A stretch of 52,424 nucleotides of DNA from contig JAJECN010000007.1 in the NCBI GenBank assembly GCA_022821965.1, positions 1-52,424 on the forward strand, read 5' to 3'. The position numbers and the translations under genes were made by a program. Below the pieces are notes generated by a model that saw nothing but the letters and a program-made list of their open reading frames with translations, was not told where the DNA came from and did not search any database. Source of the stretch: Candidatus Poribacteria bacterium. Its GTDB lineage: Bacteria > Poribacteria > WGA-4E > WGA-3G. Shown here in pieces: positions 1 to 52,424 of the stretch; position 1 is the first letter of the stretch, and each line of letters begins with the position of its first letter.

Positions 1-43
1 GATTCACCTCAAAAATAGCGGTATTTTTTACGGTGAAGTATAG

Positions 44-80
44 CAGATGCAGCGTGAAAAGTCACGCTGCATCTGTTTAT
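44..80. terminator. Strong intrinsic terminator hairpin
   Basis: A perfect 14-bp inverted repeat (44-57 and 62-75) with a 4-base loop is followed by TTTAT. It probably ends a gene to the left of the window. Nothing coding is visible in bases 1-180. Confidence 0.75.
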
Positions 81-120
81 CTCAAAATATTAACAACTGT
101 GAAAAATAGAACAAAAAATA

Positions 121-162
121 TTGAAAACTAAATAGCCCTGCTATTGTAATGGAATGCATTCC
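121..162 (+). promoter_or_regulatory. Candidate promoter with 12-bp palindromic operator-like site
   Basis: TTGAAA (121-126), an 18-base spacer and TGTAAT (145-150) form a plausible sigma-70 promoter. It is followed at once by the perfect palindrome GGAATGCATTCC (151-162), which would overlap the transcription start, just before the ribosome binding site of the first gene. The palindrome is seen directly; its use as an operator is inference. Confidence 0.45.
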
Positions 163-180
163 GAAAAGGAGATCCTAATA

Positions 181-711
181 ATGGACAGAACAGCGGAAGA
201 CTATCAGAAAGACCTTCTTTGGCAGACCGCACTTGAAACCTTCTATCGCGTCGCTTATTCTGAAAGCCTGATGACTTCGGTGCTCCAGAAATGGAGACCC
301 GTAGATGGTGCAATCAAAGGCATCGTGACTATTGCTACCATCGCTTCAGTTATGGTAGGTTGGATGTCATGGGGAACACCGGCAGGGAAATCAACATGGC
401 TCGTTATAGCTGGATGTGCCGCATTCTTAGCACTTTTGCACGTCATACTTAAAATATCGGACCGTATAACTGATTTGAGTCATAACGCTCAATATTTCAA
501 GAGTTTACGCCTTAATCTCGAACGGTTCATCTATGACATGGAAGTCAATCCAGATTTTCCGTTGGAGCAATTCAAAGACACATTTGAACAGTACCGAGAA
601 TGGTTATTGGTCGGTTCGCAAATGTTAAAGGATGATTTCCTGTTAACACGCCGACACCGGCAGAAGGTACAGGAAAAACTGAACCAGCAAATGGGAGATA
701 TGATTGTATGA
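181..711 (+). CDS. Two-TM membrane protein, possibly SLATT-like
   Basis: This is a 176-residue protein. The ATG at 181 is chosen over an upstream ATG at 154 because AAAAGGAG sits 7-10 bases before it. The N-terminal ~45 residues are helical and charged. Two hydrophobic segments follow (about residues 47-66 and 72-92), and the last ~80 residues are predicted helical and very charged, including LTRRHRQKVQEKL. The layout of two central membrane helices plus a cytosolic helical tail is that of SLATT-type proteins, which act as membrane effectors in some nucleotide-signalling defence systems. I see no diagnostic motif, so this is only an analogy. Its stop overlaps the next start (ATGA), so the two are translationally coupled. 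No nucleotidyltransferase or sensor gene is nearby. Confidence 0.7.
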   Translation: MDRTAEDYQKDLLWQTALETFYRVAYSESLMTSVLQKWRPVDGAIKGIVTIATIASVMVGWMSWGTPAGKSTWLVIAGCAAFLALLHVILKISDRITDLSHNAQYFKSLRLNLERFIYDMEVNPDFPLEQFKDTFEQYREWLLVGSQMLKDDFLLTRRHRQKVQEKLNQQMGDMIV

Positions 712-956
712 AAGAGCAACCCATTGAAACGAGGGAACATGTCATTGGACATTCAATAGGTCAACGTCCAATACATACGACTTACGAACCACCGGGACCG
801 CTTCCACAATTTCGGACACGTCCCAAAGTAGGACAGCCACAACCGGCTCCAAAGAAACGGACACCCGCGTCAACAGCTGCTGCAAAACTGGCACAAAACA
901 CTTCAATAGAAGTGCCTGCTGACTCAAAAACCGCAGACGCTAGGAAAGGCAGTTGA
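708..956 (+). CDS. Small proline-rich hypothetical protein
   Basis: This 82-residue protein starts in a 4-base ATGA overlap with the two-TM gene. It has no signal peptide and no membrane segment. It is rich in Pro, Thr, Lys and Arg, with a basic low-complexity middle (PPGPLPQFRTRPKVGQPQP, then PAPKKRTPAS), and looks intrinsically disordered. I do not recognise it. The tight coupling suggests it works with the membrane protein, perhaps as a cytosolic adaptor; that is inference. The promoter of the next gene overlaps its stop codon. Confidence 0.55.
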   Translation: MKEQPIETREHVIGHSIGQRPIHTTYEPPGPLPQFRTRPKVGQPQPAPKKRTPASTAAAKLAQNTSIEVPADSKTADARKGS

Positions 957-981
957 TTTAATTTCCAAATTCTGCTAAAAT
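953..981 (+). promoter_or_regulatory. Sigma-70-type promoter for the first LamG gene
   Basis: TTGATT (953-958), a 17-base spacer ending in TGC, and TAAAAT (976-981). It overlaps the stop codon of the preceding gene, so the LamG gene can be transcribed independently. Confidence 0.6.
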
Positions 982-1022
982 CCTCTCAAAATTCAAAAAT
1001 TGGATTGGGAGGATTAGAAACT

Positions 1023-1817
1023 ATGCGACAGGTTTATTTCGTTTTACTGATGAGTCTGTTTGTCATTGCTTCTTCGTTTGCAGGAATCCCTAATGACAAG
1101 GATTTGCTTTTGTGGATTGGCGAGGGGAGTGGAAACAAAGCGGTTGATGGCACAGGAAACGGGAACGATGGAACATTTGGAGGGGCAGCGAAATGGGTCG
1201 CTGGCCAAGGCAAATATGCTGCTGGTATTTCCCTCAGAGGCAAGGAAACCTACCTTGAAGTCCCCAACGTCGTTACCGAGGCAGGGAGTTTGCTCTTCTG
1301 GTTCAAACCGGATTGGGATGGCAAGGATGACAAGGACTACCGGCTTTTTGATGCCAGTTTGGGACCCATCTACTTTTTCATAGGAAAGGGGTCCGCGCAC
1401 CCAGACATCACACCCGCAGAATTCGGGTTCTATTTTGAAGCCGCAGATGACGGTGATTGGCAAGATGTTGAATTCAATCCGGAAGGCATCATCAAAAAAG
1501 ATGAGTGGTTTCACTGCGCTGCAACATGGGATTTCACCGGTGAACCACCGTTTGTTTATATTGACGGTAAAGAGCAGGCGACGAGCCGTAAAATCGGTGG
1601 TGGTTTCCCGGCACTTCACGAGAAACCGAGATTCGGATGGGAAACGATTAAGTACATCGCTTTGACCAACGGCGCGGAAGGCATCATTGACGAAATCTCG
1701 TTTTGGGAACGGGCACTCACGGAAAAAGAGATTGGTGAGATGATGGATGTCAGTTTGGATGTCGAAGCGGCAGGAAAATTGGCTGTTACGTGGGGTGAAC
1801 TGAAAACAAGGCAATAA
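1023..1817 (+). CDS. Secreted LamG / concanavalin A-like protein
   Basis: This is a 264-residue protein. The ATG at 1023 is preceded by GGGAGGA (1007-1013); an in-frame TTG at 1005 lies inside that ribosome binding site and is rejected. Residues 1-20 are a signal peptide (hydrophobic LLMSLFVIASSFAG), so the protein is exported. The remainder is one LamG/laminin-G-like jelly roll, with the typical opening (LLLWIGEGSGNKAVDGTGN), a central FHCAATWDF strand and the YIDGKE turn, and the closing IDEISFWERALTEKEI. Such domains usually bind carbohydrate or protein; no enzyme motif is present. It ends in VEAAGKLAVTWGELK, a tail shared with five other LamG proteins here. It diverges strongly from the 9-11.8 kb group. 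Confidence 0.85.
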   Translation: MRQVYFVLLMSLFVIASSFAGIPNDKDLLLWIGEGSGNKAVDGTGNGNDGTFGGAAKWVAGQGKYAAGISLRGKETYLEVPNVVTEAGSLLFWFKPDWDGKDDKDYRLFDASLGPIYFFIGKGSAHPDITPAEFGFYFEAADDGDWQDVEFNPEGIIKKDEWFHCAATWDFTGEPPFVYIDGKEQATSRKIGGGFPALHEKPRFGWETIKYIALTNGAEGIIDEISFWERALTEKEIGEMMDVSLDVEAAGKLAVTWGELKTRQ

Positions 1818-1871
1818 TAGCAGATTTGAATATCGGCTTTGTGTCCCGCGTTCTCACAGTACAACCTTAGA

Positions 1872-1905
1872 TAAGTCTGGCGATTCTATTCGCCAGACTT
1901 ATTTC
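1872..1905. terminator. Bidirectional terminator / REP-like palindrome
   Basis: A perfect 12-bp stem (1872-1883 with 1890-1901) and 6-base loop, flanked by A/T, sits between the convergent LamG and dctM genes. The arms (CTGGCGA / TCGCCAG) resemble the GGCGAGG palindromes elsewhere in the window. The rest of 1818-2055 shows nothing. Confidence 0.6.
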
Positions 1906-2055
1906 GCGTACAAAGCACACTTGTTAACGCGTTTCTGTAAACATTTTGAAGAAACACCCAAGCTGCTATAAACATTCCATCCTTACGGGATTCAAGAGGT
2001 TTTTGAAGCCTTCAAGGTTTTTGTGTAAAATCCGGTCGGTTTCCTAACCGCCTCT

Positions 2056-3342
2056 TTACAAAAGCGACTGTGGGGTTTTTCCAAAAACCTTCGGTAGCCA
2101 CAGACTGAACTCTGGAACATACGTCACCAATACAAGAGCCACCAGCAATAGTACGATGAACAATAACACAGAACGGTAAAGCATCACAACAGACCGGTCA
2201 AACTTCATGCTTGAGATGAACAGATTCATTCCGACCGGTGGTGTCAAATAACCGATTTCAAGGTTCGTCAAGACAATAATGCCGAGATGTGCTTTGTCAA
2301 TACCAAATTCCTCAGCAATAGGGAGCAGCAACGGCACTACGATAATCACCGCTGAAAAGATATCCATCAGACATCCAACAATGAGCAGGAAAATATTGAG
2401 TCCAATAAGTGTAATGACACGGCTTTCCGTTGTTGCCTGAATCCAGTCAAGGACAGTTGTAGGTACGTCAAGTGTGATGAGGTAGTTTGTCAACCCTAAA
2501 GAAATACCGAGGATGATAAGGATTGCCCCGACGAGCAATGTGCTCTCTTTGACGAGGCGTGGCAACACTCTCAGGGAAATTGACCGGTGGATGACAATTT
2601 CTACGACCCCGACATAGATGACGGTCAACGCTGCAGCTTCATCAAGTGTTACTTTGCCAGAAAGGTAGCCACCTAATATGAGGATTGGCAAAAGAAGTTC
2701 CCATTTTGCCTCCCAGAACGTTCTAATGAATAGCCTTGCATCAAATGGGGTCGTTTCAGTCTTTTTGATAACGCTCCAGCCACAGCAGTAGAAGCTCAGA
2801 ACACTGAGAATCAGCAGCCCGGGCAAAATCCCAGCGAGGAACATCCTGTCAATAGAAACTTGGGCAATGATTGCATAAAGGATAAGCGGAACACTCGGTG
2901 GAAATAAGAGACCGATACTGCCAGAAGCGGTTATCAAGCCGAGCGAAAACTTTTCGTTGTAGGTTTGGCGCAGAATCGGGTAGACCAATCCACCGAGTGC
3001 AACGATTGTTACACCGGATGCCCCAGTGAAAGTCGTAAAGAAAGCACACGTCCCAAGAACGACCACTGCGATGCCGCCTGGTAGCCAGCCCACACTTGCA
3101 CGCGCGAACGCAACCAAACGCTGTGGTGCCTTCCCCTCAGCGATAATATACCCAGCAAATGTGAAAAGTGGGATAATCAGAATTGTTGAATTTCGGGTGA
3201 GTCGATTGAAATCAATCAAGATGGTTGAGATCGGCTCGCCTGCTGTGGCGTATCCGATAATCGAAGCACCCCCAAGTAAAACAAAGAGCGCACCGCCGAG
3301 AAGCGCGAAACCGACTAACCCGATGCCGATTAATAATCCCAT
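2056..3342 (-). CDS. dctM: TRAP transporter large permease (DctM family)
   Basis: This 428-residue membrane protein has the dozen or so hydrophobic helices and the length of the TRAP large subunit. Family features visible are the glycine-rich first helix, TFAGYIIAEGKAPQRLVAFA, TFTGASGVTIVALGGLVYPIL, and near the end NLEIGYLTPPVGMNLFI. DctM forms the ion-coupled translocation channel for small organic acids brought by a periplasmic binding protein. Its ATG shares one base with the dctQ stop (TAATG). No DctP binding protein is encoded in the window, so the substrate is not defined. Its position behind two LarA-like racemases suggests a 2-hydroxy acid (inference). Confidence 0.93.
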   Translation of the reverse strand: MGLLIGIGLVGFALLGGALFVLLGGASIIGYATAGEPISTILIDFNRLTRNSTILIIPLFTFAGYIIAEGKAPQRLVAFARASVGWLPGGIAVVVLGTCAFFTTFTGASGVTIVALGGLVYPILRQTYNEKFSLGLITASGSIGLLFPPSVPLILYAIIAQVSIDRMFLAGILPGLLILSVLSFYCCGWSVIKKTETTPFDARLFIRTFWEAKWELLLPILILGGYLSGKVTLDEAAALTVIYVGVVEIVIHRSISLRVLPRLVKESTLLVGAILIILGISLGLTNYLITLDVPTTVLDWIQATTESRVITLIGLNIFLLIVGCLMDIFSAVIIVVPLLLPIAEEFGIDKAHLGIIVLTNLEIGYLTPPVGMNLFISSMKFDRSVVMLYRSVLLFIVLLLVALVLVTYVPEFSLWLPKVFGKTPQSLL

Positions 3343-3869
3343 TACTCAGATTCTCCTTCGACGTAGCTCGCCCCTACCAGATGGATGCCTATCTGAAGCG
3401 CGAAATGGATACCGATAAGGACAAAACCGTAGGGGATAATCGCCTTTGCCCACCATAAAGGGATACTTCCAATTAATACAGCCTCACTTAACTGCTCATC
3501 TTGTAGGAAGATAAAACCGTAATGTGCCAGAACCGCAACGACGATTAAGGCGAGGCAATCGACAACAAGATTCGTCCATCGTGTAATCTTTTTGGGGAGT
3601 ATCCGATTGAGTACGTCAATACTGATGTGTCGTCTCTCGCAGGTAGCGAGAGCAGCACCTAAAAAGCAGAGCCATAGCGTCAAATGCTGAAGCATCACAT
3701 CACTCCACAACAGACTGGCGTTGAACACATAACGCATGACAATCTTGAGTATTGCAAGCCCCAGCATCATTGCAACAATCAAGCAGAGGAATCCGATCTC
3801 GATTTTACCAAGGAAGGCATTAATGCTTTGTAGGAAAGCGTTTTTGTCCGGACGTTCTTTTCGTAGCAT
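3342..3869 (-). CDS. dctQ: TRAP transporter small permease (DctQ family)
   Basis: This 175-residue protein has four hydrophobic helices (about residues 27-47, 60-80, 104-124 and 140-162). The family pattern is visible in RYVFNASLLWSDVMLQHLT and LWLCFLGAALATCERRHISID. DctQ partners DctM in the inner membrane. The start ATG (3867-3869) directly abuts the TAG stop of the upstream LarA-like gene, with no gap, and dctM overlaps its stop, so all three are co-translated. Confidence 0.9.
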   Translation of the reverse strand: MLRKERPDKNAFLQSINAFLGKIEIGFLCLIVAMMLGLAILKIVMRYVFNASLLWSDVMLQHLTLWLCFLGAALATCERRHISIDVLNRILPKKITRWTNLVVDCLALIVVAVLAHYGFIFLQDEQLSEAVLIGSIPLWWAKAIIPYGFVLIGIHFALQIGIHLVGASYVEGESE

Positions 3870-5126
3870 CTACTTCTCCGGTGCTAACACCTGAATCCCG
3901 GCAGCTGGTAGCACAGCAACTTTGGCGTGTGCGGGAAGTCTGTCTGCGAACAGCGCAATCAGTTCATCCAGGTCTCGGAAGAGGAGTGCGCCCGGGTGCT
4001 TCTTGTAAAAATCGTCTACCAAAAAGTGTTCCGACCAGACGTGCAGTTGATCTTGCGTTCCGAGTTGGGGTGCTGGCAATTCAGACTCCGTCCTTTCCGA
4101 TTGCTGCTGTTGGAAGCGAGCATAATCAATCTGTTCAAACAGACCGTGGTAACAGATGCCATCGCTTGCTGGATTGAGTGCCATCCTGTGTGCTTTCTCA
4201 AAATAGGAGAGTGCCCACAACGCTTTTCCTGTTTGAATCGGGTCGCTATCAAGAGGGTAACAGTTAAGCACAACCAGATCCGTCTCTTTTCGGTTTGTCT
4301 CCGGTATCTCTGTGCCGTAGGTTTCCAATGCGAAGTGTGCCCCTTTACGGTGTGCCTCCACAAAATCACCGACAAACAACCCACAAATTTCACGACGACT
4401 ATTGAGTACGGTGTTGACAATCACATCGAGTCCAAGGACACCGGCGACCGCCTCAGAAAAATCGCGATGATCGGGTTCACTTCCTTTTCTTTCAATTACA
4501 GCGTGCCCACGCCCCGGTGAAAAGGTATGGAAATAGAACATCGTCGCGAAGCCAGCAATACCGGGCACAACCAATTTCGCACCACCCCCAAAGCCAACGG
4601 AACCGTGTGGATAGATGCCACCCAGACACACCTTGAAATCCGCATCCGCAACGACGCGGTCCAGATAGATAGGCATACCGTTATCAAGGTTCCCCAAGGC
4701 GCGTAGATCACCACCCATAAAGTCGTGGTTTGTTGCCTCATATTCAGCAGCAATATCCGCACCAATCTTTTTCGCGATCTCTTCATCGGTGATAGGACGG
4801 TGCGATCCACCACCGACAACAAACCGAATCTCCGATTTTGGGACACCAGCTGACGCTAACTCGCGCAGGAGGAACGGGATAACTCTTGCAGCGGGGGTTG
4901 GACGGCTCAAGTCATCAACAACAATAGCAGCACTTTTTTTACCCTTTGCGAGTTCTGAAATACGGGGCGTGCCGATCGGGTCGGCAAACGCCTGTTCAAT
5001 TTGGGTATCGGAAAGCGTGGACGCGTCTTTCGGTCCCAACACCTCTACTTCCCAGCCGGTTGGGAAATTCAGCGTTAGTTCTTCATCTCCGTACCAAGCA
5101 CGGGAGCAGACTGTAGTATTGTTCAT
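3870..5126 (-). CDS. LarA-type nickel-pincer racemase, copy B
   Basis: This 418-residue protein belongs to the lactate racemase (LarA, DUF2088) family. The residues known in LarA from Lactobacillus are here with the same spacing: DDLSRPTP at 71-78, His109 in GGGSHRP, His174 in IYPHGS, Lys184 in GFGGGAK (the pincer-nucleotide attachment lysine) and His200 (a nickel ligand) in MFYFH. It should therefore isomerise a 2-hydroxy acid using the Ni-pincer cofactor. The cofactor genes larB, larC and larE are not in the window. Start 5126 is supported by AAGGAAAA supplied by an interspersed repeat; the longer reading to 5216 only translates that repeat. It is a tandem duplicate of the next gene, and its true substrate is unknown. 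Confidence 0.88.
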   Translation of the reverse strand: MNNTTVCSRAWYGDEELTLNFPTGWEVEVLGPKDASTLSDTQIEQAFADPIGTPRISELAKGKKSAAIVVDDLSRPTPAARVIPFLLRELASAGVPKSEIRFVVGGGSHRPITDEEIAKKIGADIAAEYEATNHDFMGGDLRALGNLDNGMPIYLDRVVADADFKVCLGGIYPHGSVGFGGGAKLVVPGIAGFATMFYFHTFSPGRGHAVIERKGSEPDHRDFSEAVAGVLGLDVIVNTVLNSRREICGLFVGDFVEAHRKGAHFALETYGTEIPETNRKETDLVVLNCYPLDSDPIQTGKALWALSYFEKAHRMALNPASDGICYHGLFEQIDYARFQQQQSERTESELPAPQLGTQDQLHVWSEHFLVDDFYKKHPGALLFRDLDELIALFADRLPAHAKVAVLPAAGIQVLAPEK

Positions 5127-5200
5127 ATTTTTAATTTTCCTTGCGGTTCGGTGAGGCGGGTTGTGTATGAAAATCCCTTTCCGTATATCCAGCCCGGCGC
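5127..5200 (-). repeat. RBS-bearing interspersed repeat before larA-like copy B
   Basis: Read on the minus strand it contains ACCGAACCGCAAGGAAAA followed by an A/T stretch and the ATG at 5126. About 75 bases match the leader of polX (39967-40040). The repeat itself carries the AAGGA Shine-Dalgarno. Confidence 0.7.
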
Positions 5201-5273
5201 GATGCTTGGGCTTCACAACTTAGGCTAAACCACGCATCACTCATTTTTTTCGCCCAAAGATACCAAAGAGGAT

Positions 5274-6524
5274 TCATGTTAGCACCTGGATTCCTCCCAC
5301 AGGTAGAATAGCAACCTTTGCGTGTCCGGGAATCTTCTCAGCGAACAGTTGAATCAGTCCCTCCAGATCGCGAAAAAGAAGCGATGCCGGATACTCTTTA
5401 TAAAAATCATCTGCCAAAAAATGCTCAGACCAAACGTGGAGTTGTCCACGCCGTCCGATCTGCTGCGGTGGGGCTTCGGGCGGTGTCTGTTCGGCGCGTT
5501 GTCGGAGATAGCGCGGGTAGTCAATTCGGTCGAACAACCCGTGGTAGCAGCTGCTATCGCTTGCGGGGTAGAGTGCTATCGTGTAAGCGTTATCAAAATA
5601 ACTTAAAGCCGCCAATGCTTTATCAAGTTGAATTGCATCAGCATCAAGTGGATAGCAATTAATTATCACCAAATCTGTCTCTTTTCGAGTCGTTTCCGGT
5701 ATCACTGTTCCGTAGGTATCCATCGCGAAATGTGCGCCTTTACGGTGTGCCTTAATAAAATCACCGACAAACAGCCCACAGATTTCACGACAGCTATTGA
5801 GTACAACGTTGGCGATCATATCAAGACCGAGAACGCCTGCTGCCAGTTCGGCACTGTCGCGACGATCCGGTTCGTCACTCTGTCCCTCAATCACAGCGGG
5901 GCCGCGCCCCGGTGGAAAGGTATGGAAATAAAACATTGTGGTAAATCCTGCGGTACCGGGGACAATGAGTTTCGCGCCGCCACTAAAACCAACGGAGCTG
6001 TGAGGATAGATGCCGCCGAGACAGATTTTAAAATCCGCATCGGCGACGATCCTGTTGAGGTACACCGGCATGCCGTTCTCAAGGTTACCGAACGCACGCA
6101 GGTCCCCACTCATAAAGTTATGATTGGTTACCTCGTACGCAGCAGCGATATCTGCGCCAACCTTTTTTACAATATCTTCATCGGTGAGAGGACGGTGGGC
6201 ACCGACACCAGCAACAAACCGAATCTCTGATTTCGGGACACCCGCCGAGGTTAGTTCACGTAAAATGTATGGAATAATTCTTGCAGCGGGAGTCGGACGG
6301 CTCAGATCATCGACGATGATAGCAGCACTCTTTTTGCCCTTCGCGAGTTCCGAAATACGGGACGTGCCGATCGGGTCGGCAAACGCCTGTTCAATTTGGG
6401 TATCAGAAAGCGTAGGCGCGTCTTTTGGACCCAACACCTCTACTTCCCAGTCGGTTGGGAAACTCAGCGTCAGTTCCTTATCTCCGTACCAAGCACCGGA
6501 ACGGACTGTAGCTGTGTTGTCCAT
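5274..6524 (-). CDS. LarA-type nickel-pincer racemase, copy A
   Basis: A 416-residue LarA/DUF2088 family protein, closely similar along its whole length to copy B, which follows it. The catalytic set is intact and shifted by one residue: DDLSRPTP, His110 in GVGAHRP, His175 in IYPHSS, Lys185 in GFSGGAK, and His201 in MFYFH. The ATG at 6524 overlaps the pyrG stop by one base (TAATG) and is preceded by AAAGGAGAAG inside pyrG. The divergence is greatest in the C-terminal third (PPEAPPQQIGRRGQLH compared with ELPAPQLGTQDQLH), which may mean different substrates or a hetero-oligomer; both are inference. Confidence 0.88.
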   Translation of the reverse strand: MDNTATVRSGAWYGDKELTLSFPTDWEVEVLGPKDAPTLSDTQIEQAFADPIGTSRISELAKGKKSAAIIVDDLSRPTPAARIIPYILRELTSAGVPKSEIRFVAGVGAHRPLTDEDIVKKVGADIAAAYEVTNHNFMSGDLRAFGNLENGMPVYLNRIVADADFKICLGGIYPHSSVGFSGGAKLIVPGTAGFTTMFYFHTFPPGRGPAVIEGQSDEPDRRDSAELAAGVLGLDMIANVVLNSCREICGLFVGDFIKAHRKGAHFAMDTYGTVIPETTRKETDLVIINCYPLDADAIQLDKALAALSYFDNAYTIALYPASDSSCYHGLFDRIDYPRYLRQRAEQTPPEAPPQQIGRRGQLHVWSEHFLADDFYKEYPASLLFRDLEGLIQLFAEKIPGHAKVAILPVGGIQVLT

Positions 6525-8155
6525 TATTCATCTTCTCCTTTGATATCTTCAACTTCGCGTTGATAGGACAGCACCGCGGCGATAAATTCTCGGAAAAGCG
6601 GGTGCGGTGCAAGCGGTTTCGATTGAAATTCGGGGTGGAATTGTGAGCCTACCATCCACGGATGCCCCGTCACCTCAGCGATCTCGACGAGACTCTCATC
6701 AGGCGACATGCCGCTGAAACAGAGCCCTGCTGCTTCCAATTGCGAGCGGTATTGGTTGTTTAGTTCGTAACGATGACGGTGACGCTCCAAAATAATAGGT
6801 TGTTGATAAGCATCATAGCTTTTGGTATTTTCTTTGAGGACGCACGGATAATGTCCGAGTCGCATTGTTGCACCGAGGTCAGCTATCGAACGCTGTTCAT
6901 GCATTAAATCTATAACCGGATAAGGTGTATTCTCGTCTACTTCTGTGGTATTTGCATTTTTTAGGTTCGCCATGTGCCGAGCAAACTCAATTACGAGACA
7001 CTGCATGCCGAGACATAATCCCAAATACGGAATGTTATTTTCACGGGCGTATCGTGCAGCAACCAACATCCCTTCAATTCCGCGATAACCGAACCCTCCT
7101 GGAACCAATATCCCGTCGGCGTTTTCAAAAACACTATCAAGATCTGGATGTTTTGTGAGCGACTCCGCTTCTATCCACTCAATTTCGACAGCGGCTTCGT
7201 TAGCGATTCCACCGTGTTTGAGTGCTTCCTGCACACTGATATAGGCATCATTGCCGGTTGTGTATTTTCCAACAATTGCTATTCGGGCTTCCTGCTTTGG
7301 ATTTTTCAGTTTTTCGACCATCGCGCCCCATTCAGCATCCATCGGTACGCGCGTTTCCAGTCCAAGTTTCTTTGAAACGAGATGTCCCATCCCTTGGCGT
7401 TCAAAATTAAGGGGAATTTCATCAACGCACTTTGTGTCCAATCCTTCAAAAATACATTCTTCAGCAATACCGCAAAGGAGGGCAATTTTCTGGCGGAAAG
7501 CTTCATCTAACATTTGGCTGGTGCGGCAAAGCAGCACATCTGGCTGGACACCCAACTCCTGGAGTTTGCGGATGCTGTGTTGTGTCGGTTTACTCTTGCT
7601 TTCACCGTTGGGTAAGGTGTAAATGAGCGATACATGGAGGAACATGGTATCTTCGCGTCCTACCTCAACTGCCATTTGTCTAATGGCTTCGACAAACGGG
7701 GGCATCTCAAAGTCACCGATGGTTCCCCCTATCTCCGTAATGACGATTTCGGCTTTGTTATCTTCCCCGATTTGGTAAATACGGCGTTTGATTTCATCGG
7801 TAATATGTGGAATCAGTTGTACGGTTTCACCGAGATAATCACCCCGCCGTTCCTTGGCAATCACTTCACTATAGACGGAACCTGTCGTAAAGTTGGAATA
7901 CTTGTTTAGGTCTATGCCGAGAAACCTTTCATAATTTCCGAGGTCCAGATCAGTTTCCGCTCCATCATGGGTGACGAAAACCTCACCATGTTGGAATGGA
8001 TTCATCACCCCCGCATCCACATTGAGGTAGGGATCGATTTTGACAACAATCACCTTAAATCCGCGATTGATGAGCAATCTGCCTAACGATGCAGTTGTGA
8101 TACCTTTGCCGATACCTGAGATAACCCCGCCCGTTACGAAAATGTATTTTGTCAT
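6524..8155 (-). CDS. pyrG: CTP synthase
   Basis: This 543-residue enzyme converts UTP to CTP using glutamine and ATP. The N-terminal synthetase domain begins with the canonical KYIFVTGGVISGIGKG and has DPYLNVDAGVMNPFQHGEV. The C-terminal class-I glutamine amidotransferase domain carries the nucleophile in YLGLCLGMQ and the catalytic His-Glu in FHPEF. Length is standard. It lies 10 bases after kdsB, which consumes CTP, so the pair makes metabolic sense. The stop overlaps the start of the first larA-like gene, which is an unusual partner. Confidence 0.97.
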   Translation of the reverse strand: MTKYIFVTGGVISGIGKGITTASLGRLLINRGFKVIVVKIDPYLNVDAGVMNPFQHGEVFVTHDGAETDLDLGNYERFLGIDLNKYSNFTTGSVYSEVIAKERRGDYLGETVQLIPHITDEIKRRIYQIGEDNKAEIVITEIGGTIGDFEMPPFVEAIRQMAVEVGREDTMFLHVSLIYTLPNGESKSKPTQHSIRKLQELGVQPDVLLCRTSQMLDEAFRQKIALLCGIAEECIFEGLDTKCVDEIPLNFERQGMGHLVSKKLGLETRVPMDAEWGAMVEKLKNPKQEARIAIVGKYTTGNDAYISVQEALKHGGIANEAAVEIEWIEAESLTKHPDLDSVFENADGILVPGGFGYRGIEGMLVAARYARENNIPYLGLCLGMQCLVIEFARHMANLKNANTTEVDENTPYPVIDLMHEQRSIADLGATMRLGHYPCVLKENTKSYDAYQQPIILERHRHRYELNNQYRSQLEAAGLCFSGMSPDESLVEIAEVTGHPWMVGSQFHPEFQSKPLAPHPLFREFIAAVLSYQREVEDIKGEDE

Positions 8156-8165
8156 GAAAATTTCT

Positions 8166-8906
8166 TTATGAAGCCTCCAAAATTTGTTTCACCCGTTCCA
8201 AGTCGGCAGGAACATCAACCCCGATGAGTGGAATATCCGTCTCAACGACATGAATAGGGACACCGTGTTCTAAAAAGCGTAATTGTTCTAACCCCTCCGC
8301 GAGTTCATAAGGCGTGCTATCCCACCTTGTGAAAGCGAGGAGCTGCTCCCTGCGGTAAGCGTACAAACCGACATGCCGATACACAGGGAATGTGTGCAGT
8401 AGGGACGAGGTCACCTCTGCCCTACCCCCGGGCATAGATGCACGTGAAAAGTACAATGCGTCACCCTGAAGATTTGTAACGACTTTAACGACGTTAGCAT
8501 CTCGATAATCTGTGTCAGTTTCAACCCGTTGTTTTAAGGTGCAAACCTGCACATCCGGTTTATCAATGAAAGGCTGCAGCATCATGTCTATCTGTACTGG
8601 TTCAAGCAAAGGTTCGTCCCCTTGGATATTGGCAACAATATCACAGGTCAACCGCTCAGCGACAACGGCAACTCGTTCCGTACCTGTTGCACAATCACCA
8701 GTCATCTGGACGTTCCCACCAAATTGCTGAACAGCATCGTAAATCCGCCGGTCATCCGTAGCAACAATAACTTCATCTAATGTCTTTGCACGGCACGCGC
8801 TTTCATAAACATGCTGCACCATCGGCTTCCCCAGAAGATTCACCAATGGCTTGCCTTCAAAACGGCTTGAAGCATAACGGGCTGGGATAATTCCTACACT
8901 TTGCAA
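8166..8906 (-). CDS. kdsB: 3-deoxy-manno-octulosonate cytidylyltransferase (CMP-Kdo synthetase)
   Basis: This 246-residue enzyme activates Kdo with CTP for lipopolysaccharide inner-core synthesis. The family N terminus IIPARYASSRFEGKPL is present, with GDEPLLEP and the ATDDRRIYDAV region. The start is a TTG at 8906 with GAGGGA about 8 bases upstream; no ATG is available without losing the conserved N terminus. It is the first gene of the minus-strand run ending in dctM, and it indicates a Kdo-containing outer membrane. Confidence 0.93.
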   Translation of the reverse strand: MQSVGIIPARYASSRFEGKPLVNLLGKPMVQHVYESACRAKTLDEVIVATDDRRIYDAVQQFGGNVQMTGDCATGTERVAVVAERLTCDIVANIQGDEPLLEPVQIDMMLQPFIDKPDVQVCTLKQRVETDTDYRDANVVKVVTNLQGDALYFSRASMPGGRAEVTSSLLHTFPVYRHVGLYAYRREQLLAFTRWDSTPYELAEGLEQLRFLEHGVPIHVVETDIPLIGVDVPADLERVKQILEAS

Positions 8907-9013
8907 CCTTATATTCCCTCACAGAACCCTAAACTTTTTAGATTTCTTCCATTCGTATCCTAAATCAGTTTAACCCAAAGCGAAGTTAAAATCAAGATTT
9001 TTTCCATTTTCAG

Positions 9014-9043
9014 TTGCACACACGACTGGAAAGGTGATACACT
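9014..9043 (+). promoter_or_regulatory. Candidate promoter for the LamG triplet
   Basis: TTGCAC (9014-9019), an 18-base spacer ending TGA, and TACACT (9038-9043), about 70 bases before the first LamG gene. The rest of the 210-base divergent gap shows no other signal. Confidence 0.45.
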
Positions 9044-9116
9044 TTAAAATGCAAGTGGTTAGGTGTTAAAAATAATAAAGTAAAGAAATAGTTCATCTAA
9101 AGGAGGCTCTCAAAAG

Positions 9117-9935
9117 ATGAAACGGAACTTTATACTAACGCCTTATCTGGCGTGCTTACTGCTGGTGGGTACTCTCTGTATACCTACAATAGAAGTTCAG
9201 GATGCGTCCGCTGAAGTTTTAGATCCAGATTTAGTACTGTATTTTGATTATGAAGATTTTAAAGGCGACACCGTCCTTGAAAAATCTGGCCGTGGTTACG
9301 ATGGCGCGATTAATGGAAAGGTTACACAATCCAATGATGGGAAGTTCGGCAAAGCCGCCCACTTCGTCCTTGGCAGCTTCCTTGACTTAGATGGACCGAA
9401 TATCAAACCTGACGATATTCCGACTGAAGGCATGAGTGTCGTCGCATGGATTAACGTGGAAGCCGTATCAGATATGGCGATTTTCAATGCGCGTGCGAAG
9501 GATAATACATGGCTTGTCCACCCAGAAGCACGCGGTAGTGGTAAGTATCGTTGGCTGAATCGTAGCCCCGGCTCAACGATATTCGACATTCGCGCTGGCG
9601 AAAACAAAAAGGATACATGGCAGCATTACGCTGGTACGTTCAGTCGTGCTGAAGGGTTAGCGGTGCTTTACATCAACGGTAAAAATGTCGGTGAAGAGAA
9701 GGCTCGCGTCCCGACACCAATCGCGGGTGACTGGGGTCAGGGTGCCCGTGTCGGCTATAACATCGACAACAACCGTCCTTTCGCTGGACTGATGGATGAC
9801 CTTAACGTCTGGAAACGTGGCTTGACAGAGGAAGAGGTCAATGTTATTATGAACGATGGTGTTGACGCGTTTCTTGCTGTGGAGGCACACGGTAAACTCA
9901 CAACAACTTGGGGAAAACTTAAGGCATTAAAGTAA
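9117..9935 (+). CDS. Secreted LamG-domain protein, triplet member 1
   Basis: 272 residues, preceded by a strong AAAGGAGG ribosome binding site. A signal peptide covers about residues 1-32, with a likely cleavage after ASA. One LamG jelly-roll follows (LYFDYEDFKGDTVLEKSGRG near the start; VLYINGKNVGEEKARV and GLMDDLNVWKRGLTEEEV near the end). It is most similar to the next two genes, with which it shares even its leader (TTCATCTAAAGGAGG). It ends VEAHGKLTTTWGKLK, the common tail. The role is presumably cell-surface or extracellular binding; no ligand can be read from sequence. Confidence 0.87.
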   Translation: MKRNFILTPYLACLLLVGTLCIPTIEVQDASAEVLDPDLVLYFDYEDFKGDTVLEKSGRGYDGAINGKVTQSNDGKFGKAAHFVLGSFLDLDGPNIKPDDIPTEGMSVVAWINVEAVSDMAIFNARAKDNTWLVHPEARGSGKYRWLNRSPGSTIFDIRAGENKKDTWQHYAGTFSRAEGLAVLYINGKNVGEEKARVPTPIAGDWGQGARVGYNIDNNRPFAGLMDDLNVWKRGLTEEEVNVIMNDGVDAFLAVEAHGKLTTTWGKLKALK

Positions 9936-9976
9936 GATGGAAAAGGAATGGTTCATCTAAAGGAGGATCTTAAAAG

Positions 9977-10801
9977 ATGAAACGCAACCTTATACGAACC
10001 TCTTATCTGATGTGCTTACTTGTGGTAGGCACACTCTGTATGCTTATATCAGGAATTCAGAATGCATCCGCTGAGGCTTTAGATCCGGACTTGGTGCTGT
10101 ATTTCGACTATGAAGACTTCGATGGAAATACCGTCGCTGAAAAATCCGGGCGCGGTTACGATGGTGAGATTAATGGAAAGATCACACAATCCGATGATGG
10201 GAAGTTCGGCAAAGCCGCTCATTTTAAAGCGGGCAGCTTCCTTGACTTAGATGGTCCCAACGTTGACCCCGAAGACATTCCGACTGAAGGTATGAGTATT
10301 GTCGCGTGGATTAACGTTGAAGCCATATCGGATATGGCGATTTTCAACGCCCGTGCGGCGGATAATACATGGCTTGTCCATCCTGAAGCACGTGGAGACG
10401 GAAATTATCGTTGGCTCAATCGGGGCCCTAACCCCAATAGGACGATATTTGATATCCGGGCAGGTAAAAACGTAGCCAACGAATGGCAGCATTACGCTGG
10501 CACGTACAGTCGGGCGGAAGCCTTAGCCGTGCTTTACATCAACGGTAAAAAGGTCGGTGAAGAAAAAGCGCGCCTTGACACGCCTATCGCAGGAGACTGG
10601 GGCAACGGGGCACGTGTTGGCTTTAACATTGACAACAAGCGTCCTTTCACAGGACTGATGGACGACCTCAATGTCTGGAAACGTGGCTTGACAGAGGAAG
10701 AGGTCAATGCTATTATGAACGACGGTGTCGAGACGTTTCTTGCGGTGGAAGCACACGGTAAACTCACAACTACGTGGGGAAACCTTAAAGCATCAAAGTA
10801 A
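9977..10801 (+). CDS. Secreted LamG-domain protein, triplet member 2
   Basis: 274 residues with a signal peptide (about residues 1-32, ASA before the mature part) and one LamG domain nearly colinear with member 1. The main difference is a two-residue insertion (RGPNPNRT instead of RSPGST). Only 41 bases separate it from member 1, and they contain no promoter but do repeat the GGTTCATCTAAAGGAGG leader, so members 1 and 2 are probably co-transcribed. The tail is VEAHGKLTTTWGNLK. It arose by tandem duplication that included the leader. Confidence 0.87.
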   Translation: MKRNLIRTSYLMCLLVVGTLCMLISGIQNASAEALDPDLVLYFDYEDFDGNTVAEKSGRGYDGEINGKITQSDDGKFGKAAHFKAGSFLDLDGPNVDPEDIPTEGMSIVAWINVEAISDMAIFNARAADNTWLVHPEARGDGNYRWLNRGPNPNRTIFDIRAGKNVANEWQHYAGTYSRAEALAVLYINGKKVGEEKARLDTPIAGDWGNGARVGFNIDNKRPFTGLMDDLNVWKRGLTEEEVNAIMNDGVETFLAVEAHGKLTTTWGNLKASK

Positions 10802-10829
10802 GATGAAACCTGTGAAAGTGGCTACATGT

Positions 10830-10835
10830 TATAAT
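10830..10835 (+). promoter_or_regulatory. Possible extended -10 box upstream of the MITE
   Basis: TGTTATAAT (extended -10, box 10830-10835) sits just before the MITE insertion and has no convincing -35. If used, transcription would start at about the left end of the element, so the element would lie in the leader of LamG member 3. Confidence 0.25.
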
Positions 10836-10840
10836 AAAGT

Positions 10841-10965
10841 CAGGACTTACGCAAATTTAGCAGGCGATGGTGGATTTTTTTAGTTTTAAACCCCCTAAAT
10901 CCCCAACCCCCCATATCCCCCCTTATCAGGGGGTAGGGACTTTAAGAAAAAATGCGTAAGTCCTA
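10841..10965. mobile_element. 125-bp MITE-like element (AGGACTTACGCA family)
   Basis: Perfect 12-bp terminal inverted repeats (10842-10853 and 10953-10964) bound a non-coding core with a CCCCC-TTATCA-GGGGG type hairpin. The direct repeat AAAGT flanks it (10836-10840 and 10966-10970). The paralogous leader at 9069-9100 shows the uninterrupted sequence, so this is a filled site against an empty one. It has no transposase and would need one in trans. Confidence 0.75.
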
Positions 10966-11005
10966 AAAGTAAAGGAATAGTTCATCTAAAGGAGGACCTT
11001 AAAAG

Positions 11006-11830
11006 ATGAAACGGAACTTTATACGAAACGCTTATCTGATGTGCGTACTTCTGATGGGCACTCTCTGTGTATTTGTGGCAGGAATTCAGGACGCGTCTGC
11101 TGCGGCTTTAGACCCAGATTTGGTCCTGTATTTTGACTATGAAGACTTCGACGGAAATACCGTCGTTGAAAAATCTGGACGTGGTTACGATGGCGAGATT
11201 AAGGGGAAGGTCACACAATCCGATGATGGGAAGTTCGGCAAAGCCGCCCATTTTGAAGCGGGCAGCTTTTTGGATTTAGATGGACCCAGTGTTAAGCCTG
11301 ATGACATCCCCACCGAAGGTATGAGTCTTCTTGCATGGATTAACGTTGAATCTGTATCGGATATGGCACTGTTCAACGCCCGCGCAGCCGATGGCACGTG
11401 GCTTGTCCACCCAGAAGCACGCGGCGATGGAAATTATCGTTGGCTCAATCGGGGTCCTAACCCCGGTAGGACGATATTTGATGTCCGGGCAGGTAAAAAC
11501 GAAGCCAATAAGTGGATACATTACGGGGGCACGTATAGTCGTGCTGAGGGATTAGCCATTCTCTACATCAACGGTGAAAATGTCGGTGAAGAAAAATCTC
11601 GCCTTGACACGCCTATCGCAGACAATTGGGGGCAGGGCGCGCGCGTCGGTTTCAACATCGACGATAAACGTCCCTTCACCGGACTCATGGATGAATTTAA
11701 CCTCTGGAAACGCGGTTTGACAGCGGAAGAGGTCAATGATATTATGAACAACGGTCTTGGCCCAACGCTCACCGCAGTAGAAGCACAAGGTAAGCTTGCA
11801 ACGACTTGGGGTAGGCTTAAAGCAAACTAA
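11006..11830 (+). CDS. Secreted LamG-domain protein, triplet member 3
   Basis: 274 residues, same architecture as the two genes before it: signal peptide to about residue 32, then one LamG domain, then the tail VEAQGKLATTWGRLK. It has the strong AAAGGAGG site and the ATAGTTCATCTAAAGGAGG leader of member 1. It is separated from member 2 by 204 bases that hold a MITE. It is slightly more diverged in the last strand (GLMDEFNLWKRGLTAEEV). The three proteins could form a mixed surface layer or bind related ligands; this is not visible in sequence. Confidence 0.87.
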   Translation: MKRNFIRNAYLMCVLLMGTLCVFVAGIQDASAAALDPDLVLYFDYEDFDGNTVVEKSGRGYDGEIKGKVTQSDDGKFGKAAHFEAGSFLDLDGPSVKPDDIPTEGMSLLAWINVESVSDMALFNARAADGTWLVHPEARGDGNYRWLNRGPNPGRTIFDVRAGKNEANKWIHYGGTYSRAEGLAILYINGENVGEEKSRLDTPIADNWGQGARVGFNIDDKRPFTGLMDEFNLWKRGLTAEEVNDIMNNGLGPTLTAVEAQGKLATTWGRLKAN

Positions 11831-11863
11831 CGCAAGTGGGAAAGATTCAAACTATTTTCCAGT

Positions 11864-11890
11864 AGGCGCGCTTTATCGGCGCGCCTCTTA
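11864..11890. terminator. Terminator-like GGCGCGC palindrome
   Basis: AGGCGCGC (11864-11871) and GCGCGCCT (11879-11886) form an 8-bp stem with a 7-base loop, 34 bases after the LamG stop. The same GGCGCGCT/AGCGCGCC palindrome recurs at 45493-45513 and 48608-48629, so this is a REP-like repeat that also serves as a terminator. Confidence 0.5.
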
Positions 11891-11929
11891 AATTCGCGTA
11901 GTCCCCGAGGCAGAAAATGCAAAAGTGGG

Positions 11930-12220
11930 TTATGGATCGGATGGCGTAGACGGTGGATCCTCTTCCGCCGCGTCAGGCACCGTAGTGATCTCTGAAAGCG
12001 AATCCGCCTTTAGTATTTTCGCGAGATAATCGTCCTCTGAAAGCAAATCTTTATTCGCGCGGAGACTCGCCTCATGGAACCGATAGTCCCCTTCACCGAC
12101 CCGATAGTAACACTGGAGGTATCCAGCACTAACCGCTTGCTTGAGATCTGCTGGCGAGATATCTAACATCGCTGCCGCCTCTTCCAAGTCATACTCAACC
12201 ACGGCATGGCGTATTCGCAT
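11930..12220 (-). CDS. Small HTH-like hypothetical protein
   Basis: This 96-residue protein has the ATG at 12220 preceded by GGAGGTGAG, a very good ribosome binding site. Residues about 8-50 (DLEEAAAMLDISPADLKQAV, then GYLQCYYRVGEGDYRF) have the pattern of a MerR/excisionase-type winged helix: helix, turn, recognition helix, then a wing. The last 25 residues are acidic and proline-rich, probably disordered. It is alone on its strand between LamG and PAP2 genes. It could be a small DNA-binding regulator; the function is inference. Confidence 0.65.
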   Translation of the reverse strand: MRIRHAVVEYDLEEAAAMLDISPADLKQAVSAGYLQCYYRVGEGDYRFHEASLRANKDLLSEDDYLAKILKADSLSEITTVPDAAEEDPPSTPSDP

Positions 12221-12331
12221 CTTCTCACCTCCATTTTTAGTAATAGATGATTGTAGATTTTACTATAAAACCGTAGAAAATACAACGTAATAGACAAAGT
12301 TGGATTGCATGATGCAGTATTGGTGTCTAAA

Positions 12332-12450
12332 TTAACGCAAGTTGCCAAATATTATTCTCACTGCGAAGCAATAGCACTCCTACGGGGTGGGGAAGGAGAC
12401 GAAAACGCTTTCTGAAATGTGCAAAACCTGTTAGTAGCAACTTGGGTTAA
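12332..12450. repeat. 119-bp inverted-repeat element upstream of the PAP2 gene
   Basis: TTAACGCAAGTTGCC (12332-12346) and AGCAACTTGGGTTAA (12436-12450) are inverted repeats with two mismatches, enclosing non-coding DNA. A single arm, GGCAACTTAGGTTAA, recurs near 29708. The element ends 23 bases before the PAP2 start. Nothing else is seen in 12221-12473. Confidence 0.5.
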
Positions 12451-12473
12451 ATTATATATTAGCGAAATCTTTT

Positions 12474-13139
12474 ATGGTAAAACTTGTGGTTATCTATACA
12501 CTAATGCGAGGGCGAGGATACAATCCTCGCCAGCGGCAGTTGGGCGAACTATCAAAATCTTTTAAACCGTGGCTGATATGGGCACTGGTTTTCTGTGCTT
12601 TCATAACGGGGTTAGAAGCGGATGCTGAAAACTTCGTATCGCGATGGGATCAGGAACTCTTTGATCGTATCTATGACGCGCCACCACGCCAGCAGCCGAC
12701 ATGGACACTCATGGAAACGGTCTCAGATTTCGGAGATTATCGCGCGGTCATGGGAGCGTCAGCACTGCTCATGGCGTACGGAAATGATTCACACCGGGAA
12801 ACCGGAAAACTTTTATTTTCCTCGTATATGGGAGCAGGGGTTATAACGTATGGCATGAAAAGGCTGATAGGCAGAAAGCGACCCCTCGATGCAACATTGG
12901 GGAATCCGTCCTTACCGTCAGGTCACGCCTCTATTGTATTCAGTGTCGCCACGATTTTAGGCTATCGGTATCCGAAATTGCGAATTCCACTCTACATCGG
13001 TGCGGGACTCGTCAGTTTCTCACGTATCTATTTAGGGAGGCACTATACCTCAGATGTGCTAACTGGGGCAGCAATCGGCACCGGTATGGGGATGCTCGTC
13101 TGGCATAACCGAGCAACACTGTTAAAATGGGAATTTTAG
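12474..13139 (+). CDS. PAP2-family membrane phosphatase
   Basis: A 221-residue protein with all three signature motifs of the type-2 phosphatidic acid phosphatase superfamily: KRLIGRKRP, PSGH, and SRIYLGRHYTSD, the last two carrying the catalytic histidines. Several hydrophobic segments place it in the inner membrane, with the active site likely on the periplasmic side. It could act on undecaprenyl pyrophosphate, phosphatidate or a lipid A phosphate; the sequence does not decide. The start is uncertain: the ATG at 12474 has no clear ribosome binding site, and a perfect GGCGAGG palindrome (12511-12531) lies in the first coding bases. An in-frame ATG at 12504 is an alternative. Confidence 0.87.
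   Translation: MVKLVVIYTLMRGRGYNPRQRQLGELSKSFKPWLIWALVFCAFITGLEADAENFVSRWDQELFDRIYDAPPRQQPTWTLMETVSDFGDYRAVMGASALLMAYGNDSHRETGKLLFSSYMGAGVITYGMKRLIGRKRPLDATLGNPSLPSGHASIVFSVATILGYRYPKLRIPLYIGAGLVSFSRIYLGRHYTSDVLTGAAIGTGMGMLVWHNRATLLKWEF
12511..12531. repeat. REP-like palindrome inside the PAP2 N terminus
   Basis: GGCGAGGAT and its complement ATCCTCGCC form a 9-bp stem with a 3-base loop. It belongs to the same family as 41866-41888 and is read as residues around GRGYNPRQ if the annotated start is right. Confidence 0.6.
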
Positions 13140-13178
13140 TTCGCCGTAGGAGGGAAATCCGCGGAAATACGCAGAAAT

Positions 13179-13223
13179 ACCCAAGCAAAAACACCCCAAG
13201 CAAACGCCCCAAGCAAAAACACT
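13179..13223. repeat. Three short direct repeats
   Basis: Three near-identical 15-16 base units built on CCCAAGCAAAAACAC are arranged head to tail 30-75 bases before the lipoprotein promoter. Function unknown; slippage is likely. Confidence 0.5.
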
Positions 13224-13252
13224 CCGATTCCCGACTCTGAAAATTAAAATCC

Positions 13253-13281
13253 TTGACAATAAACTTCACAGTGCGTAAAAT
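13253..13281 (+). promoter_or_regulatory. Sigma-70-type promoter for the lipoprotein gene
   Basis: A perfect TTGACA (13253-13258), a 17-base spacer and TAAAAT (13276-13281). The start site would fall near 13288, just before GAGGAGGA (13291-13298), leaving a very short leader. Confidence 0.7.
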
Positions 13282-13302
13282 ATAATTATAGAGGAGGATA
13301 AG

Positions 13303-14076
13303 ATGATGGGTAATACAAAAGATCGCATCCACTTCAGGCATCAGATTATGAATAGAATTGGTATACTCCTCTTAGCGGGAGCTTTGTTGGCGGGGTGTGC
13401 CGTTGCCCCACAACCGTTGGTCGATATATACCTTGAACCGATCGAAGGACGCTTTAATGCTCATATCGACGTAGAGACGGGCGCAGCAACTGTTGTAAAA
13501 GAGGGTGTTGCCGTGACCATTAAACCGCTTGATGAGATAGAGTTGTTCTCACTCACGGAGGAACCAAGGTTGAATCCGTATCTTCTCGTTGAGAAGAACG
13601 GTGCTGTTGAACCCATTTATACGGTATTTGAAGTTACAGTCCACAACCGAAAGCATCGCCGCGTTGTCGTTGAGGACGCAGCGATCCTCCTTGATGGAAA
13701 TGGTGTGCAGTATGCTAACCTATCCAACGATTACTTCGACGCACTCTATGACAACGTAGATCATCCACAAAGTAGTCCTGGGGCGGGTGCTTATCCTTAC
13801 ACGCCTACCGCTTACGGCTACTATCCGTACTACGGCTACCATCAGTCCTATATAGACGCTGAAGCATTAGAGTGGGGACGCATTACAATAGAAGACAGCA
13901 TTTTTGAAGGTGGAAAGTTGTTCTCCGGCGCAAAACGGAGCGGTTTCTTAATTTTCGATCGGCTTGAGAGTCGTGCGACGGACCTCAGAATCGTTCTACC
14001 TGAAGTTTGGATAATCCAGGACGGTAAGCAGAATAAACTGGAATTTAAAATTGATTTCAGGCAGGTCTTGCCGTAA
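13303..14076 (+). CDS. Hypothetical lipoprotein
   Basis: A 257-residue protein. The ATG at 13303 follows GAGGAGGA by 4 bases. A lipoprotein signal ends in LLAGALLAGC with the lipidated Cys at residue 32. An internal Met16 would give a more typical signal length but has no ribosome binding site. The mature part is mostly beta-rich and has a Tyr/Pro-rich stretch (residues ~166-188, YPYTPTAYGYYPYYGYHQSY) that looks like an exposed linker. I do not recognise the family. The Liv importer genes follow 78 bases later on the same strand and could be co-transcribed. Confidence 0.8.
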   Translation: MMGNTKDRIHFRHQIMNRIGILLLAGALLAGCAVAPQPLVDIYLEPIEGRFNAHIDVETGAATVVKEGVAVTIKPLDEIELFSLTEEPRLNPYLLVEKNGAVEPIYTVFEVTVHNRKHRRVVVEDAAILLDGNGVQYANLSNDYFDALYDNVDHPQSSPGAGAYPYTPTAYGYYPYYGYHQSYIDAEALEWGRITIEDSIFEGGKLFSGAKRSGFLIFDRLESRATDLRIVLPEVWIIQDGKQNKLEFKIDFRQVLP

Positions 14077-14154
14077 AATAACGATAACTTCAATGGCTTA
14101 ATTCGTACTGATAACATACGGGATCTGTTACATAACGAAGGGAGTATATAGCAA

Positions 14155-15351
14155 ATGAGAAATTGGCTTGTCGGATTATTAATAGTAGGGCTTGTGTCCG
14201 TTTGGGGATGTCAGCCTGCGGGTAAGGATCAACAGGAATCTCAGAGAGAAGTAAGAGTCGCTGTCGCTGGACCTTTTACAGGTAACGCAGCAGCATTCGG
14301 AGAGATGATTAAACGCGGCGCTGAACTCAGAGCGAAAGAAATTAATGAGGCTGGTGGCATCAACGGTATGAAACTAACCCTCGTTTTTGGAGATGATGCC
14401 GGGACAGAAAAGGAGGCGAGAGCTGTTGCCACACGCTTCGCCACCGATCGACGAATTCTCGCGGTTGTCGGGCACTTTAACAGCGCATGTTCCTTAGCTG
14501 GCAAAGGTATCTATAAAGAAAATGGCATTGTTGAATTGTCTCCGGGCTCAACCAATGTAAGTGTTTGTGAAGGAAGTGACTGGACCTTTCGGAATTTGTA
14601 TCGCGACGATTTTCAGGGAGAATTTATCGCCAAATATATTAAAAATGTCCTGACGGAGTTCAAATCTGTCGGCGTTCTTTTCGATAATGATGATTACGGC
14701 AGAGGTCTTAAAGATGCGTTTGCTGCGGAAGCTGAAGCGGTCGGACTTAATATTGTCACTGCCGAAGCATACGATCGGGAAAATACGGATTTTAAAGCGC
14801 AACTTACCAGTATCAAGGCAAAGAATCCAGACGTTATCTTTATCTCCGGTCTTTATGGTCAAGCAGCCTTAATTGTGAAACAGGCGCGTGAGGCTGGAAT
14901 TACCGCGCAGTTTTTCGGGGCAGATGGCATTGACTCACCAGATTTTCTCACAATCGCAGGTGTTGCAGCGAACGGAACCTATCTAACAACTCCTTTTACA
15001 TTTGGTGGAGGTGGAGAAGAAGCAGCACGGGTAGCTGAAGCGTTCGCAGCCGAGTTTGGGGTTGCTCCTGATACTTGGGCAGCATTAACTTATGATGCGA
15101 CGGACATGATTGCAGAAGCAATTGGAAAAACCTATAATAGGGAGGCCACCCTCGCTGAAAATCGAAAAGCCATTCGCGACTATTTGGCATCATTGGATAC
15201 GCCAGAAGAGGGATACAAAGGAATTACTGGACTAACCTATTTTGACAAAAACGGAGATACTGTTAATAAACCGGCTTATGTCAAAATCGTTAAAGATGGG
15301 AAATTTACGACTGCTCCTCAGCAACTACTCAACTTGGAATCCCAAGAATAG
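14155..15351 (+). CDS. livJ: Branched-chain amino-acid ABC transporter substrate-binding lipoprotein
   Basis: This 398-residue type-I periplasmic binding protein has a lipoprotein signal with Cys19 in SVWGCQPAG, so it is anchored rather than free. Family features are the opening RVAVAGPFTGNAAAFGEMIKRGAELRAKEINEAGGINGMKLTLV pattern, VVGHFNSACSLA, LFDNDDYGRGLKDAF, and the late TYDATDMIAEAI. It captures leucine, isoleucine, valine or a related small ligand and hands it to LivH and LivM. AAGGGAG lies before the ATG. It begins a livJHM run. Confidence 0.92.
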   Translation: MRNWLVGLLIVGLVSVWGCQPAGKDQQESQREVRVAVAGPFTGNAAAFGEMIKRGAELRAKEINEAGGINGMKLTLVFGDDAGTEKEARAVATRFATDRRILAVVGHFNSACSLAGKGIYKENGIVELSPGSTNVSVCEGSDWTFRNLYRDDFQGEFIAKYIKNVLTEFKSVGVLFDNDDYGRGLKDAFAAEAEAVGLNIVTAEAYDRENTDFKAQLTSIKAKNPDVIFISGLYGQAALIVKQAREAGITAQFFGADGIDSPDFLTIAGVAANGTYLTTPFTFGGGGEEAARVAEAFAAEFGVAPDTWAALTYDATDMIAEAIGKTYNREATLAENRKAIRDYLASLDTPEEGYKGITGLTYFDKNGDTVNKPAYVKIVKDGKFTTAPQQLLNLESQE

Positions 15352-15456
15352 TAGCATGTGCTAATTTCATGGCACTCGGGATGAAGAAGAAATCGTATGA
15401 AAAACCGAGATAATCGTAAATTCTTTTAAAGAGCAAACATTTGGAATTTAAGAATT

Positions 15457-16407
15457 ATGGAGCAATTTTCACAGCAGCTGATTAATGCCCTTGTGCTCGG
15501 CGGCATTTATGCCCTTATTGCTGTCGGTTATACGATGGTCTACGGCATTATTGAATTGATTAACTTCGCCCACGGCGAAATTTTCATGTTTGGTGCTTAC
15601 TTCGCGTTCACCTTGGTCACGGTTTTTAACCTACCATTTTGGGTAGCACTCCCGCTCAGTATGCTCCTCTGTGCTGGCATCGGAATGTTGATGGACCTGG
15701 TTGCTTATCGTCCGCTTCGTAATGCAGCGCGCCTTTCCGCATTAATTACAGCGATCGGTGTTTCAATCGGCTTACAAAACCTTGCCCGAATTATCTGGGG
15801 TGCAAGGCAACGTCCTTTCCCATCAGAATCTCTGCCGGCATTTTTAAGACAAGGCATCCCGCCGAGTGAACCGCTATCAGCATTCTCCTTGACCGAGACG
15901 GCGATTGCGCTCCCCGGTGGTGCTTTTCTACCTTACCGGGACTTATGTATTATTCTCCTCGCTCTCGCTCTAATGATTGCCTTAAACCGGTTGGTTTCCT
16001 TAACAAAGATAGGCAAAGCGATGCGGGCTTGCGCCCAAAATCGGGTTGCCGCCAATTTGATGGGTATCAATACCAACCGGGTCATTGTTATAACGTTCGC
16101 TATCGGTTCCGCTTTAGGGGCTGTTGCAGGGGTGATGGTCGGTATAAAAGAGATTATTGAACCGACGATGGGTTACTATAAGGGCGTAGCAGCGTTCGCT
16201 GCTGCTGTTCTCGGAGGCATCGGGAATATCACGGGTGCAATGGTCGGAGGACTCCTGATAGGGTTCGCCGAAGTATTTGGAGCTGGCTATATCCCCTACG
16301 GCTACGGTTCTGGGTATCGGGTAGCCATTGCCTATATTGTCATGATTGCTGTCATTATAATCCGTCCTTCAGGGTTGTTTGGGAAATCAACCGCAACTCG
16401 CGCCTAA
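15457..16407 (+). CDS. livH: Branched-chain amino-acid ABC permease LivH
   Basis: This 316-residue integral membrane protein starts with the classic LivH segment QQLINALVLGGIYALIAVGY and YGIIELINFAHGEIFMFGAY. The EAA-like region is KAMRACAQNRVAANLMGIN, and GGIGNITGAMVGGLLIG lies near the end. It pairs with LivM. The 105-base gap after livJ contains no recognisable promoter, and the ribosome binding site is weak. Confidence 0.93.
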   Translation: MEQFSQQLINALVLGGIYALIAVGYTMVYGIIELINFAHGEIFMFGAYFAFTLVTVFNLPFWVALPLSMLLCAGIGMLMDLVAYRPLRNAARLSALITAIGVSIGLQNLARIIWGARQRPFPSESLPAFLRQGIPPSEPLSAFSLTETAIALPGGAFLPYRDLCIILLALALMIALNRLVSLTKIGKAMRACAQNRVAANLMGINTNRVIVITFAIGSALGAVAGVMVGIKEIIEPTMGYYKGVAAFAAAVLGGIGNITGAMVGGLLIGFAEVFGAGYIPYGYGSGYRVAIAYIVMIAVIIIRPSGLFGKSTATRA

Positions 16408-16433
16408 GTTTACGTGTATGCCTTTAGAAAACC

Positions 16434-17432
16434 ATGCGAGATAAGTTAACACCGAAAAATATAATCTTCTTTTCTATAGTAGGTTTTTTCCCGCTACTTA
16501 TGTATGCGGTGGATTACATTAACCTCTTACTGTCCTATCGGGATATCTTTCTCCCAACACCAAGCGGGGATTATATTCTCTACACCGTTGTTCAAGTTGG
16601 TCTCTACACACTCCTCGCAGTCGGGCTAAATATCGTTTGCGGATTTACGGGGTTGTTAGACCTCGGCTATGTTGGGTTTTATCTCGTCGGCGGATACACT
16701 GCGGGACTTCTGATGGTGCGCCTTGGATTCAGTTACTGGATGGTGCTGCCGTTAGCTGTTCTCAACGGTGCACTTTGGGGATTGTTGCGTGGCGCGCCTA
16801 CCTTACGACTCACCGGTGATTATTTCGCCATCGTTACCTTCGGGTTTGCTGAATTACTCTACCGTATCGTGAAAAATGAAATATGGCTGATTGGGGATAT
16901 CAACGGATTTGTCAAAAATATTCCACACATCACGTTTTTTGGGATAAAACTCAATCAAAATTGGCACCACTATTACCATATTCTCATTCTGCTCGCTTTG
17001 GTCATATTCGTTACCTACCGGTTGCAGCACTCTCGCGTGGGTAGAGCGTGGGTTGCTATTCGAGAAGACGAACAAGCAGCGGCATCTATGGGAATCAATG
17101 TCAGCCGATACAAGTCGCTTGCCTTTGCTGTCAGTGCAGCTATTGGCGCGCTTGGTGGAGCTTTTTTAGCACCATTTTCGTCAATCATTAGTGCACGAAC
17201 CTTTGAATTTTGGGAATCTATCCTTATCCTCTGTATGGTCATCCTCGGTGGTAAGGGCAGCATTAAGGGATCGGTTATAGGGGCAATCATTCTCGGCTCC
17301 TTAAGCGAAATTTTACGGGAAATTCTGTCCAATTTTCCTCAATTCGGAGGAGCGCGCTATCTGATCTTCGGCATCATCTTAGTTTTACTGATGCGCTATC
17401 GCCCGGACGGGTTAATTTTCAAGAAAGCATAA
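16434..17432 (+). CDS. livM: Branched-chain amino-acid ABC permease LivM
   Basis: This 332-residue permease has LivM features: LNIVCGFTGLLDLGYVGFYLVGGY, the RLTGDYFAIVTFGFAEL segment, and the conserved cytoplasmic RAWVAIREDEQAAASMGIN loop that docks on the ATPase. It lies 26 bases after livH. The cognate ATPases LivG and LivF, normally next in order, are absent; the next gene is convergent. Confidence 0.93.
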   Translation: MRDKLTPKNIIFFSIVGFFPLLMYAVDYINLLLSYRDIFLPTPSGDYILYTVVQVGLYTLLAVGLNIVCGFTGLLDLGYVGFYLVGGYTAGLLMVRLGFSYWMVLPLAVLNGALWGLLRGAPTLRLTGDYFAIVTFGFAELLYRIVKNEIWLIGDINGFVKNIPHITFFGIKLNQNWHHYYHILILLALVIFVTYRLQHSRVGRAWVAIREDEQAAASMGINVSRYKSLAFAVSAAIGALGGAFLAPFSSIISARTFEFWESILILCMVILGGKGSIKGSVIGAIILGSLSEILREILSNFPQFGGARYLIFGIILVLLMRYRPDGLIFKKA

Positions 17433-17496
17433 TATCCGTATTTCAGAGAAGACAAGGTAGGAGTGGTTTCATGAAGATTAAAAAATTAATTCGGAA

Positions 17497-18534
17497 TTAC
17501 CGACTGTTTTCTTTGGACCGCACTTTGCGTCTCCATACCGTGAAGTGAAACAACTCACAGATAAGCAGAATCAATGCTCCCGCTACAAACAACTGAAAGC
17601 GGTCTTGATATTCACCACCTGAACGGATCCTGAATTTCTGCTTTTCGAGTCGTGCCAAATCTGTCGCTAACTCGGCGACACCCATACTTGCGTGATAATA
17701 CTTGCCTTTTCCTACCTCAGCAATTTCTTGTAGCTGCGTTTCATCCAACACCGTTAGGACCAACTGCCCGTTAGCATCACGTTTGTAGGGCGTAGTTTCT
17801 GATGCGTCCGCCATCTGCAGCGGAATAGGCACAGATTGAACAGCGTTGCCAACCCCGACACAATAGATATGCACACCTTTTTGGGGTGCCGCCGCTGCAG
17901 CATTGATAACATCTTCCCCGTGGTCCTCCCCGTCCGTAAACAGAATTAGTACCTTCTGCCCATCAAAACCAGATTCTACTGCTGTTGTGTCATTTTGATC
18001 TGTGTCAAGTCGAGCAGTTGCTATCTCAATAGCGTTGCCGATACGGGTTCCACTATGGGTAAGTGTTTCAGGAGTTACCGCCGCTAAAAACTCTCTGAGT
18101 GTGGCAGTATCGCTTGTTAGAGGACATACCACAAAACTCGCTTCAGCAAAGTAGAGCAATCCGACTCGGTCGCCTTCGAGTTCCTCTAACAGCGAAAACA
18201 TAACCTCTTTGGCGCGTGTCAGCCGCCGAATCGGTGCTTCACTTTCCGCAAGCATACTGGTTGAAATATCCAATGCGAGCATGACATTGAGTCTTTCCGA
18301 GACTGACTCAGGTTTAGCACCCCACTGCGGACGCGCAATTGCGAGCGTCAGCAGGAGATACCCGAGCAGCAACAATCCTGCTTGCACCTTGTGTCGCTGT
18401 AAGTGCGCCGGATGGACATTGGTGTAGAATCGCAGCAGTGCTTTCCGTTTCTGTTGCAATCCAAAGAGAAGCAACAGTATCACAAGCGGGACTGCCCATA
18501 AAAAATGGAGAAATTCAGGGTGGGCAAAACGCAT
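17497..18534 (-). CDS. BatA-like VWA-domain membrane protein
   Basis: A 345-residue protein with the Bacteroides-aerotolerance (BatA/BatB) layout. Two N-terminal membrane helices (about 9-25 and 52-70) flank a short basic loop. A von Willebrand A domain follows, with the MIDAS motif DISTSM near residue 94 and LILFTDGEDH near 200. One C-terminal helix (LFVAGALILLICELF) ends it. Such proteins present a metal-dependent protein-binding domain in the periplasm. Partners usually found beside it (MoxR ATPase, DUF58, BatB) are not here. Confidence 0.85.
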   Translation of the reverse strand: MRFAHPEFLHFLWAVPLVILLLLFGLQQKRKALLRFYTNVHPAHLQRHKVQAGLLLLGYLLLTLAIARPQWGAKPESVSERLNVMLALDISTSMLAESEAPIRRLTRAKEVMFSLLEELEGDRVGLLYFAEASFVVCPLTSDTATLREFLAAVTPETLTHSGTRIGNAIEIATARLDTDQNDTTAVESGFDGQKVLILFTDGEDHGEDVINAAAAAPQKGVHIYCVGVGNAVQSVPIPLQMADASETTPYKRDANGQLVLTVLDETQLQEIAEVGKGKYYHASMGVAELATDLARLEKQKFRIRSGGEYQDRFQLFVAGALILLICELFHFTVWRRKVRSKENSR

Positions 18535-18655
18535 TTTAAACTATGGGATCCTGGGCATCGTTCCAGGGTGGTTTTCCGTGAAATCCAACGCGATTGAGGA
18601 CATGTTCGCTTTTCAAGTAGGGGCATCCGCTATGAGTGCCTCTCCGATGTTTAAA

Positions 18656-19648
18656 CTATAAAGATAGGATAGAATTCCGGACGCGTTCAAAAATCTCAAT
18701 CGCATAGTCAAGATGTGCTTTAGAAGCGATGTTAAAAGAGACTCCGAAATTCTTGACTGTGACGTTGGGTAAATTGGCTCTGCACTCAACAACATGGAGC
18801 GGTGTGAAGTCGCCGTGGACATCAACTCGGAAATGGGTTGCCCTTCTTGAGGGATATGTGTCAAGCCACCAGTGTCCGCCGAAAGTCATCCTGAGTTTCG
18901 CGATACGGGGTCGAAGTGTCGCACCGCACGCCTCAACATAAGCTAAAAAATCACGAGCAATTTCCGCGAGTTCTTCGTTCTCCTGCAGCGTCTCAATGAA
19001 CGATGCGAGCGTCATAAATTGCTGAGCGGTATGTCCATAACTCCGCTCTTCTTCCTTGACGAGCGTCCCACCCAAGACGGTTTCGGTTGCGACCAAGATC
19101 TCATCAGGCGCGTGGTAGGAAAAATAAGAGATATACGTGAGATCAAGCCCCAAAGCTCGTAGATATTCGGCGACCTCTAAGACGCGCGCATCCACGCCTT
19201 CCGAAACAAGCACCAACCGCTGGCGTTGATTGAACGCAGATTTCCGAATATCGCCAGGTTCATACCCAAAAAACTCACTGTGGAGGAGAGTCAGAGAGGA
19301 GAACTCCTTACCTTGTTGCTGACACCAACGATACGCAAGTTGTTCCAATTCGATGAAAGCGAGTTGAGAAACTCCGGCGGCGTACTCTAAAATCTGTGTG
19401 ATTGCTGTCCGAGAGGGTTTTCCGCGTTTCAGCTCAATAATCACACAATTGCCCTGCCGATCAAGTGCGAGCAAGTCAATCTTCTGTTTTGATGTGCTGA
19501 GGGGCGGTTGCCTGCTGATAACACAGAGGGGTTCACCAAGGACGAGTGTTGCATCCTTTTCAAGCAGATCCTCGAAGTCGCGTTCCTCGCCAAAGCGTAA
19601 AGGTTCAAGTTTCCCAAATTTCCGGTCTTCCCAACGGTAAACTTCCAT
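18656..19648 (-). CDS. PD-(D/E)XK nuclease-like protein (NucS/DUF91-type)
   Basis: This 330-residue protein carries a readable PD-(D/E)XK core in its first 90 residues: Asp58 in KIDLLALD, then Glu72-x-Lys74 in VIIELKRGK, then Gln85 in TAITQILEYA. This arrangement is that of NucS/DUF91 mismatch endonucleases and related restriction-type nucleases. The C-terminal 130 residues (TAQQFMTLASFIETLQENEEL onwards) match no motif I know. The ribosome binding site comes from the interspersed CCGCAAGGAAAA repeat. No methylase or helicase is adjacent, so a repair or lone-nuclease role is more likely than restriction; this is inference. Confidence 0.75.
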   Translation of the reverse strand: MEVYRWEDRKFGKLEPLRFGEERDFEDLLEKDATLVLGEPLCVISRQPPLSTSKQKIDLLALDRQGNCVIIELKRGKPSRTAITQILEYAAGVSQLAFIELEQLAYRWCQQQGKEFSSLTLLHSEFFGYEPGDIRKSAFNQRQRLVLVSEGVDARVLEVAEYLRALGLDLTYISYFSYHAPDEILVATETVLGGTLVKEEERSYGHTAQQFMTLASFIETLQENEELAEIARDFLAYVEACGATLRPRIAKLRMTFGGHWWLDTYPSRRATHFRVDVHGDFTPLHVVECRANLPNVTVKNFGVSFNIASKAHLDYAIEIFERVRNSILSL

Positions 19649-19682
19649 TTTTCGTTTTCCTTGCGGTTCGTTCAGGCAGGTT
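19649..19682 (-). repeat. RBS-bearing interspersed repeat before the NucS-like gene
   Basis: Read on the minus strand: CCTGCCTGAACGAACCGCAA followed by GGAAAACGAAAA and the ATG at 19648. It has the same core and the same distance to ATG as the copies before larA-like copy B, polX and the YufQ-like permease. Confidence 0.7.
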
Positions 19683-19747
19683 TCGCAGGGAGCACAAACT
19701 AAAAGTTTATGCTACAATTTCAATCAGAAATGGTATGACAACTCCAT

Positions 19748-21409
19748 TCACAGATTAAAATTCAGCCACTCAATACGTTGGCGATAGGTCTCAACCTCTG
19801 CCGTGATTCTGGTATCACTCCAATTATTCTTCTCACCCAAAAACTGCGCAATTTGAGGGGCAATATCAACACCTTGACCGGGGGTCCAACCGATTCGGGT
19901 CCGTCGCCAGAGAAGATCCTCAAGTGTCATCACCATCTCGCCCCAACAGGCATAGAGGATTTCGGCTTTTGTGAACGGAAGAGACGGTGTTACTGGCTCC
20001 CCAAGCGTTACATCTTCAGCAATGAACTTTTGAATTATCTTATACCCGTCGCCATATCGTTTAGCAAGACGTTCCATGTTAGCGTCGGGTGCCTCTCCAA
20101 CTGCATTAGGCAACGGATGCGTGGCAGTTTTACAGTCGCGAGGAACGTCTAAAAACTTCGCAAGCCAGTTTACAGTCTCCTCTGCCATCTGTCGGTGTGT
20201 GGTAAGTTTTCCGCCATAGAGATACATTACCCCGCTCGGACTCTCTGTTATCAAGTGCTCTCTTGAAACAAAACCTGCTCTTGTCAATCCTCGATCGTGT
20301 CTCTTCGCTGCGATGAGGGGTCGGGTTCCAGCATACGCGGCAATGATCGTATTTTTGTTGAGTGTTTTTTCTGGGAAAATTCGCTGCGTTTCCGAAAGTA
20401 GATAGCTGACCTCATCCACTGATGGACGGACTGATGCGAGTTCTTCCTGCGGTGTTGTTTCAGTGGTCCCGACAATAGAAGTATTATGGGCACCCGGCAA
20501 AATAAAAATAACACGCGGATTGCGTTTGCGTTGTTTTTCGGAGCGTGTACAAACAATCAAACCGTACGCTTCGGAGTCATCTTCTTTCCCGCAGCGCGGC
20601 AGGACAAGATGAATCCCTTTCGCGTTTTTCGTCACCAAGCGTGGTACCCCGTCGTAACTTGGGTCTTTAGACCACACCTTGTCGCTCCAAGGACCTGTAG
20701 CTGCCACAATTTTCCGGGCGGTGATCTCGAAACGTTGCCCAGAAATAACATCTTCAGCAATTATCCCGGACACCCGATTCCCAGCACCAGTATCTGATTG
20801 CTTGACAAAATCGAGGAAGCGGACATAGTTTGCGATGATAGCACCGTGCCGGTGTGCATCCTGGAGTGTTGCGAGTGTCAACCTTGCGTCATCAACAGTG
20901 CTATCCCATAATAGAACACATCCTTTTAGCGTATCCGCTGTGATGGGTCCTACCAAACGTTTCACTTTTTGCCCATCACGAATTACGACCGTTTTCTCCG
21001 CTTCATCTGCTTTAAAGAGACGGTTGTAGTAATGTGCAGCGAGTTGTATCCCCGTCAACGGGTACGGATCGCCTTTGTAACTGAGCACTGCTATTGGCAT
21101 CGGTTTGACAAGATTCGGTGCGATGCGTCGCAGAATTTCACGTTCCTTGCGGGAATTCTTGACGAGGTCAATATCGCGTTTAAGCAGATAGCGAAACCCA
21201 CCATGTACAAGTTGGGAGGTAGCACTACTTGTGCCACTCGCGAAATCGCCTTGCTCAATCAAGCCTGCTTTGATGCCCCCGTTGCGCGCAAGGTCACGGA
21301 TTAAACCCGCCCCGACGATGCCACCACCGATAACCAAAACATCCAAAGGTTCAGTCTTGAAAGTTTCTATATTCTGTACGCGAGTTCGGGCTGAGAATTC
21401 TATCGGCAT
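19748..21409 (-). CDS. glpD: Aerobic glycerol-3-phosphate dehydrogenase
   Basis: This 553-residue FAD enzyme oxidises sn-glycerol-3-phosphate to dihydroxyacetone phosphate at the membrane. The dinucleotide-binding fold is VLVIGGGIVGAGLIRDLARNG near residue 24. The family signatures FASGTSSATSQLVHGGFRYL and YLYGGKLTTHRQMAEE are present, and the C-terminal helical domain is complete. It starts 10 bases after the aminotransferase stop, so the two are one transcript. No glpK or glpF is nearby. Confidence 0.93.
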   Translation of the reverse strand: MPIEFSARTRVQNIETFKTEPLDVLVIGGGIVGAGLIRDLARNGGIKAGLIEQGDFASGTSSATSQLVHGGFRYLLKRDIDLVKNSRKEREILRRIAPNLVKPMPIAVLSYKGDPYPLTGIQLAAHYYNRLFKADEAEKTVVIRDGQKVKRLVGPITADTLKGCVLLWDSTVDDARLTLATLQDAHRHGAIIANYVRFLDFVKQSDTGAGNRVSGIIAEDVISGQRFEITARKIVAATGPWSDKVWSKDPSYDGVPRLVTKNAKGIHLVLPRCGKEDDSEAYGLIVCTRSEKQRKRNPRVIFILPGAHNTSIVGTTETTPQEELASVRPSVDEVSYLLSETQRIFPEKTLNKNTIIAAYAGTRPLIAAKRHDRGLTRAGFVSREHLITESPSGVMYLYGGKLTTHRQMAEETVNWLAKFLDVPRDCKTATHPLPNAVGEAPDANMERLAKRYGDGYKIIQKFIAEDVTLGEPVTPSLPFTKAEILYACWGEMVMTLEDLLWRRTRIGWTPGQGVDIAPQIAQFLGEKNNWSDTRITAEVETYRQRIEWLNFNL

Positions 21410-21418
21410 TTTGTCCGT

Positions 21419-22828
21419 CTAATCATTTATGAGGTGGCTATGTAAAGAGACCTTACGAATAGCATCCAAAATTCCTGATACAGCACCTGCCACCGGTTCC
21501 GCCAACAGCGGCAAGAATATGAGCTGCGAACACACTTTTTCAGTTACAGGGAAGTCCCCTGCTTTGTATGTTTCAAACTCTCCACCCATATCGGTGGTAC
21601 AGAGGGCACCTCGACCGTCCATGTACATATCAAGCCCGTGCATGAAAAGTGGTAAAGTATGTAGGAGTGGATACGGATTGCTATTCGTCGGTAGACCCCC
21701 TGAAAACACAGGCACGCCATCACCCACAAGGAGCGGATAAGGATTATTATTTGCTAAAACGCCCTCTTGCCGGAGTGCTTCCGCAAAAACTGGGGCAGGG
21801 AGTTCGTGCGTCTCTTCTTTGTGATAGTGGAGAGGGAATCCGTAGAATCCAGCGGACTCAGTGCCTTCATAGGTTTCAATAGGCGAAACACCCAGAATCT
21901 CTTTCAGTCCGTCGGAGATCTCTTGGATATAAGCACGGCGACCCGCATTGAGTTTATCAAGTTTCTTTAACTGCACGGAAGCGATGCCAATAGCGAGTGG
22001 ATGGGCACGAAATTTAACGCCAAGCCCCATCGGTGGAAGATGTGTATAGCGCAATCCTGGTGTATCGTCTGGAATATCGGGTGAACGATTAACTTGTCCA
22101 AGCAGACACGCCCGCTCAAAAACGGCTACGTCGTTCGTCGCCAGCATCCCGCCTTCACCGCCACTAATAGGTTTGTTCCCTTGCAGACTCCAGGCACCGA
22201 CCTGCCCGATGCTTCCACACGGCATTCCTTTGTAAGATGCCCCGTGTGCGTGAGAGCAGTCTTCTATGACCGGCACACCTGTCTCTTCGCTGAGTGCCAT
22301 CAACGCATCCATGTCACACACGTTGCCCCACAGATGGACGGCTATAATTGCTTTGGTTCGTGATGTAATGCACCGCTGAACGTCAGCCACATCAATCAAT
22401 AATGTCTTCGGATCGACTTCACAAAAAACCGGTTTCGCCATCAGTGTCAACGCTGGCGTAATTGAACCCATCCACGTGTATGTCGGGCAGATAACCTCAT
22501 CACCGGGACCGACACCAAGCCCAAACATTGCGCTGTGTAGTGCTGCTGTCCCGTTGGTAAGGCTCAGGGCATATTCGGTTTGGTGGCGTTCACGCCAAGT
22601 TTTTTCAAATTCCTGAACGGTGGGAGATATACCAGAGAGTTCGTTCCGAAGGGTCATTTCATAAACAACTTGTGCTTCTTCCTCTGTCACCTGAGTCCAC
22701 TGCTCCAGTTTCGGAAAAGGCACATCAGGTGTCTTTTCAAAGACTGGCGTTCCTCCTAAAAGGGCAGGAAGATTTGTTGGGGTAGCCTCATTTTTAGGAT
22801 GAGACAACTTCGCACTGTTTCTCTCCAT
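21419..22828 (-). CDS. DegT/DnrJ/EryC1/StrS-family PLP aminotransferase
   Basis: This 469-residue fold-type-I PLP enzyme has the family landmarks NGTAALHSA (phosphate binding, residues 92-100), PVIEDCSHAHGASYKGMPCG (PLP-contacting Asp190), and the internal aldimine Lys219 in SLQGNKPISGGEGG. Members transaminate nucleotide-linked keto-sugars for surface polysaccharides or scyllo-inosose-type cyclitols. No sugar dehydratase is adjacent to fix the substrate. It is longer than usual (about 370-400), with extra sequence in the C-terminal half. AAGGAG lies 6 bases before the ATG, within a partial copy of the CCGCAAGGA repeat. Confidence 0.87.
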   Translation of the reverse strand: MERNSAKLSHPKNEATPTNLPALLGGTPVFEKTPDVPFPKLEQWTQVTEEEAQVVYEMTLRNELSGISPTVQEFEKTWRERHQTEYALSLTNGTAALHSAMFGLGVGPGDEVICPTYTWMGSITPALTLMAKPVFCEVDPKTLLIDVADVQRCITSRTKAIIAVHLWGNVCDMDALMALSEETGVPVIEDCSHAHGASYKGMPCGSIGQVGAWSLQGNKPISGGEGGMLATNDVAVFERACLLGQVNRSPDIPDDTPGLRYTHLPPMGLGVKFRAHPLAIGIASVQLKKLDKLNAGRRAYIQEISDGLKEILGVSPIETYEGTESAGFYGFPLHYHKEETHELPAPVFAEALRQEGVLANNNPYPLLVGDGVPVFSGGLPTNSNPYPLLHTLPLFMHGLDMYMDGRGALCTTDMGGEFETYKAGDFPVTEKVCSQLIFLPLLAEPVAGAVSGILDAIRKVSLHSHLIND

Positions 22829-22846
22829 GTCGATCTCCTTGCGGTC
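22829..22846 (-). repeat. Partial CCGCAAGGA repeat before the DegT-type gene
   Basis: On the minus strand GACCGCAAGGAGATCGAC runs directly into the ATG at 22828. It matches only the core of the longer repeat and again supplies the Shine-Dalgarno. Confidence 0.45.
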
Positions 22847-22907
22847 TTTCTCTCAACCGGTACATTGTTCTATAGTAGATTCTGTAATTACTTAGACACT
22901 CAGCATC

Positions 22908-22993
22908 GGTGCGGTTAGGAATGCAGATCGCAACCCCCCTTCATCCCCCTTATCAGGGGGAAGGTGAGTACACCGCAAAACCGCACCTACCGG
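22908..22993. repeat. Split GGTGCGGTTAGGA repeat with an internal insert
   Basis: GGTGCGGTTAGGA (22908-22920) and AAACCGCACCTACCGG (22978-22993) are the two halves of the 28-bp repeat that is intact at 45579-45606. Here they are separated by 57 bases holding a CCCCCTTATCAGGGGG hairpin. The rest of 22829-23141 shows only possible -10 boxes (TATAAT near 23029, TATACT near 23046). Confidence 0.55.
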
Positions 22994-23141
22994 GGGTTGA
23001 AAGTGTGTATTTATTTTTGGAATTTACTATAATCCGACACCTGTGCTATACTCAAGGTGTATTCCATATAGATTCAGCACTATCCATAATAACACCTTTC
23101 GAGAACCTTTGTCAAATTTTAGTAGGAAAATCGAGAGCATC

Positions 23142-24230
23142 TTGAATATCCGAAAAGTGTCCATCTCGCTGTTCCGAGACGGCATCCCTCAAATTAAACG
23201 CCTATTTGTTAATTGTGTACCCACACTTCTCGCGCTTGCTGGATTCTTTCTTTTGTGTGGGTTTGTCCTCTATGTCCGCGGACAGAACCCACTGGAATTT
23301 TATAGTATCACCTTCGTCAGTGGGTTCGCAAGTTTTGATGAGTTCGGCTACGTCTTGTTTAACGCGACACCACTTGTGTTTACGGGACTTGCCGTTGCCA
23401 TTGGCTATAAGAGTGGACTGTTTAATATCGGCTGCGAAGGACAACTCTACATCGCTGCGTTCACCGCTGCATGGATAGGCATACACCTGAACCTTCCCGC
23501 TTTCCTGCTGGTCCCTTTCTGTATAGGCGGGGCAATGGTTGCCGGTGCTGGGTGGGGCGCGATCCCTGGATTCCTAAAGGCGAGATACGGCGCACATGAA
23601 GTTATCAATACGATTATGATGAACTTTATCGCCTTTGCTCTCATGAATTACCTTGTCACGTCTGTCTACCAAGAGCCCAACCAGATGATCCCACATACAC
23701 GGCAAATTTACGAAGCAGCGCGGTTCCCACGATTGGCATCTTTACTTCCCGGTCTTCCACAAAGCAATCCGCTAAACGTGAGTTTCTTGCTCGCTTGTGG
23801 GTGTGTGGTACTCTGCTATATCTTCTTAACCTACACCCGTTGGGGATATGAGCTCCGCTTGGTGGGAAATGCACGAGATGCTGCATCTTATGGTGGGATA
23901 AATCCGGACGTTGTGACGATATGGGTGATGGCGTTGAGCGGTGCTGTCGCAGGATTAGCCGGTGCTGCTGATGTTATGGGATACCGCTATCGGTTTTTGG
24001 ACAATTTTTCATCAGGATGGGGGTTCACCGGAATTGCGGTCGCACTTTTGGGTAGAAACAATCCGTTCGGCATCTTTGCTGCAGCTATCCTGTTCGGATT
24101 ATTGAACAAAGTCGCTTTGGACATCGAAATTTTGTTAGAGGTTCGGCGCGGTTTATTCCTTGCAGGTCAAGGCATGCTAATTATCTGGTTGGTTAGCATG
24201 GAACGCATTTCACGTAACAGTGGGTCTTGA
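23142..24230 (+). CDS. ABC transporter permease, YufP/NupP-type (BMP family)
   Basis: This permease belongs to the nucleoside/simple-sugar importer family, with the region NATPLVFTGLAVAIGYKSGLFNIGCEGQLYIAAF diagnostic for the first subunit of a YufPQ pair. About nine hydrophobic helices are visible, and the cytoplasmic RLVGNARDAASYGGIN loop contacts an ATPase. The start is uncertain. The open frame extends to a GTG at 23043, but that lies on a candidate -10 box. A TTG at 23142, after AGGAAA, gives the usual length (362 residues) and is preferred. The second permease follows. No ATPase and no BMP-type binding protein are in the window. Confidence 0.85.
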   Translation: MNIRKVSISLFRDGIPQIKRLFVNCVPTLLALAGFFLLCGFVLYVRGQNPLEFYSITFVSGFASFDEFGYVLFNATPLVFTGLAVAIGYKSGLFNIGCEGQLYIAAFTAAWIGIHLNLPAFLLVPFCIGGAMVAGAGWGAIPGFLKARYGAHEVINTIMMNFIAFALMNYLVTSVYQEPNQMIPHTRQIYEAARFPRLASLLPGLPQSNPLNVSFLLACGCVVLCYIFLTYTRWGYELRLVGNARDAASYGGINPDVVTIWVMALSGAVAGLAGAADVMGYRYRFLDNFSSGWGFTGIAVALLGRNNPFGIFAAAILFGLLNKVALDIEILLEVRRGLFLAGQGMLIIWLVSMERISRNSGS

Positions 24231-24233
24231 AGT

Positions 24234-24278
24234 TGCCTTACCGAACCGCAAGGTAAATTAGAAAAATGATTTTTGAAT
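24234..24278 (+). repeat. 45-bp direct repeat, copy 1 (decoy start)
   Basis: Identical to 24350-24394. It includes the CCGAACCGCAAGGTAAATTA ribosome-binding repeat plus the first 13 bases of the following permease gene. In this copy the ATG (24266) opens a frame that stops after nine codons (TAA at 24293). Confidence 0.85.
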
Positions 24279-24349
24279 GTTTAAGCGAGAACTAAGCCCG
24301 AAACGAAGTGGAGGGCGGTTCTACGGAAAGGCACATCAAAATCTAAACC

Positions 24350-24394
24350 TGCCTTACCGAACCGCAAGGTAAATTAGAAAAATGATTTTTGAAT
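24350..24394 (+). repeat. 45-bp direct repeat, copy 2 (functional start)
   Basis: Identical to copy 1, 116 bases downstream. It holds the AAGGT ribosome-binding core and the true ATG (24382) of the second permease. Bases 24279-24349 between the copies contain no other recognised signal. Confidence 0.85.
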
Positions 24395-25221
24395 TGATTC
24401 CAAGCACTTTACGAATGGCAACACCGTTAGGATTCGCTGCACTCGGCGGAATTTATTCGGAGCGCGCTGGCGTAATCAACCTTGCCTTGGAAGGTATGAT
24501 GCTTATAGGGGCTTTCGGTTATGTTATCGGAACACAAGCTTCCGGGTCAGTATGGATCGGGTTACTTGTCGGGATAAGTTTTGGGTTCGTGTTGGCACTA
24601 CTCCACGCTGTTGCCACGATTACCTTTCAGGCAGAACAGATTGTCACCGGGGTCGGCATTAATATTCTCGCATTAGGGGTTACAGAATACCTTTTAACGA
24701 CCTCTGAGCAGGTTAGTGGTCTTCCACAGTGGCAACTACCACTTATCGGTTCCTACGGTTTTATCGTCTATTTGCTACCCGTCTTGATGGTGATAAGTCA
24801 CATTTTCCTGTTTAAAACACCGTGGGGCTTGCGATTGCGTGCTGCTGGCGAATCAACAGAAGCACTCGAAGCACTCAGCCTGAGCCGAGTAAAATGGCAA
24901 TATTTTGGGGTGCTATTCAGCGGTATCTTGGCAGCAATCGGCGGCTGTTTTCTGGCATCCGAAGTTCACTATTTCACAAAGGGGATGACGGCAGGGCGGG
25001 GCTATCTCGCACTCGCAGCTGTTATCTTTGGGAACTGGCGTCCGTTGAGTGGCGTAGCAGCATGCTTCCTTTTCGGATTTGCCACCGCTTTGGAACTCGC
25101 GAACCGATGGAACATTCCGGGGCAACTGCTCAACAGTTTGCCATATATCTTAACAATGATCGTTCTCGCTGGATTGGTAGGCACATCGCGTCCGCCCGCG
25201 AGTTTAGGGAAAATGAAATGA
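24382..25221 (+). CDS. ABC transporter permease, YufQ/NupQ-type (BMP family)
   Basis: This 279-residue permease has the second-subunit signature LRMATPLGFAALGGIYSERAG then VINLALEGMMLIGAFGYVIG, and the ATPase-docking loop RLRAAGESTEALEALSLS. It completes the membrane pore of a nucleoside or simple-sugar importer with the preceding gene. Translation starts within a duplicated repeat. Its TGA (25219-25221) abuts the TGA of the convergent wzc-like gene (25222-25224) with no spacer, leaving no room for a terminator between them. Confidence 0.9.
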   Translation: MIFELIPSTLRMATPLGFAALGGIYSERAGVINLALEGMMLIGAFGYVIGTQASGSVWIGLLVGISFGFVLALLHAVATITFQAEQIVTGVGINILALGVTEYLLTTSEQVSGLPQWQLPLIGSYGFIVYLLPVLMVISHIFLFKTPWGLRLRAAGESTEALEALSLSRVKWQYFGVLFSGILAAIGGCFLASEVHYFTKGMTAGRGYLALAAVIFGNWRPLSGVAACFLFGFATALELANRWNIPGQLLNSLPYILTMIVLAGLVGTSRPPASLGKMK

Positions 25222-27579
25222 TCAACTCTCATTGCCTTCATCGGCAAGATCGGCGTAATTACCGTGGCGGCTGTAGTATCCATAAGACTTCGCATGTCTT
25301 GGATTAATCATATTGCAAAGTACACCGATGCCTTTCATCGGGAAAGCGTCTGTCAAATGACGGATACCTGTAAGGATATCAAAGCGACGGGTTTTTGTGA
25401 TGTCAAACACATAAACGATAGCATCAACGATATTTGCCAAGATCATCGGATCGGCAACGGCACGCACAGGTGGTGAGTCAATCACAATCACATCATACTC
25501 CGATTTCGCGAGTTCCAACCACTCTGTCATCATTTCTGAGTTCAGAAGCTCAATTGGATTCGGGGGGACTGTTCCACTCGGCACCAGATGTAAATTAGGG
25601 ATGTTGGTCTGCTTAACTGTTGCCTGAAGTACATCGGCTCCGTTTTCCGAATTCAAATGGATAAGGGCTTCGCTCAAACCCGGTTTACGCGTACCAACGC
25701 GAGCAATAGGAAATTCCGAATCAGATATTCCTTCCGCGTCCTCTACCTGGAGTGGTTGTTGCTCTTCTGGGAAGGTGTTGTGTTGCGAGGGGCGGCGCAT
25801 ATCGGCGTCTATCAATAGAACCCTATTTCCTCTTTGGGCAAGCGCGACAGCCAGATTAGAGGAAATGGTGCTTTTCCCTTCACCACGAGTTGCACTTGTG
25901 ACGAGAATTGTTTGCACGGGTGCCCCTGGTTTCAGAAATGGCAATTTCGCTTGTAGGACGCGAAATGCTTCGGCTGACCTTGATGTGGGTGCATCGTGCA
26001 CGATCAGTGGCAGTCGATAGGCACTGCGTTTTTTGATAGATGGAAGCACACCGAGGAAACTCGGTGACTCCGGCAGTGCCCCTAATTGACGCACAGCCTC
26101 TTCTAACCGGAGATATGTGTCTTTGAAGTAATTTTTGGCGACAGCAAACGTCGCGGCAAGTAGCATACCCACCATAGCACCCAAAGCGAGATTTAGTTTC
26201 AGGCGAGGCTTCAGTGGTTCTTCCGGTGCCCGTGCTTTATCCAGAACCTTGATGCTTTCTGAGCGTGCTTGGGCGAAAATCTCTGCCTCCCGCATTCTTG
26301 TTTCCAAAGCGACTACCTGGGCGTTGTTAACCTCAACATCTCGCTTGAGACGATAGAACTTTAGCTGCTCGTCTGACCAACTACCGAGTTTCGCGTGGTG
26401 TGCGTCAATTTGGGCAGCGACATTCGTTTGCTGTTGCTTAAGACTCGTAATGGATGCTTGGGTCTCATTTACTTTCTCCGTGAGTGCTTGATGAAGCGGA
26501 TTGTAAGTGGAAGTTGTGCTTTTTATTTCCTTTTCCTCTTTGGCGAGACGCGCCTCTGTTTCCCTAATTTTTCCATCAATTGCAGTCACTTCAGGATGTG
26601 TTTCATCGTATTTGCCAAGCAGTTCCGCTCTGTCGATCTCATATTGGTTTAAACTATCTTGTAACTTGGAATGTGAAGGATTTCGAGCAATCGTTTCTGA
26701 GATGATTTCTTCTGACGACTTATCTAATTCAGCTTGATAGGTTGCCAGTCTCAATTCAGCACCTGCCAAGAGATCTATCAATTCATTTTCTTTGACCTGA
26801 AGTGCTAAAATGATTTGCGCTTGTGTCCCGCCCTCCGCATTTAAGGTTATCTCTGGGTACTCTTGTTGAAATTCAAAGAGTGCCTCATCAGCATATTTGA
26901 GGTTATCCCTTGTCTGATTCAGCATCGTTTGGGTGAGGGGCTTTTCCCACCACTCCATTCTTTCAGTGGCTTCTGCCTCAACAACCGCCTGAAATACTGC
27001 AGCGATTCTATTGGCTAAATTCTGTGCCCGTTCTGGCGTTGGTTGTTGCACGGTCACAGTAATCACGCTTCCGTCCGGTGTTTCTTCGACCTTTAACTGT
27101 TCGTCAATAAGGGTTTTCACGAAGAAATCTTCCCACTCCGTGAGGGTAAGATCGCCTTGTTCCGTTGCATCGGGATCAAGTTTAATATTTAACACGTTTG
27201 CGAGCCATACAACAGTTCGTCCACGATGGACAGGCAATGGATCGAGCAGTCCTTCCTCTCTAAGTTCGCGCACCGCAGGCGCGATCACAAAGTCGCGTGA
27301 TTGTATCTGTGCAGCGTAAGCCCCCAACGATGTATTCCCCAATAATCCTGATATCGGCAATTGTGAAAGCAATGAAGGAGTCGGTTGTCCATCTAAAGTG
27401 CGAAGTGTTGTTTCAGATTGATAAACCGGCGGGGTGAGATCGGTAATGAGGAATGCCCCGAAAACGGAAAGCAAAAAAATGAGAAGGACACTCCACTTAT
27501 TCCGAAAGAGGATCCAAAAATAGTCTGACAATCGAATTTCTCTAACTTCCTCAAGGTGCCTATCGGCTGTCTCTGGCAT
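25222..27579 (-). CDS. Wzc-like polysaccharide co-polymerase with BY-kinase domain
   Basis: This 785-residue protein fuses a Wzz chain-length domain with a bacterial tyrosine kinase. The N-terminal helix (LFRNKWSVLLIFLLSVFGAF) and a large periplasmic coiled coil precede a second helix (LNLALGAMVGMLLAATFAVA). The cytoplasmic domain has Walker A SATRGEGKST, Walker A' VLLIDADMRRP and Walker B YDVIVIDSPP. The tail has a tyrosine cluster (YGYYSRHGNY) typical of autophosphorylation sites. Start 27579 (ATG after ACGAGG) is preferred over a TTG at 27645 that abuts the preceding stop. It controls assembly and export of capsule or exopolysaccharide with the Wza-like protein encoded upstream. Confidence 0.92.
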   Translation of the reverse strand: MPETADRHLEEVREIRLSDYFWILFRNKWSVLLIFLLSVFGAFLITDLTPPVYQSETTLRTLDGQPTPSLLSQLPISGLLGNTSLGAYAAQIQSRDFVIAPAVRELREEGLLDPLPVHRGRTVVWLANVLNIKLDPDATEQGDLTLTEWEDFFVKTLIDEQLKVEETPDGSVITVTVQQPTPERAQNLANRIAAVFQAVVEAEATERMEWWEKPLTQTMLNQTRDNLKYADEALFEFQQEYPEITLNAEGGTQAQIILALQVKENELIDLLAGAELRLATYQAELDKSSEEIISETIARNPSHSKLQDSLNQYEIDRAELLGKYDETHPEVTAIDGKIRETEARLAKEEKEIKSTTSTYNPLHQALTEKVNETQASITSLKQQQTNVAAQIDAHHAKLGSWSDEQLKFYRLKRDVEVNNAQVVALETRMREAEIFAQARSESIKVLDKARAPEEPLKPRLKLNLALGAMVGMLLAATFAVAKNYFKDTYLRLEEAVRQLGALPESPSFLGVLPSIKKRSAYRLPLIVHDAPTSRSAEAFRVLQAKLPFLKPGAPVQTILVTSATRGEGKSTISSNLAVALAQRGNRVLLIDADMRRPSQHNTFPEEQQPLQVEDAEGISDSEFPIARVGTRKPGLSEALIHLNSENGADVLQATVKQTNIPNLHLVPSGTVPPNPIELLNSEMMTEWLELAKSEYDVIVIDSPPVRAVADPMILANIVDAIVYVFDITKTRRFDILTGIRHLTDAFPMKGIGVLCNMINPRHAKSYGYYSRHGNYADLADEGNES

Positions 27580-27645
27580 TTCTAACCTCGTTATATTTTT
27601 TTTAATGCCTCGTAGGTGTGTTTTCCAGGCGCGTATATCCCGCAA

Positions 27646-28893
27646 TTAATTCCTGTACCTAAACAGAATAGTGACAAGTAGATTCACAAATGATGTTCCG
27701 AAGGTAAGGACCCGCCAATCTAAACGTGTCCGTTCACGAATTCGGAGTTGATCTTTCGGATTCAGGTAAATCTCCGAGTGCACCTGATCAAAGTTCAGTT
27801 CTTCCTCTGTCCCATCTGCACGTGTCAGTAAGCATTTCTTTGGGTTTGCCCTTTCCTCGTTGAATCCACCCGCCATCGCAATGGCTTGTCCCAGAAGCAC
27901 TGGCTCGGTAATCACATATTGTCCTGGCTTTTCTACAGCACCTGTAACACTTATTTTCGCTTCCGCCAAGGGGACATACAACGTGTCACCCGGTCCCAAC
28001 ATCGCATTGACGTTCTCCGCAGCGAGATTCACTAAAATGCGTTCTTTGCTCGTGAGAATTTCCGACTTGTGTAAGTCCGCGAAATCAGCTCTGGACCCGC
28101 CTGCAATTTTCAGCACTTGTGTTGCTGGTACCTGCGGTGCGGTTATGGGATAAACACCCGGAGCCACCACAGCACCTATAACACGCACGGGGCGCTGTTG
28201 AAAGATAGACGGAACGAAGATAGTATCGTGATCTTTCAACGGGATATCCGGTCCTCCTGAACTCATGAGTTGAAGGTAATCAACCTTTTTATAGAGTTTC
28301 CCATCGCGCCAGATAGAGATGTCCGTAAGATCTGCAGCTTCATAATTGATGCCAGCGGAGGCGAGTGCCTGAAGGAGATAAACCTGTCCGACTTCAAAGA
28401 TATGGAAGTTTCCGCGTGGTCGCGGTTCAACCGCGCCGAACACGAGAATCGTCCGTTTCGGTTGCATGAGCGTCACAAATACGCGTGCTGTGGGAAGATG
28501 TTTTGAGAAAGCCGACTGCATCTGTGCTTCCAGTTCGGAAACGGTGAGATTCGTTGCCTTGATGAGTCCAATGAGCGGATAGGAGACATAACCGTCTTGT
28601 TGAACCGGCACTGGGATCCGCTCTTTGCTATATTCGGGATAGCCATCCACGGTGACAACAAAACTATCACCAACTTGCAGTCTATATGTAGACAATTCCG
28701 GGGTCTTTGTAGTTTTCGGCGTAATTTCTGTGCCAGTCGTTGGATTTTCGGCGGGGGAATCTACGGCTGAAACGGGGATGGAAAGACTGAGGAGTAACAC
28801 ACCCAGCAAAAATAGTAAGAAACTTTTATAGTGAAACTTTGGAAACTCGCAAACGCCGCCAAAAAATCGTTTTCGTAAAGAAAATATGCTCAT
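27646..28893 (-). CDS. Wza-like polysaccharide export protein
   Basis: This 415-residue protein has a signal sequence (FLLFLLGVLLLSLSIPVSA) without a lipobox. The Poly_export domain begins YRLQVGDSFVVTVDGYPEY. Two SLBB-type domains follow (VRVIGAVVAPGVYPI; ISVTGAVEKPGQYVI). A C-terminal helix (VLTFGTSFVNLLVTILFRY) matches the outer-membrane barrel helix of Wza. It should form the outer-membrane channel for the polysaccharide handled by the Wzc-like protein 66 bases downstream. The signal appears non-lipidated, unlike E. coli Wza. The ribosome binding site is weak. Confidence 0.9.
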   Translation of the reverse strand: MSIFSLRKRFFGGVCEFPKFHYKSFLLFLLGVLLLSLSIPVSAVDSPAENPTTGTEITPKTTKTPELSTYRLQVGDSFVVTVDGYPEYSKERIPVPVQQDGYVSYPLIGLIKATNLTVSELEAQMQSAFSKHLPTARVFVTLMQPKRTILVFGAVEPRPRGNFHIFEVGQVYLLQALASAGINYEAADLTDISIWRDGKLYKKVDYLQLMSSGGPDIPLKDHDTIFVPSIFQQRPVRVIGAVVAPGVYPITAPQVPATQVLKIAGGSRADFADLHKSEILTSKERILVNLAAENVNAMLGPGDTLYVPLAEAKISVTGAVEKPGQYVITEPVLLGQAIAMAGGFNEERANPKKCLLTRADGTEEELNFDQVHSEIYLNPKDQLRIRERTRLDWRVLTFGTSFVNLLVTILFRYRN

Positions 28894-29041
28894 GGAAATT
28901 CACTGCTAACCTTTTTTTCTGAAGATTTTGCCTTTTTGTTGGTTCTCGGAAGTAAGTCCTTTAATTAATTCTTACCACCGCCAAATATTTTAACAGGTAC
29001 TTGCCCAAAATGCAAGGGAAAATCGCACTGACATAAGGCAT

Positions 29042-29602
29042 TTATAGGCTATTGGCGATGCGAATCTCTTCCTCACTAAAGGATTCGTCATGCCATTCAG
29101 CGATGCGCCATTCATCATTTCTTTTTTCAAAGATAAAGAGGTTATCACCTTCAGCGTATACGCCACTAAATCCACCCTCAAGTGAGTGTCCATCCGATAT
29201 GAAAAGTTGGATTCTATAGTGATTCCGCACTTCCACCTGTGTTCCATCTTTATTCATAGAAATTTCTGGTGGAACAGAGAGTTCTATCTCAATATCCTGA
29301 TATTTCTCAAAGACTCGGATAGCGGCATCCCGTTCCTGCCGAATGTCATCAAACTCCAGGTCGTCTGTCTTGTCTCCGTCTGTTCCCCAATCGGAAACAT
29401 AGAGGAAACCTTCTTCCCAGAAGGTACCGATGTAAGCGTTAACATCCTCTGTTTCATACCCTTGCCGCCATTGGTCTAAGACTTTATTAATTTCAAGCAG
29501 TACTTTAGGTGGCGCCTGATTATATGTTTCAGCGTCCCCACACCCCATAAAACCTATGAGTAAGATAAGGAAACTGATGACTTTTGCAAAAGTTATGAAC
29601 AT
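29042..29602 (-). CDS. NTF2/SnoaL-like lipoprotein
   Basis: This 186-residue protein has a lipoprotein signal with Cys21 in LLIGFMGCGDAE. The mature part fits the NTF2-like (SnoaL, DUF4440) cone fold: a first helix (VLLEINKVLDQWRQGYETEDVNAYIGTF), then curved beta strands ending VRNHYRIQLFISDG and the closing EWRIAEWHDE. No catalytic residues are obvious. Such domains in lipoproteins usually bind small ligands. A TATAATAGGAGG sequence upstream provides both a -10 box and a ribosome binding site, though the spacing to the ATG is long (14 bases). Confidence 0.8.
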   Translation of the reverse strand: MFITFAKVISFLILLIGFMGCGDAETYNQAPPKVLLEINKVLDQWRQGYETEDVNAYIGTFWEEGFLYVSDWGTDGDKTDDLEFDDIRQERDAAIRVFEKYQDIEIELSVPPEISMNKDGTQVEVRNHYRIQLFISDGHSLEGGFSGVYAEGDNLFIFEKRNDEWRIAEWHDESFSEEEIRIANSL

Positions 29603-29882
29603 AATAATGTAAGTATCCTCCTATTATACTAAAGTTTGGACAATTTATAGTAAAGTTTGAAACCTATAGACAGGTGTTCAGGAAAGCAAACACTCACCAC
29701 CGATGGCAGTACAGGTGGCAACTTAGGTTAATTGTAAAACAACTCGCAATCATAGAACCCCGATTATATGACGTTCGTTGTAAGTTTTCTTGGTTCTCTT
29801 CAAAAAATATCAAGGTTTACTGAAAATCAAACGGGGTAGAACGACATTTTCAGAACACCGAATATATCGCTAAGAATGTTTA
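29603..29882. other. Intergenic region without a gene
   Basis: It holds a minus-strand TATAAT for the lipoprotein, a CTAAAGTTTGGACAAT sequence that recurs at about 52285, and a single GGCAACTTAGGTTAA arm near 29708. No coding or RNA gene is seen. Confidence 0.5.
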
Positions 29883-29912
29883 TTGCCTTAACTCTCGGAT
29901 TTATGCTAATAT
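29883..29912 (+). promoter_or_regulatory. Promoter positioned for a leaderless transcript
   Basis: TTGCCT (29883-29888), an 18-base spacer ending TGC, and TAATAT (29907-29912). Transcription would begin about seven bases later, on or next to the GTG start at 29919. Confidence 0.5.
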
Positions 29913-29918
29913 AGTGTT

Positions 29919-30956
29919 GTGAACTTAAAAGCCGTTTTTGAAAAACTTCAAGACAAACGGGTAATGATCATCGGCGATGTCATCGTGGACAAATATATCT
30001 GGGGAGATGTACAGCGGATTTCGCCTGAAGCCCCTGTGCCAGTGTTTGAAACGAAGACAGAAGAGACCGGGTGTGGTGGTGCTGCGAATGTTGCACAGAA
30101 CGTCGCAAGTTTAGGCGGCAATGCCATCTTGGTCGGTGTCATCGGTAAGGATACGGAAGGCGAAAAGTTGGTCCAGATGCTCACCGAAACGAATCTCGTT
30201 ACCACCAAGGTCTGTATCGATGCCGAACGACCGACAAGCACGAAAACACGTGTGATTGCCCGCGCCACGCTGCCTCTCACAGATTGCGCGTCGGATGCGG
30301 GACACCATCTGCTCCGCATTGACAGGGAATCCAAACAGGAAATCTCTTCCCGGATGCGAGAGCGTCTATTGGACACAGTCGTTTCTCAATTGCCAACGAG
30401 TGATGCAATTATCTTCGCAGACTACGACAAGGGAGTTGTGAATGCCCAACTCATCAAAGGTGTGATGAAACACGCGCAGTCGTACGGTATACCAATTATA
30501 GCCGATCCAAAGCAAAACAACTTCTGGCATTATGAAGGGATAACCGCTGTCACGCCGAATCACGAGGAAGCGGGGACCGCGGTGCATGAAGAAATCACGG
30601 ATGTGCCACATCTTGTTACTGTCGGTGAGAAGATTTTAAATCAGTTATCACTCAAAGCGTTGTTAATTACGCGCGATGCAAAGGGGATGTCTCTCTTCCA
30701 ACGCGAATCGGATGGCACCCTCAAAGTGGAGCATCTACCCCCGAATTCAAGTGTCGTGACGGATGTGACAGGTGCAGGGGACACCGTCGTTGCTGTTTTC
30801 ACGCTTGCGCTCGCGGCAGATGCCGAATTTCGGAGTGCTGCGCTATTGTCCAGTCTCGCGGGTGGAATTGCTGTCGGTAAGATGGGATGTGCGACCGTTA
30901 CACCAAAGGAATTGCTAAGGGCAATTGAGACCGTGGAATCGGCTACTCAATTGTAA
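29919..30956 (+). CDS. rfaE1: D-glycero-beta-D-manno-heptose-7-phosphate kinase
   Basis: This 345-residue PfkB-family kinase has the HldE/RfaE domain-I features VMIIGDVIVDKYIWGDV, ISPEAPVPVFE, GGAANVAQNVASLGG and the anion hole/catalytic DVTGAGDTVVAVF. It phosphorylates heptose-7-phosphate at C1 in ADP-heptose synthesis. The cytidylyltransferase domain that is fused in E. coli HldE is absent. The start is GTG with no visible Shine-Dalgarno, and a promoter is placed to begin the mRNA right at the codon. It is followed by gmhB, the next pathway enzyme. Confidence 0.92.
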   Translation: MNLKAVFEKLQDKRVMIIGDVIVDKYIWGDVQRISPEAPVPVFETKTEETGCGGAANVAQNVASLGGNAILVGVIGKDTEGEKLVQMLTETNLVTTKVCIDAERPTSTKTRVIARATLPLTDCASDAGHHLLRIDRESKQEISSRMRERLLDTVVSQLPTSDAIIFADYDKGVVNAQLIKGVMKHAQSYGIPIIADPKQNNFWHYEGITAVTPNHEEAGTAVHEEITDVPHLVTVGEKILNQLSLKALLITRDAKGMSLFQRESDGTLKVEHLPPNSSVVTDVTGAGDTVVAVFTLALAADAEFRSAALLSSLAGGIAVGKMGCATVTPKELLRAIETVESATQL

Positions 30957-30966
30957 GAACGTAAGG

Positions 30967-31533
30967 ATGAAGACTGTCTTTCTGGATCGAGACGGCGTTA
31001 TCAACCGAAACCCCCCGAATAAAGGTTACGTCCGAAAATGGGCAGAATTCGCCTTTATCCCGAACGCCCGAAAAGCGATCCGAGAATTAACAGAAAGCGG
31101 TTATCGCATCATCGTGATAACCAATCAATCAGGGATTGGAAGAGGTCTCTATTCAGAGGAAGATTTAGCGGATATCCACTCGCGAATGATTGCTGAAATT
31201 GAAAAAACAGGTGGTACAATTGACGCTGTTTATTACTGTCCACACCACCCTGATGCTGGATGCGAGTGTCGAAAACCGAAACCGGGTATGTTGATACGCG
31301 CTGCACGGGAACACAACATTGAACTGTCAAAAGCCTATTTTATTGGCGACGTGCCTACAGATATTGAAGCAGGACAACGCGCAGGAGCCACAACATTTCT
31401 TGTTTTAACTGGACTTGGACAGGAGAGTTATTATCACTATATTAGACGTACGGATCAGAATGGATATCGCCCCGAAAAAATTTTCACAAATCTTTACGCA
31501 GCAACGCGCTGGCTATTGAAAAATGATTCTTGA
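30967..31533 (+). CDS. gmhB: D-glycero-beta-D-manno-heptose-1,7-bisphosphate 7-phosphatase
   Basis: A 188-residue HAD phosphatase. Motif I FLDRDGVINR, motif II ITNQSGIGRG, the zinc loop CPHHPDAGCECRKPKPG and motif IV FIGDVPTDIEAG match GmhB exactly. It removes the 7-phosphate made available by the heptose kinase 10 bases upstream. The ATG at 30967 is chosen because family members begin just before the FLDRDG motif; an in-frame start at 30925 would overlap rfaE1. Its end overlaps the next gene by 11 bases. Confidence 0.92.
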   Translation: MKTVFLDRDGVINRNPPNKGYVRKWAEFAFIPNARKAIRELTESGYRIIVITNQSGIGRGLYSEEDLADIHSRMIAEIEKTGGTIDAVYYCPHHPDAGCECRKPKPGMLIRAAREHNIELSKAYFIGDVPTDIEAGQRAGATTFLVLTGLGQESYYHYIRRTDQNGYRPEKIFTNLYAATRWLLKNDS

Positions 31534-32848
31534 AAAAATAGAAACCCGGACAGCTCGCTCTGGCGTTATCGGACTTGGATATGTCGGACTACCACTTACA
31601 GTCGCTATTGCCCGCGCGGGGTTCCGAGTTACAGGCATTGACATCTGTTCAGAAAAAATAGAACGATTGAAACAGGGCATCTCCGATGTGCCTGATGTCA
31701 CCAATGAAGTCCTCGCGCCACTTATTAAGTCTGGGCAAATTCAGGTAACAACGGATTTCGGTGTGCTTGGGGAACTGGATACGGTCAACATCTGTGTGCC
31801 GACACCTTTGCGTGAAAACCGAACACCGGATATGCAGTTTATTACTGCAGCAGTCCAGCAGGTCGCCCAACACCTGCACCCCGAACAACTGATCATTCTC
31901 GAAAGCACTACCTACCCCGGCACAACCGAAGAAATTATCCTACCAGAACTCAACGCCCATTTTAGCAAAGGGACATCTCCTGACACCACACAAGTCGGTC
32001 GCGATTTCTATCTCGCTTTCTCGCCGGAACGTATTGAGCCGGGAAATAGCACATACTCTATGACAAATACCCCGAAAATTATAGGGGGTGTTACCCCGCA
32101 CTGCACGCATGTTGCTGAAACCTTCTATGCGCAGTTCATCAATAAAACACATACAGTATCCTCACCCCGAACGGCAGAAATGGTGAAACTCCTTGAAAAC
32201 ACGTTCCGGAGCGTCAACATCGGCTTAATCAATGAGGTCGCGCTTATCTGTGACCGGATGGATCTGGACGTATGGGAAATCATTGACGCTGCTGCCACGA
32301 AGCCTTTTGGATTTATGCCGTTCTACCCAGGTCCCGGGCTTGGCGGACACTGCATCCCGATTGATCCGCACTACCTCTCTTGGAAAGCACAGATGTATCA
32401 GTACCACGCTCGCTTCATCGAACTCGCCACTGAAATTAATAGCGAGATGCCAAAATATGTGGTAGACAAAATCATTCATGCGCTGAATCTTCAGCGTAAA
32501 CCATTGAATGGCGCGCAATTATTAATCTTAGGTATCGCGTATAAAAAGGACATCGGTGACATTCGCGAATCGCCTGCCCTTGAAGTAATTCGTTTAATTC
32601 TTGACAAAAAAGCAGATTTTCTATATCATGACCCGTATGTAAAAGACCTGTCTCTCGATGACAGAAACATCTATCACTCGGAGCCCTTGACAGCGGATCT
32701 GGTAGAAAATGCCGATTGCGTTGTTATCTTAACCGACCACGATGTTATAGACTACTGCTGGCTCGTGGAACACGCTCAATTAGTTGTTGACACGCGCAAC
32801 GCGACGCGTAGTGTGAAGAAAGGACAGGAAAAAATTATTAAAATTTAA
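31523..32848 (+). CDS. UDP-sugar 6-dehydrogenase (WbpA/UDP-N-acetylglucosamine dehydrogenase type)
   Basis: This 441-residue NAD-dependent dehydrogenase shows the Rossmann GVIGLGYVGLPLTVAIARAG, VNICVPTPL, LESTTYPGTTEE, FSPERIEPGN, and the catalytic Cys in PGPGLGGHCIPIDP. It oxidises the C6 of a UDP-hexose, most likely UDP-GlcNAc by resemblance to WbpA, to the uronic acid for a surface polysaccharide. It overlaps gmhB, so heptose and uronic-acid precursors are made from one operon. Confidence 0.9.
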   Translation: MILEKIETRTARSGVIGLGYVGLPLTVAIARAGFRVTGIDICSEKIERLKQGISDVPDVTNEVLAPLIKSGQIQVTTDFGVLGELDTVNICVPTPLRENRTPDMQFITAAVQQVAQHLHPEQLIILESTTYPGTTEEIILPELNAHFSKGTSPDTTQVGRDFYLAFSPERIEPGNSTYSMTNTPKIIGGVTPHCTHVAETFYAQFINKTHTVSSPRTAEMVKLLENTFRSVNIGLINEVALICDRMDLDVWEIIDAAATKPFGFMPFYPGPGLGGHCIPIDPHYLSWKAQMYQYHARFIELATEINSEMPKYVVDKIIHALNLQRKPLNGAQLLILGIAYKKDIGDIRESPALEVIRLILDKKADFLYHDPYVKDLSLDDRNIYHSEPLTADLVENADCVVILTDHDVIDYCWLVEHAQLVVDTRNATRSVKKGQEKIIKI

Positions 32849-32934
32849 TTCTTATTTCGGCGTAACTCGCAACGCTGGGGGCCCCATCCTTTACTGGAAA
32901 GGGACAATTTGCTGTAAAAAATCGGAGCATAACA

Positions 32935-34527
32935 ATGTCAAATCCAAATCTAAAATTGCATATACAGCGGGACCAACTTACGTGGTTTTTGGACCTACTT
33001 CTGGACGAAAAGGAGATCTTCCAATTAAGTGCTTCCACCGGCATTGTCCTTGATGTGGATCGCCTGTATGCGCTATCAAGACGGGAACTACTTGTAAACC
33101 TAACTGACGTATTTTTGGGTGTGGTTGGCACAGCAGAACCTGAAATAAAAAATTCCGAAGCCTCAATTGAAGTGCAAGTCAGCCAATTCCTTACTGAAAA
33201 GGCGCAGGATGCAATCTCACGAGTCGGCTATATGGAAATTTCCGAGATCGAAACGTTCTTCAGAACGTCCGAGGTCCTCATAGAGGGCGGCGACTTTGGC
33301 GAAGTCGTCTGGGCACTTCTCAGCGATGAACGTTCCGCAGTCGTTGAACACGGCTACAAACTCCTCAATACAACATACGAATCCATAGAAGTCGTACATA
33401 CCAACGGACGGGCGGACCTCGCAAGCATAGAGCAATTAGAAGAAATAGGCTCTCGGTACGCCGACGACTTAGAAGGCGAACAGCAACAGAGCGAGGTACC
33501 CGACCCAAAGATCGGGCACCTTGAACAGCAGTTAGCCGACTCTAAAGCGGACTATACCTCGCTTGAGCAGAAACATAACCGATTAAATCAACAGCGCGCG
33601 TTTCTATTAGAGGAAAACAAGGGGCTAAAAACGAGAGCGGAAGCGCACGATGGAAACGAGAAACGGCTAAAGACGCTTGAACAGGAAAATCAAATACTCC
33701 GCGAAAAGGTAGCACAATATATTGAAGACACCACTGAGTTACAGCAACTTGCCAACGAACGCGACCGGCTCCTTGCTGAAAAGGAACGGATGGCAGAACA
33801 ACTGAAAGAGTACGAACAAATCAAATCCGCTAAGGAAGCATTCAGTACCGACCTCAAATTAGTTGAGGAGGCGATCTACAAAGGGCACCAAGGGCTTGAG
33901 GACTTTCAGACCACTTTAGATAGTCACTTCGACATCTTGGAAAATTGTCATCAAACGGCGCGAGGTGCACTGAACCAGATTCGCCAAACCCTTACTTATT
34001 TAGATGATACACAGCTGCTCTCTGAAGGCGAGAGTCCTTACAATCTAACGACTGAACAGCCTCGCGTTGGTGTCTTTGTTGATGTCCAAAACATGTTTTA
34101 CGCTGCCAAAGATCGGTATGGCAGGAGAGTCGATTACATCAAACTACTTGATCTGATCGTCGGTCCGCGCTACCTTATGGGTGCTTATGCTTATGTTGTC
34201 CAGATACCGGAAATCGACCAAGCCCCCTTTCTGTCGCTTCTTGAACACAACGGATATACCATTAAGAGCAAAGATTTACGCTTACGTGGCGACGGTTCCG
34301 CAAAGGGTGATTGGGATGTCGGTATCGCGGTGGATGTCGTTTCAATGCTTGGTTCATTAGATGTCGTCATCTTAGCGAGTGGTGATGGTGATTTCTGCCC
34401 ACTTGCCGAACTCATCAAACAACAGAGTAAACGGGTGGAGGTTGTCGCTTTTGAACACAACACCTCTATGGATTTACAACAGATCGCAGACCAGTTCTAC
34501 CCAATCGGAGACGAACTGCTCATCTGA
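32935..34527 (+). CDS. Coiled-coil NYN-domain (LabA-like) putative RNase
   Basis: A 530-residue protein of three parts. Residues ~1-165 are a helical N-terminal domain I do not recognise. Residues ~185-320 are a long charged coiled coil. Residues ~376-528 are a NYN/PIN-like LabA domain with the acidic pocket visible: Asp-x-x-Asn in VGVFVDVQNMF, KGDWDVGIAVDVV, and ASGDGDFCPL. NYN domains with these aspartates are metal-dependent ribonucleases. No membrane segment is seen. The combination of a dimerising coiled coil with a terminal nuclease suggests an RNA-cutting complex, perhaps in stress or defence; that is inference. Confidence 0.82.
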   Translation: MSNPNLKLHIQRDQLTWFLDLLLDEKEIFQLSASTGIVLDVDRLYALSRRELLVNLTDVFLGVVGTAEPEIKNSEASIEVQVSQFLTEKAQDAISRVGYMEISEIETFFRTSEVLIEGGDFGEVVWALLSDERSAVVEHGYKLLNTTYESIEVVHTNGRADLASIEQLEEIGSRYADDLEGEQQQSEVPDPKIGHLEQQLADSKADYTSLEQKHNRLNQQRAFLLEENKGLKTRAEAHDGNEKRLKTLEQENQILREKVAQYIEDTTELQQLANERDRLLAEKERMAEQLKEYEQIKSAKEAFSTDLKLVEEAIYKGHQGLEDFQTTLDSHFDILENCHQTARGALNQIRQTLTYLDDTQLLSEGESPYNLTTEQPRVGVFVDVQNMFYAAKDRYGRRVDYIKLLDLIVGPRYLMGAYAYVVQIPEIDQAPFLSLLEHNGYTIKSKDLRLRGDGSAKGDWDVGIAVDVVSMLGSLDVVILASGDGDFCPLAELIKQQSKRVEVVAFEHNTSMDLQQIADQFYPIGDELLI

Positions 34528-34531
34528 AATA

Positions 34532-34555
34532 GTTGTCGGTCATCAGTTGTCAGTC
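34532..34555. repeat. GTTGTCGGTYATCAGTTGTCAG-type repeat
   Basis: A short sequence built on TTGTCGGT and ATCAGTTGTCAG. Related sequences occur at 41144-41160, 41811-41850 and 46560-46586, always between genes. Function unknown. Confidence 0.45.
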
Positions 34556-34588
34556 TTTTTTCAGCATATACAGGAGACTGTCAGCACC

Positions 34589-36061
34589 TTGTGCCACACC
34601 GAAAAATCAAATCACAGTTCTCTTCTACAGCCCTGGATATGCCTCGCTCTCACTATCCTTTCTGTGCTTACCTTAATGATAGAAATCTCAAGCGCGGAAT
34701 GGCCCGCCTCAGCGACACAAAATCTTCCGTTATGTACAGCACAGAACGAACAACACTTTCCTGTTCTCATTCCTGACGAACAAGGTGGGGCTATCGTTGC
34801 ATGGAGTGACGCACGACACGCGAACCGCGATATTTTCGCACAGCGGATCAGCGCGACAGGTGATATCCATTGGAACGCGAACGGCATCCCGATCTGCGAC
34901 CTACCTTCATCACAAAGTTGGCCCCTGATTGTTGAGGATACAGAAGGCGGAGCGATTCTCGTTTGGGGCGACACCCGCCACGGCAATCAAGACAGTTACG
35001 CACAGCGCATTGATGCCAACGGCAACAAATTGTGGGATCCCGAAGGTATACCTGTCTGCACGCACCCGACGCTGCAAGACGATCTGAACGCTATCGCTGA
35101 CGGTAAAGGTGGCGTAATTGTCGCGTGGGAGGATTGGCGGAACGGAAATCAGGATATCTATGCCCAAAGAATTGACAGCACTGGAAAACCGCTATGGGAA
35201 GCGAACGGTGTTCCGGTCTATCGTGGCGACGGTGATCAGTACGATCCGGTTCTAATTCCAGATGGACAAGGCGGGGCTATTTTTGCATGGTGGGACATCA
35301 GCACGCCGGATTGGAACATCTTCGCACAACGGTTGTCAGCAGAAGGTAACCCGATGTGGAATTCAACCGATGACACAGAAAACGCTCCTATTTCCGTCTG
35401 CACAGCAATCGGGAACCAAGGCGCGCCGTCTGCCGTCAGCGATGAGAACGGTGGTGTGTTTTTTGTCTGGTCGGACTACCGCAACGACCCGAATTTCTAT
35501 ACGAGCGCGCAGCTATACGGGCAACACATAACTGCTGAAGGAAACGCGCTCTGGGAAAAGGATGGTATCTCTCTCTGCGAATTGCGCGTCAACCAACAAC
35601 AACCCTCCTGTATTCCCGACGGGAGTGGTGGCTTCATCGTTACATGGTGGGACGAGCGTGATATTTTCGCTGACATCTATGCACAACGCATTAGCAAAAA
35701 CGGCGCGGCGTTATGGAACGACGAAAACGCCCCTCTTCAAAAAAGCGGTGTACCCGTCTGCACCGGTGCAGGTGTTCAACGTCTCCCTCAACTCGTTGCC
35801 ATTGGTGAAGCAGGAGAAAGCATCGTCTATTGGCTGGATTATCGCGAAGACTTCGGGGATTCAACTGAAGATGCAATCTATGCGCAACGGCTTGATGCTA
35901 ACGGAAAACCGCTTTGGGAAATCAACGGCATTCCTGTCTGTCATGCACCGAAAGCGCAGATTACCCCTCAAGCGGTATCTACAGATGGGGACGCGGCAAT
36001 CGTCGTCTGGAGTGATGCCCGCGGACAGGATTATGACATCTATATCCAGCGCATCCCCTAA
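34589..36061 (+). CDS. Secreted protein of eight WxD-R repeats, probable beta-propeller
   Basis: About 490 residues. The frame opens earlier but overlaps the NYN gene; a TTG at 34589 after CAGGAG is the best start, though uncertain. It is followed by a signal peptide (WICLALTILSVLTLMIEISSA). The rest is a ~55-60 residue repeat: DGxGGxIVAWxDxR, then xDIYAQRI, xxGxxLWxxxGIPVC. Seven full copies and a last partial one are present. The N terminus (QNLPLCTAQNEQ) supplies exactly the piece missing from the last copy, so the chain would close as an eight-bladed ring. Such propellers bind extracellular ligands. No enzyme motif is seen. Confidence 0.8.
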   Translation: MCHTEKSNHSSLLQPWICLALTILSVLTLMIEISSAEWPASATQNLPLCTAQNEQHFPVLIPDEQGGAIVAWSDARHANRDIFAQRISATGDIHWNANGIPICDLPSSQSWPLIVEDTEGGAILVWGDTRHGNQDSYAQRIDANGNKLWDPEGIPVCTHPTLQDDLNAIADGKGGVIVAWEDWRNGNQDIYAQRIDSTGKPLWEANGVPVYRGDGDQYDPVLIPDGQGGAIFAWWDISTPDWNIFAQRLSAEGNPMWNSTDDTENAPISVCTAIGNQGAPSAVSDENGGVFFVWSDYRNDPNFYTSAQLYGQHITAEGNALWEKDGISLCELRVNQQQPSCIPDGSGGFIVTWWDERDIFADIYAQRISKNGAALWNDENAPLQKSGVPVCTGAGVQRLPQLVAIGEAGESIVYWLDYREDFGDSTEDAIYAQRLDANGKPLWEINGIPVCHAPKAQITPQAVSTDGDAAIVVWSDARGQDYDIYIQRIP

Positions 36062-36101
36062 GTAAAATTCATTTTTTCTGTGAGTATAAGAAGGAGTGTT
36101 T

Positions 36102-38060
36102 ATGGAAACCAAGCGTACGCAACATGCCCCTGCAAAACGCGCAATTGTTATCGGAATGGATGGCGCGAGCATGGAACTGGTTAAAAATATGATTGATTGG
36201 GGACATGCACCCTCTATGGCGAAATTGGTCCAAACGGGTGTCTATCGTCCGATGATAGGTGTATTTCCGACGTTGACCCCACCGGGGTGGACCGCGCTCT
36301 CTACGGGTTCATGGCCCGGCACACATCGGGTGATGGACTTTAACATCCGCGCGCTGGGGGAACGCCTTGATAAAACGACGTGGGGCATCAACACGGGTTT
36401 ATGTCAATCCGAATATCTCTGGAACCTCGTAGAACGGGTAGGCGGAAAACCGATTCTGGTGAAGTGGGAAATGTCCTGGCCCCCTACCGTCAAAACCGGC
36501 ATTCAGGTGGAAGGAACAGGACCGGGGGTCTCGAACCATCATCAGGTTGCTGGTTACCACCTCTTTGTCGCAGGCAAGTGGGCAGCGCGTCCTATCGGTG
36601 GGCAGCGCGACCCTGAGACACTCGATCCGAGCGCGTTACAGAAAGTCCGACACATTGATCCTGTCACTATTGAACCGATTGAGAGCAGTGAATGGGATGC
36701 CGTGCCTGATTCCACAGAGCCAGTGCGAGAGGTTCAGCTAACGATCCAACCTTTGGCACGCGGGAGAGAAGATGTGATGCCTTCGGTCTACTCAAAAGGT
36801 GAAGCCTCCGATGAGACACGCGTCCCAAAACCCTTTTACGGGTTGATTTATGCTTCCGGTGATAACGGTTATGACCGAGTGCGGATCTGTCGAAGTCGGT
36901 CTGGAGATGATTCCGTTGCAGACTTAGGTGTCGGTGAATGGAGCGAATGGTGGCTGGATACATTTGAAATTGAAGGGACCGAGGTGGAAGGCTATGTCCG
37001 AATGAAACTTGTGACGCTCACGCCGACAGCGGACGCTTTTGAACTCTTTGTACCACAGATTTGGCCGAGAAAAGGATATACAGCACCAGATACAGTCGCC
37101 ACCACGATTGACACAGAAATCGGTTCGTTCCTGCAAAATCCTGCGCGCGATGCCCTTGGGCAGATGGACGACGATACTTACTTCGAGGTGTTAGACTACC
37201 ACCACCAACGCCTTGCGGATGTCGCAACACACCTCGCAACAAACAACGACTGGGACATCCTAATGGTGGAGAGTCATGCGCCGGACTATGCCAGTCATTT
37301 TTTCCTGAGTCAAGCAGATGAAATCAGTGGTGCAGCACCTGAAACAATGCACAGGTGTCTTGAAGGCTTGCGGCGGACTTATGAATCCGTAGACAGGATG
37401 ATTGGGAGACTTATGGAACAGGCGGATGAAGAGACCGTCGTTCTCGTCTGCTCCGACCACGGTGGCACCCCAAACCAATTTCGTGCTGTAGACATTGAAG
37501 AAGTGTTGGAAGAGACAGGGTTCATCGTTAAAGACGCGGACGGAGCGATAGATTGGACGAAAACCCGCGCAGTCAATGTCGGATTGGTGCATATCTTCAT
37601 TAACTTAGCCGGACGCGAACCGGATGGAATCGTCGCGCCTGAGGACTACGAAGCGACACAACGTGAACTCATCGCAGCACTGCATACTTACAAGGACGAA
37701 AAAACCGGACGGCACCCCTTTACTTTAGCGGTAACGCGAGCAGATGCAGAGATGTTCAACCTACACGGCGACTTAGTCGGCGATGTCGTCTATGCACTGC
37801 GTCCTGAGTTTGACGGCGCGCACGGCAAGCAGTTGCCCTCTGTGAGTTTCGGCATCGGTGGGCAGCACTCTACATTCATTCTGTCAGGAGCTGGGGTTCG
37901 GCAAGGGGTTGCGTTGCAGCGGCAGGTTCGTGTTGTTGATGTCGCGCCAACGCTCTGTTATCTCTTGGGGCTACCGATGCCTAACAATGTAGAAGGTGGG
38001 GTCGTTTATGAGGCGTTAGTGGATCCGAATTGGCATTTGACCCAACTTGCAGCTATGTAG
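36102..38060 (+). CDS. Alkaline-phosphatase-superfamily phosphodiesterase/nucleotide pyrophosphatase
   Basis: This 652-residue enzyme has the metal-binding start AIVIGMDGAS (Asp20), the nucleophile region FPTLTPPGWTALSTG, MVESHAPDYASHFF and VLVCSDHGG, together the two-metal site of the type-I phosphodiesterase family. It lacks a signal peptide, so it is cytoplasmic unless exported otherwise. It hydrolyses phosphate or sulfate diesters; substrate unknown. The ATG at 36102 follows AAGGAG by 5 bases. A large insert (residues ~180-330) between the metal motifs is family-variable. Confidence 0.85.
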   Translation: METKRTQHAPAKRAIVIGMDGASMELVKNMIDWGHAPSMAKLVQTGVYRPMIGVFPTLTPPGWTALSTGSWPGTHRVMDFNIRALGERLDKTTWGINTGLCQSEYLWNLVERVGGKPILVKWEMSWPPTVKTGIQVEGTGPGVSNHHQVAGYHLFVAGKWAARPIGGQRDPETLDPSALQKVRHIDPVTIEPIESSEWDAVPDSTEPVREVQLTIQPLARGREDVMPSVYSKGEASDETRVPKPFYGLIYASGDNGYDRVRICRSRSGDDSVADLGVGEWSEWWLDTFEIEGTEVEGYVRMKLVTLTPTADAFELFVPQIWPRKGYTAPDTVATTIDTEIGSFLQNPARDALGQMDDDTYFEVLDYHHQRLADVATHLATNNDWDILMVESHAPDYASHFFLSQADEISGAAPETMHRCLEGLRRTYESVDRMIGRLMEQADEETVVLVCSDHGGTPNQFRAVDIEEVLEETGFIVKDADGAIDWTKTRAVNVGLVHIFINLAGREPDGIVAPEDYEATQRELIAALHTYKDEKTGRHPFTLAVTRADAEMFNLHGDLVGDVVYALRPEFDGAHGKQLPSVSFGIGGQHSTFILSGAGVRQGVALQRQVRVVDVAPTLCYLLGLPMPNNVEGGVVYEALVDPNWHLTQLAAM

Positions 38061-38127
38061 CTATCAATTGTCGGCAATCGTAGGGGCGAGGGCACCTCAC
38101 CCCTCCCTACAGAGCCGAAAGCCACAC

Positions 38128-39966
38128 TTAGCCGATACCGCATTTCTCACGCAATTCTTCTACAGAGTATGTGTTGATGACCTCGTTTTTTGTCAACCAC
38201 CCGCGACGCGCAACATTTAAGCCTGTTTGTCGGTGTGCCAACTGTGGAATACCGTGTGCATCGGTATTGACAGCTAATAACACACCAGCATCTTTCGCCA
38301 TCCGAACAAATTCAGGGTCGAGATCCAATCGACTCGGCGAGCCGTTAATCTCCAAGACGGTTTTATTTTCTGCAGCTGCCGCAATAACTTCCTGAAGATT
38401 AAGCGGGTACATCGGTCTATGACCGAGCATCCTCCCGGTCGGGTGCCCGATGATGTTGACCAACGGATTCTCAATGGCGCGAATGATGCGCTTTGTCATC
38501 TCGGCTTCGGTGAGCGTGAAATTGCTATGAACGCTTGCGACGACGATATCAAGTTGTTCTAAAATCTCATCCGGGAAATCGAGTTCGCCATATCGCCGAA
38601 TATCCACCTCAGAGCCAGCGAAAACCTTTATACCGTCGATCTCCGCGTCCAATTCCCGAACTTTCGCCACCTGTTTTAAAAGTCGTTCCCGATTCAAACC
38701 GTTCGCGACCGTTGACGACACAGAGTGATCGGTAATAGCGATATACGCAAAGCCTTGTGCTTTCGCTGTTTCCACCATCTCTTGAAGCGTATGTCGTCCA
38801 TCACTCCAGTCCGTATGTGCGTGTAGGTCGCCTCGCAAATCTGTGAATTCAATGAGGGTCGGCAAAGTGCCTTCCGCTGCGGCTGTGACCGAATCACCGT
38901 CTTGTCGAAGTTCCGGCGGAATATAGGGGAGTCCGAGTTTCTTGTAAATCCCCGTCTCTGTTATATCGGTTTCAGTCGTTCGCAAGGCGGAGCAGTCGGG
39001 GAGTGCACTAAAGTGTGCGTCCGCCGCCGTTGTTAAGAATAGGGTCAACGGGTACGTGGCAGGCGTGCAAAGATAAAGAGATACCGGGAAATCTCGGTCA
39101 ACGGAGAATTGGAGGACAGGGAGTGTATCGCGGACATCATCTGTCGGTTCGCTCCGATCTGTTTCAACGAAAGCGGTACTATCGCTGTTATACGTGTATG
39201 CAATGCGCTCGCCTGTTTTGAAGACGATCGGATTTTGTGAGAACAGTTCAAGAAATGATCGTAGCGGATCGGGGACGATGTTATCCGCAAATCGAAAGGC
39301 TGCTTCATCTTCACACACAATAATCAATTCTATACCTCGACAGACTTCTTCGAGTCGCCGTAAATGTCCTGTCCATTCGGGTTTCTGTTTTATCCATCCA
39401 TCGGCGATAAGGGGTGTTAGGCTTTCGACAATCTGTTCTGCGAGTTGTAAAGAGTGGCGTAGGGGTTTCGCCTTTCGGAGCTGCATCTGAAATGCTAAAC
39501 TCTCGGTTATCATCCGAAGGGTTTTCTTTCCGATGCCCTTCATATTTTTAAGTTTCTTGCTCTCCAGCAGCGTTTGGAGGTCTTCAAGGCTTCGGACACC
39601 GAGTTCCTGATAGAACCTACCGACAGTCTTTACACCGATTCCGCGGATTTCAAGTACTTCCAATATGTCCGTTCCCATTTCTGCGACGAGGTTATCATAA
39701 TACTTGCAGCGTCCGGTTTCGAGCATCTCAACCGTCTTGTCTTCGATAGCCTTCCCGATGCCGGGTGTCGCGCGGAGTTGTTGCACTGCTTCTTTATCAT
39801 AACCCGGTGCCCCTTGTTTATCGGTTTCGCTGGACAATTCACGCGGTAATTTTTCGATGATATCGGCTGCGCGATCATAAATTCGCGAGCGAAATGCGTC
39901 TTCACCTCGGATTTGTAGGAGCGATCCGATGGCTCGGAACACAACACTGATGTCCCGGTTTGTCAT
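38128..39966 (-). CDS. polX: PolX-PHP family protein with degenerate polymerase site
   Basis: A 612-residue protein with the bacterial PolX order: N-terminal 8-kDa-like and HhH helices (residues ~1-150, IRGIGVKTVG and MKGIGKKTL), a nucleotidyltransferase palm, then a PHP domain. The PHP metal site looks complete: RGDLHAHTDWSDG (His382, His384), AITDHS, VFAGSEVDI, VASVHSNF, IGHPTGR and NTDAHG. The palm does not: where PolX has GS-x-RR followed by Asp-x-Asp, this has GH at 200-201 and Gly211-Ile-Glu213, and the later Asp strand reads FPVSLYL. It should therefore act as a 3'-5' exonuclease or AP-site phosphoesterase rather than a gap-filling polymerase (inference). The start and ribosome binding site lie in the interspersed repeat. 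Confidence 0.87.
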   Translation of the reverse strand: MTNRDISVVFRAIGSLLQIRGEDAFRSRIYDRAADIIEKLPRELSSETDKQGAPGYDKEAVQQLRATPGIGKAIEDKTVEMLETGRCKYYDNLVAEMGTDILEVLEIRGIGVKTVGRFYQELGVRSLEDLQTLLESKKLKNMKGIGKKTLRMITESLAFQMQLRKAKPLRHSLQLAEQIVESLTPLIADGWIKQKPEWTGHLRRLEEVCRGIELIIVCEDEAAFRFADNIVPDPLRSFLELFSQNPIVFKTGERIAYTYNSDSTAFVETDRSEPTDDVRDTLPVLQFSVDRDFPVSLYLCTPATYPLTLFLTTAADAHFSALPDCSALRTTETDITETGIYKKLGLPYIPPELRQDGDSVTAAAEGTLPTLIEFTDLRGDLHAHTDWSDGRHTLQEMVETAKAQGFAYIAITDHSVSSTVANGLNRERLLKQVAKVRELDAEIDGIKVFAGSEVDIRRYGELDFPDEILEQLDIVVASVHSNFTLTEAEMTKRIIRAIENPLVNIIGHPTGRMLGHRPMYPLNLQEVIAAAAENKTVLEINGSPSRLDLDPEFVRMAKDAGVLLAVNTDAHGIPQLAHRQTGLNVARRGWLTKNEVINTYSVEELREKCGIG

Positions 39967-40040
39967 ATTTTTATTTTTCCTTGCGGTTCGATTAGGTAGG
40001 TTGTGTGAAGAACGATCCTTTCCGTTCATCCAGCGCGCCC
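39967..40040 (-). repeat. RBS-bearing interspersed repeat before polX
   Basis: On the minus strand ACCTACCTAATCGAACCGCA then AGGAAAAATAAAAAT leads to the ATG at 39966. About 75 bases match the leader of larA-like copy B. Bases 40041-40176 hold nothing further. Confidence 0.7.
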
Positions 40041-40176
40041 GCTGGTTGCGCTTACGTGCGTTTGCTAAGATTTCACATGGCAGAGATAGGTCGGTTCGGA
40101 CAGAATGTCCAGCGCGCCCCTTTCCAGTAACAGGTAGGAACCCCAGTTGCGATTGCGTGTGCGTAGGTATAGATTT

Positions 40177-41034
40177 CTATACAAATTTCCGGTGGGCAGT
40201 AAACCCTGCGAGAAGTCCAATTACCATTCCAGCTACAACGATCAAGATAGAGTGATAAATGCTTAAGAAACCAACCGCCCCTAATTGAGGTTTGAATACA
40301 TAAAACATTCCATAGAAGCAGCCGAGTCCACACAACGCGCCAAGCCCACCGAGGAAAAGTCCATGGACAATAAAAGGAACGAGGAGATAACGGCGGACCA
40401 TACCGAGGAGTTTCATGAGAGTTATCTCCTCAGCGCGAGCAATCGTTGTTTTTTTAATAACAGAACCGATAATAAACCAGATCGCAACGACCGCTGCTCC
40501 AATAGCGATGAAAGTTGTGCGTTCTGAATCGCGTATGCGGTCTTTCAGTTGTCCCTGTCCGGTCAATAACACGTCCTCAATTTCGTCGTGTGCTTTAATA
40601 TTCAAAGAAATCTGTTCTAACGCTTTACGTGTTATCAATTCTTCATCTACATAGATTTTTAAGGATGCCGGAAACGGGTTTACACCCCTTGTCTCCGCGA
40701 ACGCTTCCTTAATGAGGATGCCTAAATCCTGAAACTGGGTTTCGCCACGCGCGAGACTCTCTGCCTTTGAAGCGTAATTAACAGCAAGCACCTGCCCGCT
40801 TTTCTCTATCTGGCTGACTAAAGCGCGTCCCTTTGACTCATTGACAGTATCTTTTAGAAATGCAACAAGTGTAGGCGCGTGGCTTTTAAACTCAGATTGC
40901 TGTAATATGAACGAGTGGTTTAATAGTAAGGTAGCGAGTAAGACGGTAACGAAACCGATCCCAATGAAACTCATCATACTCGTACTGCCAGCATACGCTA
41001 TATGGGATATGGCATTCTTGAAGTGGTAACGCAT
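40177..41034 (-). CDS. ftsX: Cell-division ABC-like permease FtsX
   Basis: A 285-residue protein of FtsX layout: one N-terminal helix (residues ~18-40), a ~130-residue periplasmic loop, then three C-terminal helices starting near residue 170. The cytoplasmic signature IARAEEITLMKLLGMVRRYLLVPFIVHG is characteristic. FtsX transmits conformational change driven by FtsE to murein hydrolases at the septum. ftsE lies 120 bases upstream on the same strand. Its partner ATPase here lacks catalytic residues. Confidence 0.88.
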   Translation of the reverse strand: MRYHFKNAISHIAYAGSTSMMSFIGIGFVTVLLATLLLNHSFILQQSEFKSHAPTLVAFLKDTVNESKGRALVSQIEKSGQVLAVNYASKAESLARGETQFQDLGILIKEAFAETRGVNPFPASLKIYVDEELITRKALEQISLNIKAHDEIEDVLLTGQGQLKDRIRDSERTTFIAIGAAVVAIWFIIGSVIKKTTIARAEEITLMKLLGMVRRYLLVPFIVHGLFLGGLGALCGLGCFYGMFYVFKPQLGAVGFLSIYHSILIVVAGMVIGLLAGFTAHRKFV

Positions 41035-41154
41035 TTTTTATATTTGTCGGTTTTGACCGAGAACTCGCGCCTTAGCAAAATTATCTGTAGACGAGTTCTT
41101 GGTCAAAGTTGTCGGTTCGAGGCTCTGGTTTAACTCTTGTTTGGTTATCAGTTG

Positions 41155-41802
41155 TCAATGGATACCACCATCGCGTAGCTCAATAATCCGCTTATTACAT
41201 TTCTCAGCGAGTTGTCGATCACTCGTCGCCACAAAGATAGTCATACCTTGAAAATTAAGTGCATCAAGAAGTGCCATTACCTCAAGCGAAAGGCGCAAAT
41301 CTAAGCCCTCTGTGGGCGCATCCGCAAGCAGTAACAGAGGATTGTTGATAACGGATCTTGCTATAGCAAGCCGTCGCCTCTCATTGCCAGATATTTCTGC
41401 TGGTAGTGCATTTTGATGGTGAAGCAATCCCATCTGATTCAGGAGCTTGTGTACGTTTTCTTTGATTGTTTGCGGTGGCGTTCCTACCAATCGCTGCGGC
41501 AGTGCCAGATTATCTTGGACTGTTTTATCTGCTAAGAATTTAAAATCTTGAAAAACAAGCCCTATCTTCTGTCGAAAGTAGGGTAAACTGACTTTGTCCA
41601 ACTGTGCAAGGGGTTGCCCAACGACACTCAAATCACCACCGATCGGTTCTAAATCCGCATATAGCAACCGCAACAGCGTTGTCTTCCCTGAGCCACTCGG
41701 ACCGAGGAGGAACACAAATTCGCCGCGTTCCACACGAAAACTCACCTTTTCAAGCACGCTAAGATCGCCATAACTGAAACTAATCTGGTGTAACTGTATC
41801 AT
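41155..41802 (-). CDS. ftsE: FtsE-like ABC ATPase with altered catalytic residues
   Basis: A 215-residue ATP-binding subunit next to ftsX. Walker A is intact (GPSGSGKT, residues 34-41), as is Q-loop Gln85 in GLVFQDFKFL. Three other motifs are changed. The signature is ISGNE (137-141) instead of LSGGQ/E. Walker B reads LLLLADAPTEGLD with Ala162 where the catalytic glutamate belongs. The H-loop has Ser194 (FVATSDRQ) instead of His. ATP may still bind, but hydrolysis should be impaired by family knowledge. The reading frame is otherwise intact, so it is not a simple pseudogene. Confidence 0.9.
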   Translation of the reverse strand: MIQLHQISFSYGDLSVLEKVSFRVERGEFVFLLGPSGSGKTTLLRLLYADLEPIGGDLSVVGQPLAQLDKVSLPYFRQKIGLVFQDFKFLADKTVQDNLALPQRLVGTPPQTIKENVHKLLNQMGLLHHQNALPAEISGNERRRLAIARSVINNPLLLLADAPTEGLDLRLSLEVMALLDALNFQGMTIFVATSDRQLAEKCNKRIIELRDGGIH

Positions 41803-41807
41803 TTTTA

Positions 41808-41933
41808 GGGCTGTCGGTTATCATGCCTCGCAGTGAGAGCAGTTGTCAGTTAATCCACACACCGTTGGCGAGGTTTCAAACCTCGCCAGCAAAGGGAGCT
41901 GCGTAAGTCCTAACGGTAACTGATAACCGATAA
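41808..41933. repeat. Cluster of short repeats between topA and ftsE
   Basis: An outer inverted pair, GTCGGTTATCA (41813-41823) and TGATAACCGAT (41921-41931), encloses a perfect GGCGAGGTTT palindrome (41866-41888) and a lone MITE terminus TGCGTAAGTCCTA (41900-41912). It looks like successive small insertions. The palindrome could act as terminator for topA. Confidence 0.5.
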
Positions 41934-44216
41934 CTATTCCTTTGTATAGTCACAATCCGTTAATTGACAACTCAGTGACACGGTTACAGTCTCACTGCCT
42001 TTCGGTTTTCTGGTTTTTTCAACAAGAAAGGGTGCGTTACACTGTGGGCAAGGTTCCGGTATAGGTTTATCCCATGTAGAGAATTCACACTTCGGATAGT
42101 TGCTACACCCGTAAAAAACTTTTCCGCGGCGGCTACGGCGTTCACCGAGGTAACCATCACAGTCAGTTTCTGGGCAGTCGATCCCCATTGGAACCGGCTT
42201 TGCATTTTTGCACTTTGGATATGTACTACACGACAGAAATTTCGCGCCAACACGGCTCATTCGGATAACCATCGGTTCTCCGCACTTATCACATGGCGTA
42301 TCCGTCGGTTCCGGTTCCGCAGTGGGGGTATCATCGGCGGTTAACCACTTGATATTCTGACACTCTGGATAATTCGCGCACCCCAGAAACCGCCCATATC
42401 TGCCCCACTTTATAATCATATTGCCGCCACATTTCTCACATTTCTCGTCCGACTGCTCTTCCATAGCCTTTCGGGCTTCATACATCTTATCGGGTGCTTC
42501 CGTGAGTGCGATTTGGAAGTCAGAGTAAAATTTCTCTAAAGTTTGCACCCACTTGACTTCACCATCAGCAATAGTATCCAGCTGATCTTCCATTTTCGCT
42601 GTGAATTCAACGTCGAGGATCGCGGGAAATCCGTGTATCAGGAGTTCATTAACGAGTCTGCCAACATCTGTAGGCAAGAGTCTACCACGTTCCTTGGTGA
42701 CATACTCTTTCTGAATCGTTGACAGGATAGAAGCATAGGTACTCGGTCGTCCGATCTCCTTTGCTTCCAGCATCTTGACGAGTGTTGCTTCGTTGTAGCG
42801 AGGTGGCGGTTGCGTAAAATGCTGTTTCGGCTCTAACTTGCGCAGATCAAGCGGATCACCCTCTTTAACAACAGGTAAGTTGAGATTCTCTTCTTCCGAT
42901 TCAGGTGCATTGGCAACTGGGTCATCTTTACCCTCCGTGTAGATACGCCTGAACCCATCAAACTTGACAACTGAACCGGTGGCTCGGAAGAGATAGGTAC
43001 CTGCTGTGATGTCAATTGTTGTTGCATCAAGAACAGTAGGCTTCATCTGACTTGCTATGAACCGCATCCAGATCAGTTCATAGAGTCGGTACTGGTCATT
43101 ATTCAGATGGGGTTTCAATTCTGTAGGGGTTCGCAACGGCAGTGTGGGGCGGATCGCCTCGTGTGCGTCTTGCGCACCCCTTTTGCTCCGATAATTAACA
43201 GCACGGTTTGGCAAATATTCTCCGCCGTACGTCGTTTTGATGTATGATCGTGCTGCTTGAAGTGCCTCTTGGGCAACACGCGTTGAGTCAGTCCGCATGT
43301 AGGTGATCAACCCGATCGAACCTTCGCCGTGAAGCTCCAGTCCTTCATAGAGTTGTTGGGCAACAAGCATCGTTTTTTTAGCAACAAAACGGAGTTTCCG
43401 GGACGCTTCCTGTTGCAACGTACTCGTGATAAAGGGTGGGACTGGATTCTGTTTCCGCTCCCGTTTTTGGACTTTTTCAACGAGATATGTCTGTGTCTTT
43501 GCATCCGCAGCAAGTTCCTTGGCGCGCGCTTCATCTATGCGAAATCCATAGTTATTGATTTCGCCCTTCTTTGTCCCGATTTTATGTAGCTTTGCTGGGA
43601 AGGGGTGCTCAACCTCAGTTGGGGTTAATGTTGCAGTGAGTGTCCAGTATTCTTCGGGTTTAAACGCCTCAATTTCAGCCTCACGCTCACAGATAAGGCG
43701 CACTGCGACGGATTGGACTCTGCCTGCACTTAATCTCGGTTTAACGCTCCGCCACAAAAGCGGGCTGATCAGGTATCCGACGAGTCTGTCCAGTACGCGA
43801 CGCGCTTGTTGCGCATCAACGAGTGCCATATCAATATCACCCGGATCTTTGATTGCTTCTAAGATCGCGTTTTTGGTAATTTCGTTATAGGTTATCCGAT
43901 AGATAGGTTTCTTTGCCTTCTTGAGTTCTTCAGCAAGATGCCAACAGATAGCCTCACCTTCCCTGTCAGGATCCGCGGCAAGATAAATATTATCAACCTT
44001 ACGTGCTTCGGTTTGGAGGGATTTCACAACCTTCCCTTTCCCACGAATCAAGACATACTTCGGGGCAAAGGCATTTTCAATGTCAACTCCAAGGTCCTTC
44101 TTTGGGAGATCCCGGATATGTCCAACGGAGGATTCAACGATATAATCCTTACCTAAAATCTTTTTGATGGTTTTCGCTTTCGCCGGCGATTCAACAACGA
44201 CGAGTGACTTTGGCAT
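41934..44216 (-). CDS. topA: DNA topoisomerase I
   Basis: A 760-residue type IA topoisomerase that relaxes negative supercoils. The TOPRIM domain begins LVVVESPAKAKTIKKILG and contains AADPDREGEAICWHLA. The active-site tyrosine is in GLITYMRTDSTRV (around residue 305). Four C-terminal zinc-ribbon repeats are present (CEKCGG, CDKCGE, CPETDCDG, CPQCNA), the last with a longer spacing. The length is normal, and all catalytic motifs are intact. It is monocistronic, with a 484-base gap upstream. Confidence 0.97.
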   Translation of the reverse strand: MPKSLVVVESPAKAKTIKKILGKDYIVESSVGHIRDLPKKDLGVDIENAFAPKYVLIRGKGKVVKSLQTEARKVDNIYLAADPDREGEAICWHLAEELKKAKKPIYRITYNEITKNAILEAIKDPGDIDMALVDAQQARRVLDRLVGYLISPLLWRSVKPRLSAGRVQSVAVRLICEREAEIEAFKPEEYWTLTATLTPTEVEHPFPAKLHKIGTKKGEINNYGFRIDEARAKELAADAKTQTYLVEKVQKRERKQNPVPPFITSTLQQEASRKLRFVAKKTMLVAQQLYEGLELHGEGSIGLITYMRTDSTRVAQEALQAARSYIKTTYGGEYLPNRAVNYRSKRGAQDAHEAIRPTLPLRTPTELKPHLNNDQYRLYELIWMRFIASQMKPTVLDATTIDITAGTYLFRATGSVVKFDGFRRIYTEGKDDPVANAPESEEENLNLPVVKEGDPLDLRKLEPKQHFTQPPPRYNEATLVKMLEAKEIGRPSTYASILSTIQKEYVTKERGRLLPTDVGRLVNELLIHGFPAILDVEFTAKMEDQLDTIADGEVKWVQTLEKFYSDFQIALTEAPDKMYEARKAMEEQSDEKCEKCGGNMIIKWGRYGRFLGCANYPECQNIKWLTADDTPTAEPEPTDTPCDKCGEPMVIRMSRVGAKFLSCSTYPKCKNAKPVPMGIDCPETDCDGYLGERRSRRGKVFYGCSNYPKCEFSTWDKPIPEPCPQCNAPFLVEKTRKPKGSETVTVSLSCQLTDCDYTKE

Positions 44217-44547
44217 GTTTTATCCTTGTTTTCTGTATTTGAATTGCGAGGCACACCAGCTTCGTGCGCTTCAGTGTCCGGTTTGATAGTAGCAGTTCTC
44301 GTCAAAAGCGAAATGTGCAGCCTGTAATGCCAGAGTTTCTCAATATTGAAGCACGCAATATTGCATAACTACACACTTCTAATAACGTTTCATGTTGATA
44401 ATGGTTTCACTGGCAGGGTTTCTAACCGCAGCGGAACCACACCTATATAGCAGCTTTAGCAGATTCGTAGAAGCGATAGGTAATAGTATAGTAACTGAAA
44501 TTCGTGTGGGTTTTCAAGCAGAAATGGTGTTTATAGTAAAATATACA
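44217..44547. other. Intergenic region upstream of topA
   Basis: 331 bases without a convincing ORF or RNA gene, between topA and the MITE. No clear sigma-70 pair was found for topA. The sequence AGCAGAAATGGTGTTTATAG near 44517 has no further support. Confidence 0.4.
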
Positions 44548-44638
44548 TAGAATTTACGCAAATTGACCAGAGAAATTGCATTTAACCCCCTAAATCCCCC
44601 TTATCAGGGGGACTTTAAGAGGAAATGCGTAAGTCCTA
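44548..44638. mobile_element. 91-bp MITE-like element, second copy
   Basis: Terminal repeats TAGAATTTACGCA (44548-44560) and TGCGTAAGTCCTA (44626-44638) are inverted with two mismatches. The core has the same CCCCCTTATCAGGGGG hairpin and GACTTTAAGA as the 10841 element. The direct repeat ATATACA flanks it (44541-44547, 44639-44645). It is shorter and more decayed than the first copy. Confidence 0.7.
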
Positions 44639-44700
44639 ATATACAATCTAATTAGACATTGGCGGTGGGGACCTTGTCCGCTGAAAAAATAAAGAGCAGA

Positions 44701-45474
44701 TTAGGAGGCGAAGGCAATTAAATCTGTAAGCATTTGCCGCATCTCCGAGCGGTGAACAACAGCATCAACAAACCCATGTTCCAGTAATGACTCCGCTTTC
44801 TGAAAGTTTTCGGGCAGTTCTTCGCGAAGGCTGGCAATGGCTAACGGACCTGCGAAACCGATTCGCGCACCTGCTTCAGCAACAATCACATCGCCGAGTG
44901 AAGTATAACTGGCAGTCGCACCTCCAAACGTCGGATCGGTAACAACGGAGATATAAAAAAGCCCCGATTTCGCATACGCAGCACAAGCGGCAGCGGTTTT
45001 CGCCATCTGCATCAAGGCGAGCGTCCCCTCCTGCATCCGCATTCCACCACTTACAGAGACGATCACCAACGGTAATTGGTTCTCAAGGGCGCGCTCAATA
45101 CATCGGGTAACCTTTTCACCGATGACAGAACCGCACGTGCCGCCTATAAATCCGACATCACCAATCGCGATAGCAGTTGAATAACCACCGATATTGGCTA
45201 TGCCGGAAAGCATCTCGGATCTGAGTCCTGTTCTGGCGACATCTCTCTCCAACTTCTCTGGATATTCCGGGAATTCCAGCGAATCAACCGAGTAAAGGTC
45301 CGCATCGTATTCCTCAAAACTATCCGCATCTACAATGAGATCAAGCCGATCATAAGCACTCATATAGTGATGGTGGTCGCAGTGCGGACAAACTTTGAGA
45401 TTTTCAGCGAATGCCTTTTCTGTAATCTGTACACCGCAATTTCTACATGAAACTTTTTTTGAAGTTTGGGGCAT
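44701..45474 (-). CDS. accD: Acetyl-CoA carboxylase carboxyltransferase subunit beta
   Basis: This 257-residue subunit transfers carboxyl from biotin to acetyl-CoA for fatty-acid synthesis. The four-cysteine zinc ribbon CRNCG and CPHCDHH is at the N terminus, and the crotonase-fold core has VSGGMRMQEGTLALMQMAKT and DPTFGGATASYTSLGD. The start at 45474 gives the standard beginning (MPQTSKKVSCRNC); the longer frame reads through a GGCGCGC palindrome. The ribosome binding site is poor. accA is not in the window. Confidence 0.94.
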   Translation of the reverse strand: MPQTSKKVSCRNCGVQITEKAFAENLKVCPHCDHHHYMSAYDRLDLIVDADSFEEYDADLYSVDSLEFPEYPEKLERDVARTGLRSEMLSGIANIGGYSTAIAIGDVGFIGGTCGSVIGEKVTRCIERALENQLPLVIVSVSGGMRMQEGTLALMQMAKTAAACAAYAKSGLFYISVVTDPTFGGATASYTSLGDVIVAEAGARIGFAGPLAIASLREELPENFQKAESLLEHGFVDAVVHRSEMRQMLTDLIAFAS

Positions 45475-45492
45475 TTTTTCTCTAATTGGCAG

Positions 45493-45513
45493 GGCGCGCT
45501 GAAGAAGCGCGCC
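45493..45513. repeat. GGCGCGCT REP-like palindrome
   Basis: GGCGCGCT and AGCGCGCC with a 5-base loop, 19 bases before the accD start. Same family as 11864-11886 and 48608-48629. Confidence 0.55.
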
Positions 45514-45523
45514 TCTCAAAGAG

Positions 45524-45663
45524 TGGCGAGGTTATATGAAGATTTAAGTATTTAATCGGGTAATTTTTTTCGATGTTCGGTGCGGTTAGGAAACCGCACC
45601 TACCGGACTTGGGAGAGCATAGAATTACCCAAATATTTTATTAAACTTCATTAAACCTCGCCA
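45524..45663. repeat. Nested repeats: GGCGAGG palindrome split by a second element
   Basis: TGGCGAGGTT (45524-45533) and AACCTCGCCA (45654-45663) are the halves of the palindrome intact at 41866-41888. Between them lies a second inverted-repeat element (arms ~45536-45565 and 45622-45652), which itself contains the 28-bp GGTGCGGTTAGG repeat (45579-45606). Confidence 0.55.
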
Positions 45664-45703
45664 GCAAACAAATTATCTTACGAATTCCGACTTTAATCCT
45701 ACC

Positions 45704-46483
45704 TTAAAGTCCTGCTTTAAGACGGCTCCAGGTTGTGGAGAGTTTTCCAGTTGCTTCAACCGCGAGTGCTTCCACGCCCTGATCCATAAAAGTATTGATC
45801 TCCTCTTCGCTCAATGCGCGATTCCAGAGACGTACCTCGTCAATAATACCATCGAAAACATAATTAAGACGGTCGCAATCCTGTCCGACTCGCCATGGAT
45901 CCTCGTTGGCTTTGAGTTTACCGGGCGTATCTCCTTCCTGTACCTCTTTGCCGTCGTAGTAGATTTTGGTTTTCTTGGTATCGTTCGTGAAAGCGATATG
46001 TACAAATTCCCCAGTCTCAGGCAAATCGGTTGCAATATCAGCGCGCCCTGATTCGGTCTCAAGGCGGATTTTGAAAACCCCTCCTTCACTGAACACGCCG
46101 TATTGGACCCTACCGCCGCATCCGCCGTGAACGGACTTTCCGACAATTTGACGTACGCCATTCCACTCCTCGGAGTTGATCCACGCCATAAACGAGAATG
46201 CATCGACGTTCAGTTTCGGAGTGCTCTCAACTGTGACAAAAACGTCGCTGCCCGGACCGCCAAATTCCAATGCCTTCCCGAATTTTCCATTAACCCATTT
46301 CGGGTTGTCAATTACACCTTCGTGTTCATTTTCGCTAAAATCTTCCGCTTTGTCCCCTTTCCCTTCATCGTAGGGATGGTATAGCACCAAGCCGTCCAAA
46401 AAATCTTCTGGACCCACAGACATAGCAAAGGGTGCCACAATCAAAAGCAGTGCGATGGATAAACAAATAACCGGTTTCATCAT
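45704..46483 (-). CDS. Secreted LamG-domain protein
   Basis: 259 residues from the ATG at 46483, which is preceded by AAGGAGG; a longer frame to 46543 overlaps the promoter. Signal peptide to about residue 21 (LSIALLLIVAPFAMS), then one LamG domain: YHPYDEGKGDKAEDFSENEH, FMAWINSEEWNGVRQIVGKS, VHIAFTNDTKKTKIYYDGK, and FDGIIDEVRLWNRALSEEEI. It is a close paralogue of the gene at 48649-49437. A conserved GGCGGRVQYG loop with Cys may form a disulfide with the later QDC. It ends VEATGKLSTTWSRLK, the shared tail. Confidence 0.87.
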   Translation of the reverse strand: MMKPVICLSIALLLIVAPFAMSVGPEDFLDGLVLYHPYDEGKGDKAEDFSENEHEGVIDNPKWVNGKFGKALEFGGPGSDVFVTVESTPKLNVDAFSFMAWINSEEWNGVRQIVGKSVHGGCGGRVQYGVFSEGGVFKIRLETESGRADIATDLPETGEFVHIAFTNDTKKTKIYYDGKEVQEGDTPGKLKANEDPWRVGQDCDRLNYVFDGIIDEVRLWNRALSEEEINTFMDQGVEALAVEATGKLSTTWSRLKAGL

Positions 46484-46514
46484 CAAGTTTCCTCCTTGTA
46501 GGTAAAGATAAGGT

Positions 46515-46543
46515 ATTATAGCAAACGGAAAAATATCTGTCAA
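46515..46543 (-). promoter_or_regulatory. Near-consensus sigma-70 promoter for the LamG gene
   Basis: On the minus strand: TTGACA (46543-46538), a 17-base spacer ending TGC, and TATAAT (46520-46515). It closely resembles the promoter of the paralogue at 49464-49493. Confidence 0.8.
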
Positions 46544-46626
46544 GAAAAAATAGCGGAATGGCTGTCAGCCATCAGCGGTCAGTTTAAGAAGACTTACAGA
46601 AGGAAAATGAGAGGACTGTGTAGGTA

Positions 46627-48537
46627 TCAAATATTCAGCCCCAGTTGACTGCTTAGTTCCATCAAACGCCTATTAATTCCTGTTTTATCAATCCGATTGT
46701 CATCGACAAATTCTTGGTACTCTGGTAACAAACCGTCCGGAACCATTATACGCGAATTCGCCTCTCGCAATGCTAACAACCCCATGAAGATTTGCATCTC
46801 CCGTGAATAGTCCGGGATGAAGTCGTTAAGTGTTTGACGGAGTTCGGCTTCAGTGAAGGTATCGCGTCTGTCGCGCTTTGCGAGGTTACTCGCACGTTGG
46901 ACAATTAAGAACAGGTCCCGCCAAGTCAACCCATCTGTTTCTGAGCCACCGACGAGCGACTGAAAATTGATGTTGCCTGATGATTGTCCTTGGCAGAATA
47001 TTCTGAGAATTTCTGCTCTGCCTGCACCGACAGGCGGTAACATGATTAATTTTGTGTCGAAAACGCCATACCGTCGAAAGATTGGGGGAATTAGGTCTGG
47101 ACGTTGTGATGCCCCGACCCATATCACTCTGCCGTGTAACGACGCATCATTCATCGCATTCACGAGGGCTGGAGGAAACCCTTGTTCGTGGTCATCGGGA
47201 TTCATTGTGGTACGTGGTGATGCCTGCTCAATCGCATCCATGAAGACAACCGTCGGTGAAATCCCTCGGATAAAATTAATGGCGGCATTGAGATTTCGAT
47301 CGTAAGTGTTCCCGTTTTCGTTGATGTTTATCGTCACCTCGCCGACCTGACTTGCGTAGCGGAGTTGGACGAGGGTCATGTTTGCCTCACCAGCGAGCAC
47401 CCTTGCGGCGTAATCCTTACTGGTTCCCGGAGGTCCAAGAAGGAGCATACCTCGTGGCACCCGCCGCAGATCTCGATGTCTCATACCGTCCGCGATCTCC
47501 CGAATTACCCGAGTTACATACCAGCCATCACCAGAGGTGTTTGTATGGGTTTCGCCGAGTTCAAGGACCCCATGGCTGAAGGTCCTGATACTATCACGAC
47601 GGTAACGCACGATCGGTTCACCACCGACTTTTTGCTCTGTAGACTCCGCCTGTTGAACAATATCGTGAATACCGAAGAGGTTTAAACCGATTGTCTCGCG
47701 TGCCAAAACTTCCCTGTCCCGTGCATCACCAAGACTCCGCCGCATTTGCGACGAAACATCTGAAATGTCATGGAGGTACTCAATAAAATGGTGGCGTTGG
47801 TCATAGTCAGGGAACGGAATTTCTATGAGAGGAATCTCAGGATTCGTTGTGAGATTTGGATGGATGTCAAACGTATTATGGGTGAGGAGGAGAATAATGT
47901 GTTTCCGCTTTCGGACCTCCAAGTCGGCTGCCCAATTCTGTATCTGATTGAAAAAACGCTGCAATTCATCGTTAGAGGCACTGCTCAAGGATGGATCGTT
48001 CGGCGCGAGCTGCTCCAGAAAGTTGATAATCAATCCAACCCTCGCTCTGTCCTGATGCAACAGATGATTAAGTTTCTCTTGCAACTCCTCCGAAGGTGCA
48101 GGATCAAGACTAACGAATGGGTCTTCATGAGGTTTGTCAAATGCTAAAGTGGCATTAATTCTTCGGCGTGCCACCTGTGGATCTACTTCGTGATCGGCGA
48201 GATTTACATCTTCCGCTTCCCGAAATCGCCGAAAGGTCTCGATCCATGTCGCTATACTCTGGAAATGGAAGGCACCTGTCTTTTCATACTTTGGGATCAC
48301 CTCTAACATTCTCTGGGTAGCTCGCCACCGTCCAATGTTGGGGAAATGAATACCTTGCGACGTATTATATCCGAGGACAAGGTCGCAGCCTAATACATTG
48401 AGTTGCTCAGAGAGATGTTCAGAGGTAGGCAGGTAGCCGTAGACATCGTCGTGTAGCAAATCTTGCACATTAAAATGGAGCAGAAATTGATGTGCAGACC
48501 CGGCTTGATAGTGTTTTTTTATTTCTTCCCAAAACAT
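46627..48537 (-). CDS. AAA+ family protein with degenerate Walker motifs
   Basis: A 636-residue protein. The C-terminal ~300 residues are an AAA+ module of the classic clade: RGMLLLGPPGTSKDYAARVLAGEA, PTVVFMDAIEQASPR, WVGASQRPDLIPPIFRRYGVFDTKL. Key positions are changed. Walker A has Ser373-Lys374-Asp375 for GKT. Walker B is Asp434-Ala435 instead of Asp-Glu. Sensor-1 Asn is Ser. The arginine-finger region (FRRYGVFD) is kept. The N-terminal ~300 residues (HQFLLHFNVQDLL start; KRKHIILLLTHNTFDI) resemble the inactive first module seen in Ycf46-type bacterial AAA proteins. It is probably a scaffold or pseudo-ATPase; partner unknown. Confidence 0.8.
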   Translation of the reverse strand: MFWEEIKKHYQAGSAHQFLLHFNVQDLLHDDVYGYLPTSEHLSEQLNVLGCDLVLGYNTSQGIHFPNIGRWRATQRMLEVIPKYEKTGAFHFQSIATWIETFRRFREAEDVNLADHEVDPQVARRRINATLAFDKPHEDPFVSLDPAPSEELQEKLNHLLHQDRARVGLIINFLEQLAPNDPSLSSASNDELQRFFNQIQNWAADLEVRKRKHIILLLTHNTFDIHPNLTTNPEIPLIEIPFPDYDQRHHFIEYLHDISDVSSQMRRSLGDARDREVLARETIGLNLFGIHDIVQQAESTEQKVGGEPIVRYRRDSIRTFSHGVLELGETHTNTSGDGWYVTRVIREIADGMRHRDLRRVPRGMLLLGPPGTSKDYAARVLAGEANMTLVQLRYASQVGEVTININENGNTYDRNLNAAINFIRGISPTVVFMDAIEQASPRTTMNPDDHEQGFPPALVNAMNDASLHGRVIWVGASQRPDLIPPIFRRYGVFDTKLIMLPPVGAGRAEILRIFCQGQSSGNINFQSLVGGSETDGLTWRDLFLIVQRASNLAKRDRRDTFTEAELRQTLNDFIPDYSREMQIFMGLLALREANSRIMVPDGLLPEYQEFVDDNRIDKTGINRRLMELSSQLGLNI

Positions 48538-48607
48538 TTTTTTCTCCGCTGTTTCATGTGTTTTTTGTGAGCGAGTGTGATCTTAGGCGATGGCAGAGAA
48601 AGAGGTG

Positions 48608-48629
48608 GGCGCGCTTGAATGAGCGCGCC
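48608..48629. repeat. GGCGCGCT REP-like palindrome
   Basis: GGCGCGCT and AGCGCGCC with a 6-base loop, 20 bases after the LamG stop on the minus strand. A plausible terminator for that gene. Confidence 0.55.
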
Positions 48630-48648
48630 TAAAAGCACCTACAATGTT

Positions 48649-49437
48649 TTAATGAACAGTTTTGATACTGCCCCAAGTGGTCGCCAATTTTCCGCGAGCG
48701 TCAACAGCAACGGCTGAAGGCATTAGTTCACCAATATCAGCAGTCGTCAACGCGCGGTTCCAGAGACGAACCTCGTCTATAGCACCTGCGAAGACGTAGT
48801 TGAGACGTTCACAGTCCTGTCCGATCCGCCACGGATCATCGTTCGCTCTTAGCGGACCCGGAACTGCGCCTTCAACAACTGAGCTTCCATTAATGTAGAT
48901 TTTCGCCATTGCACCATCGTTGGTAAAAGCGATATGAACCCATTCACCGGTTGGTGGGAGATCCGTTGAAATATCGGCTCTGCCGTTTTCAGTTTCAAAG
49001 CGGAGTTTGAAAACACCACTTTCACTAAATAGACCGTATTGCGTTCTACCAGCACAACCCCCGTGAACGGACTTACCAACGATTTGGCGCGTGCCATTCC
49101 AATGATCGGCGTTAATCCACGCCATAAACGTACATTCGTTTACATTCAAGGCAGCCGTACTCTCAACGGTGACGAAAACGTCGCTGCCTTCACCGCCAAA
49201 CCTGAGTGCTTTCCCGAATTTACCATCGACCCACTCTGGATTGGAAATTTCGCCATCGTGTCCATGACCGCTGGCATCTGCAGCGAGTGTGCCTTCCCCC
49301 TCATCGTAATGATGATTCAGGACCAGCCCCTCTTCAAAGTTAGCCGAGACAAACGGCGCGAAGATCATAGACAACGCTACCAAGAAACACACAATCCCGT
49401 AATGGGAGAACTTGTAAGTCAATATTGCATTCTTCAT
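48649..49437 (-). CDS. Secreted LamG-domain protein
   Basis: 262 residues with an AGGAGG ribosome binding site before the ATG. Signal peptide to about residue 32 (IVCFLVALSMIFAPFVSA), then a LamG domain strongly similar to that of 45704-46483, including NHHYDEGEGTLAADASGHGH, the GKSVHGGCAGRTQYGLFSES loop and FAGAIDEVRLWNRALTTADI. The tail is VDARGKLATTWGSIK. The two paralogues flank the AAA+ gene in the same direction. Confidence 0.87.
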   Translation of the reverse strand: MKNAILTYKFSHYGIVCFLVALSMIFAPFVSANFEEGLVLNHHYDEGEGTLAADASGHGHDGEISNPEWVDGKFGKALRFGGEGSDVFVTVESTAALNVNECTFMAWINADHWNGTRQIVGKSVHGGCAGRTQYGLFSESGVFKLRFETENGRADISTDLPPTGEWVHIAFTNDGAMAKIYINGSSVVEGAVPGPLRANDDPWRIGQDCERLNYVFAGAIDEVRLWNRALTTADIGELMPSAVAVDARGKLATTWGSIKTVH

Positions 49438-49463
49438 ATTCTGCCTCCTAAAAAATATAGAAC

Positions 49464-49493
49464 ATTATAGCAGGTTTCTAAAGATTCTGTCAA
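49464..49493 (-). promoter_or_regulatory. Near-consensus sigma-70 promoter for the LamG gene
   Basis: On the minus strand: TTGACA (49493-49488), an 18-base spacer ending TGC, and TATAAT (49469-49464), about 27 bases before the start codon. Confidence 0.8.
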
Positions 49494-49523
49494 AGAAAAA
49501 TAGTTTTAAGTCTCACTTTTCTC

Positions 49524-49552
49524 TTGACATCCAAACAAAATTCTGCTATAGT
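49524..49552 (+). promoter_or_regulatory. Sigma-70 promoter for the MATE gene
   Basis: TTGACA (49524-49529), a 17-base spacer ending TGC, and TATAGT (49547-49552). The leader to the MATE start is about 95 bases and contains a lone MITE-like end, CAGGACTTACG (49631-49641). Confidence 0.75.
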
Positions 49553-49654
49553 GAAGCCCAGAAACACCATATCCTAAAGTAGTAGTTATCAGATTTCAAC
49601 TCGGTAAGGGGACGAAACTCAGAGAGCAAACAGGACTTACGAAAAGCCGATAAT

Positions 49655-51031
49655 ATGAAAAAAACACGGGGCGATTTAACCCGAGGGAGCCTTCTGAGAC
49701 ACCTTCTGCAGCTTGCGGGTCCCATAACACTCAGCTACATTCTCCAAGAAGCGTTCAATATCGTTGATATGATCTTCGTTGGTAGACTTGGGGCTGGAGC
49801 GATAGCAGCTGTTGGTGTCAGTGGGAACCTCATCCGGTTAATCGGCGTGTTCTCACTCGGTGTCTCAACAGGGACCGGGATTATGGTGGCGCAGCACCTC
49901 GGTGCGAGGAACCTCGCGCAAGCCGAACATGTCGCCATGCAGTCACTCCTGTTAGCCGTTTTTTTTTCAATCGGTGTCACACTCGTTGGTTATCCCTTGG
50001 CGGAACAGGGCTTGCTCGCTGTCCGAATGGTGGATCCAGAGGTGCTACGGCTCGGCACCACTTACATGCACATCATTCTCGCTGGTATTAGCACAATGTT
50101 TGTGTCAATGACCCTTGGCTCTATCTTCCGTGCGGGGGGCGATACAGTCACACCAATGATGGTACTAATCTTCTCAACATTGATTAACATTGGACTTGAT
50201 CCGTTGTTGATTTTTGGGTTGTGGGGGTTTCCGAAACTGGGGGTAGCAGGTTCAGCGTATGCGACGCTTATCGGACGCGGCGCGGGTGTGATTATCCTAC
50301 TTTATCTCTGTTGGAGTGGACGCGCCCCTATTTCATTGCGGCGCGTTCGGTATCAGGTGGACCTGGTGGAAATGCTTGATATTTTAAGGCTCGGCGTTTA
50401 TAGCTCGATGCAGGGGTTTTGGCGGCATATTTCGAGACTCGGTTTTTTATGGGTTATCGGACCGTACGGTAAGACGGTCGTCGCGGCATATACAATCTGT
50501 ATGCGACTCAGAATTCTGGTAATGAATCCCGGCTTCGGTATCGCAAACGCCGTTGTGCCATTGGTCGGACAGAATTTAGGAGCGAATCAGATAGAACGCG
50601 CCGAACAATCGACACGCGTGGCAAACCTTGTAGGTGCCGCAATTATGGCAGGGATCGGCGCAGTCTTTTTCGTCTTTCCACAAATCTTCATTCGGATATT
50701 TACTACAGAGACGGATGTTACCGAAATCGGCATCGTTTATCTACAATTTCTGGCACCAACGTTTGGATTCATAGCTTTTTCGCTCATCTTAGGAAGAGCA
50801 CTCAACGGTGCTGGGGACACCTTCTCTCCGATGGTGATTACGCTCGCAGCACAGGTAGGCGTTGGTTTGGGACTTGTGATCCTACTTTCACACTTCATCG
50901 GGCTTAACGGCGTTTGGTTGGGCATCGCCCTTTCTAATGTCGTCCAGGGGATCGCGATGTGGTTCTGGTATCGTACTGGAAGATGGAAAGCAATAAAACT
51001 CGTTAATAAAAGGAAACCGAAAGCGGCGTAG
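49655..51031 (+). CDS. MATE-family multidrug/metabolite efflux transporter
   Basis: A 458-residue membrane protein with twelve predicted helices in two six-helix halves, as in NorM/DinF MATE exporters. The family N terminus LLQLAGPITLSYILQEAFNIVDMIFVGRLGAGAIAAVG is clear, with the second half beginning near residue 240 (YSSMQGFWRHISRLGFLWVIG). MATE proteins export cationic drugs or metabolites using Na+ or H+. The ribosome binding site is poor. The rhodanese gene follows 54 bases later. Confidence 0.93.
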   Translation: MKKTRGDLTRGSLLRHLLQLAGPITLSYILQEAFNIVDMIFVGRLGAGAIAAVGVSGNLIRLIGVFSLGVSTGTGIMVAQHLGARNLAQAEHVAMQSLLLAVFFSIGVTLVGYPLAEQGLLAVRMVDPEVLRLGTTYMHIILAGISTMFVSMTLGSIFRAGGDTVTPMMVLIFSTLINIGLDPLLIFGLWGFPKLGVAGSAYATLIGRGAGVIILLYLCWSGRAPISLRRVRYQVDLVEMLDILRLGVYSSMQGFWRHISRLGFLWVIGPYGKTVVAAYTICMRLRILVMNPGFGIANAVVPLVGQNLGANQIERAEQSTRVANLVGAAIMAGIGAVFFVFPQIFIRIFTTETDVTEIGIVYLQFLAPTFGFIAFSLILGRALNGAGDTFSPMVITLAAQVGVGLGLVILLSHFIGLNGVWLGIALSNVVQGIAMWFWYRTGRWKAIKLVNKRKPKAA

Positions 51032-51085
51032 GACGCAGACAACACAAAGCGTCTTACAAAAAATGACAAGGAGTTATAACTAAAG

Positions 51086-51922
51086 ATGGAAACCTATAAA
51101 GGTTATGAAAATCCACAATTGGTTATCTCTGCTGAGGAATTGAAAGGCACACTTGACGATCAGACGTACTGCCTCGTCGATACCCGACCAACCTATGAAT
51201 ATATCCAAGGACACATTCCTGGGGCACTTCATTTAGATTTGTTTGGGTTGAGCCTTATTGACACTCGCAAAGAGACTTTCGATACCTTTATGTGGATGAT
51301 AGCATACCTCTTTCAGCAACGCGGACTCGATCCGAGCAAGCCGATTGTATGGTATGAAGACATCTCAGGAACGCGCGCCTCGCGAGGATTTTGGTTCTGC
51401 GAGTACTTGGGACACCCTGAAACCCGTCTATTGGACGGCGGCTTCAAAGCATGGTTAGCAGCAGATGGACCTGTAAGTACAGCCGGTGTCGAACCACCGG
51501 AGGTGCCACCCTTCCCAATAAATCCAAAACACGATATCCACATGGATGCTGATGTAATCCGCGTCCTCCTAAACCGAACTGACTTCGTTCCGCTTGACAC
51601 GCGCACAGATGATGAACACTATGGCAGGGTCGCTCGCGCTGAACGCGCAGGTGCGATTCCGGCTTCGATCCATATTGAGTGGCTCAATAATCTCGATGAA
51701 GCAGGGGCTTTTAAACCGGCTGATGAACTCCGGCAGATGTACGAAAATGTCGGTATCACACCGGAAAAGCAGGTTATGTGCTACTGACAGGGCGGCTACC
51801 GCTCTTCACAAGCCTATTTGGCGTTGCGGCTCTTGGGTTACCCAAAGGTAAGCAACTACATTGGCTCGTGGAAAGAGTGGGGTGACCGGCTGGATTTGCC
51901 GGTCGAAATTCCAGAAGCTTAG
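51086..51922 (+). CDS. Two-domain rhodanese with in-frame TGA at the active-site codon (candidate selenoprotein)
   Basis: A thiosulfate/3-mercaptopyruvate sulfurtransferase-type protein. Domain 1 ([23 protein letters not shown]) has the usual non-catalytic loop. Domain 2 ([24 protein letters not shown]) should carry the catalytic loop Y-C-Q-x-G-x-R. The frame instead reads Val-Met-Cys-Tyr, TGA (51785-51787, codon 234), then [18 protein letters not shown], and ends at TAG (51920-51922). The part after TGA continues with the family ending [15 protein letters not shown], giving 278 codons, the normal length. TGA thus replaces exactly the catalytic Cys. Reading it as selenocysteine is inference; a nonsense mutation is the alternative. 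AAGGAG lies 12 bases before the ATG. Confidence 0.72.
51785..51833 (+). promoter_or_regulatory. Candidate bacterial SECIS region downstream of TGA
   Basis: Directly after TGA, 51789-51795 can pair with 51799-51805 (7 bp with one G-U, 3-base loop). A second stem, CAAGCC with GGC-G-TTG (51809-51814 and 51820-51826, one bulged G), places an apical TATTT loop 28-32 bases from the TGA, the usual distance for a bacterial SECIS. Neither loop shows the canonical early G, so the assignment is tentative. Confidence 0.35.
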
Positions 51923-52424
51923 CAAGTTCCTTCCAACTGTAGCATAGGCTGTTAGCCTGTGCCTCCATGAGACGTGCCTTCACAAGTCAACACAGAGATA
52001 GGAATGTCCAAGTAATTAGGGGATCCACTATAGACGTAGGTTGGGTTGAACAGTAAGGGGCCAGTCCTTGTACCCAAGTGCCCGGTTTCTGATATTCCGT
52101 TAGTAGACACAAAGACAGCGAAACCCAACACTCCAAACGCTTTGGAAAAAACGTTGGGTTTCACTCATATATTGGTAATTTTAGCATTTTGGATGTTCTG
52201 AAAGTTAGTCGCTGTGTGCGATCTTTAGGTTTCTCCCGTTCAACCCAACTGACCTGTTTAATATCAAACTCACGTTACTATTAATTACTAAAGTTTGGAC
52301 GATATTGTAAACTTATGCTGCCTTGTCAAAAGGCAGGGCTGTATCGTCTTGAAAACGAACATTAATATTCTGCGAGTTTGTTTTTTCTTTGAACTTGGCA
52401 GAAAATGTTGAGACCGCTATTTGC
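51923..52424. other. Right-end intergenic region, no gene seen
   Basis: 502 bases without a supportable gene. It holds the repeat described at 52036-52162, an inverted copy GTTCAACCCAAC (52238-52249), a CTAAAGTTTGGACGAT sequence matching that at about 29625 and a small CTGCC/GGCAG hairpin near 52319-52337. Confidence 0.5.
52036..52162. repeat. Split GTAGGTTGGGTTGAAC / GCGAAACCCAAC repeat
   Basis: GTTGGGTTGAAC (52040-52051) and GAAACCCAAC (52120-52129) look like separated halves of one interspersed palindrome. GTTGGGTTTC at 52153-52162 pairs with the second half (10-bp stem). Confidence 0.45.

Follow-up and report, generated by a model that had tools for sequence, protein, structure and literature searches.

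A two-domain rhodanese gene of Candidatus Poribacteria, which are associated with sponges, carries an in-frame UGA at the codon for its catalytic residue. We consider it very probable that this codon is decoded as selenocysteine (Sec) by the organism's own SelA, SelB, tRNA-Sec and SelD. We further propose, at a probability of about 0.5, that a hairpin some 100 nt downstream would act as a remote SECIS, brought in by a conserved long-range helix that restores its effective spacing from the UGA. Both the prediction and the engineering of bacterial selenoproteins assume a SECIS 16-37 nt from the UGA (PMC13188914, PMC10778597). The gene lies in a stretch of 52,424 nucleotides (MAG contig JAJECN010000007.1 of assembly GCA_022821965.1), hereafter called the window.

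An in-frame TGA at the catalytic position of a two-domain rhodanese

The gene and the elements that define its reading frame are as follows.

51070..51073, + strand: GGAG, probable ribosome binding site, 12 nt 5' of the ATG (read off the sequence)
51086..51922, + strand: two-domain rhodanese gene (SseA/RhdA-like sulfurtransferase), assigned by two PF00581 matches and by relatives in the PDB
51785..51787, + strand: in-frame TGA, codon 234, very probably Sec at the catalytic position; TGA in 54/54 Sec-type orthologues, a Cys codon in three relatives

The frame consists of 233 codons, the TGA, 44 more codons and a TAG at 51920-51922, and its product has 278 residues when UGA is read as Sec. The first-pass annotation of this DNA had described a single TGA at codon 234, preceded by Tyr, followed by QGGYRSS and with 44 codons beyond it; a second reading gave the identical frame, with VMCY*QGGYRSS around the TGA. 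A standard ORF call indeed stops at 51787, as had been pointed out, and the ORF list accordingly ends the gene there. Upstream of the gene lies a MATE-type transporter in the window and at one other locus (L039), and at a further locus (L075) the neighbour is a seryl-tRNA synthetase-like gene (all named from sequence by eye). At the loci read, the neighbour genes varied between lineages and no conserved operon was found.

Pfam family PF00581 matched the protein twice, with the TGA in the second stretch, and no NCBIfam model scored above its cut-off. Alignment with the solved structures 1e0c (Azotobacter RhdA), 1uar (Thermus) and 3aax (mycobacterial) places the TGA at their catalytic Cys, which bears out the position first assigned to it. 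In an AlphaFold model (pLDDT 86), whose closest PDB match is 1e0c, residue 234 lies between a strand (229-233) and a helix (235-249), the position of the rhodanese cradle; the protein has both the fold and the active-site loop of the family.

Two other cysteines were considered. Cys105 in the first domain (region with Cys29, 51190-51192, 51398-51402) is invariant in 11 of 11 aligned proteins, Sec and Cys forms included. An essential CxU redox pair with Cys232 was ruled out, as several TGA orthologues have Ser at 232.

The TGA codon is conserved among Poribacteria

Orthologues (E up to 1e-50) were found in 70 of the 85 genomes of the phylum; 67 have one TGA and three have none. The TGA orthologues are full-length and range down to 66% identity. 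Among the distinct Sec-type coding sequences that were aligned, all 54 have TGA at codon 234, and the three relatives without it have a Cys codon there (TGC in L079 and L083, TGT in L085). The aligned rows contain no further stops and no frameshifts. The homologues thus show TGA or TGC/TGT at this codon and none of the scattered stops that, according to the first-pass annotation, would have spoken against its reading.

Between two orthologues (L009 and L075), the nonsynonymous difference fell from 0.211 before the TGA to 0.073 beyond it, and the synonymous difference from 0.789 to 0.492. Judged from these comparisons, purifying selection after the TGA is strong. The gene combines two marks of a selenoprotein gene, a TGA aligned with Cys of homologues and coding selection that continues past it.

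A nonsense mutation in a pseudogene, or a miscalled TGC or TGT, would account for the truncated gene that standard annotation gives. Such an explanation is exceedingly improbable: 67 genomes share the codon, among them single-contig assemblies with chromosome titles (L039, L041, L046 and L057), the frame is otherwise intact, and selection acts strongly beyond the TGA. Because a single in-frame TGA occurs in full-length orthologues of so many genomes, sequence conservation argues that its presence at codon 234 is not chance.

Without exception, the 54 Poribacteria Sec genes and the 17 Sec rhodaneses of other lineages use CAG at codon 235 (51788-51790). Gln is mostly CAA in the rest of the Poribacteria gene, and CAG at this position is perhaps a context effect on UGA decoding.

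The genome encodes the selenocysteine machinery

All four components named for checking in the first-pass annotation were found in the same genome: selA (600 bits), selB (349 bits), selD (359 bits, carrying an in-frame TGA within a KCAGU motif) and selC, the tRNA-Sec gene (78 bits, anticodon tca), which adjoins selB. SelD (L097, G000:C15:4585-5508) is itself a Sec protein, as in nearly all relatives, and has a hairpin within the normal range of its TGA. No tRNA-Sec match was obtained in four members of the genus (G024, G030, G033 and G034). In one of these, G030 (96% complete), a full selA and tRNA-Sec were not detected, though the TGA rhodanese and TGA selD are kept. The missing genes are probably gaps in draft assemblies. 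Two Cys-type relatives (G037 and G040) still have tRNA-Sec and a TGA selD; their Cys codon is therefore not a consequence of loss of the Sec system.

Reading of the UGA as a standard amino acid, through a reassigned code or a near-cognate tRNA, would also explain the open frame, and nothing else was found in its favour. It is very unlikely. Of 35 large ORFs in the window, 9 terminate at TGA, and the code is therefore not a reassigned one; the full Sec machinery is present; and relatives have their catalytic Cys at this position, the usual counterpart of Sec. Two window ORFs (24382-25221 and 32935-34527) end in TGA, with open frames of 84 and 82 codons beyond it.

Decoding as Sec, as originally suggested, is thus very likely, because the TGA is conserved, the machinery is present and purifying selection after the TGA is strong; the Cys relatives support it as well.

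UGA recoding always competes with termination. The codon might for this reason serve as a regulated switch, with a 233-residue protein lacking the active site made when selenium is scarce and the full enzyme made when it is available. The first rhodanese domain is complete before the UGA, which would suit such a role; nothing in our analysis shows a function for the short form, and we regard the switch as unlikely.

No in-range hairpin fits the bacterial SECIS model

The bSECIS model places the apical loop 16-37 nt from the UGA (PMC13188914). Its criteria comprise an apical loop of 3-9 nt, an upper stem of 4-16 bp, a G in the first two loop positions and an energy of -7.5 kcal/mol or lower. 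Every one of the 54 Poribacteria rhodanese rows lacked an in-range hairpin as stable as -7.5 kcal/mol. In selD of Poribacteria, in-range hairpins of at least 4 bp occurred in 21 of 21 genes, and in 8 genes their energy was -7.5 kcal/mol or lower. An Rfam scan around the rhodanese gene gave nothing relevant, and folding only the first 56 nt, the stretch proposed in the first-pass annotation, gave an unconvincing z of -1.5. The region where a SECIS had first been sought, 51785-51840, therefore holds no in-range hairpin that fits the bacterial model; the conserved candidate structure spans 51799-51904.

Numbering RNA positions from the U of UGA, we also weighed a further SECIS candidate, the hairpin of nt 5-21. 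It is 98% paired across the alignment and was rejected, as it shows no double changes, has a predicted probability of 3%, has no conserved G in its loop, which lies beside the UGA, and is absent from other Sec lineages.

A conserved long-range RNA fold lies downstream of the UGA

Synonymous variation in the Poribacteria rhodanese gene is low at codons 231-250 and 261-272. Pair scanning identified a long-range helix (P1), a hairpin (P3) and the inner helices of a rod between the strands of P1.

51799..51806, + strand: P1, 5' strand of the long-range helix (nt 15-22); pairs in 54/54 rows, C-G to U-A change at 18/93
51873..51880, + strand: P1, 3' strand (nt 89-96), partner of nt 15-22
51819..51831, + strand: rod helices, 5' side (nt 35-36, 40-43 and 45-47), 95-98% paired
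51847..51860, + strand: rod helices, 3' side (nt 63-65, 68-71 and 75-76), partner of the 5' side
51884..51904, + strand: P3 hairpin, candidate remote SECIS (nt 100-120), 99.7% paired, C-G to U-A change at 102/118

A further compensatory change, G-C to A-U, was found at 36/75. The changes at 18/93 and 36/75 fall on third codon positions on both sides, and both sites of 36/75 are synonymous. In P3, a 7-bp stem (nt 100-106 with 114-120) carries a 7-nt loop, UGGAUUU in the window (51891-51897). The loop consensus is UGGAUYU, in which two synonymous sites are nearly fixed (G108 in 54/54 rows, U111 in 53/54).

Employing RNAalifold on 126 nt, we obtained -27.96 kcal/mol, compared with about -7.9 kcal/mol for permuted synonymous codons (z about -8); elsewhere in the rhodanese gene, z reached at most -3.6. 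Over the whole fold, 99.0% of cells were paired, and 21 cells showed double changes, versus 4.0 in shuffles and no more than 5 when the fold was slid along the alignment. Ensemble folding gave mean pair probabilities of 0.90 for P1 and 0.93 for P3, and the energy of P3 was -11.1 to -13.1 kcal/mol in the four rows folded. With random synonymous codons, 6% of sequences formed the complete P1 and 1.7% the complete P3; the full set of elements arose in about 0.015% at most.

The protein sequence (the R-S-S and K-E-W codons) largely dictates six of the eight P1 pairs. On the tree, about three compensatory events were counted at 18/93 and one at 102/118, and a tree-based test of covarying pairs did not reach significance with so few independent events. 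The Poribacteria Cys genes have lost parts of the fold (P1, 6/8; P3, 6, 3 and 4 of 7). A Cys homologue outside Poribacteria (L110 and L162, in G181 and its sister G403) has P1 at 8/8 and P3 at 6/7 over the 126 nt from codon 234. Its codons in this stretch are very like those of the Sec genes, and its pairing is possibly a relic of a former Sec state, a result of transfer or a coincidence. On comparative grounds, a long-range fold in the Poribacteria rhodanese mRNA is well supported, and its role as a SECIS is what we infer from it.

P3 has the loop and stem that the bSECIS model prescribes (7-nt loop and 7-bp stem in 53/54 rows), as well as its loop G and its stability. It departs from the model in spacing: along the sequence, its loop lies 103 nt from the UGA rather than 16-37.

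Sec rhodaneses of other lineages carry a canonical hairpin

A search beyond the phylum revealed that homologues in G221, G358 and G131 also have TGA as codon 234; in the class of G221, a TGA rhodanese is present in 16 of 18 genomes. G115 was rejected as a further case, its one TGA falling outside codon 234. Plasmid matches were all below 60% identity, the 20 matches listed being annotated as sulfurtransferase or rhodanese-like, and viral contigs gave no rhodanese matches.

A minimum of three Cys/Sec changes on supported branches was needed to account for a tree built from 55 proteins. Sec occupies the site in three separate groups, and the Poribacteria Sec clade is nested among Cys sequences; whether Sec was gained or lost depends on the rooting, and L109 sits on a long branch. 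If separate lineages changed from Cys to Sec at this one rhodanese site, this would point to a real advantage of selenium in sulfur transfer.

All 17 Sec rhodaneses outside Poribacteria have a hairpin at nt 14-30, ACCGUGC-GGC-GCACGGU, which in L109 takes the compensated form ACCGUUC/GAACGGU. Its loop lies 17 nt after the UGA; of the three Sec groups, two have an ordinary SECIS hairpin, 16-17 nt after the UGA. The TGA rhodaneses of the G221 class and G131 resemble the window protein in fold and in Sec position, at 40-46% identity; they differ from the Poribacteria gene in having this canonical hairpin with its GGC loop, and stand apart in the tree. In three of the TGA rhodaneses (L107, L120 and L126, from G221, G387 and G388), the open frame extends over 487-584 aa, possibly through fusion to another domain.

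A possible remote SECIS

Based on the fold, we propose that the UGA is recoded through an RNA structure within the last 40 codons, made up of P1, the rod and, directly after them, P3. The rod would take about 80 nt out of the path, leaving about 14 unpaired nucleotides (nt 4-14 and 97-99) between the UGA and P3. Counting its own ascending strand, the loop of P3 would then have an effective distance of about 21-23 nt from the UGA, inside the 16-37 nt range. SelB carrying Sec-tRNA would bind P3, and P1 with the rod would serve to bring P3 into its range. P3 is favoured as the recognition site because the tip of the rod is variable and the loop of P3 is nearly invariant.

Sec insertion might instead depend on a SECIS that went unrecognised in the roughly 45 nt nearest the UGA, the distal rod and hairpin being an unrelated mRNA element for stability, 3'-end protection or translation rate. 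Some bacterial SECIS elements do fit no model (PMC13188914). Synonymous variation is also low immediately downstream of the UGA (codons 231-250), the nt 5-21 hairpin is conserved there, and the Cys homologue in L110 and L162 retains most of the distal pairing. Against a proximal element, these invariable sites belong to the rod and to the 5' strand of P1, the defects described above count against the nt 5-21 hairpin, and the in-range hairpin lacking in Poribacteria is present in every Sec rhodanese elsewhere. We hold a proximal SECIS to be a possible but somewhat doubtful explanation.

If P3 does serve as a remote SECIS, its origin would be separate from that of the canonical SECIS of the same protein in other lineages, perhaps because active-site coding after the UGA leaves no room for a hairpin. 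A SECIS about 100 nt away, folded back by a long-range helix, would be unusual for bacteria. Distant elements delivered in this way would explain some selenoprotein genes missed by SECIS-based tools, and would suggest a way to keep the SECIS clear of active-site codons in bacterial selenoprotein production.

Comparison with known systems

A two-domain rhodanese containing Sec is already known as a kind of protein. In 2005 a Sec 'rhodanese-related sulfurtransferase' of COG2897 was described from the Sargasso Sea (PMC1088965); it was counted again in the GOS data (PMC2398784), and a 2026 review lists Sec rhodanese as form 4, UxxG, MCY3690685.1 (PMC13188914). Among the papers searched, none connects Poribacteria with a rhodanese selenoprotein. 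Likened by description only, the window protein shares with the COG2897/SseA Sargasso type two rhodanese domains, Sec at the catalytic Cys of the second, the U-x-x-G motif (here U-Q-G-G) and many Cys homologues. Unlike the Sargasso families, for which SECIS-like stem-loops just after the UGA were reported, the Poribacteria gene has no in-range one.

With Azotobacter vinelandii RhdA (1e0c) and other Cys rhodaneses, the protein shares the fold, about 31% identity and the place of the active-site residue; it differs from RhdA in having Sec rather than the catalytic Cys, and UQGGYR rather than CQTHHR as its active-site loop. Judged from family chemistry, the enzyme would most likely follow the ping-pong mechanism typical of rhodaneses: Sec234, as a selenolate within the cradle loop U-Q-G-G-Y-R, would take sulfane sulfur from a donor and pass it on to a thiol or another nucleophile. 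The selenium-based sulfurtransferase envisaged in the first-pass annotation can reasonably be inferred on this basis.

Compared with the consensus bSECIS, P3 is alike in its stem, in a loop with G at position 2 followed by another G, and in its stability; it is unlike in lying behind a conserved long-range helix.
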